The translations under genes were made by a program, and so were the position numbers. Of a DNA stretch of 64,000 bases, positions 1 to 64,000 are shown in pieces. The notes under the pieces were generated by a model that made no database searches, was not told the DNA's origin, and saw only the letters and a list, made by a program, of their open reading frames with translations. Numbering within the stretch: position 1 is the stretch's first letter; the number at the start of each line of letters is the position of its first letter. The stretch comes from Pseudomonas sp. P5_109 (GTDB lineage Bacteria; Pseudomonadota; Gammaproteobacteria; Pseudomonadales; Pseudomonadaceae), in assembly GCF_034009455.1 (NCBI RefSeq), contig NZ_CP125380.1, positions 3,547,501 to 3,611,500 of the forward strand, read 5' to 3'.

Positions 1-54
1 ACGGGACACTTCGTAGTGACGGGTCAGGTCGCGGGCGGTAAGAACGACGGCCAT
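1..54 (-). CDS. dppF: Dipeptide ABC transporter ATP-binding protein DppF, N-terminal fragment
   Basis: Only the first 18 codons are inside the window; they read [18 protein letters not shown], the usual beginning of the second ATPase of a dipeptide importer. The ATG (52-54) overlaps the TAA stop of dppD by one base (TAATG), so the two ATPases are translationally coupled. DppF would pair with DppD to energise uptake through DppB/DppC. The identification rests on the short N-terminus and on its place at the end of dppA-B-C-D. Confidence 0.85.
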   Translation of the reverse strand, partial: MAVVLTARDLTRHYEVSR

Positions 55-1022
55 TACGCCACCTCCTGGTTCAGCGGGTAGAAGCAGCGAGCGAGGCTGT
101 TGCTTTTCGGGTCAAGGGTCGGACGTTGTTGACGGCAGTTGTCTTTCACATACGGGCAGCGCGGCGATAGCAGGCAACCCTGCGGACGGTCGTAGCGACC
201 GGGCACGATACCCGGCAGGGTCGACAGGCGCGCGGCACCCTGGCTGTGTTCCGGAATCGCCTTGAGCAATGCTTCGCTGTACGGGTGCGCCGGAATGTCG
301 AACAACTGTGGCACCTGACCGACTTCGACCGCTTGGCCGGCGTACATCACGCACACGCGCTGGGCGGTTTCGGCGACGACGGCGAGGTCGTGGGTGATCA
401 GCACCAGGCCCATGTTCTGTTCTTTCTGCAACGCCAGCAGCAGGTCCATGATCTGTGCCTGGATGGTTACGTCGAGTGCCGTGGTCGGTTCGTCGGCGAT
501 CAGCAGTTTCGGTTCGCCGGCGATCGCCATGGCGATCGCGACACGCTGGCTCATGCCGCCGGACAGTTGATGCGGGTAGGCGTCCATGCGGCTGGCGGCG
601 CCCGGGATCTCGACTTTCTCCAGCAGTTCGATGGCGCGCTTGCGCGCTTGTTTGCCGGACATTTTCAGGTGCAGGCGCAGCACTTCTTCGATCTGGAAAC
701 CGACGGTGTAGCTCGGATTGAGTGCGGTCATCGGGTCCTGGAAGACCATCGACAGGTCTTTGCCGACGATCTGCCGACGCTGACGATTGCTCAACTTGAG
801 CATGTCCTTGCCGTCGAAGCTGAGCGAGTCGGCGGTGACGATGCCGGGATGCTCGATCAGCCCCATCAGCGCCATCATGGTCACGGACTTGCCCGAACCC
901 GACTCGCCAACGATGGCCAGTACTTCGCCTTTGTCGACTTTCAGGTCGAGGCCGTCGACTACTGGCGTGGCGTTCTTGTCGCCGAAGCGAACGTTGAGAT
1001 TCTTGATTTCTAACAATGACAT
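54..1022 (-). CDS. dppD: Dipeptide ABC transporter ATP-binding protein DppD
   Basis: A 322-residue ABC ATPase of the peptide/nickel class. Walker A GESGSGKS lies near residue 40, the signature LSGGMSQR near 154 and Walker B LLIADEP near 175. The C-terminal oligopeptide-type extension carries a cysteine cluster ([14 protein letters not shown]), seen in DppD/OppD proteins that bind a cluster there. The start chosen is MSLLEIKNL, preceded by GGAGA, and leaves a 10-base gap to dppC; an upstream in-frame extension is possible but would run into dppC. It follows dppB and dppC on the minus strand and is coupled to dppF. It supplies ATP hydrolysis for import of dipeptides at the inner membrane. Confidence 0.93.
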
Positions 1023-1032
1023 GGGAATCTCC

Positions 1033-1950
1033 TCAGGCGGCGTTCTTGAGTTTCGGGTCCAGCGCGTCGCGCAGGCCGTCACCCATCAAGTTGATTGCCA
1101 GCACGCTGAGCAAAATGGTCAAGCCCGGCAGGCTCACCACCCACCAGGCGCGTTCGATGTAGTCGCGGGCCGAGGCCAGCATGGTGCCCCACTCAGGGGT
1201 TGGCGGTTGTACGCCAAGGCCGAGGAAGCCCAGTGCGGCGGCATCGAGGATCGCCGAGGAGAAGCTCAGGGTGGCCTGAACGATCAGCGGCGCCATGCAG
1301 TTGGGCAGCACGGTGACGAACATCAGGCGTGGCAGGCCGGCACCGGCCAGGCGCGCGGCGGTCACGTAGTCGCGGTTCAGTTCGCCCATCACCGCGGCGC
1401 GGGTCAGACGAACATAGGACGGCAACGAAACCACGGCGATGGCAATGATGGTGTTGATCAGGCCAGGGCCGAGGATGGCGACAATCGCCACGGCCAGCAG
1501 CAGCGACGGCAGGGCCAGCATGATGTCCATCAGACGCATGATGGTCGGGCCGAGCACCCGCGGGTAGAACCCGGCGAACAGGCCCAGGAGAATCCCCGGG
1601 ATCAGCGACATCACCACCGACGACAAACCGATCAGCAACGACAGGCGCGAACCATTGATCAGGCGCGACAGCAGGTCGCGGCCCAGTTCATCGGTGCCGA
1701 GCAGGAACTGCAACTGTCCACCTTCCAGCCAGGCCGGTGGGGTCAGCAGGAAGTCGCGGTACTGCTCGCTCGGGTCGTGAGGGGCGACCCACGGGGCGAA
1801 GATGGCGCAGAAAATCACCAGCAACATGAACATCAGGCCGGCGACGGCACCTTTGTTCTTGGCGAACGCTTGCCAGAATTCTTTGTACGGAGACGGGTAC
1901 AGCAGGCTTTGATCGACTGCTACCGATGGAATTGGAGTGGTCATGGTCAT
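1033..1950 (-). CDS. dppC: Dipeptide ABC transporter permease DppC
   Basis: A 305-residue inner-membrane permease. An N-terminal cytoplasmic segment ([16 protein letters not shown]) leads into the first membrane helix, followed by the binding-protein-dependent transport domain with five further helices. The EAA-type loop is visible around [20 protein letters not shown]. It forms the heterodimeric channel with DppB. The start [11 protein letters not shown] is chosen because it begins 4 bases after the dppB stop and matches the family length (about 300 residues); a further start 6 bases inside is equally plausible. An upstream ATG would overlap dppB. Confidence 0.92.
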
Positions 1951-1954
1951 GATC

Positions 1955-2965
1955 TCAGCGCTGATGACGGATGCGTGGGTTGGCAAAGCCGTAGAGGATG
2001 TCCACTACGAAGTTGACCACAATCACCAGGCAGGCGATTAACAGGATGCCGTTTTGCACGACGGGATAGTCTCGGGCGCCAATGGCTTCGATCAGCCATT
2101 TGCCGATGCCGGGCCACGAGAAGATGGTTTCGGTCAGGACCGCACCGGCCAGCAGGGTGCCGACTTGCAGGCCGACCACCGTCAGTACCGGAATCAAGGC
2201 GTTACGCAGACCGTGCACGAACACCACGCGCGACGGCGACAGGCCCTTGGCCTTGGCGGTGCGAATGTAGTCTTCGCGCAGCACTTCGAGCATCGAGGAG
2301 CGGGTCATCCGCGCGATGACCGCCAGCGGGATGGTGCCCAGCACGATGGCCGGCAGGATCAGGTGATGCAGGGCATCGAAGAACGCACTGACGTCATCGG
2401 CCAGCAGCGTATCGATCAGCATGAAGCCGGTGCGCGGCTCGATGTCGTAGAGCAGGTCGATCCGCCCGGACACCGGGGTCCAGCCCAGGCTCACCGAGAA
2501 GAACATGATCAGGATCAGGCCCCACCAGAAGATCGGCATCGAGTATCCCGCCAGGGAGATGCCCATCACCCCATGGTCGAACAGGGACCCTCGCTTGAGT
2601 GCCGCGATCACCCCGGCCAGAAGGCCGAGGACGCCGGCGAACAGCAGGGCGGCCATGGACAGTTCCAGGGTCGCGGGGAACAGGGAAGTGAATTCGGTCC
2701 AGACGCTTTCACGGGTGCGCAGGGACTCACCGAGATCGCCGTGGGCCAGTTTGCCGATGTAATCCAGGTACTGGGCATACAGGGGTTTGTTCAGACCTAG
2801 GCGTTCCATTGCCTGAGCGTGCATTTGCGGGTCGACTCTGCGTTCGCCCATCATGACTTCCACGGGGTCGCCAGGGATCATGCGAATCAACGCGAATGTC
2901 AGCAAGGTGATGCCGAAAAACGTGGGGATCAGTAACCCCAGTCGGCGGGCAATAAAACTCAGCAT
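1955..2965 (-). CDS. dppB: Dipeptide ABC transporter permease DppB
   Basis: A 336-residue permease of the DppB/OppB family. It begins with the typical N-terminal helix and motif RRLGLLIPTFFGITLLTF followed by MIPGDPVEVMMGERR. The EAA loop (YIRTAKAKGLSPSRVVFVHGLRN) sits near residue 225. It forms the transmembrane pore with DppC. It is separated from dppA by about 207 bases that contain a strong hairpin, so dppBCDF is probably transcribed at a lower level by read-through from dppA. Confidence 0.93.
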   Translation of the reverse strand: MLSFIARRLGLLIPTFFGITLLTFALIRMIPGDPVEVMMGERRVDPQMHAQAMERLGLNKPLYAQYLDYIGKLAHGDLGESLRTRESVWTEFTSLFPATLELSMAALLFAGVLGLLAGVIAALKRGSLFDHGVMGISLAGYSMPIFWWGLILIMFFSVSLGWTPVSGRIDLLYDIEPRTGFMLIDTLLADDVSAFFDALHHLILPAIVLGTIPLAVIARMTRSSMLEVLREDYIRTAKAKGLSPSRVVFVHGLRNALIPVLTVVGLQVGTLLAGAVLTETIFSWPGIGKWLIEAIGARDYPVVQNGILLIACLVIVVNFVVDILYGFANPRIRHQR

Positions 2966-3145
2966 TTGGGCTTATCACTCCTTATTGTTTTTGTAATGGC
3001 GGTCAGCGTGCTGACCGTTCACAGCAGTTCACGCCGCGCAGGTAAAGGCTCCGGCTCGACGTTTCCCGGTGTGGTACCTGGTTTTTTTCGTTGTGGCGGG
3101 TGAGACAGTCCTCGCCGGTCTGGCGCCGGCTCGAGGAAGGCGAAG

Positions 3146-3166
3146 GGGGCCGGCTTGGCCGGCCCC
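3146..3166 (-). terminator. Hairpin between dppA and dppB
   Basis: A perfect 9-bp stem (GGGGCCGGC / GCCGGCCCC) with a 3-base loop starts 7 bases after the dppA stop. No T-run follows on the minus strand, so this looks more like an intercistronic stabiliser or partial attenuator than a full terminator. Such hairpins are common after abundant periplasmic binding-protein genes and would keep dppA mRNA higher than dppBCDF. Confidence 0.6.
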
Positions 3167-3172
3167 TGTCGC

Positions 3173-4774
3173 TCACTGTTCGTTGGAGACGCCGTAGAAG
3201 CTGCTGAGTCCGAAGGGGCTGATCTGGAAGTCCTTCACACTGGCGCGCATCGGCTGGTACACCGTGGAGTGGGCGATCGGGGTCATCGGCACCTGCGCTT
3301 TGAGGACATGTTGCGCTTCTTTGTACAGCGCGGTGCGCTGTTCCACATCGGCCGTGGCCTCGGCGGCGTTCACCAGTTTGTCGTAGCCAGCATCGCACCA
3401 CTTGGAGAAGTTGTTGCCGTTGACGGCGTTGCAGCTGTAGAGGGTGCCCAGCCAGTTGTCCGGGTCACCGTTGTCGCCAGTGAAGCCGATCAGCATGGCG
3501 TCGTGCTCGCCGGCGTGGGCGCGCTTGATGTACTCGCCCCATTCGTAGCTGACGATGTTGGCCTTGATGCCGATTTTGGCCCAGTCGGCCTGGAGCATTT
3601 CAGCCATCAGCCTGGCGTTGGGATTGTAGGGGCGCTGCACCGGCATGGCCCAGAGGGTGATTTGCGTGCCTTCTTTCACGCCTGCAGCCTTCAGCAACTC
3701 CTTGGCCTTCTCCGGGTTGTAGGCGGCGTCCTTGATGGTCTCGTCGTAGGACCACTGGGTCGGCGGCAGGCCGTTGACGGCCAACTGGCCGGCGCCCTGG
3801 TAAACGGCTTCGATGATGGCTTTCTTGTTTACCGCCATGTCCAGCGCCTGGCGTACTTCGAGCTTGTCGAACGGTTTGTGGGTGAAGTTGTAGGCGATAT
3901 AGCCAAGGTTGAAGCCTGGTTGACTAGGCATCTTGAGCTGCTTGTCTTCCTGCAGCGGCTTGATATCGGCCGGGCGCGGGAAGGAGGTGATCTGGCATTC
4001 GTTCTTTTTCAGCTTTTGCATGCGCACCGAGGCGTCGGTGGTGATGGCGAAGATCAGGTTGTCGATCTTCACGTCTTCAGGCTTCCAGTAATCCTTGTTG
4101 CCCTTGTAGCGAATCTGGGCGTCTTTCTGGTACTTGCTGAACACGAACGGGCCAGTGCCGATCGGCTTTTGGTTGATGTCCTGGGCCTTGCCTTCCTTGA
4201 GCAACTGGTCGGCGTATTCGGCTGACTGGATCGAGGCGAAGCTCATGGCCAGGTTCTGGATGAAGGCTGCGTCGACACCCTTGAGGGTGAACTTGACGGT
4301 ATGGTCGTCGACTTTTTCGACCTTGGTGATGTTTTCGTTCATCCCCATGTCGGTGAAGTAGGGGAATTCGGTGGGGTAGGCCTTGCGGAACGGCATGTCC
4401 TTGTCGAGCATGCGGTCGAAGGTGAACAGCACGTCGTCGGCGTTGAAGTCGCGGGTCGGCTTGAAGTAGTCGGTGGTGTGGAACTTGACCCCGTCCCGCA
4501 GGTGGAAGGTGTAGGTCAGGCCATCGGGAGCAACGTCCCAGCGGGTTGCCAGGCCCGGGATGACCTTGGTGCCGCCACGTTCGAACTGCGAGAGACGGTT
4601 GAACACGGTTTCGGCTGAGGCGTCGAAGTCGGTTCCCGTGGTGTATTGGCCTGGGTCGAAACCCGCCGGGCTGCCTTCGGAGCAGAACACCAGGTTGCTG
4701 GCGGCGTGGGTGAAGCCGGAACCGAAGATCAGGCCGGCGGCAATCATGGTCTTGAGCGTGGTTGTTTTGCGCAT
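3173..4774 (-). CDS. dppA: Periplasmic dipeptide-binding protein DppA
   Basis: A 533-residue family 5 solute-binding protein. A signal peptide (hydrophobic core AAGLIFGSGF, cleavage near THAA-SN at residue 25) is followed by NLVFCSEGSPAGFDPGQYT, the usual start of mature DppA. The region LATRWDVAPDGLTYTFHLRDG is the family fingerprint. It captures dipeptides in the periplasm and delivers them to DppBC. The gene has a 265-base leader up to the regulator stop at 5040, with a candidate regulator site at 5001-5014. P. aeruginosa has several DppA paralogues of different specificity, so the exact ligand cannot be read here. Confidence 0.93.
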   Translation of the reverse strand: MRKTTTLKTMIAAGLIFGSGFTHAASNLVFCSEGSPAGFDPGQYTTGTDFDASAETVFNRLSQFERGGTKVIPGLATRWDVAPDGLTYTFHLRDGVKFHTTDYFKPTRDFNADDVLFTFDRMLDKDMPFRKAYPTEFPYFTDMGMNENITKVEKVDDHTVKFTLKGVDAAFIQNLAMSFASIQSAEYADQLLKEGKAQDINQKPIGTGPFVFSKYQKDAQIRYKGNKDYWKPEDVKIDNLIFAITTDASVRMQKLKKNECQITSFPRPADIKPLQEDKQLKMPSQPGFNLGYIAYNFTHKPFDKLEVRQALDMAVNKKAIIEAVYQGAGQLAVNGLPPTQWSYDETIKDAAYNPEKAKELLKAAGVKEGTQITLWAMPVQRPYNPNARLMAEMLQADWAKIGIKANIVSYEWGEYIKRAHAGEHDAMLIGFTGDNGDPDNWLGTLYSCNAVNGNNFSKWCDAGYDKLVNAAEATADVEQRTALYKEAQHVLKAQVPMTPIAHSTVYQPMRASVKDFQISPFGLSSFYGVSNEQ

Positions 4775-5000
4775 GCGAACCTCATTGTTGTTATTTTTGA
4801 GGGCGGCAGATCAGGTAGTCCATTCCTGGGGGGATGCACCTGATCCTGCGGCTTTACGGAATGCAGGCTGCCCGTCATTTGCGAACGGGGAGCCGAAGGC
4901 CGACATCCTGGCTCGGGCGCTAGCGCTGAAGGGGGGGGAGAGGGATGCTCGCGCCGCCACCGGCCGAGGCAAAACTTAAGTGATTCTAAAATTAAATACA

Positions 5001-5014
5001 ACTTAAATTCAGTG
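5001..5014. promoter_or_regulatory. Candidate operator upstream of dppA
   Basis: The sequence ACTTAAATTCAGTG lies in the AT-rich stretch upstream of dppA. It closely resembles two sites in front of the adjacent peptidase gene (CACTGAAATTAAGTG at 5675-5689, whose reverse complement is CACTTAATTTCAGTG, and ACTTAAATTTCAAGC at 5726-5740). A further partial copy ACTTAAGTGA begins at 4974. Recurrence in two intergenic regions around one regulator gene suggests a common operator; this is inference from sequence only. Confidence 0.45.
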
Positions 5015-5039
5015 GTACTTACTTTTTGAGCGCGAGCGG

Positions 5040-5606
5040 TCAGGCCGTGGGATGGTCGTCGAGCAGGCCGCCCATGGTGGTGACGACCAGCACTTCGGCA
5101 ACATCGTCGCCAGAGTTGGCGATGGAATGCTGTTTGGTGGAATCGAAATGCACCGATCCTCCCGGGCCGAGCGGGTAGGTATGGCCTTCGATGGTGTAGA
5201 CGATTTGCCCGGAGAGCACATAGGTAAACTCTGCGCCTTCGTGGGAGATGAGCTCGGACTGGTAGCCCACCGCCATGGTCATCTTCATCGCGTTGATCAG
5301 GTTGCCGGGGAAGTTGCTGGACAGGCGCTCGTAGACCAGCGGCTGGCTGCCGATGGAGTACCGCACGCGCTGGCCCTGATGGGAGTCGGGCTGCGGCTGG
5401 GCGGGCTGGTCGAACAGGGTGTTGAGCGGAACGCCCAAGGCACTTGCGATTCTCGCCAGCGAAGAGATGGACACGCCAGTGAGGTTACGCTCCGCCTGGG
5501 ACAGGAAGCTGGCTGTGAGACCTGTTTCAGTGGCGACTTGGTTCAGGGTCTTGTTGGCGGCGCGGCGGTGGCGGCGCAACCGTTCCCCGATCTGTTCTAC
5601 GGTCAT
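5040..5606 (-). CDS. XRE-family transcriptional regulator with C-terminal cupin domain
   Basis: A 188-residue regulator. Residues about 5-62 form an XRE helix-turn-helix (IGERLRRHRRAANKTLNQVA...SFLSQAERNLTGVSISSLARIASALGV). Residues about 110-180 form a cupin sensor domain (SHEGAEFTYVLSG, LGPGGSVHFDS). This architecture is common in regulators of amino acid, peptide and polyamine catabolism. The start MTVEQIGERL is chosen because the conserved domain begins there; upstream codons would extend into the divergent promoter. The gene is divergent from the M24 peptidase and lies between it and dppA, so it probably controls both and itself through the ACTTAAATTTCA-type sites. Confidence 0.88.
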   Translation of the reverse strand: MTVEQIGERLRRHRRAANKTLNQVATETGLTASFLSQAERNLTGVSISSLARIASALGVPLNTLFDQPAQPQPDSHQGQRVRYSIGSQPLVYERLSSNFPGNLINAMKMTMAVGYQSELISHEGAEFTYVLSGQIVYTIEGHTYPLGPGGSVHFDSTKQHSIANSGDDVAEVLVVTTMGGLLDDHPTA

Positions 5607-5674
5607 TGGCGTGGCTCGTATTCTGAAAGGCGCCAGTATAGCGGGCGGCGCACTGCAGAAAAGGCTTTTCGCCT

Positions 5675-5689
5675 CACTGAAATTAAGTG
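5675..5689. promoter_or_regulatory. Candidate operator in the regulator/peptidase divergent promoter, site 1
   Basis: CACTGAAATTAAGTG, with a following CACTGAAAA repeat at 5691-5699. On the other strand it reads CACTTAATTTCAGTG, nearly identical to the site upstream of dppA. It lies between the start codons of the XRE-cupin regulator and the peptidase, where it could serve both genes. Confidence 0.45.
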
Positions 5690-5725
5690 TCACTGAAAAT
5701 ATGCGTTGACGATGATTTAAGCCTG

Positions 5726-5740
5726 ACTTAAATTTCAAGC
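5726..5740. promoter_or_regulatory. Candidate operator in the regulator/peptidase divergent promoter, site 2
   Basis: ACTTAAATTTCAAGC followed by ACTGAAA (5741-5747). It shares the ACTTAA..TTCA core with the sites at 5001 and 5675 and lies 27-41 bases before the peptidase start codon. Confidence 0.4.
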
Positions 5741-5766
5741 ACTGAAACATAATTCGGGAGAACGAG

Positions 5767-6984
5767 ATGACTGTGGGTGTAGGTGGCAAAACTCCGGAAC
5801 AGGCGCTGGCCGGCCTGACGAAGATGACCGCGGGCATGCAGCCCATCGGCCTCGACGAATACCAGTCACGCATTGCCAAGGCCCAGGGCCTGATGCGAGA
5901 GCAGGGCATCGCCGCCCTCTACCTGAACGCTGGCAGCAACCTGTACTACTTCACCGGGGTGAAGTGGAGCCCGAGCGAACGCATGGTCGGCGCCGTACTT
6001 CCCGCCAACGGCCCGCTGGCCTATATCGCCCCGGCCTTCGAAGAGGGCACCATCCGCGACTTGCGCGAGGTGGATGGGGTCATCCATGGTTGGCATGAGC
6101 ACGAGAGTCCCTACCGCCTGCTGCTCGACATGCTCGCTGGAATGGACATCGCCGCCGACGCAGTAGTGGGGCTGTGCCCGTCCCTGGCGTTCTTCATGTT
6201 CGACGCCATCCGCCGCCTCGGATCGGGCTACGAGTTCGTAGACGCTTCTTGCGTGACAAACCTGTGTCGCTATCACAAGTCCGCTACAGAATTGGCGCTG
6301 ATGCAGCGCGTCAAAGACATGACCCTGCAAGTGCACAAGGCTGCCGCCAGCATCCTGCGCGCAGGCATCAGCACCACCGAGGTTGCCGAGTTCATCCGCG
6401 AGGCGCACCGCAAGGTCGGCGCGCCAGGTTCGACCTTCTGCATTGTGCTGTTCGGCGAAGCCAGCGCCTTCCCCCATGGGGTGAAGCACGCGCAGGTGCT
6501 CAAGGACGGCGACATGGTGCTGATCGACACGGGCTGCCTGCTCCACGGCTACCAGTCGGATATCACTCGCAGTTACGTGTTCGGCACCCCGAGCGACCGC
6601 CAGCGCGTCATGTGGAACCTGGAAAAGGCCGCCCAACTGGCCGCCTTCGACGCCGCCCGCCTGGGCGAACCCTGCCAGGTGGTGGATGCCGCCGCACGGC
6701 TAGGCCTGGAAGCCGCCGGTCTCGGCCCGGACTACCAGTTACCCGGACTGCCGCACCGCACCGGGCATGGCATAGGCCTGGACATTCACGAAGGGCCCTA
6801 CCTGGTGCGTGGTGACCAGACGCCGCTGGCCGAGGGCATGTGCTTCTCCAATGAGCCGATGATTTGTGTGCCGGGCGAGTTCGGCATTCGCCTGGAAGAT
6901 CATTTCTACATGACCGCCACTGGCCCGCGCTGGTTTACCCAGCCGAGCCATTCCGTAGACGACCCGTTCGGTTTGGACGCCTGA
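5767..6984 (+). CDS. M24-family metallopeptidase (Xaa-Pro dipeptidase-like)
   Basis: A 405-residue cytoplasmic protein with an N-terminal creatinase/prolidase-type domain (about 30-160) and a pita-bread M24 domain. All five metal ligands are visible: D254 (LIDTG), D265 (SDITRS), H334 (TGHGIGLDIHE), E363 (SNEPMI) and E377 (RLEDHF). It should hydrolyse dipeptides, possibly with proline in second position. A GGGAG ribosome site precedes the ATG by about 6 bases. It is divergent from the XRE-cupin regulator and near dppABCDF, which suggests an import-and-hydrolyse module for peptides. Creatinase or ectoine hydrolase members share this fold, so the substrate is not certain. Confidence 0.88.
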   Translation: MTVGVGGKTPEQALAGLTKMTAGMQPIGLDEYQSRIAKAQGLMREQGIAALYLNAGSNLYYFTGVKWSPSERMVGAVLPANGPLAYIAPAFEEGTIRDLREVDGVIHGWHEHESPYRLLLDMLAGMDIAADAVVGLCPSLAFFMFDAIRRLGSGYEFVDASCVTNLCRYHKSATELALMQRVKDMTLQVHKAAASILRAGISTTEVAEFIREAHRKVGAPGSTFCIVLFGEASAFPHGVKHAQVLKDGDMVLIDTGCLLHGYQSDITRSYVFGTPSDRQRVMWNLEKAAQLAAFDAARLGEPCQVVDAAARLGLEAAGLGPDYQLPGLPHRTGHGIGLDIHEGPYLVRGDQTPLAEGMCFSNEPMICVPGEFGIRLEDHFYMTATGPRWFTQPSHSVDDPFGLDA

Positions 6985-7091
6985 GGGCAGGCGATTGTCC
7001 GAGGTTGCCGTAACCCTGGATTTTGCGGCTCGTTAGCCGGAGCGCAGGTTAGAATGCTCATCAATGCCTGTTCACAAGCTCCGGAAAAAAG

Positions 7092-7151
7092 ATGCCACTG
7101 CACGATTTGAGTCATGGAAAAACCGTCCATCAATCGTCATTTGAAGAATGA
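7092..7151 (+). CDS. Possible 19-codon leader ORF overlapping the next gene
   Basis: An ATG after CCGGAAAAAAG opens a short frame (MPLHDLSHGKTVHQSSFEE). Its TGA stop overlaps the ATG of the kinase-like gene (ATGA at 7148-7151). The downstream start has no convincing ribosome site of its own, so translational coupling through this leader is plausible. Nothing shows that the peptide itself has a function, and it may be chance. Confidence 0.25.
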   Translation: MPLHDLSHGKTVHQSSFEE

Positions 7152-7780
7152 GCCGTCCTTGGTTTGTTTCTCTGGATGGGCCCAAGGGCACCGGAAAAAC
7201 CACACTGCTGGAAGCCGTCACGAAGGCACTGAGGGCAGACAACAAGAAAGTAATCCGGCTTTGCGAGAGAAATAGCGATCCCTACAGGGGGAAAACAATG
7301 GCTCTCGTTAACGAACTCGCCAGAAATCCCGACAGGGATCTGGAGTTGGAGGTTTGTGAGCGCTTTGCTGATAGCCGTAGGTGGATTTCCCGGCACGTGC
7401 TGCCGGAACAGCCACCGGGCAGCATTATCCTGATGGATCGTTGGTACCCATCAGATGCTGCGTTTCGCCGGATGATCCCGTTTGCAGAGATTCTACGGTT
7501 GAACATTGATCGAGGCGTGCAAGTGCCGGATCTGCATGTGGGAGTTGTCACCGACCCTGATATTTCATGGGCAAGGGCAGCGGCACGATCCCGTGGGTTG
7601 GGCAGTACCGTGATCCATAACCTGGAAGAACAGATCGCGTGTACCCAGGCGTTCGAGCGAGCGATGGCAGATCACGACTGGGTTTTGTGCCGTAACGAAG
7701 GAACGATCGAAGACGCAACGATGCAGGTCGTTGCCGAGATCTACAAAGTGCTCGATAGCGCGGAAACTACAAATCCTTGA
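7148..7780 (+). CDS. P-loop nucleotide kinase, thymidylate kinase-like
   Basis: A 210-residue protein with Walker A DGPKGTGKTTLLE at residues about 10-22, a DR motif in LMDRWYPSD near residue 97 and an arginine-rich lid-like segment ARAAARSRG. This is the layout of dTMP kinase-like proteins. It is unlikely to be the housekeeping Tmk, whose motifs differ in detail and which sits in another conserved context. It could phosphorylate a nucleotide or another small molecule. It stands upstream of a small methyltransferase, separated by an AT-rich region with a palindrome, so the two are not obviously one operon. Specificity is unknown. Confidence 0.7.
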   Translation: MSRPWFVSLDGPKGTGKTTLLEAVTKALRADNKKVIRLCERNSDPYRGKTMALVNELARNPDRDLELEVCERFADSRRWISRHVLPEQPPGSIILMDRWYPSDAAFRRMIPFAEILRLNIDRGVQVPDLHVGVVTDPDISWARAAARSRGLGSTVIHNLEEQIACTQAFERAMADHDWVLCRNEGTIEDATMQVVAEIYKVLDSAETTNP

Positions 7781-7812
7781 GCTGAGCCTATCAGAGCGAA
7801 TGCATGATTTAA

Positions 7813-7828
7813 CATAATATACATTATG
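7813..7828. promoter_or_regulatory. AT-rich palindrome upstream of the methyltransferase
   Basis: CATAAT-ATAC-ATTATG is a perfect inverted repeat with 6-base arms in a markedly AT-rich stretch, about 90 bases before the methyltransferase start. It is a plausible operator or promoter element. No known regulator consensus is recognised. Confidence 0.35.
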
Positions 7829-7918
7829 CGTAGTATCATATATTCCATTCAGGCCGTCTCCCGCGTACATTTCAAACCCAGGCGTTCTCTCTGGAACGCA
7901 CCCCCCAGGATTCTCTCC

Positions 7919-8524
7919 ATGCATGAAGCAGCCCATCAGGTCATCGATCTCTACCAGCGTCACTCTCACACATGGGATCGAGTTCGTTCCCGTCATCTCG
8001 TCGAGCAATCATGGCTGGATCGTTTTCGCCAGGCCATGCCTGCCGACGATGGCCAGGTTCTCGACATTGGCTGTGGTTGCGCCGAACCGATGGCGCGTTA
8101 CCTGATCAGCGTGGGACACGCTGTATGCGGCATCGATTCATCCAGCGCAATGATCAGCTTGTGTCGGCAACGTTTCCCGCAGCACGATTGGCGCATTGCC
8201 GATATGCGTCAGTTGGCGCTCGATCAACGTTACGCAGGCATTCTGGCGTGGGACAGTTTCTTTCATCTGACGCCTGAGGATCAGCGTCGAATGTTTCCGA
8301 TATTCCAGGCCCATGCCCAACCTGGCGCGGCACTGATGTTTACCAGCGGACCCGCACACGGCATTGCGTTGGGGACTTTCGAGGGTGAGACGCTGTATCA
8401 CGCCAGCCTGGATCACGATGAGTACACTGCATTGCTCAATACCCATGGTTTCACCGTCATTGAGCAAATTACAGAAGACCCGGCCTGTGGTGGGCACACG
8501 ATTTGGTTGGCTGTTTTCAGCTGA
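7919..8524 (+). CDS. Class I SAM-dependent methyltransferase
   Basis: About 201 residues with the SAM-binding motif I VLDIGCGCAEPMARYL, motif II acidic end GIDSSSAMI, and later strand ILAWDSFFHLTPEDQ. This is a small-molecule (UbiE/Methyltransf_25-like) methyltransferase. The start MHEAAHQV is chosen because AGGA lies 8 bases upstream; an earlier in-frame ATG at 7826 would add 31 residues of non-conserved, arginine-rich sequence overlapping the palindrome region. The substrate cannot be inferred. Confidence 0.82.
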   Translation: MHEAAHQVIDLYQRHSHTWDRVRSRHLVEQSWLDRFRQAMPADDGQVLDIGCGCAEPMARYLISVGHAVCGIDSSSAMISLCRQRFPQHDWRIADMRQLALDQRYAGILAWDSFFHLTPEDQRRMFPIFQAHAQPGAALMFTSGPAHGIALGTFEGETLYHASLDHDEYTALLNTHGFTVIEQITEDPACGGHTIWLAVFS

Positions 8525-8570
8525 AAGTGCCTCGCTGCCCTACACATTACATCTGCGTTCTAGTTACAAC

Positions 8571-8605
8571 TCAACTAAACGTCTATTTAGTTGATTTAAC
8601 TTTAA
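8571..8605 (+). terminator. Terminator-like hairpin after the methyltransferase gene
   Basis: TCAACTAAA / TTTAGTTGA form a perfect 9-bp stem with a 6-base loop (8571-8594), followed by TTTAACTTT. It lies 47 bases after the stop codon. Confidence 0.6.
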
Positions 8606-8693
8606 GTACTCTGGCACCGGCTAATACTCCGTACATCTGAATAGCGCTCTCTGTGCCCTGTTCGCCCGATTTCTTTTCTATCGCTAAAATGCA

Positions 8694-8722
8694 AAACGCC
8701 CAATGCGGTGCATCGGGCGTTT
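8694..8722 (-). terminator. Terminator of the sulfotransferase/DHH operon
   Basis: AAACGCCC and GGGCGTTT pair around an inner ATGC/GCAT stem. On the minus strand the hairpin is followed by TGCATTTTAGCG. It lies about 38 bases after the stop of the DHH gene and closes the minus-strand operon; its symmetric AT-rich flanks could also stop converging transcription. Confidence 0.7.
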
Positions 8723-8759
8723 GCGTGAAACAGGTGTAAAAACCCTCCAGAAGATGCTC

Positions 8760-9734
8760 TCAGCAAGTTCTGCACGGATAACTCACGAGCAAGCGATCTG
8801 CAAACCCAGCCAGATCCGCCTCGGCCAACCGGTTGATCCCGGCCGCACGCTTGCGTCCTCCCCCCGTCGCGAACTGACGGCAGAACGCATCTGCCGTCAG
8901 CTCTGCGCCTTCAGGTACACGCAAGCTGAACGTCCAATCACCATCGCCCCTGGCACTGAGCAGGCCAATGGCCTGTCGCGGAGCCTGAGCGGCCAGTTGA
9001 TTGGCCAGCACCCCGCTGACCCGGCGCGCCCATGGTTGCGCCGGCAAGCGATAGAGCCGCGCGCCGTGGCCCTCGCACCATGGCGTCAGGTCTGCGGCGG
9101 CCGCCATGTCCGCGGCATGCCCTTCTCTCAAGGTGGTGAAGCTGGTGCTGTCGCGGATGAAATCCATTGGATTGCGGTAAGGCAACAGTTCGCCGGCGAG
9201 TGCCAACGGATCGAAATGCAGGTCCTCGAGGCTGTCGCCGTAGGCGTTGTAGTTCAACAACTGGCCCAGCTCTTCCAGCGCCACCACTTCATCAGCGTTC
9301 AACCCGTGCCGTTCGGCCAACGTACGCGCCGGACCGGCCAGGCCATCGCCAAACGCGGCGACCACCGCCCAGCGGTGCTCGCGTCCGGCGAGGTAGTTGT
9401 CGACCAGGATGCTGGTGCAGACGTGGGCCGCGGTGTCGATAAATGACTCGAAGGCCGGATGTCGCGGCAGTTCACCGGCATAGTGGTGATCGAAGTAACG
9501 CACCCTGGCACCGGCGTCGAGCAAACGCTGCGTCTGCTCGCGGTTCTGTTCGTGGGCCACGTCCAGCACAGTGACTCGCTCTCCATGAGCGGCCGTGACC
9601 CGGCTGAGCAGTTCGATGTCGCGCTTGACCCCACTGATCAAGCGCACCTCGCGCTCCAGTTCGCCGGCCAGACGCAATTGTTGCAGGGCACAGAGGCCAT
9701 CCGCATCGCCGTTAAAAGCGCAGTGATCAATCAT
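8760..9734 (-). CDS. DHH-family phosphoesterase (candidate pAp phosphatase/oligoribonuclease-like)
   Basis: A 324-residue protein with DHH-superfamily motifs: NGDADGLCA (motif I, residues 8-16), VLDVAHEQN (motif II), FDHHYAGE (motif III), AAFGDG (motif IV) and a C-terminal DHHA1-type glycine motif GGGRKRAAG. In the last motif the histidine usual in NrnA (GGGH) is replaced by arginine. The family includes enzymes that dephosphorylate 3'-phosphoadenosine 5'-phosphate (pAp), the by-product of sulfotransferases. The gene starts 12 bases after the SDR stop in an operon with a sulfotransferase, so a pAp-clearing role is an attractive inference. Related Pseudomonas proteins are often left as unspecified DHH proteins. 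Confidence 0.8.
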   Translation of the reverse strand: MIDHCAFNGDADGLCALQQLRLAGELEREVRLISGVKRDIELLSRVTAAHGERVTVLDVAHEQNREQTQRLLDAGARVRYFDHHYAGELPRHPAFESFIDTAAHVCTSILVDNYLAGREHRWAVVAAFGDGLAGPARTLAERHGLNADEVVALEELGQLLNYNAYGDSLEDLHFDPLALAGELLPYRNPMDFIRDSTSFTTLREGHAADMAAAADLTPWCEGHGARLYRLPAQPWARRVSGVLANQLAAQAPRQAIGLLSARGDGDWTFSLRVPEGAELTADAFCRQFATGGGRKRAAGINRLAEADLAGFADRLLVSYPCRTC

Positions 9735-9746
9735 CTGTCAGGTTCC

Positions 9747-10535
9747 TCAGTGCATCACTTCGCCGCCGTTGGCATCCAGTTGCGCACCGTTGATTGCACT
9801 GGCGTAGTCCGATGCAAGAAACAGCGCCGCCCGCGCGCACTCGTCATCGGTGCGCATGCGCCCGCCCGGAATCCCGGCACTGAATTCGGCACGCACCTGT
9901 TTTTCACTGACGCCCCGTGCGGCGGCGGTCTGGCGTACCAGCGCCTGGACCGGTTCGCCCCACATCCAGCCACACGCCAGGCCGTTGACCCGCAAGCCAT
10001 GCACTGCTTGCTCGCTCGCCAGGTAGCGCACCGTCGCGGCCAGCGCGCTTTTTGATGCGGCATAGGCGGCACCGCCCTGATAAGGCTTGCGCACGCCCAA
10101 GGTATTGATCATGACAATGGCGCCGGCGCCCTGGGTGCGCATTGGCCCCAGCACGGCGCGGCTCATGTTCAACGAGCCCAGCAGATTGACTTCCAGGGCC
10201 TCGCGCAAGGGGGCGTTGTCGCCCTCCTCCACGGCCTGGAAGCCACCATGGGAGAAGGCGCTGTTGATCAGCGCATCGATGCGTCCGAATTGTTCGAGGG
10301 TGGTTGCGGCGAAGTGGTTGCAGGCATCGACATCGGTAATGTCCGTGGGGACGCACAACACCTCGCAGGTGTCGGTCAGCGCCAGGATACGTTGTTGTGC
10401 CTCCAGCAGGCGCCCCTTGTCACGCGCCCCGATGGCAACGGCACGCGCACCTTCGCGCGCCGCTTCCAATGCCAACTTGATACCCAGCCCGGGGCCGACA
10501 CCCGAGACCATCACGACCTTGTCTTTCAACAGCAT
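9747..10535 (-). CDS. Short-chain dehydrogenase/reductase (SDR)
   Basis: A 262-residue classical SDR. The cofactor loop is GVGPGLGIKLA (residues 12-22), followed by INSAFSHGG in place of NNAG, and the catalytic YAASK near residue 160. The C-terminal LDANGGEVMH is typical. It should oxidise or reduce an alcohol/ketone with NAD(P)(H). The start MLLKDKVVMVSG has GGAG-like sequence upstream and the correct family length. It lies between the sulfotransferase and DHH genes on the same strand and could provide the hydroxyl group that is sulfonated. Confidence 0.88.
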   Translation of the reverse strand: MLLKDKVVMVSGVGPGLGIKLALEAAREGARAVAIGARDKGRLLEAQQRILALTDTCEVLCVPTDITDVDACNHFAATTLEQFGRIDALINSAFSHGGFQAVEEGDNAPLREALEVNLLGSLNMSRAVLGPMRTQGAGAIVMINTLGVRKPYQGGAAYAASKSALAATVRYLASEQAVHGLRVNGLACGWMWGEPVQALVRQTAAARGVSEKQVRAEFSAGIPGGRMRTDDECARAALFLASDYASAINGAQLDANGGEVMH

Positions 10536-10572
10536 GGGGAAACTCCTCTTATTGTTATGAACTGCGAAGGTT

Positions 10573-11742
10573 TCAGGCCTGGATATGCCGGGCTCGATAC
10601 TCGGCATAGTCGCGTTGCAATATCGCTTCACTGAGGCCGAACTGGCCGGGGCTGTAGTGATGAACCGCACGTTTTTCACGGCCGTTTGCCTGCAACCATT
10701 GCCCCATGGCCGATCGGGTCTGCGGCGTCAATTCGAGGCCGGCAAATTGATAGATCCTGTCGACCACAGCCTGTGGCTCGGCCACGGTGTCTTCGAAGTG
10801 CACATCAAGGAAGCGCTCCTTGGGCATACGCTCGCGGACCGCCATCGCATGGCGCAATGCACGGGCCATACGGCGGTTCCACTGCTCGCCTACGGCCTCG
10901 GCATCGGCCTTGTCGCTGTAGAGCAACCAGAGGGTATGGATAAAGCTGGCCAGCGAAGGAATGGTTTTCGCCGGTTCGCGGTGGGTGAGGATGACCTGCG
11001 CCTTGGGGAAAACCTCGAACAGCAGCTCCAGGGTATGCAGATGCTGCGGGCTTTTGAGCAACCAGCGACGGCCAGGCTCGATGCCACGACGAGCCTGCTG
11101 CCATTGCAGGAACTGCAGGGTTCGCTTGAGGTACTGATACACCTGGGTCTGATCCTGGGCGTCAAGCCAGGCGGTATAGCTCGGCACATTGACGTAGGAA
11201 TCCATGGCGCACAGGAACGAGTGTTCCATGAGCATGAACTCCTCATCGGGCTGCTCGGCGTCCAACGGGTGGATGGCCAGCAGCTGCGGGAGGAACTCGA
11301 TCATTCCCGCGACTTCGTCGCGTGCCCGGGCGATGCGCTTGAGTGGCTGCTCCAGTGTTTCACCGGGCAAGGGTGCGGGGTAACGGGTTTCCCACCACTG
11401 TGCCTTGCTGAACTGCGGGTCCACCGCCAGCGTGCGCTGCAGCAGCGTGGTGCCGGTGCGCGGCAGGCCGACGATCACCAACGGGTCATCAATGGGTTGA
11501 TCGAGGATTTCCGGGTGACGCCGAAGGTGATCCTCCATGACCAGGCGGTTGACCAGTTGCCCCAGCAGTTTTTCGCGCAACAGGCCCCGTCCGGGGGCCG
11601 ACAGGCTCGCTTCATTGTTCAGGGCGTCAGCCAGTACCAGCAGACCCTGGCGAAAATCGCCGGGACCGAAATCGTCGATTCCCCCAGCACGGGCGCTGGC
11701 TTCGGCCAGCAAGGCATCAAGGGCGAAATCATTGGCGCTCAT
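10573..11742 (-). CDS. PAPS-dependent sulfotransferase
   Basis: A 389-residue protein of the sulfotransferase family. The 5'-phosphosulfate-binding loop VGLPRTGTTLLQ lies near residues 90-101. The 3'-phosphate-binding segment ILTHREPAKTIPS lies near residue 250, and a C-terminal basic tail (NGREKRAVHHYSPGQFGL) is typical. It transfers sulfonate from PAPS to an alcohol or amine of an unknown acceptor. The start overlaps the stop of the upstream DUF1214 gene by 4 bases (ATGA), and the SDR follows 37 bases later. The divergent operon encodes the enzymes that make PAPS, which strongly supports an active sulfonation pathway. Confidence 0.9.
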   Translation of the reverse strand: MSANDFALDALLAEASARAGGIDDFGPGDFRQGLLVLADALNNEASLSAPGRGLLREKLLGQLVNRLVMEDHLRRHPEILDQPIDDPLVIVGLPRTGTTLLQRTLAVDPQFSKAQWWETRYPAPLPGETLEQPLKRIARARDEVAGMIEFLPQLLAIHPLDAEQPDEEFMLMEHSFLCAMDSYVNVPSYTAWLDAQDQTQVYQYLKRTLQFLQWQQARRGIEPGRRWLLKSPQHLHTLELLFEVFPKAQVILTHREPAKTIPSLASFIHTLWLLYSDKADAEAVGEQWNRRMARALRHAMAVRERMPKERFLDVHFEDTVAEPQAVVDRIYQFAGLELTPQTRSAMGQWLQANGREKRAVHHYSPGQFGLSEAILQRDYAEYRARHIQA

Positions 11743-12854
11743 CGCACAAGCTCCTTCAACTCATTGCGTTTGACTACGCGAGTGGTCGGGTGCACGGGAT
11801 GCTTTGCCCCCACCCAGCGCAGGCAGAGGGTGCCATGGGGATGGCTGGCGGTTTCCAGCCAATTTTCCAGGCCGGGATCAAAGCCGCAGAGCACCATGCG
11901 CAAGCGGCCATCGGCGTCCAGGCGCGCCGAGTGCTTGTTCAGGCAGATGCGGTGGTAGCGGTAGTCGAGCGACTCCATCCAGTAGTTGTTGATCTGCACA
12001 TTCCAGAAGTCGCAGTCGGGCACCTGATCAACCTCGATCAGCAATGCCTCGTCTGCGGCCAGGGCCCAGTAGGAGTGGTAATAGAAGATGTTCGGGTCGC
12101 CCCCCACCGACTGGCACAGCGCCTGGTCGGCGGCCGGGAGTTGATTGGGGTGCGCCTGGTAACCCTGGGCCCAATCGGCAAACAATCGGGCGGTGTTCTC
12201 GACGAAACTGCCCACCCTTTGCAGGCTTTGCTGCAAGCGCGGCGCGGTCAGCGGCTCGGGTGCCAGGCCGGCATTCAGGCGCTCTATTCGCAGTTGTGCC
12301 GGTTGCTCGGTGCTGCGGTCGAGAAACGTCTGGCGCACGATCAGGGCATTGCTCTGCGGCTCCAGTCGCAGCCAGTTGCCTTGGGCCGGCGGGCGCTGGC
12401 TGAGGATGATTTCGAAGTTGCCCTCGGCATCCAGCGCCAGTAGCCCGGCATCGAGGAAACCGGTCTGGATCATCTTGCCATCCGTCTCGTAACCCCCTTT
12501 CTGGGAGCCGAAACTGAGGTAGGCAACGCTGCCACGGTGACCGCTGACCCGGTACTCATGCTCGCCGTTCAGGCGTGCATAGCTATACAAATTGTCGGGG
12601 TTGTCAGCGCCAATTTTCGCGGTTTCATGGGACGGGGTGATGAAGCCCGGGAAGTCCGGATCGGCAAATTCCAGGTGCATTTCCAGGGCAATCCGCAGTA
12701 ACCGGGTGAGATAGCGAAAGCCTTCGGCACGGGTCTGCGCATCGGCCGGCGCTTCGCGGCGCAGTATCTGCTCGCCACTGCGGCGCAATTGCTCGCAAAA
12801 GAGGTTCCAGCTCTCACCGCTGAGAACCTCCTGATCGATCCTGTCTGTAACCAT
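11739..12854 (-). CDS. DUF1214-domain protein, first gene of the sulfotransferase operon
   Basis: A 371-residue protein without a signal peptide. The C-terminal third has the DUF1214 pattern: DFWNVQINNYWMESLDY, a DADGRLRMVL strand, then DPGLENWLETASHPHGTLCLRW. The same pattern (FW..N, DG.L, PG..NWL, LR.YW) occurs in the protein at 32601-34091. The N-terminal part is not recognised. The start MVTDRIDQEV is chosen because upstream codons would run through the palindromic promoter. It overlaps the sulfotransferase start by 4 bases. Function unknown; its position first in the operon suggests it acts on the same metabolite. Confidence 0.75.
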   Translation of the reverse strand: MVTDRIDQEVLSGESWNLFCEQLRRSGEQILRREAPADAQTRAEGFRYLTRLLRIALEMHLEFADPDFPGFITPSHETAKIGADNPDNLYSYARLNGEHEYRVSGHRGSVAYLSFGSQKGGYETDGKMIQTGFLDAGLLALDAEGNFEIILSQRPPAQGNWLRLEPQSNALIVRQTFLDRSTEQPAQLRIERLNAGLAPEPLTAPRLQQSLQRVGSFVENTARLFADWAQGYQAHPNQLPAADQALCQSVGGDPNIFYYHSYWALAADEALLIEVDQVPDCDFWNVQINNYWMESLDYRYHRICLNKHSARLDADGRLRMVLCGFDPGLENWLETASHPHGTLCLRWVGAKHPVHPTTRVVKRNELKELVR

Positions 12855-12917
12855 GTCGCTCTCCTCTGTCGGCGGACATCCCGCCGCTGCCAGTGACCTT
12901 AGGGAGTACCCGCTTGC

Positions 12918-12973
12918 CGGTTCTTCGTCCGAGCGGACTAAGCGCCCGCCTAGTCCGCTCGGACGAGGAACCG
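12918..12973. promoter_or_regulatory. Large palindrome in the divergent promoter of the sulfonation operons
   Basis: Two 23-base arms with one mismatch (12918-12940 and 12951-12973) flank a 10-base centre. Each arm itself contains a 12-base interrupted palindrome: GTCCGAGCGGAC at 12927-12938 and GTCCGCTCGGAC at 12953-12964 (the same sequence on the other strand). The region lies between the start codons of the DUF1214 gene (minus) and the SRPBCC gene (plus). Two mirror-image copies of one operator controlling both operons is the simplest reading. A related single copy precedes cysD. Confidence 0.6.
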
Positions 12974-13063
12974 TTTCACCCTGAGCGGCGAGGATCGCGC
13001 CTGAGCCCAAGGCTTGTTCGCGCCGCTGTTCGCGGCGCGCAGTCATCCTCAGAGGAGTTACCC

Positions 13064-13534
13064 ATGACCGCAGAGAAAAACCTGGTCCGTTCAGTGACCG
13101 TGGACATCGCCGCCCCGGCCGAACTTGTCTGGTCGGTACTGATCGACCTTGCCCGTTATCCGCAGTGGAACCCTTACACCGTCAAGGTCGAGTCGAGCCT
13201 GCAATTGGGCGAAGCGGTCAATCTGTTCCTGCCCGATCCTCGCCGGCCAGGTGAGCTGCTGCACGTGATCGAGTACCTGGCGGACTTCGAGCCCCACCGG
13301 TTACTCGCCTGGGAGATGTACGCCAACGCCGACAATCCCGACGCTGCCCGTCGCGAGCAGTTGATCGAACGCACCGGCGCGAACAGTTGCCGCTACCACA
13401 CCACCGACCAGTTCCTTGGCGCGACCGCTGACCAGGTCATGGCCAACCATGGCCCCTGGGTGCAACAGGGCTTCGACGCCGTTGCCCTGGCCCTCAAGGT
13501 CCGTGCCGAGTCGCTTTACGCGTCCGTCGCGTGA
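13064..13534 (+). CDS. SRPBCC-family (START/Bet v1-like) protein
   Basis: A 156-residue protein with the SRPBCC beginning [30 protein letters not shown] and a C-terminal helix ([17 protein letters not shown]). This fold forms a hydrophobic cavity that binds or cyclises lipophilic small molecules. An AGAGGAG ribosome site precedes the ATG. It opens the plus-strand operon with cysD and cysNC and may bind the hydrophobic substrate or product of the sulfonation pathway. The ligand cannot be told from sequence. Confidence 0.85.
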
Positions 13535-13554
13535 CCTTCAGCCGCTGTCGCCCT

Positions 13555-13574
13555 CTTCGTCCGAGCAGACGAAG
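13555..13574. promoter_or_regulatory. Palindrome upstream of cysD
   Basis: CTTCGTC-CGAGCA-GACGAAG is a perfect 7-base inverted repeat containing GTCCGAGCAGAC (13559-13570), which differs by one base from the operator-like GTCCGAGCGGAC at 12927-12938. It lies between the SRPBCC stop and the cysD start and may be a further regulator site inside the operon. Confidence 0.5.
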
Positions 13575-13647
13575 AAGCGCCAGTGGCGCTTTACCTACCG
13601 TGACGTCCAGCCGGAGCCCAACCCGGCAGAACTCGAGGAGGTATCCG

Positions 13648-14544
13648 ATGTTGACTCATCTGCAATGGCTGGAAGCGGAAAGCATCCAGATCATCCGCGA
13701 AGTGGTCGCCGAATGTGAAAACCCGGTGATGCTTTACTCCATCGGCAAGGACAGCGCCGTCATGCTGCACCTGGCGATGAAAGCCTTCGCTCCAGGCAAA
13801 CCGCCCTTCCCCTTGCTGCACGTGGACACCACCTGGAAGTTCCGCGAAATGATCGCCTTCCGCGACCAGACCGCTGCACGCCTGGGCCTGGAATTGCTGG
13901 TGCATATCAATCCCGAGGGCGTGGAAAAGGCCATCGATCCCTTTACCCACGGCTCGTCCCTGCACACCGACGTGTGGAAGACCCAAGGTCTGAAGCAGGC
14001 CCTGGACCACTATGGTTTCGACGCGGCTTTCGGCGGTGCCCGCCGTGACGAAGAGAAGTCGCGGGCCAAGGAACGCATGTTCTCCCTGCGCTCCGAACAG
14101 CATCGCTGGGACCCCAAGCAACAGCGCCCCGAGCTTTGGCGCTTGTACAACACACGCAAGCGCAAGGGCGAAAGCCTGCGGGTATTCCCCTTGTCGAACT
14201 GGACCGAGCTGGATATCTGGCAGTACATCTACCTCGAACAGATCCCCATCGTGCCGCTGTATTTCGCCAAGGAGCGGCCTGTCGTGCAGCGCGACGGCAC
14301 GCTGATCATGGTCGACGACGAGCGACTGCCACTCAAGCCAGGCGAAACACCGCAAATGCGCAAGGTGCGTTTCCGCACGCTCGGCTGTTACCCGCTGACC
14401 GGCGCCATCGACAGCGACGCCGACAACCTGCCGGCGATCATTGGCGAGATGCTGGTCAGCCGTACCTCTGAACGCCAGGGTCGACTGATCGACAGCGATT
14501 CGGCCGGTTCCATGGAGAAAAAGAAGCAAGAGGGGTATTTCTGA
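13648..14544 (+). CDS. cysD: Sulfate adenylyltransferase subunit 2 (CysD/NodP-type)
   Basis: A 298-residue PP-loop ATP sulfurylase subunit: [16 protein letters not shown] (pyrophosphate loop, residues about 30-45), [30 protein letters not shown] and the C-terminal [20 protein letters not shown]. With CysN it makes APS from sulfate and ATP. Its sequence (for example [16 protein letters not shown] and [21 protein letters not shown]) resembles rhizobial NodP-type subunits more than the usual Pseudomonas CysD, as far as can be judged by eye. A GAGGAGG site precedes the ATG. It sits with an SRPBCC gene and faces a sulfotransferase operon, so it may be a pathway-dedicated copy. Confidence 0.92.
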
Positions 14545-16436
14545 TGAGCGCGCTGAACGAAACCTTCAATGACGAACTGACGCCCTATCTGCAACAGCAA
14601 CAGAACAAGCAGCTGCTGCGTTTCATCACCTGTGGCAGCGTCGACGATGGCAAAAGCACCCTGATTGGCCGCCTGCTCTATGAGTCCAAGGTGCTGTTCG
14701 AGGACCAGTTGGGCCAACTGGAAGCCGACTCGAAAAAACTCGGCACCCAGGGTGACGAACTGGATTTCGCCCTGTTGGTCGATGGCTTGAGCGCTGAGCG
14801 CGAGCAAGGCATCACCATCGATGTGGCCTACCGTTTCTTCGCCACCGACAAGCGCAAGTTCATCGTCGCCGACACCCCCGGCCACGAGCAATACACGCGT
14901 AACATGGTCACTGGCGCCTCGACTGCCGACCTCGCGGTGATCCTCATCGATGCCCGCCAGGGCACACTCACCCAGACCCGTCGACACAGTTACCTGGTGT
15001 CCCTGCTGGGCATCCGCAAGGTCGTGGTCGCCATCAACAAGCTGGACCTGGTGGACTATTCCCAGGCGGTGTTCGAACGCATCGAAGCGGATTATCGCGC
15101 GTTCGCCACGCAGATTGGCTTGCATGACATCCAGTGCATCCCGCTCTCTGCGCTACGTGGCGACAACATGCTTGAAGCCAGCCCGAACACACCCTGGTAC
15201 CAGGGGCCGACCTTGCTCCAGCATCTGGAAAACGTCCCCCTTGAGCAGGCTCGACAAGTCTCGGCCGCGTTCCGCCTGCCCGTACAATGGGTGAATCGGC
15301 CGAACCTCGATTTTCGTGGTTATTGCGGCAATGTCGCGGCCGGCAGCGTCAGCGTCGGTGATCGTATCCGCGTGCTTCCGTCAGGACAGCAGAGTGAAGT
15401 CACTGCAATCCTCGGCAGCGCCGGGCAACAGCAGCAAGCCGTTTGCGGCCAGGCCGTCACCCTGACCCTCAAGGACGAAATCGATATCAGCCGCGGCGAC
15501 TTGATTGCGCTGGCCGATGCTCCGCCGGCCGTTGCCGACCAGTTTGAAGCGACGCTGGTGTGGATGGACGAAGAGCCGATGCTGCCCGGGCGGCCTTACC
15601 TGATGAAGATCGGCTGCCGGACCGTCAGCATGAGCTGCGCCAACCTCAAGCACCGGGTTGACGTGAACAGTCTGGAACACCTGGCTGCGAAAACCCTGGA
15701 GCTGAACGGTATCGGCGTGTGCAACCTGCACCTGGACCGGCCGATCGCCTTCGATGCTTACGCCGACAACCGCGATACGGGTGGCTTCATCATTATCGAT
15801 CGCTTGAGCAACCGCACGGTCGGCGCCGGCATGCTGCACTTTGCCTTGCGTCGCGCGCAGAACGTGCACTGGCAGGCCATCGACGTGAACCGCGAAGCCC
15901 ATGCGACGCTCAAGGGGCAGTCACCGCGAATCCTGTGGTTCACCGGATTATCCGGCGCAGGCAAGTCGACCATCGCCAACCTGGTGGAACGCAAGCTGCA
16001 TACCCTCGGCCGGCACACTTACCTGCTCGATGGCGACAATGTTCGCCATGGCTTGAATCGCGACCTGGGTTTCACTGAAGCCGACCGGGTGGAGAACATC
16101 CGCCGGGTCTCGGAAGTGGCGAAGCTGATGCTCGATGCCGGTCTGATCACCCTGGTGTCGTTCATCTCGCCTTTCCGTGCCGAGCGCGAGATGGCACGGC
16201 GCCTGGCGGGAGACGGTAATTTCCTTGAAATTTTCGTCGATGCGCCGCTGGCCTTGGCCGAACAGCGCGATCCCAAGGGCCTGTACCAGAAAGCCCGGCG
16301 CGGTGAGTTGAAAAACTTCACCGGGATCGACTCGCCCTATGAGCCGCCCGTAGCGCCGGACATCCATATCGATACCCAGAATGAGTCGGCCGAGGTTGCC
16401 GCCGAACGTATCGTCGAGGCGCTGCTGGCACTGTAA
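14544..16436 (+). CDS. cysNC: Bifunctional sulfate adenylyltransferase subunit 1/APS kinase (CysNC)
   Basis: A 630-residue fusion. The N-terminal GTPase (CysN) shows [15 protein letters not shown] near residue 30, [12 protein letters not shown] and NKLDLVD, followed by two beta-barrel domains. From about residue 460 an APS kinase (CysC) follows with Walker [10 protein letters not shown] at about 469, [18 protein letters not shown] and [17 protein letters not shown]. The enzyme drives APS formation by GTP hydrolysis and then phosphorylates APS to PAPS. The start codon overlaps the cysD stop (TGATG). No CysH or CysI is nearby, so the PAPS made here is plausibly meant for the divergently encoded sulfotransferase. 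Confidence 0.93.
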
Positions 16437-16449
16437 AGCCAATGAGCAC

Positions 16450-16481
16450 AGCGCTATACCGGCATGTAACGGTGTAGCGCT
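16450..16481 (+). terminator. Hairpin terminator after cysNC
   Basis: AGCGCTATACCG / CGGTGTAGCGCT form a 12-bp stem (one G-T pair) with an 8-base loop, 13 bases after the cysNC stop. A weak pyrimidine tail (GCCTCTATC) follows. It probably separates the cysNC operon from the LuxR-type gene. Confidence 0.55.
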
Positions 16482-16589
16482 GCCTCTATCACATAGCCCG
16501 GCAAGCTGCCTAAGCCAAACGGACGATTTTCCCGCCAGGGACGCGATCAATACTCGAATGACAAAAACAAGCAGTAGTGAGGCGCATAC

Positions 16590-17762
16590 ATGACCCTCCC
16601 TTTTCCGGTCTGCAAGGACCTTCCTCCAAATACCGACATTCCCTCTTCAGAGCTCAGCAGCCTGCTCGCCCTGGTCTATCAAGGCCCCCTGGAGTCCACA
16701 CCCTGGTCCGGCCTGCTGGAAAACCTGCGCCAGCGTTTCGAGGTCAGCTTCTTCACCCTGGTGCTGCGCAACCCCGACCATGAACGGCCAGGGCTGATCG
16801 TCAATGCTTCGATTCATGGGCCCCAGCTGCCTGGTGAGCCGTTCTACAGCGAGCAGTACTACGCAATCTGCCCCTTCATCGACTGGCCTGTGGACCAGGT
16901 GGCCAGTGCCGATCAGGTACTTGGCAGCGATGCCTGGCTCGCCCACGACTTCTACCGTAACTATCTGCAACCACTGGATCTGCGCCATGTTCTGGTCGCC
17001 AACATGCACACGCCCACGGGCATGCACTGCGCCTTGTTCGCTTGCCGCAACCACGCCAGCCGAGACTTCGATACAGCAGAAATTGCCCTGATTCGTCTGC
17101 TTTTGCCGCACCTGCAACAAGCGGTGGACCTGCATTCGGCGGTAGAGCAACTGGACTCCGAACGCCAACTCTATGCCGCGACCATTGACCGTCTGATGGT
17201 GGGCACGGCGATCCTCGACGAAGACGGTCGAATGATGCGCTGCAACCGCGCCGCCCAGCGACTGTTCGACAGCCGTGACGGCCTGGAATGCCGGCACGAC
17301 AAGCTTTGTGCCTTCACCAGCCAGCAGAACCGCAGTGTGCAGCAAGCCATCCAGGCAGTGTTGAAACAACGCCAGCGTGGTCTCGATGACATCGAGGTGT
17401 TGGCCCTGACCCGGCCAAGCGGCGAGATGCCACTCAATCTACTGCTGCGCCCCATCCCCATGAGCTATCAAGCCCGCAACGGCGCGCGACGGCCGGCCGT
17501 AGTGGTGTTCATCCGCGACCCGGCGGACTCACCCCAGGCATCGCGTAACCTGCTGCGTAGCCTGTTCCAGCTGACGCCGACAGAAACGGAAGTGGCCATG
17601 CTCGTCATGGACGGGCAAACCCTCGATGAAACAGCCCATGCACTCGGGGTTTCTCGCAACACGGTGCGCGCCCATCTGCGCGGCGTGTTCGCCAAGACCG
17701 GCGCCACCCGCCAGGCGCAATTGGTCAAGACACTGCTCAACAGCGTGGCGTCGCTCGGGTAA
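16590..17762 (+). CDS. LuxR-family transcriptional regulator with PAS-like sensor region
   Basis: A 390-residue regulator. The C-terminal LuxR/GerE helix-turn-helix is clear (LTPTETEVAMLVMDGQ, LDETAHALGVSRNTVRAHLR, FAKTGATRQAQLVK, residues about 320-385). A central PAS-like segment (TAILDEDGRMMRCNRAAQRLF) lies near residue 205. The N-terminal part is not assigned. Regulators of this shape stand next to catabolic clusters for hydrophobic compounds in Pseudomonas. It lies directly downstream of the cysNC operon and is the best candidate to bind the GTCCGAGCGGAC palindromes, but this is inference. Confidence 0.85.
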   Translation: MTLPFPVCKDLPPNTDIPSSELSSLLALVYQGPLESTPWSGLLENLRQRFEVSFFTLVLRNPDHERPGLIVNASIHGPQLPGEPFYSEQYYAICPFIDWPVDQVASADQVLGSDAWLAHDFYRNYLQPLDLRHVLVANMHTPTGMHCALFACRNHASRDFDTAEIALIRLLLPHLQQAVDLHSAVEQLDSERQLYAATIDRLMVGTAILDEDGRMMRCNRAAQRLFDSRDGLECRHDKLCAFTSQQNRSVQQAIQAVLKQRQRGLDDIEVLALTRPSGEMPLNLLLRPIPMSYQARNGARRPAVVVFIRDPADSPQASRNLLRSLFQLTPTETEVAMLVMDGQTLDETAHALGVSRNTVRAHLRGVFAKTGATRQAQLVKTLLNSVASLG

Positions 17763-17769
17763 TCGATTC

Positions 17770-18278
17770 GCCAGCAAGCCAGCTCCTACAGGTTCAACGC
17801 GACCCTCTGTAGGAGCCGGCTTGCTGGCGATGGATTCCAGAGCGCCGCGTTTATCCAGGTTACACGCGTCATCGTTAACGACCATCGCTGGCAAGCCAGC
17901 TCCTACAGGTTCAACGCGATCCCCTGTAGGAGCCGGCTTGCTGGCGATGGATTCCAGAGCGCTGAGTTTATCCAGGTTACACGCGTTATCGTTAACGACC
18001 ATCGCTGGCAAGCCAGCTCCTACAGGTTCAACGCGACCCTCTGTAGGAGCCGGCTTGCTGGCGATGGATTCCAGAGCGCCGCGTTTATCCAGGTTACACG
18101 CGTCATCGTTAACGACCATCGCAAGCAGGCTCGCTCCTACAAGGAACCATGTCCTGGTCGAAATGATGTGAACGCCAAACTGTAGGAGCCGGCTTGCTGG
18201 CGATGGATTCCAGAGCGCCGCGTTTATCCAGGTTAGACGCGTCATCGTTAACGACCATCGCGAGCAGGCTCGCGCCTA
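17770..18278. repeat. Tandem REP/BIME array, 117-bp units
   Basis: This 510-base stretch between the LuxR gene and the amidohydrolase consists almost wholly of REP sequences. TGTAGGAGCCGGCTTGCTGG starts at 17808, 17925, 18042 and 18181. Each copy is followed by a shared spacer (with ATGGATTCCAGAGCGC, then CATCGTTAACGACCATCGC) and an inverted REP GGCAAGCCAGCTCCTACA. Spacing is 117, 117 and 139 bases. The array ends inside the stop codon of the next gene. No other gene is seen. Confidence 0.9.
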
Positions 18279-19745
18279 CAGGGCCGGGTGATAGCGGGCC
18301 GTGCGCCAGAGGTTTTGCGATTCTTCGGTCAGGTGGCGCAGGCCGCTGCGGTCGAGCATGCGTTCCGACTCCTCCTGCACCGCCGCCAGTACCGCCGCTT
18401 CGTCGACGGCGTGTACGGTGTAGTCCTCCATCAGGACCTTGCCATCGACGATGGTGGTACACACGTCCGCGCCGTTGGCGAAGCAAGTGACACGGTGGAC
18501 CGGCATGTTCATCGGCATCAGGTGTGGCTTGTACAGGTCGATCAGAATGATATCGGCTTTCTTGCCGACTTCCAGCGAGCCGATCTCATGGTCCATCGAC
18601 AGTGCCTTGGCGGCGTCGATAGTGACCATTTCCAGCACCTTGCCCTGGGGCAGGATGTCCGGGTCGCGGAAATGCCGGCGGTGGTAGTGCATGCACTGGA
18701 ACATGTGGCGGAACATGTCATAACCACGGTCCGGGGCCGCGCCGTCTGACCCGATGGCGACGGTTACATTGGCCTCGATCAGTTCCGGTACCGGGCAGCG
18801 ACCCAGGATCGACATGATGGCGCTCGGGTTGTGCACGATCTTGGTCTGTGTCTCTCGGCACAGGGCGATGTCTTCCTCGGTCAGGTCAATGCAGTGCGAC
18901 ATGAAGGATGTCGGGCCGAGCAGCCCCAGTTCACGATGCGCCAGCGCCAGGGTACCGGCGCGGTGGCCATCCTGGGTGAACGTGAGGCCATGGCGCTGGG
19001 CCAGCGCCAGGTAGTCCTGTGCTTGCTGGCGAAACAGCGGAGCCAACTGAAGATGGCCGGGCTCGTATTGTGGCGCGTACACCGGCAAGGTGATGGCAAT
19101 GCGCACCCGGCCGTCACCCATGCCGTCGCAGCTCCTGGCGATTTCTTCGCAGGTCTCGAACATGGTCTCGAAACTGACGTCGCGCCGAGTCGGCGGTTCG
19201 CTCGACCAGTCCAGGTAAGTATGCGGCCCTGGCGCCCGCGACGGCCCGACCGCGACCACCGAGCGGGTACCGATTTCGGCGATGGCCCGGGCATGGCGTT
19301 GCGCGTAGACCGGGTCGTCGACGCGCATGATCGAATCGCCTCCGCCCAGCAGCGATACGCCAGTGGTGGTGCCGCATTTGAGCCGTTCCAGCGCCGACAA
19401 CCTGGCATCGGCCTCCCAGAATTCGACGCCAGAGGCCGAGGTGTAGATGGCCTGGCAAGCGTCCATCCAGGCATCGCCCTGCCCGCCGCCGATGGTTTTC
19501 AGCATGGCATGGCCGGCATGGGCGTGGCTGTCGATCAAGCCCGGGAGCACCGCCTTGTTGCGTGCATCGATGACTTTGTCAGCAGTGAAGCGCGCCCGCA
19601 GTTCATCCGTGCGCCCCACCGCGACGATGCGGTTGCCGAGCACGGCTACTGCGCCGTCGTTGATGACCCGGCGTTGTTCGTCCACGGTGATGACCACGCC
19701 GTGCTCGATCAACAGGTCTACTTTGGTGAGCGTAGGTTGAGTCAC
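18276..19745 (-). CDS. Amidohydrolase-family deaminase/hydrolase
   Basis: A 489-residue metal-dependent hydrolase of the ATZ/TRZ (chlorohydrolase, SAH/8-oxoguanine deaminase) type. It shows the HxH metal motif PGLIDSHAHAGH near residue 70, a later histidine in TFTQDGHRAG, SHCIDLTEED, and the aspartate motif IGSDGAAPDRG near residue 325, followed by the urease-type C-terminus (GSLEVGKKADIILIDL). It probably removes an amine or other group from a nitrogen-rich heterocycle or guanidine. It overlaps the preceding amidohydrolase by 4 bases. Its TAG stop lies within a REP sequence (CCTGTAGGCGCG), so the last residues may have been altered when the repeat inserted. Confidence 0.88.
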   Translation of the reverse strand: MTQPTLTKVDLLIEHGVVITVDEQRRVINDGAVAVLGNRIVAVGRTDELRARFTADKVIDARNKAVLPGLIDSHAHAGHAMLKTIGGGQGDAWMDACQAIYTSASGVEFWEADARLSALERLKCGTTTGVSLLGGGDSIMRVDDPVYAQRHARAIAEIGTRSVVAVGPSRAPGPHTYLDWSSEPPTRRDVSFETMFETCEEIARSCDGMGDGRVRIAITLPVYAPQYEPGHLQLAPLFRQQAQDYLALAQRHGLTFTQDGHRAGTLALAHRELGLLGPTSFMSHCIDLTEEDIALCRETQTKIVHNPSAIMSILGRCPVPELIEANVTVAIGSDGAAPDRGYDMFRHMFQCMHYHRRHFRDPDILPQGKVLEMVTIDAAKALSMDHEIGSLEVGKKADIILIDLYKPHLMPMNMPVHRVTCFANGADVCTTIVDGKVLMEDYTVHAVDEAAVLAAVQEESERMLDRSGLRHLTEESQNLWRTARYHPAL

Positions 19746-20941
19746 AAGCGGCTCCGCAGCAGATGGCCATTTTTCGCCACGACAACTCCGCGGCTGATCA
19801 CCGTGCGCGCCAGTGGACGCGCCACGACGGCTTCAGCCAGCGTCTCTGCAGGCAGCAACAACAGGTTGGCGGATTGCCCCGTTGCCAATCCGTAATCGCT
19901 GCGCCCAAGTGCCCGGGCGCCGTTGCTGGCGGCGGCTTCGAACGCCGTGCCGATTTCAGGGTCGGTGCGCATGCCGCAACGCAATGCGAGCAGCATCGCG
20001 CGCTCGAGCATGTCGCCGTTGCCCATTGGGGTCCAGGCGTCGCGAATGCCATCGGAACCGAGGCAGACGTTTACCCCCGCCGAGAGCAGTTCTGCAAAGG
20101 GCGGTATGGCAATATCGGAAGGCGCCGTGGTCATGATTGAAATCCGGTTGGCAGCCAGGCGCTCAGCCAACGGCAGTACCTGGGCCCAGTCTTTCATGCC
20201 CAGGCAAAAGGCATGGCTGATCATCACCCGCCCCTGACGCTGATAGCGCTCGGTGAAGTCAATGATCCGGGCAATCTGCCAGAGCCCCAGCTCCCCACCG
20301 TCATGCAGGTGGATATCGATACCGCGATCGAACCTGTCCGCCAGCTCGAAGAGGATCGACAGGTGCGCAATCGGATCGTTGTCTATGCCGCAGGGGTCCA
20401 GCCCCCCTACCACCTCGACCCCAAGCTCCAGGGCTTCGCGCATCAATGCTTCAACCCCGGGGCGGTTGACCAGGCCAACCTGAGGGAAGGTGACGAACTC
20501 GATATCGACCAGGTCGGCGTAGCGCTCGCGCAGCTCCAGCATGGCTTGCACATGCTCGATACCCAGCTCGGGATCGGCGTCTACATGACAACGGAACGTC
20601 AGCGAGCCGCGCGCGATGCATTGCTCCAGTAGGGCCCCCGCCCGTTCGGCGATGGGTGATTTGAGTTCGCGCAGGATCTGGCGCTCATTGGCGATACGCG
20701 CCTTGAGGTTCGGACCGGCACTGTGGGGCCGCCACGGTTGGCCCCACAGGGTCTTGTCCAGATGGATGTGGCTTTCCACCAGCGACGGCACGAGCAGTTG
20801 ACCTTGCCCGTCAAGGTCAGGCCCGGCAACCGGATTGCCACTGGCTGGCTGACGGTCGCCGATACGACCGTCGACAATCTGCAGGTCTTCCATTTCGCCG
20901 CCATAGGGGCGGACATTACGCAACCAGAACGATTGGATCAT
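19742..20941 (-). CDS. Amidohydrolase, cytosine deaminase-like
   Basis: A 399-residue amidohydrolase resembling CodA-type deaminases: HxH in VESHIHLDKTLWG near residue 60, CHVDADPELG near 115, IDIHLHDGGE near 205, a histidine in VMISHAFCLG, and LGSDGIRDAWTPMGNGDML near 300. The CDE motif of E. coli CodA is replaced by LHDGGE, so cytosine is not necessarily the substrate. The start MIQSFWLRN has GAGG upstream. It is followed with 4-base overlap by a second amidohydrolase and preceded by an amino-acid-type ABC transporter, suggesting uptake and stepwise hydrolysis of one nitrogenous compound. Confidence 0.87.
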   Translation of the reverse strand: MIQSFWLRNVRPYGGEMEDLQIVDGRIGDRQPASGNPVAGPDLDGQGQLLVPSLVESHIHLDKTLWGQPWRPHSAGPNLKARIANERQILRELKSPIAERAGALLEQCIARGSLTFRCHVDADPELGIEHVQAMLELRERYADLVDIEFVTFPQVGLVNRPGVEALMREALELGVEVVGGLDPCGIDNDPIAHLSILFELADRFDRGIDIHLHDGGELGLWQIARIIDFTERYQRQGRVMISHAFCLGMKDWAQVLPLAERLAANRISIMTTAPSDIAIPPFAELLSAGVNVCLGSDGIRDAWTPMGNGDMLERAMLLALRCGMRTDPEIGTAFEAAASNGARALGRSDYGLATGQSANLLLLPAETLAEAVVARPLARTVISRGVVVAKNGHLLRSRL

Positions 20942-20967
20942 TGGAACCTCATCAAACTTTCGAGCAA

Positions 20968-20996
20968 GCCCCTGTCGCACGATAACCGACAGGGGC
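20968..20996 (-). terminator. Hairpin between transporter ATPase and amidohydrolase genes
   Basis: GCCCCTGTCG / CGACAGGGGC form a perfect 10-bp stem with a 9-base loop in the 80-base gap between the ATPase gene and the first amidohydrolase. There is no clear T-run on the minus strand, so it may act as a partial terminator or mRNA stabiliser. Confidence 0.5.
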
Positions 20997-21021
20997 TCTG
21001 TTTACGGAATCACCGCAAGGG

Positions 21022-21789
<768 letters not shown>

Positions 21790-21814
21790 GGTTTTGACCT
21801 TGCGTATGCGGCCT

Positions 21815-22528
21815 TCAGGCGGCCTGTGGTTTCAGGAAGGCCAGCCAGCGGGTTTCACCGCGACGAAATAGCCAGACAAGCGAGAGCGCAATCGCCGCGT
21901 ACAACAGTGCAGCGATGAAGAAAGCCTCGAACGACGCATAGGTCGCCGAGTTGACGTCGCGGGCGACCTTCAGCAGGTCGGGAACCGTGGCGGTGAATGC
22001 CACCGAGGTTGAATGCAGCATCATGATCACCTCGTTGCTGTAGTACGGCAGTGCGCGACGCAGCGCCGAGGGCAGGATGATGCGCTGGTACAGGTTGAAC
22101 CTCGACAGGCCGAAGGCCCGGGCCGCCTCTACTTCGCCGTACGGCACCGACCTGATCGCGCCAGCGAAGACCTCCGTGGTGTAGGCGCAGGTATTGAGCG
22201 CGAACGCCAGCACCGTGCAGTTGAAGCCTTCGCGAAAGAACATGTCGAGGAATTCGTGCTCGCGCACCACGCTCAGGCTGTAGACACCGGTGTAGATGAT
22301 CAACAGCTGTATATAGAGCGGCGTGCCACGAAACACATAGGTGTAGAACCAGACCGGAAGCCGGACAAAGCGGTTTTTTGATACGCGGGCCACGGCCAGC
22401 GGCACCGACAGCACGAACCCGATCGCGATCGACAGCACCAGCAGCCACAGGGTTATTGCCAGGCCGGAAAAGTTGGCGCCGTCCGACCACAAATACGCTT
22501 GCCAGTATTCCTGGATAATCTCAATCAC
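21815..22528 (-). CDS. Polar amino acid-type ABC transporter permease (HisM-like)
   Basis: A 237-residue inner-membrane protein with about five hydrophobic segments. The permease loop [35 protein letters not shown] (given here as the EAAR...LP region near residue 145) is the EAA motif contacting the ATPase. [16 protein letters not shown] is characteristic of HisM/OccM proteins. It overlaps the preceding permease gene by 4 bases, showing tight coupling of the two channel subunits. Confidence 0.91.
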
Positions 22529-23214
22529 AGTTCAGCCTCCCGAACACCGACGGAGTAATGGTGCTTGAGCCAGATCAAGACGCCGTTCGAGACAGTGGTA
22601 ATGAACAGGTAGATCAGCGCACCGATCACGGTGAAATAGAACAGCTGCATGGAGCTTTTCCCGGCGTCCTGGGTGGCCCTGACGATATCGGACAGACCGA
22701 TGATGGACACCAGCGCGGTCGCCTTGATCATCACCTGCCAGTTGTTGGCAATGCCGGGCAAGGCAAAACGCATCATTTGCGGGAACAGAATCCGGTAGAA
22801 CGCCTGCCATGGGCTCAGGCCATAGGCCATGGCGGCCTCTGTCTGGCCACGCGGGACCGCCTGGAAAGCACCGCGAAAGGTTTCGGTGAAGTAGGCGCCG
22901 TAGATAAACCCCAGCGTCGCTACACCGGCAAGAAAGGGATCGATATCGATCTGATCCATTCCAAGCCCTTCGGTGACCTGATTGAGGACAATCTGGATGC
23001 TGTAGAACAGCAACAGCATGGTCACAAGGTCCGGAACACTGCGTATCAGCGTGGTATAGAGGGTGGCGACATTGCGCAGCCACCGATTGCCTGACAACTT
23101 GGAGCTGGCGCCTGCCAGACCGATCACTACTGCGGTCAGCAGCGATAACATGGCCAGCTTCAGTGTCATCCAGGTGCCGCTTGCGATCAGCGGCCCATAG
23201 TCTACCAAGGACAT
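22525..23214 (-). CDS. Polar amino acid-type ABC transporter permease (HisQ-like)
   Basis: A 229-residue permease with RSVPDLVTMLLLFYS and the loop QTEAAMAYGLSPWQAFYRILFPQ, both diagnostic of HisQ/OccQ proteins. The start MSLVDYGPLIASGTW is preceded by AAGGAGA-like sequence; a longer frame upstream lacks conservation. It pairs with the HisM-like protein. The substrate-binding protein gene lies 134 bases upstream on the same strand. Confidence 0.91.
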   Translation of the reverse strand: MSLVDYGPLIASGTWMTLKLAMLSLLTAVVIGLAGASSKLSGNRWLRNVATLYTTLIRSVPDLVTMLLLFYSIQIVLNQVTEGLGMDQIDIDPFLAGVATLGFIYGAYFTETFRGAFQAVPRGQTEAAMAYGLSPWQAFYRILFPQMMRFALPGIANNWQVMIKATALVSIIGLSDIVRATQDAGKSSMQLFYFTVIGALIYLFITTVSNGVLIWLKHHYSVGVREAEL

Positions 23215-23348
23215 TGCATTCTCCTTGAGTTCGATAGCCCAGCTTGTGCCGGTTATCTTTTTCAATTGTGTTGTTCTTGTTTTTGAATGCCGCAAAAGCC
23301 TGGATTCGCAACGTGTTCGAAGGCTCACTGCCTGCAACTTGAAATCAA

Positions 23349-24119
23349 TCAGTTGTACACATCAAAGGAGAAGTATTTGTCGGAGATGGTCTGGTAAGTG
23401 CCGTCCTTGATGATCTCGGCCAGCGCCCCGTTGATCTGTTCGCGAAGTTCATTGTCATCCTTGCGCAAACCGATTCCCGCACCCACGCCGAGGGTTTTCG
23501 GGTCGCGTATCTCCGGGCCGGCAAAGGCGAAATCACGACCGTTCTGGGTTTTCAGGAAGCCCAGGTCGGCCTGCACGGAAGATTGCAGCGCTGCATCCAG
23601 GCGGCCGGCCATCAAGTCCTGGTAAACCATGTCCTGGTTCTGGTAGGTCATGACGGTGACGCCCTTGGGCGCCCAATAAGCCCGGGCATAGGTTTCCGAC
23701 GTCGAGCCCTGCTCGATCCCTACCCGCTTGCCTTGAAGGGATTCGGGCGTTGGCAGCAGATCCGAGCCTTTTTTCGCCAGCAGACGCGGCAGGACATTAC
23801 TGATCTTGTCGGAGAAGGCGATTTGCGCCTGGCGCTTCTCGGTCACGCTCATGGAGGAAAGGATGCCGTCGAACTTCTTGGCTTTCAGCGCCGGGATGAT
23901 GCCGTCGAAGGCGTTCTCGACCCATACACATTTGACCTTGAGCTTCTCGCAGATCGCATTGCCCAGGTCGATATCGAAACCCACAAGCGAGCCATCGGGC
24001 GCTTTCGACTCGAACGGGGCGTAAGTGGGGTCAACGCCAAAGCGAATGACTTGCAAGTCTTTCGCATAGACGCCGCTGGCGGCCAAGGCGAGAACAACTG
24101 AAACGGCTAACTTCTTCAT
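23349..24119 (-). CDS. Periplasmic substrate-binding protein (family 3, cationic amino acid/opine type)
   Basis: A 256-residue protein. The signal peptide MKKLAVSVVLALAASGVYA is followed by the mature start KDLQVIRFGVDPTYAPFES. The pattern VGFDIDLGNAICEKL...WVENAFDGIIPALKAKKFD is the family 3 signature. It binds the ligand for the HisQMP-like transporter. The two amidohydrolases in the same array suggest that the ligand is a nitrogen-rich compound rather than a common amino acid. Confidence 0.9.
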   Translation of the reverse strand: MKKLAVSVVLALAASGVYAKDLQVIRFGVDPTYAPFESKAPDGSLVGFDIDLGNAICEKLKVKCVWVENAFDGIIPALKAKKFDGILSSMSVTEKRQAQIAFSDKISNVLPRLLAKKGSDLLPTPESLQGKRVGIEQGSTSETYARAYWAPKGVTVMTYQNQDMVYQDLMAGRLDAALQSSVQADLGFLKTQNGRDFAFAGPEIRDPKTLGVGAGIGLRKDDNELREQINGALAEIIKDGTYQTISDKYFSFDVYN

Positions 24120-24204
24120 ATCAATCTCCGTAGGCACAGTGGTACTGGCGTTTAAGGGTGGCCAGTTCTGTTTGGTTTTTTGTATTTGTATTGTTTAACC
24201 TAGG

Positions 24205-25440
24205 TCACAACGTTTGCATGCTGGGTCGGTAGCTCGCCGGGGAGAACGTGAAGGTCAGCACCGCCATCACGGCGAGCACCCCGATGTGCAGCCACCATCC
24301 GGTGGTGAAGCTGGCACCGGAGTCGCGCAGCCAGCCGATCAACCAGGGAGCAGTCGAGGCGAGCACAAACCCGATGCCTTGGACGAAAGCCGCCAAGGTC
24401 CCGGCCGCCTGCGCGCCGGGCAAGTGGTCGAGGCTGACAATCAGGCTGAGCGAAAAGAACCCGCCAAGGCCGAAACCGGCCGATGCGACCCACAACCACG
24501 GTGCGGCGTTGGGGGCCAGCGCGAAGCCGGCGAAACCCACGGCCTGCAGCGCTATCGTCAGCCACAGGGCAGCGCGCCGGTCAATGCTGCGGCGGGCGAG
24601 CATCGGCATGGCGAACGCCGCCGTCGCCTGGAACATCGCCAGCCACGCGAGCAGGTTGCCCGAGGCTTGCAGGCTCATGTTCTGCTGCTGGTAGAAGGAC
24701 GGCAGCCAGGCCACCAGGCTTGAGTAGCCGCTGTTGGTGAGTCCGAAGTAGGCGGCCAACTGCCACGCGCGGCGATTCTTGAAGAAGCTGAAGGTCTTGA
24801 TCGGTGCCGGTCCGCCAGCGGCAATCGGCGCATTGCGTGGTGCACACACCAGCCAAAGCAAAAACACCGCAAGCGCTGGCAACGCCCAGACGGAAAGCCC
24901 CAGCCTCCAGCCGCCATACGCATGCAGCCAGGTGCTGGCCAGCGAGCCTAGCGCCCCGCCGCCGACCAATGCCGCCGAGTAGAGCCCCATCACCATCGCA
25001 ATCCGTTCAGGAAACCAGCGCTTGGCGACACCCGGTATCAAGGCCTGGATCACCGCCACGCCGGTGCCGGCGATACCGGCGCCGATGATCAACTGCGCCC
25101 CGTCCTTGACCACGGCGCGCGACGCGCAACCGAGCATCAACAGCAACAATGCGCCGGCCAGCGCGCGCTTCTCGCCGAAGCGCCGTGCGACACCGATGCC
25201 AATAAAGGCAATCAGGCCCATCAGCACGAAGGGCAAGGTGGTCAGCATCGCGGCGGCGCGAAAATCGAGGCCAATGTCGGCGCGCACCAGGTCGAGCACC
25301 GGCCCTACCGAAGTCAGAAATGGCCGCAGGTTCAAGCCCAGCAACACCAGCAGCACCAGTGCGACCAGGGACACCTCACCAGCGCGCGGCACGTGCGTAG
25401 CGATGCAAGCCGATCCGCGGTCAGTCACGTCAGTGGTCAT
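24205..25440 (-). CDS. CynX/NimT-family MFS transporter
   Basis: About 411 residues with 12 predicted membrane helices. The segment LLVLLGLNLRPFLTSVGPVL is the conserved first helix of cyanate/nitroimidazole-type (CynX, NimT) transporters. The start at 25440 (MTTDVTDRG) is chosen because AGGG lies 8 bases upstream; in-frame ATG (25458) and TTG (25467) starts are possible. It is divergent from a LysR-type gene, a usual arrangement for a regulated exporter or importer. Substrate unknown. Confidence 0.85.
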   Translation of the reverse strand: MTTDVTDRGSACIATHVPRAGEVSLVALVLLVLLGLNLRPFLTSVGPVLDLVRADIGLDFRAAAMLTTLPFVLMGLIAFIGIGVARRFGEKRALAGALLLLMLGCASRAVVKDGAQLIIGAGIAGTGVAVIQALIPGVAKRWFPERIAMVMGLYSAALVGGGALGSLASTWLHAYGGWRLGLSVWALPALAVFLLWLVCAPRNAPIAAGGPAPIKTFSFFKNRRAWQLAAYFGLTNSGYSSLVAWLPSFYQQQNMSLQASGNLLAWLAMFQATAAFAMPMLARRSIDRRAALWLTIALQAVGFAGFALAPNAAPWLWVASAGFGLGGFFSLSLIVSLDHLPGAQAAGTLAAFVQGIGFVLASTAPWLIGWLRDSGASFTTGWWLHIGVLAVMAVLTFTFSPASYRPSMQTL

Positions 25441-25558
25441 CACATTTACCCTGGTCATTCTGGTCAAGAAGTCCGCATCAGCGGCTGTTCTTAAAGATTA
25501 AGAGCAGGTGCTATTATTCGGAAATGAAATGATCGAATGACTATTAGTGGGGAATGTA

Positions 25559-26425
25559 ATGACTTCGGCACTGATCGATCCGTTGCTGCTCAAGAGTTTC
25601 GTCGCGGTGGTCGAGAGCGGCAGCTTCACCCGCGCCGGCGAGCGCGTGCACCTCAGCCAGTCGACCATCAGTCAACAGTTGAAGCGGCTCGAGGAGCAAC
25701 TCGGCTGCGAGCTGGTCAACCGCAACGGGCGCTACGTCGGCACCACCGAGGACGGCGAACGCCTGCTCGGTTATGCGCGCCGGCTCCTGGGGCTGATGGA
25801 AGAAGTCGTCGAAGAATTTCGCAAAGGCCACGCACAGGGCGAATTGCACATCGGCGTGCCGGAAGACTTTGCCTCAGACTTGCTGACGCCGACGCTGGGC
25901 GCCTTCGCACGCGCGAATCCGTCGATAAGGCTGGAAATCAGCAGCGGGCTGAGCAACACGCTCTGGCAGCAATTCAGTGCCGGCGACTACGACCTGGTGC
26001 TGGTCAAGCAGCGCCCGGGACAGGTCGTGGGGCACGCCGCCTGGCCCGAACCGCTCGCCTGGTTCGACAGCCTTAACGAGCCGACCTACGAACGCGACCC
26101 GCTGCCATTGGTGGTGTTTCCGGTCGGCGGCTTGTATCGCGATGAAATGATCCACGCGCTCGAGAGCGCCGGCCGACGCTGGAGCATCGGCTACAGCAGC
26201 GCGAGCCTGGCGAGCGTACGCTCGGCGGTCGCCGATGGTCTCGGCGTCAGCGTGCTCCCGGCGCGACTGGCCCTGCCCGGCCACCGACGCTTGGGTACAG
26301 CCCAATCCTTCCCCGAACTGGCGCCACTGGAAATCGCCCTGCACCTGCGCCCCGACGCCCCACGCCGGGTGATCGACCTGGCCGAACAGCTGAAAAAACT
26401 CTGCGCCCAGGTGACCGCCCAATGA
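25559..26425 (+). CDS. LysR-family transcriptional regulator
   Basis: A 288-residue regulator. The N-terminal winged helix reads LLKSFVAVVESGSFTRAGERVHLSQSTISQQLKRLEEQLG, of which SQSTISQQLKRLEEQLG is the recognition region, followed by a periplasmic-binding-like effector domain. The start at 25559 is preferred over an in-frame GTG 12 bases upstream because the upstream GTGGGGA then serves as ribosome site. It probably controls the divergent CynX-like gene. Its stop is directly adjacent to the stop of the convergent AraC-type gene. Confidence 0.9.
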   Translation: MTSALIDPLLLKSFVAVVESGSFTRAGERVHLSQSTISQQLKRLEEQLGCELVNRNGRYVGTTEDGERLLGYARRLLGLMEEVVEEFRKGHAQGELHIGVPEDFASDLLTPTLGAFARANPSIRLEISSGLSNTLWQQFSAGDYDLVLVKQRPGQVVGHAAWPEPLAWFDSLNEPTYERDPLPLVVFPVGGLYRDEMIHALESAGRRWSIGYSSASLASVRSAVADGLGVSVLPARLALPGHRRLGTAQSFPELAPLEIALHLRPDAPRRVIDLAEQLKKLCAQVTAQ

Positions 26426-27430
26426 TCAGTCTTCGGACGTATGTTGGTCCCGCCAGTTTCTCGGAGAAAACCCGGTCCACTGCTTGAAATGTCGACTGAA
26501 CACCGAGACATCGGCGTAACCCAGGTTCAACGCCAGATCGGTGATGCTGGTTTTGTCCCGCAACAGGTTCTGCTTGGCGATTTCCAGACGGGTCTCCTGC
26601 AGCAACTGACTGAAACGGCTGCCTTCGGCCTGCAGGCGTTTTTGCAGGACCCGTGGTTGCAAGCCCAGTGAGTTGCTGACCGCCTCGATACTGCACTCGC
26701 CCGTGTGCAGGAGACCGCCGATCAGATGGCAGACTTGCGCCTTGAGGTTGTCCGGGTACTGGTTCTTGAGCAGTTGCATGCGATGCAGCAGGTGTTCGCG
26801 CATCAGCTCTTCATTGGCCTGCGGTGAGCGCTTGAGGAATTCAAGTGGAAAACTGATGCCGTCGAAGGTGCTGTCGAAACGCAGCCTGCCGTAGACCCCT
26901 GTCGCCTGCCACAGGGCGCTTTTCGCCGCGCCTTGTTGCAGATGCAGGCGGATCTGCGGGCTATCGGCCCCGGCGAGGATTTTCACCGCGTTGAACAGTT
27001 GCGCCGCGCTGAGCTGGCTCAGCTGCAGCAGACCGCTGTCATTGCTGAAGTCGAAACTCAAGCGGATCTCGGCGCGCTCTCCCCGCTGGCCTATCTCCAG
27101 GTGCAACCCGCTGGCGTGCAAATACAGGTATTGCCGGGCAAAGCTCAACGCGTCCCCCACCGTCGGCTGCCGGCTGCCAGATAGCGCAACGTCGCCAATC
27201 GCCAACAGGTTCTGGCGCGACGCCAGGCGCAGCGCGAACAGCGGCTCCTGGCATTGACGCGCGGTCTCATCAAGCAAGTCGGCGGTCTTCTCGTAGGACA
27301 GGTAGCTGTTGGGTTGGCGCAATTGGGCCACGACCATCCCGGCGTCACGCAGCAGGTTCATCGGGTTCTGCCCGAGTTGGGACACCAGGGTGCTGTAGCC
27401 CTCGATTGCGCCACTGCGTAGTAGAAACAT
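26426..27430 (-). CDS. AraC-family transcriptional regulator
   Basis: A 334-residue regulator. An N-terminal arabinose-binding-like domain of the OruR/ArgR-unrelated PF12625 type covers residues about 20-200. The C-terminal AraC domain shows SIEAVSNSLGLQPRVLQKRL and ITDLALNLGYADVSVFSRHFKQWTG (second helix-turn-helix, residues about 295-320). Homologues regulate amino acid or choline/ornithine use. No target is evident; the divergent neighbour is a membrane protein gene at 27595. Confidence 0.88.
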   Translation of the reverse strand: MFLLRSGAIEGYSTLVSQLGQNPMNLLRDAGMVVAQLRQPNSYLSYEKTADLLDETARQCQEPLFALRLASRQNLLAIGDVALSGSRQPTVGDALSFARQYLYLHASGLHLEIGQRGERAEIRLSFDFSNDSGLLQLSQLSAAQLFNAVKILAGADSPQIRLHLQQGAAKSALWQATGVYGRLRFDSTFDGISFPLEFLKRSPQANEELMREHLLHRMQLLKNQYPDNLKAQVCHLIGGLLHTGECSIEAVSNSLGLQPRVLQKRLQAEGSRFSQLLQETRLEIAKQNLLRDKTSITDLALNLGYADVSVFSRHFKQWTGFSPRNWRDQHTSED

Positions 27431-27594
27431 CGTCCATAGTCATCCACGTCAAGGTTCGCAATAAAGCAAGTTTTGCGCCCCTGAAGTCAAGACGTCGTGA
27501 AAGACATCAACGCCTGCTCAGTCTCAGCTAAGTTTCGAGCCGTATCGTCTCCCTTGCGCAAAATTTGGCGCTGCACAGGAGAGGCAACCCGCCC

Positions 27595-28359
27595 ATGAAA
27601 CCCATTACAGCCGGATGGCTCAACAAAGTACCCGAGGTGACGCTGTCATTCTGGGTGATCAAGATCTTGTCCACGACGGTGGGTGAAACCGGCGCGGACT
27701 TCCTCGCTGTCGATGCCGGCCTCGGCCTGGGCTGGACCAGCCTCGGCATGGCGACATTGCTGGCCATCGCACTGTTCATACAGATGCGCAAGACCGCCTG
27801 TTCGCCCTGGATCTACTGGCTGACCGTAGTGCTGGTGAGCATCGTCGGGACCCAGCTCACCGATATCCTGACCGACGTTCTCGACGTCAGCCTGTACACC
27901 AGCACCGCCGTGTTTTCTGTCCTGCTGGCACTCAATTTTCTGCTCTGGTACCGGATGGAACACAACCTGTCGATCCGCGAGATCGTCACGCCACGACGGG
28001 AATGGTTCTACTGGACGACCGTGCTCTGCACCTTTGCCCTCGGTACGGCCGCCGGTGACCTGGCCACCGAAGCACTGGGTCTGGGCTTCACCCTCGGTGC
28101 CGTGATTTTCGCCGCACTGCTCGCCGCGACCCTGGTGGCCTGGCGCCTGGGAGCCAACGTGGTGCTGTCCTTCTGGATCGCCTACATCCTGACCCGGCCG
28201 TTCGGGGCCTCGCTCGGCGATTTGCTGACCCAATCCAAGACTTACGGTGGCCTCGGCATGGGCGCCACCTGGACCAGCGCGATCTTCCTGTGCGTCATCG
28301 TCCTGCTGGTGGCGGTCGCGCAGATCAGCGTCGGCAACCGCAAATCCGTCACTGAATAA
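27595..28359 (+). CDS. Multi-pass membrane protein (COG4705-like)
   Basis: A 254-residue protein with about eight hydrophobic helices and a repeated internal motif: [38 protein letters not shown], and [20 protein letters not shown]. This threefold ...T.GE/GD.... pattern is the mark of the membrane-anchored COG4705 family. AGGAGAGG precedes the start. It is followed by a lipoprotein gene and a two-component system, a recurring association; homologues are linked with metal or acid stress, but no activity is established that can be asserted here. Confidence 0.8.
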
Positions 28360-28387
28360 CCTTTCAATAGTCCATCAAGGAATCGTC

Positions 28388-28825
28388 ATGCGCCTTTTTC
28401 AAAACATCATTCGCCACGTCGCCATTGTCTCGTCGATCTTTCTGCTCAGCATCGCTGCCGGCTGCTCGAAACCGGCCGACAAGCCCGCTGCAGGTTCGTC
28501 CTCCGCAGCGATGAGCGCTCAAACCCAGTCCGGTTCGAAACTGGGCGATCTCTCCGAATTCCGCACCATCGCCGCCGACGTTGCCGCGCTCGTCGATAAA
28601 AACGACCTGCCCGGCGCGAAAGCCCGCATCAAGGACCTGGAGAGCGCCTGGGACTCGGCCGAAGCCGGGATCAAGCCTCGCGCCGCCAGCGACTGGCATG
28701 TCCTGGATAAAGCCATTGACCGTGCGCTCGACGCCTTGCGTGCCGGCAGCCCGCAACAGAGCGAGTGCAAGGCCCGCATGGACGAACTGATGAAAGCCTT
28801 CGATTCAATGAAAGGCACGCAATAA
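28388..28825 (+). CDS. Small lipoprotein of unknown function
   Basis: A 145-residue protein with a lipoprotein signal (hydrophobic [13 protein letters not shown], lipobox cysteine at residue about 26). A low-complexity linker ([17 protein letters not shown]) precedes an alpha-helical domain ([36 protein letters not shown]). No catalytic motif is visible. It follows the COG4705 gene by 28 bases and precedes a terminator and a two-component system, which suggests a periplasmic sensor or accessory role. Confidence 0.75.
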
Positions 28826-28862
28826 CCGGGCGGACAAACGCCGGTACAGGTGCTTCAATACA

Positions 28863-28896
28863 GGCGCGACGGTCACGACCGCCGCGCCTTTTTTTT
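28863..28896 (+). terminator. Rho-independent terminator between the lipoprotein gene and the response regulator
   Basis: A GC-rich hairpin built from GGCGCG...CGCGCC with inner CGGTC/GACCG pairs is followed by eight T residues (28889-28896). The T-run ends 12 bases before the response-regulator ATG and directly precedes its GGAG ribosome site. Confidence 0.85.
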
Positions 28897-28908
28897 CCGG
28901 AGCGGGAC

Positions 28909-29574
28909 ATGCGCATATTGCTGGTCGAAGATGACCCGATGATTGGAGACGCCATCCAGGGCGTGCTGATTGATGCGAGCTACGCGACCGATTGGGTGAA
29001 AAACGGCCTGACCGCGCTCTCGGCACTGCAGACCCAGCCCTACGACCTGGTACTGCTGGACCTCGGGTTGCCGGGCAAGGACGGGCTCGATGTGCTCGAC
29101 AGCATTCGCGCCAGCAACAACCCGGTGCCGTTGCTGATCATCACCGCACGGGACAGTCTCGATGACCGCCTTCGCGGCCTTGACGGTGGCGCCGACGACT
29201 ACTTGCTCAAACCCTTCGACATGGCCGAACTGCTAGCCCGTATGCGCGCCGTGCTGCGCCGTAAAGGCGGGAGTGCCCAGTCATTGCTGGACAACGGCGT
29301 GGTGACGCTGGACCTGGTGTCGAAACTGGCCAGCACCGCCGACAACCCCGACATGCCGTTGTCCAGCCGCGAGTTCGCCCTGTTGCAGGCGCTGTTGATT
29401 CGTCCGGGGGCGATCCTGTCGCGCAGCGAACTCGAAGACCGCCTCTATGGCTGGGGCAATGAAGTGGAGAGCAACGCCGTGGAGTTTCTGATTCATTCAC
29501 TGCGGCGCAAGCTGGGCAACCAGGTCATCAAGAACGTCAGGGGTATGGGATGGATGGTTTCAAAAAGCGCTTGA
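28909..29574 (+). CDS. OmpR-family response regulator (QseB/PmrA-like)
   Basis: A 221-residue regulator. The receiver domain has the acidic pocket EDD (7-9), phospho-acceptor D51 in LVLLDLGLPG, and K in LLKPFD near 101. The winged-helix output domain ends with SNAVEFLIHSLRRKLG and IKNVRGMGWMVSK. It overlaps the downstream kinase gene by 25 bases. The start codon sits just 12 bases after the T-run of a terminator, so its transcription depends on read-through or on a promoter overlapping that hairpin. Confidence 0.93.
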   Translation: MRILLVEDDPMIGDAIQGVLIDASYATDWVKNGLTALSALQTQPYDLVLLDLGLPGKDGLDVLDSIRASNNPVPLLIITARDSLDDRLRGLDGGADDYLLKPFDMAELLARMRAVLRRKGGSAQSLLDNGVVTLDLVSKLASTADNPDMPLSSREFALLQALLIRPGAILSRSELEDRLYGWGNEVESNAVEFLIHSLRRKLGNQVIKNVRGMGWMVSKSA

Positions 29575-30908
29575 GCGACTCGGTCCAGTTACGGCTGTCG
29601 GTCGCACTGTCGCTGGCCATCCTGATCGTGGCGATACTGGCCGGCCTGTTTGCGTTCGCCTCGGCCCTCGACGAGGCCCACGAAATGCAGGATGAAACCT
29701 TGCATCAAGTGGCTATCCTGTTCGATCGGCAGCAGATGACCCTGCACTACCCCGCGGCTGAAAGAATCGCCGGTGACGACGAAGAATCCAGGGTCATCGT
29801 GCAATATCTGGCCGACAGCAGCAAAGCCGTCGGCAACAACGACGACAACGTCATGCCACTGCCCTTCCCCACGACGCTGGCAGATGGCTTGTCGACCCTG
29901 AAGATTGCTGGCGAAGACTTTCGCGCGCTGGTGCGCACCACCGCTCGCGGCGAACGCATCGTAGTCGCCCAGGAAACCGGCATCCGCGACAAGGAGGCAC
30001 GCGAAAGCGCCTTGCGCAGCCTGTTGCCGTTTCTCATTCTGTTCCCGGTGCTGTTGCTGGTGGTGGGCGATCTGGTGCGTAAGCTGTTTCGTCCCATCGC
30101 CACCCTCTCCGATGAAATGGATCGACGGGACAAACAGGCCCTGCATCCGATCGATGAACTCCATTTGCCCACCGAGATCCGCCCGTTCGTCGTGGCCATC
30201 AATCGCTTGCTGGCGCGGGTTGCGCAGTCCATGGAAACCCAGCGCCGCTTCATCGCCGACGCCGCCCACGAACTGCGCTCCCCCATGACCGCCCTGTCGC
30301 TGCAAGCCGAGCGACTGAAAGCCTCGCCCATGCCGACGCAAGCCGTCGAGCGCCTGCTGCCGCTGTCCAGAGGCATAGAGCGCAGCAGACAGCTGATCGA
30401 TCAGTTGTTGGCCCTGGCCGCCGCGCAATCGACCGCCGAGCGGTCGCAGACCACGGTCTCGGTGCTTGAGGTATACCGACGGGTGCTGGAAGACCTGTTG
30501 CCCCTGGCGGAGCGCAAGAACATCGACATTGGTGTTGAAAGCAGCGCGGACGTACAGCTCGTCATCAACGAAATGGACCTGCTGATCCTGGTGAAGAATC
30601 TGGCGGACAACGCGATTCGCTATACGCCTTGCGGCGGGCGTGTCGACCTGTCGGTGGAGCGGGTGCAGGACACGGTGATCCTGCAGGTCAAGGATTGCGG
30701 TCCGGGAATTGCCAGCGATGAACAAATGCGCGTGTTCGACCCGTTCTACCGCACTGTGGGCACCGAGGAAGCAGGCTCCGGGCTAGGCTTGTCCATCGTC
30801 AAGGCCATCGCCGAGCGCACGGGCGCACGCGTGCACTTGAGTTTCTCGGACGAGACCACGCGGCGCGGGTTATGTGTGACGATCGAGTTGAGAAGCGCCT
30901 CTGGCTGA
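29550..30908 (+). CDS. Membrane sensor histidine kinase (QseC-like)
   Basis: A 452-residue kinase. Two membrane helices (about 15-38 and 158-178) enclose a periplasmic domain. A HAMP-like linker leads to the phospho-acceptor H240 in AAHELRSPMTAL. The N box NLADNAIRYTPCGG, G1 DCGPGIA and G2 GSGLGLSIVKAIAERTGA complete the catalytic domain. It phosphorylates the response regulator encoded just upstream with overlapping reading frames. The signal is unknown; metal, acid or polyamine signals occur in this family. Confidence 0.92.
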   Translation: MDGFKKRLSDSVQLRLSVALSLAILIVAILAGLFAFASALDEAHEMQDETLHQVAILFDRQQMTLHYPAAERIAGDDEESRVIVQYLADSSKAVGNNDDNVMPLPFPTTLADGLSTLKIAGEDFRALVRTTARGERIVVAQETGIRDKEARESALRSLLPFLILFPVLLLVVGDLVRKLFRPIATLSDEMDRRDKQALHPIDELHLPTEIRPFVVAINRLLARVAQSMETQRRFIADAAHELRSPMTALSLQAERLKASPMPTQAVERLLPLSRGIERSRQLIDQLLALAAAQSTAERSQTTVSVLEVYRRVLEDLLPLAERKNIDIGVESSADVQLVINEMDLLILVKNLADNAIRYTPCGGRVDLSVERVQDTVILQVKDCGPGIASDEQMRVFDPFYRTVGTEEAGSGLGLSIVKAIAERTGARVHLSFSDETTRRGLCVTIELRSASG

Positions 30909-31072
30909 ATCTCTATGTATCACAGTGTGTCGGAGCGACAACTCGATACACAGACTTTCATCCAGCCGGCGGATTGGACACAGGCCGGATACGTTGCCGC
31001 GTTTCAATGCAAGCAAGGTTTGCAGGGGCACAGACCGCACCCCTGACCCATGGCTGGTAATGGAGACATCCC

Positions 31073-32140
31073 ATGAAGATGGCACTGCGCAACAGCAACA
31101 CCGGCAAGACTCGCCGCCACCTGGTCGGCCCCTCGATTCTCGCGCTCACCCTGTTCGGCGTGCTCGGCGCGGCCCACGCGCAAACGGCCGCCACCGCGCA
31201 GCCAGCGGCGACGCCTGCCGGCACCACCCAGCCCGCGTCCTTGCCGTTCGGCCCGCTCAAGCATGTCAACGCCGGGTTGCTGGACGTGGCGTACGCCGAG
31301 ACAGGCCCGGCCAACGGGCCGGTGGTGATCCTGCTGCACGGCTGGCCGTACGACATTCACAGCTATGACGAAGTGGCGCCATTGCTCGCCGCCAAGGGCT
31401 ATCGGGTGCTGATGCCCTATGCGCGCGGCTATGGCGATACGCGTTTCCTCTCCGAGAAAACCCTGCGCAATGGCCAGCCGGCGGCGCTGGCCAGTGATGT
31501 CATCGACTTCATGGATGCCCTGAAGATCAAGCAAGCGGTGCTCGGTGGTTATGACTGGGGTGCGCGTTCGGCGGACATTGTCTCGGCATTGTGGCCAGAG
31601 CGGGTCAAGGCGCTGGTCTCGGTCAGCGGTTACCTGATCGGCAACCAGGCGGCCGGCAAGAATCCGCTGCCACCCAAGGTGGAACTGCAGTGGTGGTATC
31701 AGTTCTACTTCGCCACTGACCGCGGTCGCGCCGGTTACGAAAGAAACACCCACGACTTCGCCAAGTTGATCTGGCAATTGGCTTCGCCGAAATGGGCGTT
31801 CGATGACGCCACCTTCGACCGCAGTGCCAAGGCACTGGATAATCCCGATCATGTCGACATCACCGTGTTCAACTACCGCTGGCGCCTGGGCCTGGTCGAG
31901 GGCGAGAGCCAGTATGAAGCGCTGGAGCAGAAACTGGCCACGGCGCCGTCCATCAGCGTGCCAACCATTACCCTTGAAGGGGACGCCAACGGCGCACCGC
32001 ACCCGGCCCCCGAGGATTACGCCAAGCGTTTCACCGGCAAGTACCAGTTCCGCCTGATCAACGGCGGCATCGGCCACAACCTGCCGCAGGAAGATCCGCA
32101 GGCGTTCGCCAAGGCGGTGATCGATGCGGACCATCTTTGA
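31073..32140 (+). CDS. Exported alpha/beta hydrolase, epoxide hydrolase-like
   Basis: A 355-residue protein. The long, arginine-rich N-terminus (GKTRRHLVGPSILALTLFGVLG, cleavage near AHA-Q at residue 36) indicates export, possibly by Tat. The hydrolase domain has the oxyanion motif LLHGWPYD, a nucleophile elbow GGYDWGARSA with Asp instead of Ser, the acid region TLEGDANG and the catalytic His in GIGHNLPQE. An Asp nucleophile is typical of epoxide hydrolases and haloalkane dehalogenases. It precedes a DUF1254 gene and envelope transport genes, suggesting extracytoplasmic processing of a lipophilic compound. Confidence 0.85.
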   Translation: MKMALRNSNTGKTRRHLVGPSILALTLFGVLGAAHAQTAATAQPAATPAGTTQPASLPFGPLKHVNAGLLDVAYAETGPANGPVVILLHGWPYDIHSYDEVAPLLAAKGYRVLMPYARGYGDTRFLSEKTLRNGQPAALASDVIDFMDALKIKQAVLGGYDWGARSADIVSALWPERVKALVSVSGYLIGNQAAGKNPLPPKVELQWWYQFYFATDRGRAGYERNTHDFAKLIWQLASPKWAFDDATFDRSAKALDNPDHVDITVFNYRWRLGLVEGESQYEALEQKLATAPSISVPTITLEGDANGAPHPAPEDYAKRFTGKYQFRLINGGIGHNLPQEDPQAFAKAVIDADHL

Positions 32141-32161
32141 GAGCTGATAACCACCATCGCG

Positions 32162-32524
32162 GATGGTCGTTAACGAAATCGCGTGTGATCCGGATAAACG
32201 CGGTGTACTGGAGTCCATCGCCAGCAAGCCGGCTCCTACAGGTATTGCGCGGTCCCTTGTAGGAGCTGGCTTGCCAGCGATGCTCGTCAACGATAACGCG
32301 TGTGATCCGGATGAACGCGGTGCACGTGGGTCCATCGCCAGCAAGCCGGCTCCTACAGGTGATGGTCGTCAACGATAACGCGTGTGATCCGGATGAACGC
32401 GGTGCACTTGCGTCCATCGCCAGCAAGCCGGCTCCTACAGGTGATGGTCGTTAACGAAATCGCGTGTGATCCGGATGAACGCGGTGCACGTGGGTCCATC
32501 GCCGGCAAGCCGGCTCCTACAGGT
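32162..32524. repeat. REP/BIME array between hydrolase and DUF1254 genes
   Basis: Four units start with GATGGTCGTTAACGA-like sequence at 32162, 32279, 32361 and 32443 (spacing 117, 82, 82). The first unit carries two REPs in opposite orientation; the shorter units lack the second REP and its linker. Each ends in GCAAGCCGGCTCCTACAGG. The array fills most of the 460-base gap; no gene is seen there. Confidence 0.88.
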
Positions 32525-32600
32525 ATTGCGGCGGCAAACATGAGCTATCTTTTCAGCAACTCACCTGCATCTGGTGGCTGCTATCAAGTAAGGACGCTCT

Positions 32601-34091
32601 ATGATTCGTTTGACCCGGCACCATGCCCTCTTTGCCCTGACCTTCGTCAGTGTGCTCACCGCCACTCCCCTGCTGGCGGCCCAGAGCAAAGCAGTCGAAG
32701 CCACCGTCGCCAGCCCTGTTTCAGGCCCTGTCTCCGGTCCTGTCGCCGGCACCAAGGTAACCGAACCGTACGTACGCATGATGGCGCGCGAGGCGTATTT
32801 CTGGGCCTGGCCGATGGCCAACATTTACAACCGCCGCCAGACCTTCAAGAACCTGCCCGAGCCTGGCTTGATGGGGGGCATTGTGCCCGTGGCGCCGATC
32901 AATCGCTTGTCGATGCTCAGTGACTACATCGACCCGGCCGAGCGGTTGGTGGCCTGCCCGAACCAGGACGTGGTGTATGGCGCCGGCAGTATCGCCCTGG
33001 ACATTGAGCCAGTGGTGCTGCAAGTGCCGGACTTCAACGGCCGCTTCTGGGTGTACCAGGTAGTTGACCTGCGTTCGGACAGCTTCGCCGAACTGGGCAA
33101 AATGTATAACACCCAGCCAGGTTTCTACCTGCTGGTCGGCCCGGACTGGAACGGCAAGGTGCCGCCTGGCATCCGGCGGGTGTACCGGGCGCGCACGAAC
33201 ACCGGGTTCGTGATCCCGCGGGTGTTCCAGGACGACACCGCCGCCGACCGCCAGGCCGTGCAGCCGGCACTGGCAGGCATCGACATGTACCCACTGTCGC
33301 AATACGACGGCAAGGCCAAGCGGCGCGACTGGAACAAACTACCGAAATTCCCGGCCCAGGCTGCTGAAGGCAATGCCGAAACCAAATGGGTGGACCCGGA
33401 GAAGTTCTTCGACGAACTGCCGGCCCTGCTCAAGGACGCCAAGCCATTGCCGGGCGAAGAAGCCCGTTATGCGCAAATGGCCGCCCTGGGTGCCATCGCC
33501 AAGGCCGACCCGCAACTGCGCGCCGCGATGATCGACGAGGCGAAAAAGGCCGACAGCGAAGTCATCGACCCGCTGTTGCAGTTCCGCAACTACGGCCTGC
33601 AATTGCCTAATTACTGGAGCACGGTCAGCAACGGCGCAGCGTTCGGCACCGACTATTTCACCCGTACCGCCGTGGCGCGCTCGAACATATTCGTCAATCA
33701 GCAGAAAGAGACCAAGTACTTCTACCAGGACCTGGATGAGAACGGCCTGCGCCTCAACGGCCAGTACGGCTACAGCGTCACCTTCGCCAAGGGCAAGCTG
33801 CCGCCGGTCAAGGGCTTCTGGTCGCTGACGCTGTACAACGAACAACACTTCTTCGCTCCGAATGACCTCAAGCGCTATTCCATCGGCACCAAGAACAAAT
33901 CCCTGCAAACCAACCCTGACGGCTCGCTGACCCTTTACGTGCAAAGTGAATCGCCGGGCAAGGACAAGGAAAGCAACTGGTTGCCATCGCCCAAAGGCGC
34001 CGAATTCTCACTGTACATTCGCGCCTACTGGCCGCAAGCCGATGCCCTCGACGGCGACTGGACGCCACCGGCCGTAGTGAAAGCCAATTGA
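32601..34091 (+). CDS. DUF1254/DUF1214 exported protein
   Basis: A 496-residue protein with a signal peptide (FALTFVSVLTATPLLA-AQ), a short repeat (SPVSGPVSGPVAG) and two domains. The DUF1254 region (YFWAWPMANIYNRRQTF, PNQDVVYGAGSIALD, FWVYQVVDLRSDSFAELG) covers about residues 60-180. The DUF1214 region (GFWSLTLYNEQHFF, NPDGSLTLYVQ, NWLPSPKGAEFSLYIRAYWP) is near the C-terminus. The family is widespread and of unproven biochemical function. Its DUF1214 half resembles that of the sulfotransferase-operon protein at 11739-12854. It stands upstream of the DUF1302-RND operon behind a REP hairpin. Confidence 0.88.
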   Translation: MIRLTRHHALFALTFVSVLTATPLLAAQSKAVEATVASPVSGPVSGPVAGTKVTEPYVRMMAREAYFWAWPMANIYNRRQTFKNLPEPGLMGGIVPVAPINRLSMLSDYIDPAERLVACPNQDVVYGAGSIALDIEPVVLQVPDFNGRFWVYQVVDLRSDSFAELGKMYNTQPGFYLLVGPDWNGKVPPGIRRVYRARTNTGFVIPRVFQDDTAADRQAVQPALAGIDMYPLSQYDGKAKRRDWNKLPKFPAQAAEGNAETKWVDPEKFFDELPALLKDAKPLPGEEARYAQMAALGAIAKADPQLRAAMIDEAKKADSEVIDPLLQFRNYGLQLPNYWSTVSNGAAFGTDYFTRTAVARSNIFVNQQKETKYFYQDLDENGLRLNGQYGYSVTFAKGKLPPVKGFWSLTLYNEQHFFAPNDLKRYSIGTKNKSLQTNPDGSLTLYVQSESPGKDKESNWLPSPKGAEFSLYIRAYWPQADALDGDWTPPAVVKAN

Positions 34092-34114
34092 ACCGGACCG
34101 GAAAATAAAAAACC

Positions 34115-34140
34115 GTGGGAGCGAGCAGGCTCGCTCCCAC
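34115..34140. repeat. Single REP palindrome
   Basis: GTGGGAGCGAGC-AG-GCTCGCTCCCAC is a perfect 12-bp inverted repeat 24 bases after the DUF1254 stop. It is a free-standing REP-type palindrome that may also act as a transcription terminator (preceded by an A-rich stretch). The remaining region to 34338 contains no recognised gene. Confidence 0.75.
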
Positions 34141-34338
34141 TGATGCACACCTCGCTCCCCCCCTGTCAGCATTTGGTAAGTCCCTGGCGTGATATGCGCT
34201 GAAATCCCCCGCCTCGCTATCCATCATCTCCTCCAGCTTGTCCTCCTTGCCGCCACCGCGTGAAGCGCCGGCGTTGAGGCACCAGGTAAACCGCACCTGT
34301 CTCAAGCCCCCAACAATAAAAATCAGGAGGGCATCTTT

Positions 34339-36210
34339 ATGACCCCAATCCGTGGTCGCACCTTGCTGGCCTGTACTGTTTTAGCCCTCTCGCCACTGGC
34401 TCTGGCTGTCATGCAGTCGGCACACGCCGGTGAGTTTGAATGGGGAGAAGTCACTGGCCGCGCCAACGGCAGCATCAGCGTGGGCGCCATCTGGAGCGCG
34501 GAAAACCCCAACGGCAATTTCATCAACCAGGCCAACGCCGACAGCATCGGGCGCGGCCATGCCGGACAGTTCAACCCCAACAGCGCGCGGAACGTCGACG
34601 ACGGCCGACTGAACTGGCGCAAGGGCGACCTGGTGTCCTCGCCCATCACCGTACTCGGTGAGATGGAGCTGAACTGGAAAAACTACGGCGCGTTCATTCG
34701 CGGCAAGTCCTGGTACGACTACACGCTGAACCATCACAACGTCGACTTTGGCCATTCCTCCAATGGTTACCAGGCCAACAGCACGCTCGATGACAGCCAC
34801 TTCGATACCCTCGCCCGGTTCCAGGGTGTGGCGCTGCTCGATGCCTACGTGTTTGGCGACTTCGAGATTGCCGATCACCCGCTCAATGCCCGGGCGGGTA
34901 ATCAGGTGGTCAACTGGGGCGAAGGCCTGTTCTTCCAGAACGGCATCAATGCGATCAACCCGGTCGATACCGCCGCCCTGCGTCGCCCCGGTGCACAGCT
35001 CAAGGAAGCGCTGGTGCCGGTGCCGATGCTCTATGGCAACCTCGGCCTGACCGACAACCTGAGCCTGGAAACCTTCTACCAACTGCAATGGAAGGCCTCG
35101 ACCCTGGAAGGTTGCGGCACGTTCTTCTCCAGCAACGACTACATCACCGACGGTTGCTACGGCGTGCCGCGCGCCGGTGCCAATGACCCGGCCTCCTACG
35201 CAGCCAGCCAGTACATCACCCGCGGGCCGGACAACGATCCCCGCGACAGCGGCCAGTACGGTGTGTCGCTGCGCTACTTCGCCGACACCATCGACACCGA
35301 GTTCGGCGCCTACGCCATGAACATTCATTCACGCACGCCCTACGCCAGCATCAACACCGATCTTTACGGCCCGACGGGTGCTGGTTGGCGCGATCCCAAC
35401 CTGGCCCCCGGCAACGCGGCGAAAAACGCCAGCTACTTTGCCGACTTCCCTGAAGACATCCGGATTTTCGGCTTGAGTTTCTCCACCAACGTCTGGGGCA
35501 CCTCGGTGTTCGGCGAGTACAGCTATCGCCCCAACCAGCCGGTGCAACTGGCGACCGGTGACCTGATCCCGGCCTTCGCCGGCAATGCCGCTGGCACTGC
35601 CGCGCTCATTGGCCAGCCGTTGACCCTGGGCAACGACGCCATCAATGCCGCACCGGGTTCGGTCTACAACGGTTACGACCGCCTGAAGATTTCCCAGTTT
35701 TCCCTGGGTTTCATCAAGTCGATCCCGCAGGTGCTGGGCGCCGACAGCCTGAACCTGATGGGCGAAGCGGCCATGAAGTACATGCACGACCTGCCGGACC
35801 AGGCGGATCGTCGCTACAACAAGACCGAAATCTACGGCAGCGACCTGGCTTCCGGCAGCGCAACCGGCTGTGCCGGCGGAGTCACGGTGCAGCAATACAA
35901 GCAGTACGCCTGCTCCAAGGACGGTTACACCACGCAGTTCTCCTGGGGCTATCGCCTGCGTGCCCAGTTGAACTACCCGGGCGTATTCGCCGGGGTCAAC
36001 CTGTCGCCGTTCATGGCGTTTGGCCAGGACGTCCAGGGCTGGTCCTACGACGGCAACTTCGTCGAAGACCGTCTGCTGGGTTCGGTCGGCCTGCGTGCTG
36101 ACTACCTGCAGGACTACTCCGCCGAGGTGTCCTGGTCGGGCACTGGCAACACCCCTTTCGCGCCCACCGATAAGGATTTCATCTCCCTCAGCCTGCGCAT
36201 GGGCTTCTAG
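34339..36210 (+). CDS. DUF1302 outer-membrane protein
   Basis: A 623-residue protein with a signal peptide (cleavage near AHAGE at residue 30). The mature start FEWGEVTGRANGSISVG, many alternating aromatic strands and a C-terminal phenylalanine (FISLSLRMGF) point to an outer-membrane beta-barrel. VNWGEGLFFQNGINAINP is the DUF1302 hallmark. An AGGAGG site precedes the ATG. It begins an apparent operon with DUF1329, YCF48 and RND genes. This quartet is repeatedly found with steroid/terpenoid degradation genes and is thought to move hydrophobic molecules across the envelope; the substrate here is unknown. Confidence 0.9.
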   Translation: MTPIRGRTLLACTVLALSPLALAVMQSAHAGEFEWGEVTGRANGSISVGAIWSAENPNGNFINQANADSIGRGHAGQFNPNSARNVDDGRLNWRKGDLVSSPITVLGEMELNWKNYGAFIRGKSWYDYTLNHHNVDFGHSSNGYQANSTLDDSHFDTLARFQGVALLDAYVFGDFEIADHPLNARAGNQVVNWGEGLFFQNGINAINPVDTAALRRPGAQLKEALVPVPMLYGNLGLTDNLSLETFYQLQWKASTLEGCGTFFSSNDYITDGCYGVPRAGANDPASYAASQYITRGPDNDPRDSGQYGVSLRYFADTIDTEFGAYAMNIHSRTPYASINTDLYGPTGAGWRDPNLAPGNAAKNASYFADFPEDIRIFGLSFSTNVWGTSVFGEYSYRPNQPVQLATGDLIPAFAGNAAGTAALIGQPLTLGNDAINAAPGSVYNGYDRLKISQFSLGFIKSIPQVLGADSLNLMGEAAMKYMHDLPDQADRRYNKTEIYGSDLASGSATGCAGGVTVQQYKQYACSKDGYTTQFSWGYRLRAQLNYPGVFAGVNLSPFMAFGQDVQGWSYDGNFVEDRLLGSVGLRADYLQDYSAEVSWSGTGNTPFAPTDKDFISLSLRMGF

Positions 36211-36226
36211 TACACGAGATTTCAGC

Positions 36227-37579
36227 ATGAACCCTAAAAAACTGTTTCGCCTCACCCTCCTCGGCGCCTTGATCAGTGTTGCCAGTGCCCCGGCGCTGGC
36301 CGCCCTCGATGCCAAGGACATCGCCCGCCTGGGCACCGACCTGACGCCCGTGGGCGCAGAAAAAGCCGGAAACGCCAGTGGCACCATCCCGGCCTGGACC
36401 GGCGGCCTGAGCGCCGCGCCGGCCGGCTACAACCCGGCCCAGGACTATGTCGATCCGTACGCCGGTGAAAAGCCGCTGTACACCGTGACCGCCCCCGACA
36501 TGGCGCAGTACAAGGCCGAGCTGACACCCGGCTATCAGGCCATGCTGGCGAAGTACCCGACCTTCAAGATGCAGGTGTATCCAAGCCATCGCAGCGCGGC
36601 CCTGCCGCAAGGCGAATACGCCGAAATCCGCAAGGAAGCGGCCACGGTGTCCCTGGCCGACAATGGCAACGGCATGCTCAATTACCAGAGCACCTCGGTG
36701 CCGTTCCCGATCCCGAAAACCGGTCTGGAAGCCATCTACAACCACATGGTTCGCTATCGGGCCGGTGGTTATCACTACTACCCGACCGAAATGGTGGTGC
36801 AGGCCAACGGCAAGTTCACCCCGGTGCGCCGTGACGTCTCGGTGATGATGGCGTCGGCCATGGGCAACCCGGAACCGAACCGCCTGTATTACTACCTGGG
36901 CAAGGTCACCTCGCCGGAAAGCGTGGCGGGCAGCCAGAACCTGGTGCACGAGCCCATCGACCAGACCACTGAAACTCGCCTCGCCTGGACCTACAACCCG
37001 GGCCAGCGCCGTGTGCTGCGCGCGCCGGAGATCTCCTATGACTCGCCGGTGGCGACCTCCGAAGGCCTGCGCACCAACGACATGATCGACATGTTCAACG
37101 GCGCGCCCGATCGTTATGACTGGAAGCTGGTCGGCAAGAAAGACATGTTGGTGCCCTACAACACCTACAAACTGGCCTCCCACACCCTCAAGTACGGCGA
37201 CATCATCCAGCCGGATCACCTCAATCAGGATCTGATCCGCTATGAACCGCACCGTGTCTGGGTGGTGGAAGCCACGCTCAAGCCTGGCCAGCGCCATATC
37301 TACGGCAAGCGCGTGTTCTACATCGACGAAGACACCTGGGGAATCCTCGCCGCCGACCTGTATGACGGTCGCGGCGAACTCTGGCGCGTGCAGGAAGCCC
37401 ACAGCCTGCAGCGTTATGACGTGCTCTCGGCGATCCACATCAGCGACGTTTCCTATGACTTGCAGGCCCGTCGCTACATCGTCTCGGGTCTGGAAAACGA
37501 AGAAAAACGCGCCCAGTTCGGCATCAAGGCCGAGCTCAAGGACTTCAGCACCGCCGCCCTGCGCCGCAGCGGCCGCTAA
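36227..37579 (+). CDS. DUF1329 exported protein
   Basis: A 450-residue periplasmic protein with signal peptide MNPKKLFRLTLLGALISVASAPALA. Hallmarks are LTPVGAEKAGNASGTIPAWTGG, NPGQRRVLRAPEISYD and GKRVFYIDEDTWGILAADLYD. The fold is related to LolA-like lipoprotein or lipid carriers, so a role as shuttle for a lipophilic ligand is plausible. It begins 16 bases after the DUF1302 stop; the two families almost always occur together. Confidence 0.9.
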   Translation: MNPKKLFRLTLLGALISVASAPALAALDAKDIARLGTDLTPVGAEKAGNASGTIPAWTGGLSAAPAGYNPAQDYVDPYAGEKPLYTVTAPDMAQYKAELTPGYQAMLAKYPTFKMQVYPSHRSAALPQGEYAEIRKEAATVSLADNGNGMLNYQSTSVPFPIPKTGLEAIYNHMVRYRAGGYHYYPTEMVVQANGKFTPVRRDVSVMMASAMGNPEPNRLYYYLGKVTSPESVAGSQNLVHEPIDQTTETRLAWTYNPGQRRVLRAPEISYDSPVATSEGLRTNDMIDMFNGAPDRYDWKLVGKKDMLVPYNTYKLASHTLKYGDIIQPDHLNQDLIRYEPHRVWVVEATLKPGQRHIYGKRVFYIDEDTWGILAADLYDGRGELWRVQEAHSLQRYDVLSAIHISDVSYDLQARRYIVSGLENEEKRAQFGIKAELKDFSTAALRRSGR

Positions 37580-37659
37580 GTCTTTCACAGCCTGTCGGGC
37601 GGTCAGTACCGGTTGATCGCCCGTTTCGACGTATTCCCCCCAGAAAAACAGGGTGCTCC

Positions 37660-38793
37660 ATGACACTCAAATTCCCCCTACGCCCCGCTTTCGCCCTACT
37701 GCTTGGTCTGGGCGGGGCACTCACCGCACAGGCCGCGATGCTCAACGACCGGTTGGAGCGTGCGTCGCAACCCACGGCGCTGGCGACTGATGCACTGCTT
37801 AGCGATGTCCAGGCGGTCGGTGATCGACAGGTCATGGTCGGCGCTGCCGGCCATATATTGCTGCGCGACAACAGCGGACGGGTGCAACAGGCCAAGGTGC
37901 CGGTCGACCTGCTGCTGACCGCCGTGCAGTTCGTCGATGCCCACAACGGCTGGGCGGTTGGTCACGACGGCGTGGTCCTGCACAGTGCCGACGGCGGCCA
38001 ATCCTGGAGCAAGCAGCTCGATGGCCGGGCCGTCAATCCGTTGCTGCTCAAGGCGGCGCAAGCGCAAGTCGACCACGCGGAGCAGGCCGCGAGCGCCGCC
38101 CCGGATGACGAGCAACTGGCAACTGCCCTGGACAATGCACGCTTTGCCCTCGACGACGCGCAGGCCGCCAGCGCCTCGGGGCCATCGCGGCCGTTGCTGG
38201 GCCTGTGGTTTCGCAACGCCCGCGAAGGCTGGGTGGTGGGTGCCTATGGCATCTTCCTCAAGACCGACGACGGCGGCGCCTCCTGGCGGGCCGTCAATGG
38301 CCTGGATAACCCGGATCGCCTGCACCTCAACAGTGTCCTAGGCCTGGCCGATGGCAGCCTGCTGGTGGCGGGCGAAGGCGGCCGCCTCTATCGCAGCGCC
38401 GACGGTGGCGAGCACTGGCAGCCCACGCAACAGCCGACCGACGCCTCGTTGTACGCCCTGGCTGAACTGTCCGGCGGGCAGATCATGGCCAGCGGTTTCG
38501 GCGGCACATTGCTGGTCAGCAATGACCATGGCGCCAGCTGGACAGCCCGCCGATTGCCGGTCAAAGCCAGCCTGTATGGCATCAAGCAGTTGTCTTCGGG
38601 CGCCGTGGTCCTCGCCGGCCAGGCGGGGGTGCTGCTGTACAGCGCCGACGGAAAAACCTTCGAAGAGTGGCGCGCGCCGGACAAGGCTGCACTGCTCAAC
38701 GTCAGTGAAACCCGGGCCGGCCAACTGTTGCTGGTCGGCAATGCCGGCCTGCAAGTACTGCCCATGATCCCCTTCAAGGAACACGCTCAATGA
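37660..38793 (+). CDS. YCF48/BNR-repeat exported protein
   Basis: A 377-residue protein with a signal peptide (ALLLGLGGALTAQA). It has repeated beta-propeller motifs: NGWAVGHDGVVLHSADGGQSW, EGWVVGAYGIFLKTDDGGASW, GRLYRSADGGEHW and GTLLVSNDHGASW. This is the YCF48 (photosystem II assembly factor-like) family, which in proteobacteria accompanies RND permeases in DUF1302/DUF1329 loci. Its stop overlaps the RND start by 4 bases (ATGA), so the two products probably work together in the periplasm. Confidence 0.9.
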   Translation: MTLKFPLRPAFALLLGLGGALTAQAAMLNDRLERASQPTALATDALLSDVQAVGDRQVMVGAAGHILLRDNSGRVQQAKVPVDLLLTAVQFVDAHNGWAVGHDGVVLHSADGGQSWSKQLDGRAVNPLLLKAAQAQVDHAEQAASAAPDDEQLATALDNARFALDDAQAASASGPSRPLLGLWFRNAREGWVVGAYGIFLKTDDGGASWRAVNGLDNPDRLHLNSVLGLADGSLLVAGEGGRLYRSADGGEHWQPTQQPTDASLYALAELSGGQIMASGFGGTLLVSNDHGASWTARRLPVKASLYGIKQLSSGAVVLAGQAGVLLYSADGKTFEEWRAPDKAALLNVSETRAGQLLLVGNAGLQVLPMIPFKEHAQ

Positions 38794-41147
38794 ACGCCCC
38801 ACTCCATCAGGAACCGACCAGGATCGGGGCCATGCAACGCGCCGTTGGCTTCACCGAGCGGTTGTTGTTCGGTCATCGCCTGTTGGTCCTGGCTTTTTTC
38901 GCAATCGCCTCGGTGGTACTGGCCATTGCAGCGCTGTCGTTGCGACCGGATGCCAGCTTCACCCGGATGATTCCCACCGGGCATCCGTTCATTGCCAATT
39001 ACCTGAAGTTCGAAGACGTGCTGCGCCCCCAGAGCAACGTGCTGCGAGTGCTGGTGCAGAACCCCGGGGGCGACATCATCAGCAAGGAGTTCCTGGAGAC
39101 CTTGCGAGAGGTCAATGACAAGGTTTTCTACATTCCTGGCGTGGACCGCAGCAACCTCAAGTCCTTGTGGACGCCCAACGCCCTGTGGTCGGAAGTGACC
39201 ACCGAAGGCCTGCGTGCCGGCCGGGTGATCCCCGACACCTACGACGGCAGTGCCGCTTCGCTGGAGCAGGTGCGGCGCAACATCCAGCGCGCCAACATGA
39301 TCGGCAGCTTCGTCGCCAATGACTTTCAGTCGGCGATCATCCGTGTGCCGTTGCTCGAACGCGACCCGCAAACCGGCAAGCCCCTGGACTACGGCGCCCT
39401 CACCCAGGCCCTGGAAACCCAGGTGCGCGAGCACTTCGCCGGGCAAGGCGTGACGATCCGGGTAATCGGTTTTGCGCAGATCATCGGCGATCTGCTCGCC
39501 GCCGCCAGGGACATCCTGTTGTTCTTCGCCCTCACCGTCGGCCTGATCAGCGCGCTGTTGTACGGCTATTGCCGGTGCTGGCGCAGCACGGCGGTCACGG
39601 TGCTGACCTGCCTGCTGACGGTGGCCTGCCAATTGGGCCTGCTCAGCCTGTTGGGCTTTGGCCTGGATCCGTATTCGATCCTGGTGCCGTTCCTGATCTT
39701 TGCCATCGGCATCAGCCACGCGGTACAGAACATCAACCTGATGATGAGCGAAATCAGCCAGGGCGCTACGCCCGTGCAAGCATCGCGGCGTACCTTCCGC
39801 GCCCTGTTCATTCCCGGCACCACCGCCTTGCTGGCCGATGCCGTGGGTTTCATCACCTTGCTGGTGATCGACATCGGCGTTATCCAGCAATTGGCGATCA
39901 CTGCGAGCATCGGCGTGTTCGTAGCGATCTTCACCAAGATGTTCCTGCTCCCGGTGTTGATGTCCTATGTCGGCGTCAGCCCTCGGGGCATGCGCCAGCA
40001 ACTCAAGCGCAGCCGCTCCTCATGGCCGGTGTTTCGCCGGGTGGCGGGCATCGTCCAGCCACGGCGTGCGACGGCGTTGATCGTGGTCAGCCTGATGCTA
40101 CTCGGGGTCGGCTATTACGCGCGCCAGGACCTGAAGATCGGCGACCTGGATAAAGGCGCCCCGGAGTTCCGCCCGGAATCGCGCTACAACCAGGACAACG
40201 CCTACCTGCTCGACCACTACACCACCAGCACGGATGTGTTCGTGGTGATGTTCAAGACCCCGGCAGAGCAGTGCTCGCGGTATGCCGCCGCCGACCTGGC
40301 CAACCAGTTCGAGCAGCAGATGCGTGAAGTGCCGGGCGTGGAGTCGGTGCAATCGCTGTACAACGCGATGCGCTTCAACATCCTGGCGCGCAACGAGGGC
40401 AATCCGAAATGGGCCGAGTTTTCCCGTGACCAGTTCGTGATGAACAACGCCCGCTCCAGTGTCTCGGGCGAGTTCGTCGACCCCAACTGCAGCGTCGCGC
40501 CGATCAGCCTGTACCTGGCCGACCATAAGGCTGAAACCCTGTCCCGGGTGGTCGACGCCGTGAACGCCTTCACCGCGCGCTACGACACTGGCGATTTCGA
40601 GATACTGCAAGCCGCCGGCAACGCGGGGATCGAAGCGGCGACCAACATGACGATCCAGCAATCGGAAAAAACCATGCTGATCCTGGTGTTCGTGATCATC
40701 AGCCTGGTGGTGTTGTGGGAGTTCCGCTCGCTCAAGGTCACCTTCGCTCTCATGGCGCCGTTGTACCTGTCCACGGTGTTGTGCGAAGCGGTCATGGCGA
40801 AAATGGGCCTGGGGGTGAAAATCGCCACGCTGCCAGTGATTGCCCTCGGCGTGGGGATCGGTGTGGACTACGGGATCTACCTGTACAGCCGCATCGAAGG
40901 CTTCCTGCATCAGGGGTTGAAGTTCCAGGCCGCGTTCTTTGAAGCGCTGAAGACCACCGGTACTTCGGTGGCGTTCACCGGCATCACCCTGGCGCTGGGC
41001 GTGGCGACCTGGTCGTTCTCGGTCCTGAAATTCCAGGCCGACATGGGACTGCTGCTGGTGCTGTTGTTCCTGTGGAACATGCTCGGTGCACTGCTGTTGA
41101 TGCCGGCACTGGCGTCGATGCTGATGTTCAACAAACACACGCGGTAG
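38790..41147 (+). CDS. RND-superfamily (MMPL-type) permease
   Basis: A 785-residue inner-membrane protein with two halves, each with one helix, a large periplasmic loop and five helices. Conserved segments include FLIFAIGISHAVQNINLM and, in the second half, VIALGVGIGVDYGIYLYSRIEG, the proton-relay region of MMPL proteins. It ends with FNKHTR. Homologues are linked to transport of hopanoids, mycolates, sterols or terpenoids. It is the last gene of the DUF1302 operon and is followed by a terminator. Confidence 0.9.
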   Translation: MNAPLHQEPTRIGAMQRAVGFTERLLFGHRLLVLAFFAIASVVLAIAALSLRPDASFTRMIPTGHPFIANYLKFEDVLRPQSNVLRVLVQNPGGDIISKEFLETLREVNDKVFYIPGVDRSNLKSLWTPNALWSEVTTEGLRAGRVIPDTYDGSAASLEQVRRNIQRANMIGSFVANDFQSAIIRVPLLERDPQTGKPLDYGALTQALETQVREHFAGQGVTIRVIGFAQIIGDLLAAARDILLFFALTVGLISALLYGYCRCWRSTAVTVLTCLLTVACQLGLLSLLGFGLDPYSILVPFLIFAIGISHAVQNINLMMSEISQGATPVQASRRTFRALFIPGTTALLADAVGFITLLVIDIGVIQQLAITASIGVFVAIFTKMFLLPVLMSYVGVSPRGMRQQLKRSRSSWPVFRRVAGIVQPRRATALIVVSLMLLGVGYYARQDLKIGDLDKGAPEFRPESRYNQDNAYLLDHYTTSTDVFVVMFKTPAEQCSRYAAADLANQFEQQMREVPGVESVQSLYNAMRFNILARNEGNPKWAEFSRDQFVMNNARSSVSGEFVDPNCSVAPISLYLADHKAETLSRVVDAVNAFTARYDTGDFEILQAAGNAGIEAATNMTIQQSEKTMLILVFVIISLVVLWEFRSLKVTFALMAPLYLSTVLCEAVMAKMGLGVKIATLPVIALGVGIGVDYGIYLYSRIEGFLHQGLKFQAAFFEALKTTGTSVAFTGITLALGVATWSFSVLKFQADMGLLLVLLFLWNMLGALLLMPALASMLMFNKHTR

Positions 41148-41165
41148 GTTAGGCAAAGGCAAAAA

Positions 41166-41192
41166 GGGCAGCCATTGGTTGCCCATTTTTTT
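41166..41192 (+). terminator. Rho-independent terminator of the DUF1302-RND operon
   Basis: GGGCAGCC-ATT-GGTTGCCC (8-bp stem with one G-T pair) is followed by ATTTTTTT (41185-41192), 18 bases after the RND stop. Confidence 0.88.
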
Positions 41193-41216
41193 GGCTTCAC
41201 TGGTTTGGAGGCCCCT

Positions 41217-41782
41217 TGTAGGAGCGAGCCTGCTCGCGATGGTCGTTAACGATAACGCGGGTAAACCGGATAAACGCGGCGCACTTGAATCCATCGCCGG
41301 CAAGCCGGCTCCTACAGGTACTGCGCGGTCCCTTGTAGGAGCGAGCCTGCTCGCGATGGTCGTTAACGATAACGCAGGTAAACCGGATAAACGCGGCGCA
41401 CTTGAATCCATCGCCGGCAAGCCGGCTCCTACAGGTACTGCGCGGTCCCTTGTAGGAGCGAGCCTGCTCGCGATGGTCGTTAACGATAACGCAGGTAAAC
41501 CGGATAAACGCGGCGCACTTGAATCCATCGCCGGCAAGCCGGCTCCTACAGGTACTGCGCGGTCCCTTGTAGGAGCGAGCCTGCTCGCGATGGACGCTAA
41601 CGATAACGCAGGTAAACCGGATAAACGCGGCGCACTTGAATCCATCGCCGGCAAGCCGGCTCCTACAGGTTTTGCGCGGTCCCTTGTAGGAGCGAGCCTG
41701 CTCGCGATGGACGCTAACGATAACGCGGGTAAACCGGATAAACGCGGCGCACTTGAATCCATCGCCGGCAAGCCGGCTCCTA
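41217..41782. repeat. Tandem REP/BIME array, left of the insertion sequence
   Basis: Five units begin with TGTAGGAGCGAGCCTGCTCG at 41217, 41334, 41451, 41568 and 41685, an exact 117-base period. Each has the spacer GTCGTTAACGATAACGC...GGTAAACCGGATAAACGC and an inverted REP GCCGGCAAGCCGGCTCCTACAGG. The fifth unit stops after GGCTCC-TA at 41782, where the insertion sequence begins; its last 19 bases reappear at 43222-43240. The reading frames that run through the array are a consequence of its 39-codon period. Confidence 0.93.
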
Positions 41783-41785
41783 TGT

Positions 41786-41797
41786 ATGGACTCGCCC
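41786..41797 (+). repeat. Left subterminal inverted repeat of the IS
   Basis: ATGGACTCGCCC, matched in inverted orientation by GGGCGAGTCCAT at 43203-43214. A third, direct copy at 43138-43149 overlaps the transposase start codon. Confidence 0.88.
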
Positions 41798-41837
41798 CCA
41801 CTGTCTACCCGCTTTTGAAAAACCGCTGCCCCGTTGC

Positions 41838-41959
41838 ATCTATGTATTAGGCCTATTCGTGGAAGCCGTCTTCGGCTTCTGGCCAAAATTGGAAAAGCTC
41901 GTGGTATGCCGATTACAGTCAGGCCTCGAAGGCCAGTAGGAGCTTAGGCATCAATCCAC
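41838..41959 (-). ncRNA. Probable bridge RNA/seekRNA of the IS110-family element
   Basis: Read on the transposase strand, the region downstream of the gene contains two loop structures. First, an outer stem (GTGG..ATGCC 41901-41910 with GGCAT....CCAC 41947-41959) encloses a hairpin (41922-41934). Its flanks are GTAGGAGC (41936-41943) and TACAG (41914-41918), matching the REP target GCTCC-TA-C on one strand and TA-CAG on the other. Second, a 7-bp hairpin (41862-41879) is flanked by AATTGGA (41887-41893) and TATGTAT (41841-41847), matching right end TCCAAT-T and left end TA-TGTAT. All four guides include core bases. The order target loop then donor loop is that described for IS110-family bridge RNAs. 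Exact RNA ends are not known. Confidence 0.7.
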
Positions 41960-42035
41960 GCCGGTCTTACCTGGGGTCAATTTTTTTTCAGCAGAGGGTC
42001 AGACGGTTAGTACCTCGGTGGCAGAACTCTGTCGC

Positions 42036-43139
42036 TCAGTGGCCCATCGTCGCTGGCTGGCCATCACCCGCGTGGCGACGATAAGTCTGGTCATTCTGTA
42101 GAAGCACCCAGACGATTCGCAGGTTGCGGTTGGCTAGCCTGATCGCAGCCTCCTTGCGGCCCAACCGGCTCATCCAGTGCAACAAGCGGCGGTCATCGGG
42201 TTGCTGGGAATCAGGTCGTAGTTGTTGCAGCACCGCATGGGCCCCCTGGATCATCAGGCTGCGTAAATAAGCATCACCTCGCTTGGTCATGCCCCCCAAC
42301 CGGACCGTCTCCCCGCTGCTGTGCTGGTCAGGCACCATGCCAAAGTACGCGGCAAACTTGCGGGCATTGGGAAATCGCTCAGGCTTGGTTTCCTTGGCCA
42401 CCAGTGCCGTGGCAGTGACCGGGCCGATGCCGCGCACAGTCATTAGCCGCTTCGCCGTCATGTCAGCGTTGGCGGCCACTTCCAGGCGTCCCGTCAGTAC
42501 GCTGATGCGCTCGCCCAAATGGCGCCACTCGGCCAACAGTTCGTCGATCAGCTCACGCAGCAGGCCCGGCACCGGCTGGGTGGCATCTTCCAGCACCCGC
42601 GGGATTTTCTGGCTGATCGCAACATCGCCCTGTGCCAAGGCTACGCCGTGCTCAAGCAGCAGGCCGCGCATCTGATTACTGAGGGCCGTGCGTCGACGCA
42701 CATAGCCCTGGCGGGCACGATGCAACGCCTGCATTGCCAGCGCCGCAACACTTTTGACCGGTACTGCGCAGATTTTTTCATCGCGATTGGCCCGCAGAAT
42801 CGCCAGCGCATCGTTGCGATCATTTTTAGGCCCGCTGCGATGTGTGGCCACCAAACCGGCTGGAAGAATCCGCACCGGATTACCTTGCTCTTGCAGCTGC
42901 CGGGCCCAGGCCTGGGCACCCGGACCGGTCTCCATCAAAACCACGACATGCGCCGGCAACTGTCGGAGAAAATCATAAAACGCCTCGCGCGACTTGATCC
43001 GCTGCTCGTAGCGCACCTGGCCGAGGATATCTTCACCGGCGACCTGAAAGACCTGTTTGGCCAAGTCGACCGCCAAGGTTGTGCAGGCCGACAAATCGGA
43101 AGAAGACACGGATTGATCAAACGAACTATGATTTTTCAT
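42036..43139 (-). CDS. IS110-family transposase
   Basis: A 367-residue transposase. The N-terminal RuvC-like DEDD domain shows LAVDLAKQVFQVA (first Asp near residue 25), VVLMETGPGAQAWA (Glu) and GPKNDRNDALAIL (Asp pair). The C-terminal Transposase_20 domain has the helix-hairpin VRGIGPVTATALVAKE and FAAYFGMVPDQHSSGE, RLGGMTKRGDAYLRSLM with the catalytic serine region. These enzymes recombine a circular intermediate into the target under guidance of an RNA from the IS. The frame is intact, so the copy may be active. Confidence 0.95.
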   Translation of the reverse strand: MKNHSSFDQSVSSSDLSACTTLAVDLAKQVFQVAGEDILGQVRYEQRIKSREAFYDFLRQLPAHVVVLMETGPGAQAWARQLQEQGNPVRILPAGLVATHRSGPKNDRNDALAILRANRDEKICAVPVKSVAALAMQALHRARQGYVRRRTALSNQMRGLLLEHGVALAQGDVAISQKIPRVLEDATQPVPGLLRELIDELLAEWRHLGERISVLTGRLEVAANADMTAKRLMTVRGIGPVTATALVAKETKPERFPNARKFAAYFGMVPDQHSSGETVRLGGMTKRGDAYLRSLMIQGAHAVLQQLRPDSQQPDDRRLLHWMSRLGRKEAAIRLANRNLRIVWVLLQNDQTYRRHAGDGQPATMGH

Positions 43140-43149
43140 GGACTCGCCC
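43138..43149 (+). repeat. Third copy of the IS end repeat at the transposase start
   Basis: ATGGACTCGCCC, followed by TCGCTGTC (left end: CCACTGTC), in the same orientation as the left end and overlapping the transposase start codon. With the right-end repeat at 43203-43214 it forms an inverted pair 77 bases across. Confidence 0.8.
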
Positions 43150-43202
43150 TCGCTGTCGTTGGCTGTTTAGACTGCCACCGTGGCGCATTGACGCCTCGGC
43201 TT

Positions 43203-43214
43203 GGGCGAGTCCAT
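43203..43214 (-). repeat. Right subterminal inverted repeat of the IS
   Basis: GGGCGAGTCCAT, the exact reverse complement of the left repeat at 41786-41797, five bases inside the right end. Confidence 0.88.
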
Positions 43215-43219
43215 CCAAT

Positions 43220-43460
43220 TACAGGTACTGCGCGGTCCCTTGTAGGAGCGAGCCTGCTCGCGATGGACGCTAACGATAACGCGGGTAAACCGGATAAACG
43301 CGGCGCACTTGAATCCATCGCCGGCAAGCCGACTCCTACAGGTACTGCGCGGTCCCTTGTAGGAGCGAGCCTGCTCGCGATGGACGCTAACGATAACGCA
43401 GGTAAACCGGATAAACGCGGCGCACTTGAATCCATCGCCGGCAAGCCGGCTCCTACAGGT
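43220..43460. repeat. Tandem REP/BIME array, right of the insertion sequence
   Basis: The interrupted unit resumes with TACAGGTACTGCGCGGTCC, and two further full units start at 43241 and 43358 (117-base spacing). The array ends with GGCTCCTACAGG at about 43449-43460. Before insertion it had seven units. The stretch 43461-43538 up to the stop of the epimerase gene contains a short CACACC(C)/GGGAGGTGTG inverted repeat and no gene. Confidence 0.92.
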
Positions 43461-43538
43461 TGTGCGTGTTTCCCGGGATTGCGTGAAGAACCTTTTTTTC
43501 TTGATCACCACACCCCTCTGTGGGAGGTGTGGTGCCTT

Positions 43539-44564
43539 TCAGGGGGTGATCTGGCCGCTCAGCCGCAACCAGTCTTCAGAGCGGCGCAAGCCATCTGCCA
43601 GGGACACCTTCGGTTCATAACCGAGCAAGCGCCGGGCCTTGGCAATGGAGATATCGCCGGTGCGGGCGAGCATGTACATCGTGTCCGGGGTGACTTCGCT
43701 CTTGATCTTGAGCAAGCCGTTGACCCGCCAGATCAGGCGGGTCAACGCTGCCGCGAGGTGCAGGGGCAGCGTGCGCGGTGCACCGCTGCGTCCTGCCCAG
43801 CGCCAGTGATTGGCGAAGAACGCCTTGCAGGTGGTCGGGCTGGCGCTGCTGAGGTGGAAAATATGTCCCCGCCCCTGGTCAAGGCCCGCCGCGAGCATGA
43901 TGCCGTCAAGCAGGTCATCGACATACACCGGGGTGAAGACACCCTTGCCGCCATTGGGCAAAATCAGTGCGCCGGCCTTGGCCATTTTCAGGGGCTCGAT
44001 CAGCCAGGCCCGCGACCCCGGCCCGTACACATCCCCCGGACGCACCACGGTGCAATCGATTTCCCCGGCGGCATGGCTGGCCAGCACCACATGCTCGCTC
44101 GCGCCCTTGGCCACGCCATAGCGATACTGCTCGCCGATCACCACATCGCAAGACTCGTCGGCCATGTCCGGATAGGTCCAGCCCAGCGCCGCAATCGAAG
44201 AGATGTGCACGAAACGCTTGGCACCGCCGGCAATCGCGACGTTGAGACAATTGCGCACTCCCTGCACCGAGACCTCGCGGTAGAGTTTCCAGGGCGCCGC
44301 CAGCGACACCACCGCTGCCGTGTTGATGAACAGGTCGCACCCCCTGGCGTGCTCGGCCCAGGCCTGTGGTTGGGTCAGGTCACCGGCCACCACATCGTTC
44401 GCCGGGTCGGCAAACAGGTCCATGCCGCGCACGTGCGCACCCAGATCCTTGTAGCGTTTGAGCAGTGCCTTGCCGATAAAACCGTTGGCCCCGGTGATGA
44501 ATACCGAACGGGGAACCGCCGGTGTTTGCCCGCCCGCGCCAACGGGCATGCTTGCTTTCGTCAT
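43539..44564 (-). CDS. NAD-dependent epimerase/dehydratase (extended SDR, 3-beta-HSD-like)
   Basis: A 341-residue extended SDR. The nucleotide loop SVFITGANGFIGKALL lies near residues 20-35, the segment HISSIAALG precedes the catalytic YGVAKGASE near residue 167, and VVRPGDVYGPGSR is the usual substrate-side motif. The family includes 3-beta-hydroxysteroid dehydrogenases and sugar epimerases; the C-terminal part resembles the former more by eye. It lies close to the DUF1302-RND genes, separated only by the REP array and IS, so a role in the same lipophilic-compound metabolism is possible. Confidence 0.85.
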   Translation of the reverse strand: MTKASMPVGAGGQTPAVPRSVFITGANGFIGKALLKRYKDLGAHVRGMDLFADPANDVVAGDLTQPQAWAEHARGCDLFINTAAVVSLAAPWKLYREVSVQGVRNCLNVAIAGGAKRFVHISSIAALGWTYPDMADESCDVVIGEQYRYGVAKGASEHVVLASHAAGEIDCTVVRPGDVYGPGSRAWLIEPLKMAKAGALILPNGGKGVFTPVYVDDLLDGIMLAAGLDQGRGHIFHLSSASPTTCKAFFANHWRWAGRSGAPRTLPLHLAAALTRLIWRVNGLLKIKSEVTPDTMYMLARTGDISIAKARRLLGYEPKVSLADGLRRSEDWLRLSGQITP

Positions 44565-44858
44565 ACGAGATCCTTGCGACGTGCCCAGGGCCGTCGCGCT
44601 GAGTGCTGTTTTTAGAGTGAGGGATCACGCAGATCCATGCCTAGCTTGATGCACCTTGGCCATGCGGATTGTCCATTTCGCGCCAATTTCCCATTAGTTC
44701 ATGCCAGCGTAGTAAAGACCGCCCGAGACTATGCAAAGGTTGGGCTTCGCATCCAAAGATCCACGGCACACGCATTGCCTGATCGATCCGCTGGGCTACC
44801 CTTGAACCTGGTGTGTCAACCAACCCGGCAATCCATGATGCGACTAAGGAAGAACTGC

Positions 44859-45629
44859 ATGAAACCACGCTTGAATACATTGACACTCGGTGTCGCACTG
44901 ATCGTATTGGCCGGTTGTTCGTCAACCTCGCAGCCAGGCAGAAGCACCACCCTGGGGGAAAACCTGACCGGTTCCGGCTTCATGGAGGACGTCTACCCGA
45001 AAATGAAAGATGGCCAGGGGGACGAAGCGCTGCGTCTGTATCGCAACCCGAAATACGCCGACAAGACGGCTTTTGCCCAGTACAACAAAGTGATTCTGGA
45101 CCCGATCAAGTTGTACGGCGGGCCCAAGTCCAAACTCAAGGACGCGCCGGCGGGCGACACCGCCGCGATATCGCAGAACTTCCATAAACTGGTGGCCGAC
45201 CAACTGGGCAAGGACTACAAGATCGTCGATCAACCGGGGCCGGACACCCTGCGAATTTCGGTGGCGATTGTCGATGCGGAAGCGGCTGACTCGTCGATGA
45301 AAGCGGCGTCCTACATTCCCATCCCCCTCGGTCTGCCAGGTGCCAAGGCCGCGGCCATGCAAACGATGACCCACACCACCGGCAAACCGCCGTTCAGCGG
45401 GCAAGTGACCATCGAAGGCAAACTGGCGGATGCACAAACCGGTGAAGTCATCGCCGCCGAGATCGACCGGCGCGTGGGTGCCCGCAAACCGATCATCGGC
45501 CTGTTCGAGAGCAGCACCTACGACTCCTGGAGCGATGTCAACGAGGCTGGCCGCTACTGGGCCGAACGCTTGCGTAATCGGCTCTGCGAGCGGCGTGGCG
45601 CAACCAATTGCGTCGTAGCCACCGAGTAA
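44859..45629 (+). CDS. DUF3313 lipoprotein
   Basis: A 256-residue lipoprotein. The signal LNTLTLGVALIVLAGCSS has a lipobox cysteine near residue 20. The DUF3313 pattern follows: YNKVILDPIKLYGGP, the central ...LRISVAIVDAEAADSSMKAAS, GEVIAAEIDRRVG and the C-terminal WSDVNEAGRYWAERLRNRL. AAGGA precedes the ATG by 8 bases. It probably sits in the outer membrane facing the periplasm; function unknown. The 294-base region upstream, shared with the divergent epimerase gene, contains no recognised gene. Confidence 0.85.
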   Translation: MKPRLNTLTLGVALIVLAGCSSTSQPGRSTTLGENLTGSGFMEDVYPKMKDGQGDEALRLYRNPKYADKTAFAQYNKVILDPIKLYGGPKSKLKDAPAGDTAAISQNFHKLVADQLGKDYKIVDQPGPDTLRISVAIVDAEAADSSMKAASYIPIPLGLPGAKAAAMQTMTHTTGKPPFSGQVTIEGKLADAQTGEVIAAEIDRRVGARKPIIGLFESSTYDSWSDVNEAGRYWAERLRNRLCERRGATNCVVATE

Positions 45630-45670
45630 ATCCTGCAACGTGACTGCGCTCGCATTGAGAACCCGCGATC

Positions 45671-45776
45671 CCTGTAGGAGTGAGCTTGCTCACGATGGTC
45701 GTCAACGATGACGCGTACCCCCTGGGTATACGCGGCGAACGGGTGACCATCGCGAGCAGAGCTCGCTCCTACAGGG
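45671..45776. repeat. Single BIME (two inverted REPs)
   Basis: CCTGTAGGAGTGAGCTTGCT and its inverted partner GAGCTCGCTCCTACAGG flank a spacer starting GTCGTCAACGATGACGCG, the same class of spacer as in the tandem arrays. It fills the gap between the DUF3313 gene and tRNA-Sec. Confidence 0.85.
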
Positions 45777-45809
45777 GGATTGGGTGGGCTCGGAAAGTTG
45801 GGGGTTGAT

Positions 45810-45905
45810 TGGCGGAAGGCAGCCGGAGTCGAACCTGCCCGGGAACGGATGCCGTCCCCAACCGGGTTTGAAGCCCGGCCGCGCCACCGGGCGCGATTGC
45901 CTTCC
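45810..45905 (-). tRNA. selC: tRNA-Sec (anticodon TCA)
   Basis: Read on the minus strand, the gene starts GGAAGGCAATCG and ends TGCCTTCC-G-CCA, with the CCA encoded at 45810-45812. The acceptor is long, the extra arm is large (around GTTGGGGACGGCATCC), and the anticodon loop CTTCAAA places TCA at 45869-45871. This length (about 93 bases without CCA) and anticodon are diagnostic of selenocysteine tRNA. It decodes the in-frame UGA of fdnG. It lies 19 bases after the selB stop on the same strand and may be processed from a longer selAB transcript. Confidence 0.97.
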
Positions 45906-45924
45906 TTGAATTCCTGCGCCTGAA

Positions 45925-47832
45925 TCAGGGCTCGTTGCGCCGGGCCAACGCACTGTCCAGGCGAATCTGCCGTCGATCGCCAAAACGCCGGGTCAGGCCG
46001 ATACGATCAAAGTACTCCAGTATCTGAATACTGCGCTTGCGCCCCAGGCCCACCGCATCACGAAACGCCGTCACCTGGATCACCGGGTTGGCGTCCGCCA
46101 GTTGCAACAGCATAGCCGCCAATTGGTGGATCATGCTGTCGGTGTAAAACAGATCGCGGACCACTTGATGGAGCAGCCCCAGCCGGGCCATTTTGAGCAG
46201 CAATGCGCGGGCGGTAGCCTCCTCATGCCCGAGGTTGCGCACCCAGGGCGGGTCGAAACCGGCTTGGTCGAACAACGGTTGCAAGCGTTGCCACAAGGCT
46301 TGATCTTCTTCGCTCAAGCGCACCTGATGTTCGGGCAGGTGCAACCACGGCCCTCTGCTGGCAATAGCGCCACTGGCCAGCAGTTCATCGAGCAGGCTGA
46401 TAAACCTCGGGCGCTCCAGCGTGCTGCCGGCAAATCGGCGCAGGCGATCGCGGTCTGGCCCCATTTGATCCGGTTCGAGCTGATGAAAGCGTGCGAGGTG
46501 TTCCAGCACTGCGGCCTTCAAGGTTTCCCAACGACTCGTACTGAACAGCACCGCGCCTTGGCGGATGTCGATCAAGCGCACGCCAGCGGGCAACACCCAA
46601 CGGTCGCGCGGGCGGTTGAATTGCCGCTCCAGGCGCTGCGGATCGAACCCGGTGTCGCTGTGGGCCAGCAAGGCCGGCAGTACCTCTTCCAGGCCGGCGC
46701 TGTTCGCCAGCTCGGCCAGTTGCGCCAGCCGTTCCGGACTGCGGCGCTGGCGTGTCGGGGCAAACGGATCGAGCACCCGGCCGCCGCCCAGCGTGCGTTG
46801 GGCACTCTGGTCGCGCAGGATCAGCGGATCGCCCTTCACCGCATGCACGGGTGTATTGAGCAGCAGTTGCGCAAACATCCGCCCGCCGGGGGCCAGGCTG
46901 GCGCCCTCCAACAAGGCCACTCGAGCGGTGACGTCCTGGGTGCCGAGGTGCACGTGCACCGGTTGAAAGTGATCGAAGGCCCGGGATTCGCCAGGGAGTA
47001 ACTGCATATCGATGTCCAGGCGCTGGGTGGGCGCATACAAGCCCTCGGCCAGCAACCAGTGACCGCGATGGATGTGCTCCAGCGCCAGCCGATCGGCACT
47101 CAGGTTCAACGCCACGCGCTGGCCGGCACGGGCGCGGTCGGCGGCCTGGTTTTGCGCATGCAGGCCGCGAATGCGCACTGGTTTGCCTTGTGGGCCCAGC
47201 AGCAGGGTATCGCCCACCGCGACCTGGCCGGACAGCGCCGTACCGGTCACCACGATACCGGCCCCGGCCACGCTGAAGGCCCGATCGATCGCCAGGCGAA
47301 AACCACCTTCGGTGCTGCGTTGCGACACCTGCCGTTGTGCGTCGAGCAACGCCTGGCGCAAGGTTTCGACGCCCTCGCCCGTCACGCTCGACAACGCCAG
47401 CAGCGGCGCATCGGCATACGGCCCCGGTGCCAGTAACGCGCCCACCTGCTCACGAACGGCCTGCACCCGGTCGCCGTCGACCCGGTCGCATTTGGTGATG
47501 GCCACCAGCGCCCGGGGAATGCCGAGCAACTCGACAATCGCCAAGTGCTCGCGGGTCTGCGGCATCACCCCGTCATCGGCGGCCACCACCAGCAACACCA
47601 GATCGATACCCTGCGCTCCAGCGAGCATGTTGTGGGTGAAGCGTTCATGCCCAGGAACGTCGATGAAACCGGTCAACTGCGCACCCGGCTCCAGCGCGGC
47701 ATACAGGTAGCCGAGGTCGATGGTCATGCCGCGTTCACGCTCTTCCCGGCGCCGGTCCCCGGCCTGGCCGGTCAGTGCCTGGAGCAGCGCCGTCTTGCCA
47801 TGGTCGATGTGCCCTGCGGTGCCGACGATCAC
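45925..47832 (-). CDS. selB: Selenocysteine-specific elongation factor SelB
   Basis: A 635-residue GTPase. The start is a GTG (V of GRVIVGTAG) that overlaps the selA stop (GTGA) and has GGAGGG upstream, giving [22 protein letters not shown], the normal SelB N-terminus. G motifs: [28 protein letters not shown]-Tu-like domains 2 and 3 follow, and four C-terminal winged helices bind the SECIS hairpin. It delivers Sec-tRNA-Sec to UGA codons. The 3' neighbour is its tRNA. Confidence 0.96.
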
Positions 47833-49259
47833 CCTGCCCGGCCCTCCACTTGCAATTGATCGAGTTGCGCCAGCCATGCCGGCTCGTCGTCCAGTTGCCG
47901 CAGGTCCAGCCACAGGGCGTCATCGTCGATACGCCCGAGGACCGCAATCGGCAAGGCGCGCAAGGCTACTTCCAACGTCAACAGCGAGCGCCCGCGCAAG
48001 CGCTTGGATGTCAGTGGGCGCAGACACAGCGCGGCGCTGGCCAGCCGCGCTACCGGTTGGCTGCCGCTGCCGATCATGCCCAGTGCCGGCATGGCGCTGA
48101 CGCTCCAGCCATTGCCCAGCACCCGGGCCAGCGCTGGCTGCAAGCGCTCGGCCTGGGCGAGGATATCGGCCTGTGGCCGGGTCAACAGGCGCAGGCTCGG
48201 CAAGCGCTCGGCCAGTCGCTCCGGGTTGCGATACAGACCCAACACCGCTTCCAGCGCAGCCAGGGTCATTTTGTCGACCCGCAGCGCACGCTTGAGCGGG
48301 TTCTTCTTGATCCTGGCGATCAGTTCCTTGCGGCCGACAATCAGCCCGGCTTGCGGCCCACCGAGCAGTTTGTCGCCACTGAAGGTGACGATGTCCGCGC
48401 CATCGAGCAGCGCCTGGCGTACCGTCGGTTCGGCGGGCAAACCCCAACGGGTCAAGTCCAGCAGGCTGCCGCTGCCGAGGTCTTCGAGCAGCGGCAGACC
48501 GTGCAGGTGGGCCAGTTGCGCCAGTTCGGCGGTCGGCACGCTCGTGGTGAAGCCCTGGATGCTGTAGTTGCTGGCATGCACGCGCATGATCAAACCACTG
48601 CGCGGGCCGATCGCGGCCTCGTAGTCGCGGGCATGGGTGCGGTTGGTGGTGCCGACCTCATGCAGCTTCACCCCGGCGCGGGCCATGATGTCGGGGATGC
48701 GGAAGGCGCCGCCGATTTCAATCAGTTCGCCCCGGGAAATAATCCCTTCCTTGCGCGCGCCCAGGCTGTTGAGGCTCAAGAGGACCGCGGCAGCATTGTT
48801 GTTGACCACAGTCACGGCTTCGGCGCCGGTCAGTTCGCGGATCAGGCCCTCGATCAGGTCGTCGCGATCTCCGCGCTTGCCGCTGCGCAAGTCAAATTCG
48901 AGGTTGAGCGGATAGCGCGCGGCCATTTGCACCGCTTCAATCGCCTCTTCGGGCAACAGCGCGCGGCCGAGGTTGGTGTGCAAGACCGTGCCGGTGAGGT
49001 TGAACACCCTGCGTACATGGCTGCGATGCTGCACTGCCAATCGCTCGCCGACCCTGCCCGCCAGTACCTCAGGGCTGACTTCAACCGCTTCGAGCAAACC
49101 CTGCCGTACCCCTTCGCGCAATTCATCCAGCAATAGCCGCAAGGCACCCAGCAACGTGTCGCGTCCATAGCGCTCGGCCAGTGGCAGGCACGCGGGATGA
49201 CGCAACAGACTGTCAATGGAAGGTAGACGCAGGGGTTGGCTGGCACCGCGTGCAGACAT
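47829..49259 (-). CDS. selA: L-seryl-tRNA(Sec) selenium transferase SelA
   Basis: A 476-residue PLP enzyme. [17 protein letters not shown] near residue 88 and [16 protein letters not shown] near 150 are family motifs; the PLP lysine lies in [17 protein letters not shown] near residue 297. It converts Ser-tRNA-Sec to Sec-tRNA-Sec with selenophosphate. The selenophosphate synthase gene selD is not in the window. The stop overlaps the selB start. Confidence 0.97.
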
Positions 49260-49310
49260 CTGGCGCTCCTGAAAACGAATGGCCGTCGCGCCAGAGTGTA
49301 GACGCTGCGG

Positions 49311-50237
49311 TTACTCGTCTCCCGGTGCCAGCAACAGATTGGGTGCCAGGCGCTGATAACCGTCCTGCGCCAGGCGCATGTCGAGCATCAGGCTGGACAG
49401 GTCCGCCGACAACGCCTCAGCGTCCGCATCGTTCTCCAGATAGAGCAACTTCAGATAGCTGTTGCAACCGGGGCAGACTTCGGCGCGCAACGGCGCCTGG
49501 TTGGCGGCATGGCGGTCATCTTCCAGGCTGAGGTATTCCAGGCCCTTGCTCTGCTCGCAATACACGCACTTGACCCGCACCACATGCCACTCGCAGGCAC
49601 ACAGCGAACAGACCAGATAACGCAAGCCATTGTGCTTGCCGCGATGGCGGATGACCCCGGCCATGGCCGGCGAGCCACAGGCCGGGCACTGGCTGAGGCT
49701 GTCGCCGGGGGTCAGTTGCAGATTGGGCGTGCTCAACAGCCAGTGGCTCCAGGCGGTTTGCAACGCCGCGCCGAGAAACGGCACCAACGCCGCCGGCACC
49801 AGCGAATACTGGCCGCTGACCAACGCCACCGCCCATGCGCGGCGTTGCCCGGCACTGGCCAGGCGCAAGGTTTGTACGGCATCGGCCACGGCGGATGGCG
49901 ACGGTGCGCGATAGCGCTGCAGCAAGGCATCGAGGTAAAGCTGCCAATCATCTTCACGCGCCAGGCTGTCGGCCGCGAACGGCGGCAAGCCGTGTTGCTG
50001 GCATAACTCGATGCGTTGTCGGTCAAGGGGTTCGCTTGAGGGCGGGTCGTCCAGCACCTGTTGCTGCACCCGGCACAATCCGGCAATCAGGCGCAGGTAA
50101 TCGGCCAGCGCGTACCCTTCGGTCAGTTGCTCCAGCCGTTGGGCGCGCAGGCTGAACAGGTTATGCGGTGGCATGTACAGAAACGGCGGTGAACTGGCCG
50201 CCGCTTCGATTTCTCCGGGTTCGAGGATGGTTGGCAA
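49311..50237 (-). CDS. fdhE: Formate dehydrogenase accessory protein FdhE
   Basis: A 308-residue protein with the four CxxC metal sites of FdhE: CPACGSPAM, CSLCACEW, CVYCEQ and CPGCNSY in the C-terminal half. It binds the FDH-N/O apoenzyme and is needed for its maturation. It begins 3 bases after the fdnI stop, in the conserved Pseudomonas order. Confidence 0.95.
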   Translation of the reverse strand: MPTILEPGEIEAAASSPPFLYMPPHNLFSLRAQRLEQLTEGYALADYLRLIAGLCRVQQQVLDDPPSSEPLDRQRIELCQQHGLPPFAADSLAREDDWQLYLDALLQRYRAPSPSAVADAVQTLRLASAGQRRAWAVALVSGQYSLVPAALVPFLGAALQTAWSHWLLSTPNLQLTPGDSLSQCPACGSPAMAGVIRHRGKHNGLRYLVCSLCACEWHVVRVKCVYCEQSKGLEYLSLEDDRHAANQAPLRAEVCPGCNSYLKLLYLENDADAEALSADLSSLMLDMRLAQDGYQRLAPNLLLAPGDE

Positions 50238-50240
50238 ATG

Positions 50241-50906
50241 TCAGCCCTTCTTGGTGATCGGTCGCGAGGGAGCTTCGTCGCGGGTCTCATCTTGAGTCAC
50301 TTGGCGATACCAGAGTTCGTGGTGTTTTTTCGCCCAACCGCGGCTGACCCAGCCATGCACCATGGCGCTGACGGAGCCCTTGATCCAGATGCCTGCGTAA
50401 ATGTGGATGATGATGCTCAGAATCAGCACAAACCCGGCCAGTGCGTGCAACAGCATGGCCCAACGGATCACGGTAATGCCGAAATAAGCGCTGAAATACG
50501 CACGCCAGATCACCAGCCCGGTGAATAACAGCCCCAGCATGCACAGCAGTAAAGTCCAGAACAGCAGCTTCTGCCCGGGGTTGTACTTGCCGATGGGCGG
50601 GACGCCCTCCTCCTGGTTCAGCATCACCCGGTCGATGTGCTTGAGCCAAAGCCGATCGTTGGTGATGAAGTAGTTGGCGCGCCAAAAGCGAATCACCAGG
50701 CCAAGGAACAACAGGAACATCAGCACGCCCATGAACGGATGCAGGATGCGTGTCCATGGCCCGCCGCCGAACAGGTTGCTCAGCCAGAACAGCGCCGGGT
50801 GGAACAGCGCCAGCCCGGACAACCCGGCCATGAAAAACAGAATCGCCACCAGCCAGTGATTGGTGCGCTGGTTGCTGGTGTAGCGCAGGATCGTCTTGTT
50901 GCTCAT
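50241..50906 (-). CDS. fdnI: Formate dehydrogenase cytochrome b556 subunit (gamma)
   Basis: A 221-residue membrane protein with four helices. Haem-ligand histidines lie in [30 protein letters not shown] and [21 protein letters not shown]. It anchors the periplasmic alpha-beta dimer and passes electrons to quinone. The start overlaps the fdnH stop by 4 bases. Confidence 0.95.
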
Positions 50907-51838
50907 GGCCTGCCCTCCCCACGGGGATCGAAGGTGTGCACCGACGGATCGACTTCATGCACGGCGTTGTCTTGCGGCTCCGGATGCTCATCCTCTTCGA
51001 CGATTTGCGGCCCGACGCGCACGTAGTGGAAGAACCCGGCCAGCACCGCCGCGCCCATGGCCAGCAGCGCCAGTGGTTTGCTGATGCCTTTCCACAACCC
51101 CACCAACGGACTGATCGCCGGGTGATCGGGCAGGCCGGCGTACAGTCTTGGCGTATCGGCGTGGTGCAACACGTACATCACGTGGGTGCCACCCACGCCT
51201 TCGGGATCGTACAGGCCGGCGTTCTCAAAGCCCCGGCTCTTGAGGTCGACGATGCGCTCGGCGGCATGCTCCTTCATGTCGTCCTTGGAGCCGAACACGA
51301 TGGCACCGGTCGGGCAGGTTTTCACGCAGGCCGGTTCCAGCCCTACCGCCACCCGGTCCGAGCACAAGGTGCACTTGTAGGCCTTGTGATCCTTCTGCGA
51401 GATCCGTGGAATGTTGAACGGACACCCGGTGATGCAGTAGCCGCAGCCGATGCAATGGTCCTGATCGAAATCGACGATACCGTTGGCGTGCTTGATGATC
51501 GCCCCGGGGCTGGGGCACGCCGCCAGGCAACCGGGTTCGGCGCAATGCATGCAGCCATCCTTGCGGATCAGCCATTCGAGGTTGCCGGCGTCGGTCTCGT
51601 GCTCGGTGAAGCGCATCAAGGTCCAGGTTTCTGCGCTGAGGTCCTGCGGGTTGTCGTAGGTACCATGGTTGTGGCCGACTTCGTCGCGCAGCTCGTTCCA
51701 TTCCGAGCAGGCAACCTGGCAGGCCTTGCAGCCGATGCATTTGGTGGTGTCGATCAGCTTGGCGACTTCCTCCATGCCGCGCACCGAGGGCGCGGGTGTG
51801 GTGGTGGCCGAGCGGGCAATGATGTCTTGGCTGGCCAT
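50903..51838 (-). CDS. fdnH: Formate dehydrogenase iron-sulfur subunit (beta)
   Basis: A 311-residue protein with four [4Fe-4S] cysteine clusters: [48 protein letters not shown] and [23 protein letters not shown]-terminal membrane helix ([19 protein letters not shown]) anchors it. It links the molybdopterin subunit to cytochrome b. It directly abuts fdnG. Confidence 0.96.
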
Positions 51839-54800
51839 TTAGACTTTCTCCACGTTGACCAGGAATGACTTGGATTCCGGGGTCTGGGTGTTGCCATCGC
51901 CGAGGAACGGCACCAGGGTGTTGGTCAGGTAACCGTGCCGCGTGAGGCCGGTAAACCCCCAGTGCAGCGGAATGCCGATCTGGTGCACCACCTGATTGTT
52001 GACCTGCAGCGGCCGAATCCGCTTGGTCACCACCGCTACCGCTTCAATGAAGCCACGCTTGCTGCTGACCCGTACCCGGTCGCCCGCGGCGATGCCTTTT
52101 TCCTTGGCCAGTACTTCGCCGATTTCCACGAACTGCTCGGGCTGGGCAATCGCGTTGAGCTTGCAGTGCTTGCTCCAGAAGTGGAAATGCTCGGTCAGCC
52201 GGTAACTGGTGGCGGCGTACGGGTAGTCCTTGGCCACGCCGAGGGAATCCCAGACCGAATCGAAGATCCGCGCCGCCGGGTTGCTGGTGGCTTTCTTGTT
52301 GTTCGGGTGCAGCGGGTTGATCCCGATTGGCGTTTCGAATGGCTCGTAGTGCTCGGGGAACGGGCCTTCGTTCATCTTGTCGACGGCGAAGAACCGCGCC
52401 ACGCCCTCGGGGTTCATGATGAACGGGTTCATCCCGGCTTCCGGCGGCACGTCGGCCTTGTAGTCCGGCACGTCGGTGCCAGCCCAGGCTTTGCCGTTCC
52501 ACCACACCAGGCGTTTTTTCGGGTCCCATGGCTTGCCTTGCAGGTCGGCCGAGGCGCGGTTGTAGAGAATCCGCCGGTTGGCCGGCCAGGCCCAGGCCCA
52601 GCCTTGGTGTTGATGCATGCCGTAAGGATCGGCATTGTCGCGCCGGGCCATCTGGTTGCCGAGTTCGGTCCAGCTGCCACAGAAAATCCAGCAGCCGGAC
52701 GCGGTGCTGCCATCGTCCTTGAGCTGGCCGAAACCGGCCAACTGCGCGTTGGCCTTGATCGCAGCGCCCGTGGCGTCGGTAAAGTCCGCCGTGGCTGAGC
52801 CGTTGATTTCCTTGGCCAGTTCTTCCGGCGAAGGTTCTTCGGGGATCTTGTACGGCCACGTCAACTTGAGCAGAGGGTCGGGAAACTTGCCGCCATTGGC
52901 CTGGTAGCGCTGGCGCAGACGCAGGAACAATTCGCTCATGATCCGAATGTCGGTGCGAGCTTCGCCAGGGCCGTCGGCGCCCTTCCAGTGCCATTGCAGC
53001 CAGCGGCTGCTGTTGACCAGCGAGCCGTCCTCCTCGGCAAAGCAGGTAGTGGGCAGGCGAATCACTTCGGTCTGGATGTCGGCGCTCTTGACATCGTTAT
53101 ACGGCCCGACCTTTTGCCAGAACTCCGAGGTCTCGGTGGCCAGCGGGTCCATCACCACCAGCCACTTCAGCTTGGCCAGCGCCAGCATCACGCGGTTTTT
53201 GTCCGGCAGTGCAGCGATAGGGTTGAACCCTTGGCACATGTAGCCGTTGACCTTGCCTTGCCCCATCAGATCGAACACCTTGAGGATGTCGTATTGGGGG
53301 ATGTCCAGCTTCGGCAGGTAGTCGTAGGCCCAATTGTTCTCGACCGTGGCATTGGCGCCGTACCAGGACTTCATCAGGCTGACGTGGAACTTGCCGTAGT
53401 TCTGCCAATAGGACAACTGCCCCGGGCGCAACGGTTTCTGCGTGCGCTTGACGATGTAGGCGTTGTAATCCTGTTCGGCATCGCCCGGCAGCGTGAGGTA
53501 GCCCGGCAGTGAGTTGGACAACAGCCCAAGGTCCGTCAGCCCCTGGATGTTGGAGTGGCCGCGCAAGGCATTCACGCCCCCGCCCGGCATGCCGACGTTA
53601 CCCAGCAACAGTTGCACCATCGCCGCGCTGCGGATGATCTGCGCGCCGATCGAGTGCTGGGTCCAGCCCAGCGCATAGAGGATGGTCATGGTCTTGCCGG
53701 GTTGCGAGCAAGTGGCGATCTCGTCCCAGATCTTCTGCATGGCATCGACCGGCATGCCGCAGATCTGGCTCGCCAGGTCGATGTTGTAGCGGCTGTAGTG
53801 CTGCTTCATCAATTGATAGACGCAGCGTGGGTCCTGCAAAGTCGGATCGACCTTGGCAAAACCGTCCTCGCCGAGTTCATAACCCCAGCCGGATTTATCG
53901 GTGTACAGGCGTTTTTCGGCGTCATAGCCGCTGAAGATCCCGTCCTCGAAGCCATAGCCGGCCCTGACGATGAACGACACGTCGGTGTAGTTGCGCACGT
54001 ATTCGTGCTGGATCTTGTCCTCGGTCAGCAGGAAATTGATCAACCCGCCCATGAAGGCGATGTCGGTGCCGGTACGGATCGGCGCGTAGTAGTCGGCCAC
54101 CGAGGCGGTCCGGGTAAAACGCGGGTCGACCACGATCAGCCGCGCCTTGTTGTGCGCCTTGGCTTCGGTCACCCATTTGAAGCCGCACGGATGCGCTTCT
54201 GCTGCGTTGCCGCCCATCACCAGGACCAGATTCGCGTTGGCGATATCGGTCCAGGTATTGGTCATGGCACCACGGCCGTACGTCGGGGCAAGACTTGCCA
54301 CCGTCGGGCCGTGTCAGACACGCGCCTGGTTATCAAACCCCAGCATGCCGAGACTGCGCACCACCTTGTGGGTGATGTAGCCGGCTTCGTTGGACGCCGC
54401 CGAGGCCGCGAGGAAACCGGTGGTCAGCCAGCGGTTCACTGTTTGGCCCTGGGCATTTTTCTCGATGAAATTGGCGTCACGGTCGGCCTTCATCAGGTCG
54501 GCGACGCGATCGAGCGCTTCATCCCAGGAAATGCGGGTCCACTCAGTGCTGCCGGGTTTACGCACCTGCGGATATTGCAGGCGCCCGGGACTGTGTATGA
54601 AGTCCAGCAGGCCCGCGCCTTTGGGGCAAAGGGTGCCGCGGTTGACCGGGTGGTCGGCGTCACCTTCGATATGGATGATGTTTTGCGCGACATTCTTGGC
54701 CGTATCGCCCTGGCTGTACATGATCAAGCCGCAACCGACCGAGCAATACGGGCAGGTGTTGCGGGTTTCATGGGTGTGGGCGAGCTTGAAATGACGCACC

Positions 54801-54904
54801 TGTTCGGCAAAGGCAAGCGTCGGGGCCATGCCCAACGCACCCAGGCTAGAGCCTGCAAGGCCGATACCGGCGACCTTGAAGAACTGACGACGGCTGAGAT
54901 CCAT
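51839..54904 (-). CDS. fdnG: Formate dehydrogenase major subunit with selenocysteine (UGA at 54314-54316)
   Basis: A 1021-residue molybdo-bis-MGD enzyme if UGA is read as Sec. The Tat signal MDLSRRQFFKVAG leads the precursor to the periplasm. A [4Fe-4S] cluster is bound by CPYCSVGCG (C51, C54, C58) and a later LCPKG cysteine. The frame is interrupted once by TGA at codon 197, in the context DNQARV-U-HGPTVASLAPTYGRG, the catalytic Sec site of FDH-N/O. The codons after it form a SECIS-type hairpin. It oxidises formate to CO2 and feeds electrons to FdnH. This is not a pseudogene: tRNA-Sec, SelA and SelB are encoded downstream. Confidence 0.97.
54271..54316 (-). other. SECIS element directing UGA decoding in fdnG
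   Basis: Immediately after the TGA the message can fold into a stem with an apical GGC-AAGTCTT-GCC loop, the sequence GCAAGTCTTGC being that of E. coli fdhF/fdnG SECIS hairpins. SelB recognises this structure and recruits Sec-tRNA-Sec. The exact stem boundaries are estimated. Confidence 0.85.
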
Positions 54905-55066
54905 CGTGCACTCCTGATCAGGTGGGACCCGGTACGTGGCCGGGCCTTTTTGAACAAACACGGTTTCGGCAGTCTGGCTGCCGACACTAAAAACTTTAGT
55001 CAATGCTGTCGAATTCACCATGACAGCCGACCGTCGGCCCCTCTGCCCGGGGTTGATACAAAACCT

Positions 55067-55154
55067 GTGGGAGCGGGCTTGCTCGCGAATGCGGTGTGTC
55101 AGTCAGCATTGATGTCGGCTGACACGCCCTCTTCGCGAGCAAGCCCGCTCCCAC
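55067..55154. repeat. BIME-like inverted repeat between fdnG and patB
   Basis: Two perfect 23-base arms (GTGGGAGCGGGCTTGCTCGC... at 55067-55089, complement at 55132-55154) flank a 42-base centre that itself contains a GTGTCAG/CTGACAC inverted repeat. It occupies the divergent region between the formate dehydrogenase operon and patB. Confidence 0.9.
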
Positions 55155-55227
55155 TGGGGGGGTGTGCAGACTTGCTTGCGCGCTTATCATGGCCGGCATG
55201 ATTAACCCCGCCTTCACGAGATCCCGC

Positions 55228-56382
55228 ATGACTTTCGATTTTGATCAGGTGTTCGACCGCCACCACACCGGCAGCACCAAGTGGAGCCGCTACCCGGCCG
55301 ATGTGTTGCCGATGTGGGTCGCCGACATGGATTTCGCCGCGCCGCCGGTGATCGTCCAGGCCCTGCAAAAACGCCTGGAACACCCGATGGTCGGCTACAG
55401 CGTGGCCCAGGATGACCTGCGCGAGGCCATCGTCGCCGACCTCTGGAACAAGTACGCCTGGCGCGTCGAACCGCAAGAGCTGATCTTCCTGCCGGGCGTC
55501 GAGTCGGGCTTCAACATGGCGTTGAAGGCCCTGGTGCAGGCGCCGCAGAACGTCGTCGTGCAGGTGCCCAACTACCCTCCGCTGCGCCACGCCCCCGGGC
55601 ATTGGGGCCTGAACAAGGTCGAACTGAGTTTCGATGTGCAAGCCGATGGCACCTACACGACGCCACTGGATACCTTGAGCCAGTCGTTGCAAGGTGGCGG
55701 CGCGTTGCTCCTGAGCAACCCGCACAACCCGCTGGGCAAGGCCTTCCCCCGCGCAGAGCTGCAAGCCATTGCCGACATTTGCCTTGAGCAGGATGCCTGG
55801 ATCATTTCCGACGAGATCCACGCCGAGTTGTGCTTCGACGGCCGCACACACATTCCGATGGCCACCTTGAGCCCGCAAGTGGCCCAGCGCACCATCACGC
55901 TGATGTCGGCGAGCAAGGCCTACAACATCGCCGGCCTGAAGACCTCGTTCATGATCATCCAGGACCGCCACCTGCGCGAGAAGGTCAACCACGCCCGTTG
56001 CGGCATGGTCGACAGCGTCAATCCGCTGGGCATGGAAGCCACCCGCGTCGCCTACAGCGAAGCCGCGCCCTGGCTGGCCGAGCTGAAGACCTATTTGCAA
56101 GGTAACCGCGATTTCCTCGCCGAGGCCGTGCGCACTCGTCTGCCGGGCGTCACCATGAACCTGCCGCAAAGCACCTACCTCGCCTGGCTCGACTGCACGG
56201 CCCTGGGCCTGGACAATCCGCAACAGTTCTTCCTCGAACAGGCCAAGGTCGGTTTGAGCGCCGGCCTGGACTTCGGCGATGACTGCCAGCAGTTCGTGCG
56301 CCTGAACTTCGGCTGCCCACGGTCGTTGCTGGAAGAAGGCATTGCGCGGATGGAGCGCAGCTTGCGCAATCTCAAGGCCTGA
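55228..56382 (+). CDS. patB: PatB/MalY-type aminotransferase (cystathionine beta-lyase-like)
   Basis: A 384-residue class I/II PLP enzyme. It starts MTFDFDQVFDRHHTGSTKW, with WVADMDFAAPPVI near residue 30 as in PatB/MalY. SNPHNPLGKAF, IISDEIHAEL and the PLP lysine in MSASKAYNIAGLK (near residue 230) follow. These enzymes cleave C-S bonds in cystathionine or cysteine conjugates. An upstream ATG at 55198 would add 10 residues. Neither neighbour explains its pathway. Confidence 0.9.
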   Translation: MTFDFDQVFDRHHTGSTKWSRYPADVLPMWVADMDFAAPPVIVQALQKRLEHPMVGYSVAQDDLREAIVADLWNKYAWRVEPQELIFLPGVESGFNMALKALVQAPQNVVVQVPNYPPLRHAPGHWGLNKVELSFDVQADGTYTTPLDTLSQSLQGGGALLLSNPHNPLGKAFPRAELQAIADICLEQDAWIISDEIHAELCFDGRTHIPMATLSPQVAQRTITLMSASKAYNIAGLKTSFMIIQDRHLREKVNHARCGMVDSVNPLGMEATRVAYSEAAPWLAELKTYLQGNRDFLAEAVRTRLPGVTMNLPQSTYLAWLDCTALGLDNPQQFFLEQAKVGLSAGLDFGDDCQQFVRLNFGCPRSLLEEGIARMERSLRNLKA

Positions 56383-56390
56383 TCGATCCC

Positions 56391-56490
56391 TGTAGGAGCG
56401 GGCTTGCCCGCGATGGACTCAAGAGCGCCGCGTTTATTCAGCAAACACGCGTTATCGTTAGCGACCATCGCGAGCGAGCTCGCTCCTACA
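56391..56490. repeat. Single BIME after patB
   Basis: TGTAGGAGCGGGCTTGCCCG and the inverted GAGCGAGCTCGCTCCTACA flank a spacer with GCGTTATCGTTAGCGACCATCGC, the same class as in the 117-bp arrays but in reverse orientation. Confidence 0.88.
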
Positions 56491-56588
56491 GGGAGATTGG
56501 TGTTTTTCCGATATCGAAAATCCAGTCGAACTCCAGCCAAAACGCCAGGGTCAACCTTCTGACACCCTGGCCTCGAGACTGGAGATCG

Positions 56589-57449
56589 ATGATGACCGAC
56601 TATCCAAAACCGCCCTTCCCCAAACAACATCAGCCGGTTCCCGGCACTCAGCGCACCATGGACCCCGTTCCGGATTGCGGCGAGCATTCCTATAAGGGCA
56701 CCGGTCGCCTGGCCGACAAAATCGCCTTGATCACCGGCGGCGACAGCGGCATTGGCCGTGCGGTCGCCATCGCCTTCGCCCGTGAAGGCGCCGATGTGGC
56801 CATCGCCTACCTCAACGAACATGAAGACGCCGAGGCAACCGCGCACTGGATCGAACAGGCCGGCCGTCAGTGCCTGTTGCTGCCGGGAGACCTGGCGCAA
56901 AAGGCACACTGCCAGGCCCTGGTGGAGAAAACCGTGGAGCGCTTTGGCCGCATCGACGTACTGGTCAACAATGCCGCGTACCAGATGACGCATGACAGCC
57001 TCGAAGACATATCGGACGAGGAATGGGTGATGACCTTCGACGTCAACATCACCGCCATCTTCCGGATCTGCCAGGCAGCCCTGAAACACATGAAGCCCGG
57101 CAGTTCGATCATCAACACCAGTTCGGTCAATTCCGACCTGCCGAACCCGACACTGCTGGCCTACGCCACCACCAAGGGCGCGATCGCCAATTTCAGCGCC
57201 GGCCTCGGGCAAATGCTTGGGCCCAGGAACATCCGCGTCAACAGCGTCGCCCCCGGACCGATCTGGACGCCGTTGATCGTCTCGACCATGCCTGAGGAGA
57301 CGGTACAGAACTTCGGCGCCAACACCTCCCTTGGGCGGCCGGGCCAACCCGTGGAAGTCGCGCCGATCTACGTGCTGCTGGCCTCGGATGAGGCCAGTTA
57401 CATCACCGGCCAGCGCTACGGCGTCACCGGCGGCAAACCGATCCTGTGA
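56589..57449 (+). CDS. SDR oxidoreductase (general-stress-protein 39/YghA-like)
   Basis: A 286-residue SDR with an N-terminal extension (PFPKQHQPVPGTQRTMDPVPD) typical of the YghA/GSP39 subgroup. The cofactor loop ITGGDSGIGRAVAI lies near residue 48, NNAAYQ near 127, catalytic YATTK near 192 and GPIWTPLI follows. It probably reduces aldehydes or ketones under stress. GGAGA precedes tandem ATG codons (56589 and 56592). Confidence 0.9.
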   Translation: MMTDYPKPPFPKQHQPVPGTQRTMDPVPDCGEHSYKGTGRLADKIALITGGDSGIGRAVAIAFAREGADVAIAYLNEHEDAEATAHWIEQAGRQCLLLPGDLAQKAHCQALVEKTVERFGRIDVLVNNAAYQMTHDSLEDISDEEWVMTFDVNITAIFRICQAALKHMKPGSSIINTSSVNSDLPNPTLLAYATTKGAIANFSAGLGQMLGPRNIRVNSVAPGPIWTPLIVSTMPEETVQNFGANTSLGRPGQPVEVAPIYVLLASDEASYITGQRYGVTGGKPIL

Positions 57450-57523
57450 CCGCATCGAAAAATTGAACCGGCGACGTCCTCCGGCGCTCCACAGCGTATA
57501 GACACTGATCGCTGGAGGTCGTC

Positions 57524-58135
57524 ATGTCCGCACCCATTGTCAAACTGTTCACTCAACCGAACTTCGCCTGGCTGGATATTCGCAAGGAAGAAGAAGCCCA
57601 TCCACGTCATTACCTCGCGCATCTGTTGCTGCTGGCCCTGATTCCCGCCGTCTGCCTGTTTTTCGGTACGACTTACGTGGGCTGGAGCCTGGCGGAAAAC
57701 GAAACCGTGCGGCTCAGCACCCACAGCGCACTTCAACTGTGTGTGTTGCTGTACCTGACCATCGTTGCCGGCGTCGTGGTCATCGGCGCGTTCATCCGCT
57801 GGATGTCTCGCACCTTCGAGGCGCAGCCAACGCTCAATCAATGCATCGGCTTTGCTGCCTACATCGTAACGCCGTTCTTCATTGCCGGCCTGGCAGGCCT
57901 GTACCCCAGTCGCTGGCTGGCGATTGCGGTGCTGGCGGCAGCATCGGCTTATTCGACGTTCCTGTTGTTCATCGGCTTGCCGACCTTCATGCACGAGCGC
58001 AAGGAGCAAGGTCTGCTCAACGCCGCCTGCGTGTGGGGTGTCGGGCTGTTGGTGTTGGTAACGATCCTGGTCACGATGATCCTGGTGTGGTTCAACGTGC
58101 TCACCCCTGAGTACCTGCGCGCGCCTGTCGGTTGA
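57524..58135 (+). CDS. Yip1-family membrane protein
   Basis: A 203-residue protein with five membrane helices and the Yip1 pattern FTQPNFAWLDIRKEE at the N-terminus. Bacterial Yip1 proteins have no defined function. GGAGG precedes the ATG. The stop overlaps the start of the antiporter gene (TGATG), so the two are co-translated. Confidence 0.85.
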   Translation: MSAPIVKLFTQPNFAWLDIRKEEEAHPRHYLAHLLLLALIPAVCLFFGTTYVGWSLAENETVRLSTHSALQLCVLLYLTIVAGVVVIGAFIRWMSRTFEAQPTLNQCIGFAAYIVTPFFIAGLAGLYPSRWLAIAVLAAASAYSTFLLFIGLPTFMHERKEQGLLNAACVWGVGLLVLVTILVTMILVWFNVLTPEYLRAPVG

Positions 58136-59496
58136 TGGGCTTCACGGCGTGGGTGGCGGTGCTGGGCGCCGTATTGCTGACACTGGCGCTCACCTCGTCC
58201 TACTTGCGCTGGTTGCCCGTGACCACCTCGGCGGTCTGTCTGGTGCTGGGCGTGGCCATCGGTCCGTCGGGCCTGGGTTTGCTCAGGCTGGATATCAAGG
58301 ACGCCGCCTTCTGGATGGAGCATCTGTCGGAAGTAGCGGTGCTTTTTTCCCTGTTCGTCTGCGGGTTGAAGTTGCGCCTGCCCTTGGGCGATCGCCGATG
58401 GCGGGTGGCATTTACGCTGGCGGGACCGGTGATGATCCTGACGATTGCCGGTGTGAGCCTGTTGCTGCATTTCGGGTTTGGATTCGCCTGGGGGCCATCG
58501 CTGTTGATCGGGGCGATTCTGGCACCCACCGATCCGGTCCTGGCCTCCCTGGTGCAGGTCAGCGATGCCAAGGACTACGACCCGGTCAGGTTCGGGCTCA
58601 CGGGCGAAGCCGGTCTCAACGACGGCAGTGCATTCCCTTTTGTCATCCTCGGTTTGCTGATTCTGCAACAAGGTGAGCACGCGGGTCCATGGCTCGACGA
58701 ATGGGCGCTCAAGCGGCTGCTATGGGCAGTGCCCGCCGGATTGCTGACCGGTTACTGGATGGGGCGCGGTATCGGCCGCCTGACCCTGTTCATGCGCATC
58801 AAGAATGCCGACAGCACCTTTTCCCCCAATGATTACCTGGCCCTGGCCTTGATCGCACTGGCCTATGTCGTGGCCGAAACCCTTCAAGGCTACGGGTTTC
58901 TCTCGGTATTCGCCGCCGGCCTTGGCTTGCGCCAGGCCGAGGTCAGTACCAGCAGTGACACCCGTACACCGGCCGAACATCTGGTCCAGCCGGTGGTCGG
59001 TCATCAGCATGTCGAACCGGAGGCGGCCGTGGCCGGCAATGTCGACCACCTGGAAGACAAGCAAGTCGCCGCCGGGATCATGATGGGCGACATGCTGTCG
59101 TTCGGCAGCCTGGTGGAACGGGCCATGGAAGTGTTTCTGGTGACCTTGCTCGGGGTCGTGCTGACTGCACACTGGGACTGGCGGGCGCTGGTGGTCGCGC
59201 TGATGCTGTTCGCGGTGATTCGTCCGCTGATGGTCTGGCTGATGCCATGGGGCTCGCTGCTCAACGGCCCGCAACGCTGGTTGATCGGCTGGTTCGGCAT
59301 TCGCGGCATCGGCAGTTTCTACTACCTGTTCTACGCCTTGAACCACGATCTGTTGCCATCAGTGGCCACCTTGTGTGCCGACCTGACGCTCTCGGTGGTA
59401 GCCATGAGCATCCTGCTCCACGGCATCAGCACCCAGCCGATGCTGGCCCGTTATGAACAGCACAATCGCCGCGTCATTTCATCGCCTGGGCAATGA
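58135..59496 (+). CDS. CPA1-type Na+(K+)/H+ antiporter
   Basis: A 453-residue membrane protein with about 12 helices. LAPTDPVLAS near residue 130 and GEAGLNDGSAFPFV near 165 are the ion-site motifs of NhaP/CPA1 exchangers (the ND motif with D). WFGIRGIGSFYYLFYAL is a second conserved helix. It exchanges monovalent cations for protons at the inner membrane. The 3' end overlaps the convergent hybrid kinase gene by 23 bases. Confidence 0.9.
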   Translation: MGFTAWVAVLGAVLLTLALTSSYLRWLPVTTSAVCLVLGVAIGPSGLGLLRLDIKDAAFWMEHLSEVAVLFSLFVCGLKLRLPLGDRRWRVAFTLAGPVMILTIAGVSLLLHFGFGFAWGPSLLIGAILAPTDPVLASLVQVSDAKDYDPVRFGLTGEAGLNDGSAFPFVILGLLILQQGEHAGPWLDEWALKRLLWAVPAGLLTGYWMGRGIGRLTLFMRIKNADSTFSPNDYLALALIALAYVVAETLQGYGFLSVFAAGLGLRQAEVSTSSDTRTPAEHLVQPVVGHQHVEPEAAVAGNVDHLEDKQVAAGIMMGDMLSFGSLVERAMEVFLVTLLGVVLTAHWDWRALVVALMLFAVIRPLMVWLMPWGSLLNGPQRWLIGWFGIRGIGSFYYLFYALNHDLLPSVATLCADLTLSVVAMSILLHGISTQPMLARYEQHNRRVISSPGQ

Positions 59497-61393
59497 TCTC
59501 GACCAGGTTGAGTTGGGTAAATGGCTTCGGCAAGCGCGGCAAGTGAGCGGCAAAGCCTTCCAGGCGCTCGGCATAACCGGTGGCGAGGATGATCGGCACA
59601 TTCGGCCGTATGATCCGGATGGCATGGGCCAGTTGTGCACCATTCATTTGCGGCATGGCCATGTCGGTTATGACCAGATCGATATCCGGCTCACTGACAA
59701 ACAGCTCCAGCGCCATGGCACCGGATGCCGCACTGATCACCCTGTGTCCGAGGTCTTCGAGCAGCAAGCTGGTGCTGGTCAACACCAGGCTGTCATCGTC
59801 GACCACCAGTACGCTTATGCGCGGCACGCTCACGGCCTGTGTTTCGACGACAGGTCGGGTCGCTGAATCCCGGGTGGCGACCGGCAGCCACAACTCGGCC
59901 GTCGTACCCTGGTTCTGGTTGCTTTTGAGGATGAAGCGCCCACCCAATTGTTCGATAAAACCGTGGACCATCGACAACCCCAGGCCGGTGCCCTTGCCGA
60001 CGCCCTTGGTGGTGAAGAACGGGTCCATTGCCGAGGCCAGCGTGGTTTCATCCATGCCCTCGCCGGTATCGGTCACACTCAGGCAAACATAACGCCCCGG
60101 CGCAAGGGATGAGGTGGCGCTGTCGTTCACTGCATCGGTCCTGGCACTGAAGATGATGGTCCCGCCGTTGGGCATGGCATCACGGGCATTGGTCGCCAGG
60201 TTCAATACCGCCAGCTCAAGCTGGTTGAGGTCAGCCATCACCGGTTCGAGACCCTCGGGAAAGCGCGTTTCGACGTTCACCGAAGGCCCGAGGGAACTGC
60301 GCAATAGCCCGGAAATGCCTTCCACCAACGCCGGTATCCGCACAGGTTCCGACTTGAGTTCCTGGCGTCGGGCAAACGCCAGCATGCGCTGGGTCAGGGA
60401 AACACCGCGCAAGGCACCTTGGGTGGCGTTGTCGATCAGGCGGGTAACTTTTGCATCTTCTGTCACCCGTTTCCGTACGATCTCCAGATTGCCGAGGATC
60501 ACCGTCAGCAGGTTGTTGAAGTCGTGGGCGATCCCGCCGCTGAGCTGGCCGATGGCCTGCATTTTCTGCGCCTGGAACAAGGCTTCGCGGGTTTGCTCCA
60601 GAACCTGCTGCGCGTGCGTGGCCTCAGTGATATCCCGGGTAATCTTGGCAAAACCGAGCAATTTGCCGGTGTCCCCCCTGATCGGATCGACAATCACATG
60701 GGCGAGGAACCGCGTTCCGTCCTTGCGCATCCTCCAGCCCTTGTTTTCAAAGCGCCCCTCACGGACCGCGATCTCCAGTGTCCGTTGCGGCTCGCCGGCA
60801 GCGCGATCCTCCGGGGTGTAGAACATCGAAAAGTGCCGGCCGATGACCTCCTCCGGCAAGTAACCCTTGATGCGCTGGGCGCCGGGGTTCCAGTTGCTGA
60901 CCCGACCATCCGGGGAAAGCATGTAGATCGCATAGTCGGTAACGCTCTGCACCAGCAGGCGGAACTGTTGTTCGCTTTGCTTGAGGACTTCCTCGGCCAT
61001 TTTGCGATCGGTGAGGTCCCGGGTGATCTTGGCGAAACCCAGCAAGGTGCCCGACGGATCGAGGATCGGATCGATCACCACGTGGGACCAGAAATGCGTG
61101 CCGTCCTTGCGCACCCGCCAGCCTTCTCCCTCGAAACGTCCTTCACGGATCGCCGTGTCCAGTGCCCGCTGGGGCAAGCCGGCACGGCGGTCCTCATCGG
61201 TGTAGAAGCGCGAGAAGTGCTCACCGAGGATTTCGGCCTCCTCATAGCCCTTGAAACGCCTGGCGCCGGCATTCCAGCTGGTAATGATGCCGTCCGGATC
61301 AATCATGTAGATCGCGTAGTCGATCACCGCATCGATCAATAGCCGAAAACGGCCGTCTTCGATGGCACTGACCTTGTTTCGATCTTCGCTCAT
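59474..61393 (-). CDS. PAS-PAS hybrid histidine kinase with C-terminal receiver
   Basis: A 639-residue soluble protein without membrane helices. Two similar PAS domains (DYAIYMIDPDGIITSWNAGARR near residue 30 and DYAIYMLSPDGRVSNWNPGAQR near 155) each end in a PAC motif (GFAKITRDLT, GFAKITRDIT). The kinase core has H290 in GGIAHDFNNLLT, NLATNARDAMPNGG, and GKGTGLGLSMVHG. The receiver has the acidic pair VDDDSL and D577 in DLVITDMAMPQMNG. The start MSEDRNK has GGGA upstream. It senses an intracellular signal; phosphotransfer partners are not encoded nearby. Confidence 0.92.
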   Translation of the reverse strand: MSEDRNKVSAIEDGRFRLLIDAVIDYAIYMIDPDGIITSWNAGARRFKGYEEAEILGEHFSRFYTDEDRRAGLPQRALDTAIREGRFEGEGWRVRKDGTHFWSHVVIDPILDPSGTLLGFAKITRDLTDRKMAEEVLKQSEQQFRLLVQSVTDYAIYMLSPDGRVSNWNPGAQRIKGYLPEEVIGRHFSMFYTPEDRAAGEPQRTLEIAVREGRFENKGWRMRKDGTRFLAHVIVDPIRGDTGKLLGFAKITRDITEATHAQQVLEQTREALFQAQKMQAIGQLSGGIAHDFNNLLTVILGNLEIVRKRVTEDAKVTRLIDNATQGALRGVSLTQRMLAFARRQELKSEPVRIPALVEGISGLLRSSLGPSVNVETRFPEGLEPVMADLNQLELAVLNLATNARDAMPNGGTIIFSARTDAVNDSATSSLAPGRYVCLSVTDTGEGMDETTLASAMDPFFTTKGVGKGTGLGLSMVHGFIEQLGGRFILKSNQNQGTTAELWLPVATRDSATRPVVETQAVSVPRISVLVVDDDSLVLTSTSLLLEDLGHRVISAASGAMALELFVSEPDIDLVITDMAMPQMNGAQLAHAIRIIRPNVPIILATGYAERLEGFAAHLPRLPKPFTQLNLVEIIAQAMK

Positions 61394-61406
61394 TGATCCC
61401 ACCAAT

Positions 61407-63695
61407 TCATTGTTTCTCTGGAGTATGCGTCATAGCGGGAATTTGGAAAGCCCACCAACGCGGCAGCAGTTGCCTGACCTTGCTCTCGCCAAAACGGTCG
61501 TCGATCAACATCACGACCCCTTGATCCTGCTGGGTGCGGATAACCCGCCCGGCGGCCTGCACCACTTTCTGTACGCCGGGAAACAGATAGGTATAGTCGT
61601 AACCGGCGCCAAAAATGGCGGCCATGCGTCGTTTCAGTTGTTCGTTCACCGGATTGAGCTGGGCCAGCCCCAAGGTGGCGATAAATGCGCCGATCAACCG
61701 GGCACCGGGCAAATCGATGCCTTCACCAAAGGCCCCGCCCAGCACGGCAAAACCGACACCCTGGCCGTCGGCGTGGAATTGATCGAGAAACTGCTGACGT
61801 TGCGCTTCGTCCATGCCGCGGGACTGCGACCACAGACGGATGTTCGGGTGTTTCTCGGCGAGTAACTGCGCCACCTGCTGCAGATAATCGAAACTGCTGA
61901 AAAACGCCAGGTAGTTGCCGGGGCGCGCGCAGAACTGTTTGGCAATCAACTCCACGATCGGTTCGAGGGAGGACTGGCGATGCACGAACCGCGTGGAGAT
62001 CTGGTTGACGATGTGCACTTGCAGTTGATCGGCATGGAACGGCGACTCGACGTCGATGCAAACCGTGTCCGCCGGTGTCCCCAGTAAATCGGCGTAATAG
62101 TGCCGGGGGCTGAGGGTCGCGGAAAACAGCACCGTACTGCGCGCGGCGGTCAGGCGCGGGCGGATGAACCCGGCGGGAACCACGTTGCGCAGGCACAACT
62201 GCGAGAGGCTGCGCTTGCGTTCGAGGTCGCGCTTGCTGATGTCGAACAGGAACTGCTCATCGAACAGTTCGGCCACCCGGCAAAAATGCAGCATGTCGAA
62301 GTAGAAACCCTGCAGTGCGCTATCCAGGCCTTGCGGGTGATCGTTCAGGTAGTCACCGATGCTGGCGCTGCACGAAGACAGTGCCTGAAGGAGCTTTTCC
62401 GGCGCCTTGTCATAGGCTTGGTAGGCTCCGGTTTGCGTACCATTCAAGGCATTCCACTCGCGGTTGACCCGCTGCATCGACTTTTTCAGCACCTCAGGCG
62501 CGGTTTTGCGCACGCCGTTGAAGGTCGCCTGGTCAAGGCTCGCGCTGTACATCTGCCGGCCGCGTTCCACCAGGTTATGGGCTTCGTCGACCAGCACCGC
62601 GACTTTCCAGTTGTTGGCCTGGGCCAGACCGAACAGCAGCGCGCTGAAGTCGAAGTAATAGTTGTAGTCGGCCACCACCACGTCGGCCCAGCGTGCCATT
62701 TCCTGGCTCAGGTAATACGGACAGACGTCATGCGCCAGGGCGACCTCGCGCAGGGCACCCTGGTGCAACAGGCTCAGTTGGCTGGCCGCCTGACGCGCCG
62801 CGGGCAGGCGATCGTAGAATCCCCGGGCCAGCGGGCACGACTCGCCGTGGCAGGCTTTGTCCGGGTGTTCGCAGGCCTTGTCCCGGGCGATCATCTCCAG
62901 CACCCGCAACGGCGGCGCAGCGGTGCTGGCGAGAAGCACTTGCGCAGCGTCCAGGGCGAGTTTGCGTCCCGGGGTTTTCGCCGTAAGGAAGAACACCTTG
63001 TCCAGTTGCTGCGGTGCCAGCGCCTTGAGCATGGGGAACAAGGTGCCCAGGGTCTTGCCGATTCCCGTGGGCGCCTGGGCCATCAGGCAGCGCCCCGTGC
63101 TGACGGCCTTGAACACCGACTCGGCCAGGTGGCGCTGCCCCGGCCGAAAGTCGGCATGGGGAAAAGCCAGGCGCTGCGCCGCCAGATTGCGCCCGTCACG
63201 ATGGACGACTTCCTGTTCGGCCCATTGCAGGAAACGCGCGCAATGCTGTTCGAAGAACCCTTGCAGTTGCGCGGCCTCGAATGACTCGACCAGGCAGGTT
63301 TCCTTTTCGCTGACGATGTCGAAATACACCAGCGCCAGATTGATTTGCCCAAGATCCAGCTTGCGGCACATCAACCAGCCGTAGATTTTCGCCTGGGCCC
63401 AATGCAACTGACGGTGGTTGGCCGGTTGCTTGCTCAAGTCGCCCCGATAGGTCTTGACCTCCTCCAGGCAGTTTTGCCCGGGGTCATAACCATCCGCCCT
63501 GCCCTTGACCGTCAGGGTTTGATACTGGCCTTCAAGGGCGACTTCGCTCTGGTAGCCCTCGCTGCGCCGCGACGCCACCGTGCGGTGCCCGGCGATGCCT
63601 TCCAGCGCGGTCGGTGACGGGGTGAAGCGCAGGTCGAGGTCGCCGACCTTGGCGGTGAACTCACACAGCGCCCGCACTGCAATGCTGTAGCTCAA
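61407..63695 (-). CDS. XPD/DinG-like DNA helicase with N-terminal nuclease-like region
   Basis: A 762-residue protein. The N-terminus contains a PD-(D/E)XK-like signature (GRADGYDPGQNCLEEVKTYRG, residues about 65-85). The helicase core has Walker A AQAPTGIGKTLGT near residue 208, DEAH (VLVDEAHNLVERG), FSATLSP, and motif VI QAAGRVIRTQQDQG. Cysteines in ACEHPDKACHGESCPLA and DVCPYYLS fit the Fe-S cluster of XPD/DinG helicases. The start is a TTG overlapping the upstream stop (TTGA), with GGAGCAGG before it. It likely unwinds damaged DNA with 5'-3' polarity. Confidence 0.88.
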   Translation of the reverse strand: MSYSIAVRALCEFTAKVGDLDLRFTPSPTALEGIAGHRTVASRRSEGYQSEVALEGQYQTLTVKGRADGYDPGQNCLEEVKTYRGDLSKQPANHRQLHWAQAKIYGWLMCRKLDLGQINLALVYFDIVSEKETCLVESFEAAQLQGFFEQHCARFLQWAEQEVVHRDGRNLAAQRLAFPHADFRPGQRHLAESVFKAVSTGRCLMAQAPTGIGKTLGTLFPMLKALAPQQLDKVFFLTAKTPGRKLALDAAQVLLASTAAPPLRVLEMIARDKACEHPDKACHGESCPLARGFYDRLPAARQAASQLSLLHQGALREVALAHDVCPYYLSQEMARWADVVVADYNYYFDFSALLFGLAQANNWKVAVLVDEAHNLVERGRQMYSASLDQATFNGVRKTAPEVLKKSMQRVNREWNALNGTQTGAYQAYDKAPEKLLQALSSCSASIGDYLNDHPQGLDSALQGFYFDMLHFCRVAELFDEQFLFDISKRDLERKRSLSQLCLRNVVPAGFIRPRLTAARSTVLFSATLSPRHYYADLLGTPADTVCIDVESPFHADQLQVHIVNQISTRFVHRQSSLEPIVELIAKQFCARPGNYLAFFSSFDYLQQVAQLLAEKHPNIRLWSQSRGMDEAQRQQFLDQFHADGQGVGFAVLGGAFGEGIDLPGARLIGAFIATLGLAQLNPVNEQLKRRMAAIFGAGYDYTYLFPGVQKVVQAAGRVIRTQQDQGVVMLIDDRFGESKVRQLLPRWWAFQIPAMTHTPEKQ

Positions 63696-64000
63696 GCGTC
63701 CTGCTCCGCCCATTGCACATAGCACACGGCAATCGGCATCTGGTGCTCATGGCAGAACTCGAGCCAGCGCAACTGGTTGTCTTGCAGGCGGTCGCCCGGG
63801 CCCTTGACCTCGATCATGCGGTAGGTCTTTTGCTGCGGCCAGAACTGGATCAGGTCCGGCATGCCGGCGCGATTGGCCTTGATGTCCAGCAAGAGGCGGT
63901 TGAACCAGTGCCTGAGGTGCTCGGCCGGCAGGCAATCCAGGGCTTGTTCCAGCAGCTCTTCGCTGAGCACGCTCCAGAACACGAACGGCGACTGCACGCC
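63692..64000 (-). CDS. VRR-NUC (FAN1-type) nuclease, C-terminal part
   Basis: The last 102 codons of a gene whose 5' part lies beyond the window. The VRR-NUC nuclease motif is visible: AGMPDLIQFWPQQ, MIEVKGPGDRLQDNQLRWLEF (D..EVK and Q residues). In Pseudomonas this domain ends the FAN1-like repair nuclease, which trims flaps and cross-linked DNA. Its TGA stop overlaps the TTG start of the helicase, so the two repair proteins are made together. Confidence 0.85.
   Translation of the reverse strand, partial: GVQSPFVFWSVLSEELLEQALDCLPAEHLRHWFNRLLLDIKANRAGMPDLIQFWPQQKTYRMIEVKGPGDRLQDNQLRWLEFCHEHQMPIAVCYVQWAEQDA

Follow-up and report, generated by a model that had tools for sequence, protein, structure and literature searches.

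Several insertion sequences of the IS1111 group are known to work with an RNA. Recombinases of this group, including that of ISPa11, co-purify with a seekRNA from the non-coding region downstream of the gene, with pieces matching both target strands, according to passages of Siddiquee et al. (2024; PMC11187229), and altering the ISEc11 RNA together with the donor flanks alters its target; the same passages give subterminal repeats, terminal extensions of 7 and 3 bp and a long downstream non-coding region as marks of the group. In excerpts of Durrant et al. (2024; PMC11208160), bridge RNAs are predicted in 93.0% of IS1111 elements, and many IS1111-group RNAs have their donor bases in a multiloop. 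All copies of ISPa11, ISPpu9 and ISPpu10 in their genomes lie in REPs, as stated in part of Tobes and Pareja (2006; PMC1525189). Given this published work, the mechanism considered here, that of the seekRNA or bridge RNA of IS1111 elements, is already known, and so are members that target REPs (ISPa11, ISPpu9, ISPpu10). RNA-guided recombinases of the IS110 family are also candidates for genome writing.

Here we describe an element found in a window of 64,000 nt of Pseudomonas sp. P5_109 (NZ_CP125380.1, positions 3,547,501 to 3,611,500). Judging from the sequences of the element and its relatives, we are highly confident that this is an RNA-guided IS1111-group insertion sequence, and that small changes in its target guide place it in host repeats.

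An IS1111-type element in a REP array

By its sequence features, the window element is a member of the IS1111 group of the IS110 family (Table 1). Its transposase scores above the cut-offs of both PF01548 and PF02371 (DEDD/RuvC-type and Transposase_20) and matches NF033542, 'IS110 family RNA-guided transposase', with 282 bits against a cut-off of 140. The IS1111 mark GL-P----S(T)G of the C-terminal domain is present as GMVPDQHSSG, M for L being the sole deviation. The subterminal inverted repeats are 12 bp long with identical arms (11-13 bp is usual for IS1111), the terminal extensions of 7 bp on the left and 3 bp on the right follow the IS1111 rule, and 253 non-coding bases lie downstream of the gene versus 82 upstream (gene start 43139, IS end 43221). 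In gene orientation, the ends read CCTG/TAATTGG-ATGGACTCGCCC ... GGGCGAGTCCAT-ACA/TAGGAGCC.

Table 1. Features of the window copy; guides and stems are predicted assignments
Feature	Position	Strand	Remark
Whole IS1111-group element, 1439 bp	41783..43221	-	Rejoined flanks equal neighbouring repeat units
DEDD-type transposase/recombinase, 367 aa	42036..43139	-	PF01548 + PF02371, NF033542; G--P----SG at residues 267-276
Left subterminal inverted repeat ATGGACTCGCCC, upstream of gene	43203..43214	-	Identical to other arm; present in relatives
Right subterminal inverted repeat, downstream of gene	41786..41797	+	Arm identity
Left terminal extension TAATTGG	43215..43221	-	TA at 43220-43221 is the core
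Right terminal extension ACA	41783..41785	-
TA core, target copy	41781..41782	.	Adjoins GGCTCC 41775-41780
Left part of the REP-pair tandem array (117-bp units)	41213..41782	.
Right part of the REP-pair tandem array (117-bp units)	43222..43460	.
3' non-coding region, proposed seekRNA/bridge RNA source	41838..42035	-
Right-target guide AGCTCCTAC	41936..41944	-	Would pair with top strand G-TA-GGAGCT; changes together with target
Hairpin separating the two target guides	41922..41934	-
Left-target guide (CTG)TA(AT)	41912..41918	-	Sense equals top strand; weak beyond (T)GTA in clade
Target-loop outer stem, 5' arm	41956..41962	-	Relatives show two-sided changes; 3' arm lies within 41900-41910
Target-loop inner stem, 5' arm	41947..41952	-
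Left-donor guide UCCAAUU	41887..41893	-	Five-base register CCAAU (41888-41892) is the part compared across families
Stem-hairpin separating the two donor guides	41862..41884	-
Right-donor guide AUACAUAG	41840..41847	-	Sense equals right end + core

The original prediction had the element interrupting a 117-bp REP unit between GGCTCC and CAGG with a TA in common, and the rejoined flanks reproduce three neighbouring units exactly. The array has 117 bp per unit, with 4.9 copies to the left of the IS and 2.1 to the right, and the 64-base rejoined empty site shows no mismatch to the array stretches starting at 41283, 41400 and 41517, two to that at 41634 and one to that at 43307. On this sequence comparison, the ends and the empty site are established.

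The P5_109 genome holds 13 copies of the element. Each of the 13 stands in front of the same REP palindrome, at the REP core; the window copy differs in that it alone departs from the guide at the outermost target base, with TAGGAGCC where the guide reads TAGGAGCT. The genome contains 395 GTAGGAGCT words, the element's own RNA genes among them, and may offer the element many targets that are safe, as originally inferred. By protein search, six copies have a full open gene and seven (L002, L007-L009, L011-L013) an interrupted or partial one. The RNA regions of all copies, including these seven, are 99-100% identical, so that the interrupted copies could perhaps be moved in trans. All 13 RNA regions found in the genome belong to the 13 element copies.

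Two side observations concern this part of the window. The transposase weakly resembles the NCBIfam model of the RNA-guided endonuclease TIGR-Tas, at 28.8 bits for a cut-off of 100, perhaps through distant shared ancestry. Selenocysteine parts lie near the element on the minus strand, namely Rfam SECIS_3 (54261-54319, 82.8 bits) and tRNA-Sec (45814-45905, 78 bits).

Guide pieces and predicted structure of the RNA

The four guide pieces originally put forward are present in the 3' non-coding region. The right-target stretch GTAGGAGC lies at 41936-41943 and extends to GTAGGAGCT (41944), TACAG and AATTGGA lie at 41914-41918 and 41887-41893, and TATGTAT (41841-41847) extends to CTATGTAT from 41840. 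The idea that both pairs span the TA core fails for AATTGGA, which covers only the A of the core.

For this copy, the RNA region was dinucleotide-shuffled 5000 times to compare the matches with chance. A right-target match of 8 bases was reached in 80 shuffles and a right-donor match of 7 bases in 178; the 5-base left-target match was reached in 1909 and is not significant alone. The three were reached jointly in one shuffle. A core-spanning score for the left donor was reached by every shuffle and was discarded; it is meaningless because AATTGGA lacks the T of the core. Thus, within the window sequence alone the guide matches are only modestly unlikely, and for this reason relatives were examined. 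At gathering scores, Rfam gave no IS RNA hit in the window.

Seventeen RNA regions were aligned and folded over the part corresponding to 41833-41971. The predicted fold has two domains, and in each of them a hairpin lies between two guides, which agrees with the original proposal that each guide pair flanks one. In an alignment from which the structure itself was derived, 98.0% of cells were paired versus a shuffled mean of 95.4. Two-sided changes occurred at six pairs (13 cells) versus a shuffle mean of 2.1 pairs, a count reached in none of 500 shuffles, and partners slid along the alignment gave at most two. The predicted structure is in this respect conserved among homologues, as had been anticipated. 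Because 17 of the 29 pairs never vary, these are uninformative on structure, and the covariation measure 'further pair types' was reached by 66 of 500 shuffles. The counts include L062, a region with a misaligned 5' end in alignment A2. Folding energy was rejected as proof of structure, since the window RNA is not unusual in this measure (z -0.95, reached by 32 of 200 shuffles).

Target guides and host repeats in relatives

Relatives were collected from 149 and 398 genomes of the genus, from named genome contigs and from further stretches. The resulting clade comprises 86 distinct insertion sites in 18 host genomes, with transposases (or their matched parts) 62-100% identical. Sites were read only at loci with exact right-end and RNA landmarks, and one guide (L150) was unreadable, which leaves 85 readable sites. 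A plasmid collection gave no close relative and two partial matches, 70.5% and 76.9% identical.

The right-target guide (RNA bases 41944-41936) is reverse complementary to G-TA and six bases of the flank. It matches the flank at 8/8 bases in 80 of the 85 readable sites, with eight different guides (Table 2), or in 79 of 84 when one doubtful row is removed. This row is the second L117 entry among six of G255; it is the right flank of a short remnant end, was read with the guide of the neighbouring copy and was counted as a match. Four exceptions match at 7/8, namely the window copy, one copy in G139, one in G264 and the single G046 copy. The G046 element has a TH41-type guide, yet its one (damaged) copy lies at the common REP. 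The fifth, a G255 copy directly followed by a remnant of another copy's RNA region, 70 bases long, matches at 4/8, the worst of the set. At that locus (L117, G255:C1:1789602-1793747) two copies lie close together, and the second abuts the remnant, an RNA-region end, with the flank TAGGCCTGATACAT.

Table 2. Right-target guides and the flanks at which the elements lie
Guide	Flank (commonest, except last row)	Host
AGCTCCTAC	TAGGAGCT	Own, P. lini, ERMR1:02, G098, GM80
AGCTGCTAC	TAGCAGCT	TH41
GGCTCCTAC	TAGGAGCC	G012, G255, G182
CGCTCCTAC	TAGGAGCG	G139, G104, G204, P. helleri
CGCTCTTAC	TAAGAGCG	G264
CCCTCCTAC	TAGGAGGG	G022
CCAACCTAC	TAGGTTGG	Rhodanobacter MAG
CGGTCCTAC	TAGGACCG	ICMP561
AGCTGCTAC	TAGGAGCT (mismatched)	G046

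Guide and target demonstrably change together in these sequences. Relatives with other targets carry matching changes in the right-target guide, the opposite of what the original prediction had named as evidence against itself: at lineage level, 107 of 108 bases beyond the TA match over 18 lineages (none of 100,000 permutations, kinship ignored), and 53 of 54 do so when each of the nine distinct guide/target pairs is counted once (2 of 100,000, kinship ignored). The smallest step separates TH41 from the P5_109 element. Their transposases are 95-96% identical, and one guide base and the matching target base differ, at 6/6 TH41 sites. The protein tree places TH41 in a group (96/92) with the P5_109 element and P. 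lini, to which ERMR1:02 is the next outer branch; the P5_109, P. lini and ERMR1:02 elements all carry a guide other than that of TH41. As TH41 nests in a supported group with the other guide, the simplest reading of the sequences is that it changed guide and target together. The tree gives no resolved position for G264 within the clade.

Agreement between guide and target might instead come from shared ancestry, if the flank had been carried along from one insertion or if the RNA gene had acquired it by recombination. The RNA regions are nearly identical among the copies within a genome, as such an origin would have it, and the sites of one genome are therefore not independent tests of the guide. 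However, left flanks differ between copies, which speaks for separate insertions, many other variants on offer in the hosts went unused, and the TH41 step involves one matching base at high protein identity. We regard shared ancestry as a most improbable source of the agreement.

The choice among repeats within each host forms a natural experiment. Six nine-base variants were counted in 13 hosts, and the 75 sites of those genomes were used, with L150 counted by its flank; the remaining five hosts, with 11 sites, did not enter the test. The units counted are nine-base words that include the element's own guide DNA, not proven free REP sites, and on this basis 70 of the 75 insertions lie at the guide-matching variant versus 26.5 expected from availability (69 of 74 without the doubtful L117 row). 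The host of TH41 (G129) has 942 GTAGGAGCT and 953 GTAGGAGCG words and only 222 GTAGCAGCT, yet all six insertions are at GTAGCAGCT, a REP-like variant with 13 words in P5_109. G264, whose element has a slightly different guide, has 1050 GTAGGAGC(T/C/G) words, yet 12/12 insertions lie in another, non-REP repeat (GTGACTCGCTGTAAGAGCGAAACC and close variants), with a guide match of 8/8 at 11 sites and of seven at one. Among the 35 GTAAGAGCG words of G264, 12 are the element's own RNA genes, and 10 of 20 examined among the other 23 fall in the same interspersed repeat. Taken singly, G139 (P 0.54), G230 (0.93), G255 (0.15) and G046 (1, 0/1) give no support.

The G264 target, as seen for instance at L156, L157 and L163, reads GTGACTCGCTGTAAGAGCGAAACC...GGATATG and variants. 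The name R178, considered for this repeat, was dropped, since passages of PMC2718517 give no sequence.

These data bear on a second alternative, in which recognition of REP DNA, or of the REP hairpin, lies with the recombinase, and the RNA matches are by-products or serve regulation only, as proposed for Ssr9 of ISPpu9. The constant position of the P5_109 copies beside one REP palindrome (13/13) would fit this, as would a left flank that is nearly unconstrained and, from passages of PMC8450116, the finding that ssr9 deletion has little if any effect on transposition of incoming ISPpu9. However, the G264 element lies outside REPs at every site with a guide that matches, the relatives from Rhodanobacter and ICMP561, with one site apiece, have guides that fit the other sequences at which they lie, and the choice of variant within hosts follows the guide. 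We consider recognition by the protein very unlikely, and guidance by the RNA remains our preferred reading.

A simple rule, by which each guide would fit whichever of the six variants is most frequent in the host, was rejected: the variant that fits the guide ranks first in only 6 of 13 hosts. The guide-matching variant is usually plentiful (the sum of logs was reached by 13 of 200,000 permutations), with G264 and G204, at 35 words each, as exceptions. Whether the guide of this clade evolves by very small steps under selection, so as to match a numerous interspersed repeat of its host, seems to us an evenly balanced question. If it does, the clade would record naturally occurring, datable steps in the reprogramming of an RNA-guided recombinase. 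A literature search, made without bioRxiv and most subscription papers, returned no title or abstract start on guides following host repeat types within one clade.

The left side of the target is less constrained. G at -1 is fixed in the clade (73/73 sites with a left flank), and the left-target guide matches in 58 of 73 sites at -2, 31 at -3 and 6 at -4; the TH41 guide has C versus T at 6/6 sites. TACAG is a weak left-target guide in the clade. With this limit among others, the original reading of an RNA programmed for the REP core is supported. Because clade matches fade beyond -2, the role of the left-target guide rests on distant relatives, several of which have a left-target part that fits their own left flank (GTTTGAAC, GGGTTTT, TTTTCAG, ACGGGTT). 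When flanks were swapped among 24 elements (17 distant, 7 of the clade), own flanks fitted better than swapped ones for both target guides (146 versus a mean of 94.0, and 131 versus 99.2; none of 50,000 each). The own flank fitted the own RNA no better than the average RNA of the set in 6 of 17 distant elements for the right-target guide (L023, L024, L033, L036, L080, L083), and in 4 of 17 (L030, L034, L036, L043) plus G129 for the left-target guide. L038 was left out of this test, and eight distant loci without clean ends (L022, L025, L028, L031, L035, L037, L042, L081) were left out of this test, of the donor-pair test and of the cross-family comparison of donor pieces.

Other families were seen among the relatives. 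One (L024, L027-L030, L039-L041) has ends of the form TAATGAG..., and several of its flanks are terminator-like, with a GC stem and a T run. The guides of L029, L030 and L039 agree with their own targets over 8-9 bases, and L043, a member of the same family, lies at a REP-like sequence with a 9-base fit. The flanks of another family (L026, L032, L034-L037) resemble integron attC ends (GTTAG...), as described for ISKpn4/ISPst6.

Putative donor guides, the proposed mechanism and known systems

A joint change of donor pieces and element ends is supported across distant families, as judged from pairs tabulated by hand in a hand-chosen register; within the REP clade there are mismatches. For the left donor, 48 of 55 bases of the five-base register match the left end over 11 distinct pairs (1 of 200,000 permutations, kinship ignored), the piece being shifted by one base for L024, L027, L029 and L030. 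Matches per pair are 5,3,4,5,4,3,5,5,4,5,5 of 5, and the five pairs that mismatch their own end belong to lineages with the end TTAC (two pairs), TTGA or TTGT, and to L033. For the right donor, 113 of 128 bases match over 16 pairs (none of 200,000 permutations, kinship ignored). The right-donor piece tracks the right end and first target bases in several families and is invariant in the REP clade, G264 included, where the target has TAA versus TAG in the RNA. L041 was left out of the cross-family comparison of donor pieces.

It may be that the seekRNA only seeks the target, that the donor pieces match by chance or are conserved for other reasons, and that the protein reads the ends through the long subterminal repeats. 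Consistent with this, the passages of Siddiquee et al. (PMC11187229) describe only target matches in the seekRNA, and in the REP clade several lineages mismatch the left donor while the right donor never varies. Elsewhere, however, the left-donor register follows different ends (CCCAT, TACAG, CTCAT, TTCAT), as does the right-donor register (ATATACG, ATATAAGA, ATAGATTT), and in excerpts of Durrant et al. (PMC11208160) the loops of six elements that were inspected, IS1111 members included, are reported to be complementary to the donor as well as the target. We therefore think that an RNA without donor guides is rather unlikely, although it deserves more weight than the two alternatives above, and we include donor guides in our model.

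We propose that the DEDD-type recombinase works with an RNA encoded downstream of its own gene. In this RNA, one loop would pair with both target strands, mainly with the nine bases G-TA-GGAGCT on the REP side, and a second loop would pair with the IS ends, AATTGGA on the left and ATACATAG on the right. Strand exchange would take place at the TA, with no target duplication apart from the shared TA. Small changes in the target guide within the clade would then put the element in one or another host repeat. Production of the RNA, its binding by the recombinase, the pairing and a circular intermediate are assumed here by analogy with published work on relatives.

As guide and landing site change together in relatives, the element belongs to a known type of system. 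What its clade adds is a series from nature in which guides change slightly and follow the repeats of their hosts. The clade lets guide, target and host repeat content be compared side by side. It points to the bases on which natural guides seem to rely, nine of them on the REP side with little use of the other side, and shows how far mismatches occur, and very few guide changes accompany a new genomic home. It also gives comparative support to IS1111 donor guides, which are absent from the description in the available passages of the seekRNA paper and were inferred from inspected loops in those of the bridge RNA paper.

Among described elements, ISPa11 of P. aeruginosa is alike in being IS1111-type, in its REP target and in its downstream RNA, compared by published description rather than by sequence; in both elements the RNA piece for the top strand lies 5' of that for the bottom strand. 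ISPpu9 and ISPpu10 of P. putida KT2440 are IS110-family elements with 7/7 copies each in REPs (PMC1525189, in part), and ISPpu9 produces, downstream of tnp, an sRNA in sense orientation that is about 180 nt long (PMC8450116, in part). They differ in their reported two-base direct repeats, and ISPpu9 differs further in having no clear terminal inverted repeats, an antisense sRNA and orphan ssr9 copies, whereas the P5_109 RNA regions all lie within element copies. IS621, of the IS110 group, shares a two-loop bridge RNA with left and right target and donor guides and a natural REP target, but its bridge RNA is in the left end, as in the IS110 group, and not in the right end, as in the IS1111 group (excerpts of PMC11208160). 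The window protein matches the IS621 and ISCro4 proteins over only about 75 residues. Last, ISEc11 and ISXne4 are, like the elements studied here, related elements with changed guides and changed targets (passages of PMC11187229). Their transposases are 72% identical and their targets share 3/13 bases, whereas here we find one-base steps at 95-96% identity.
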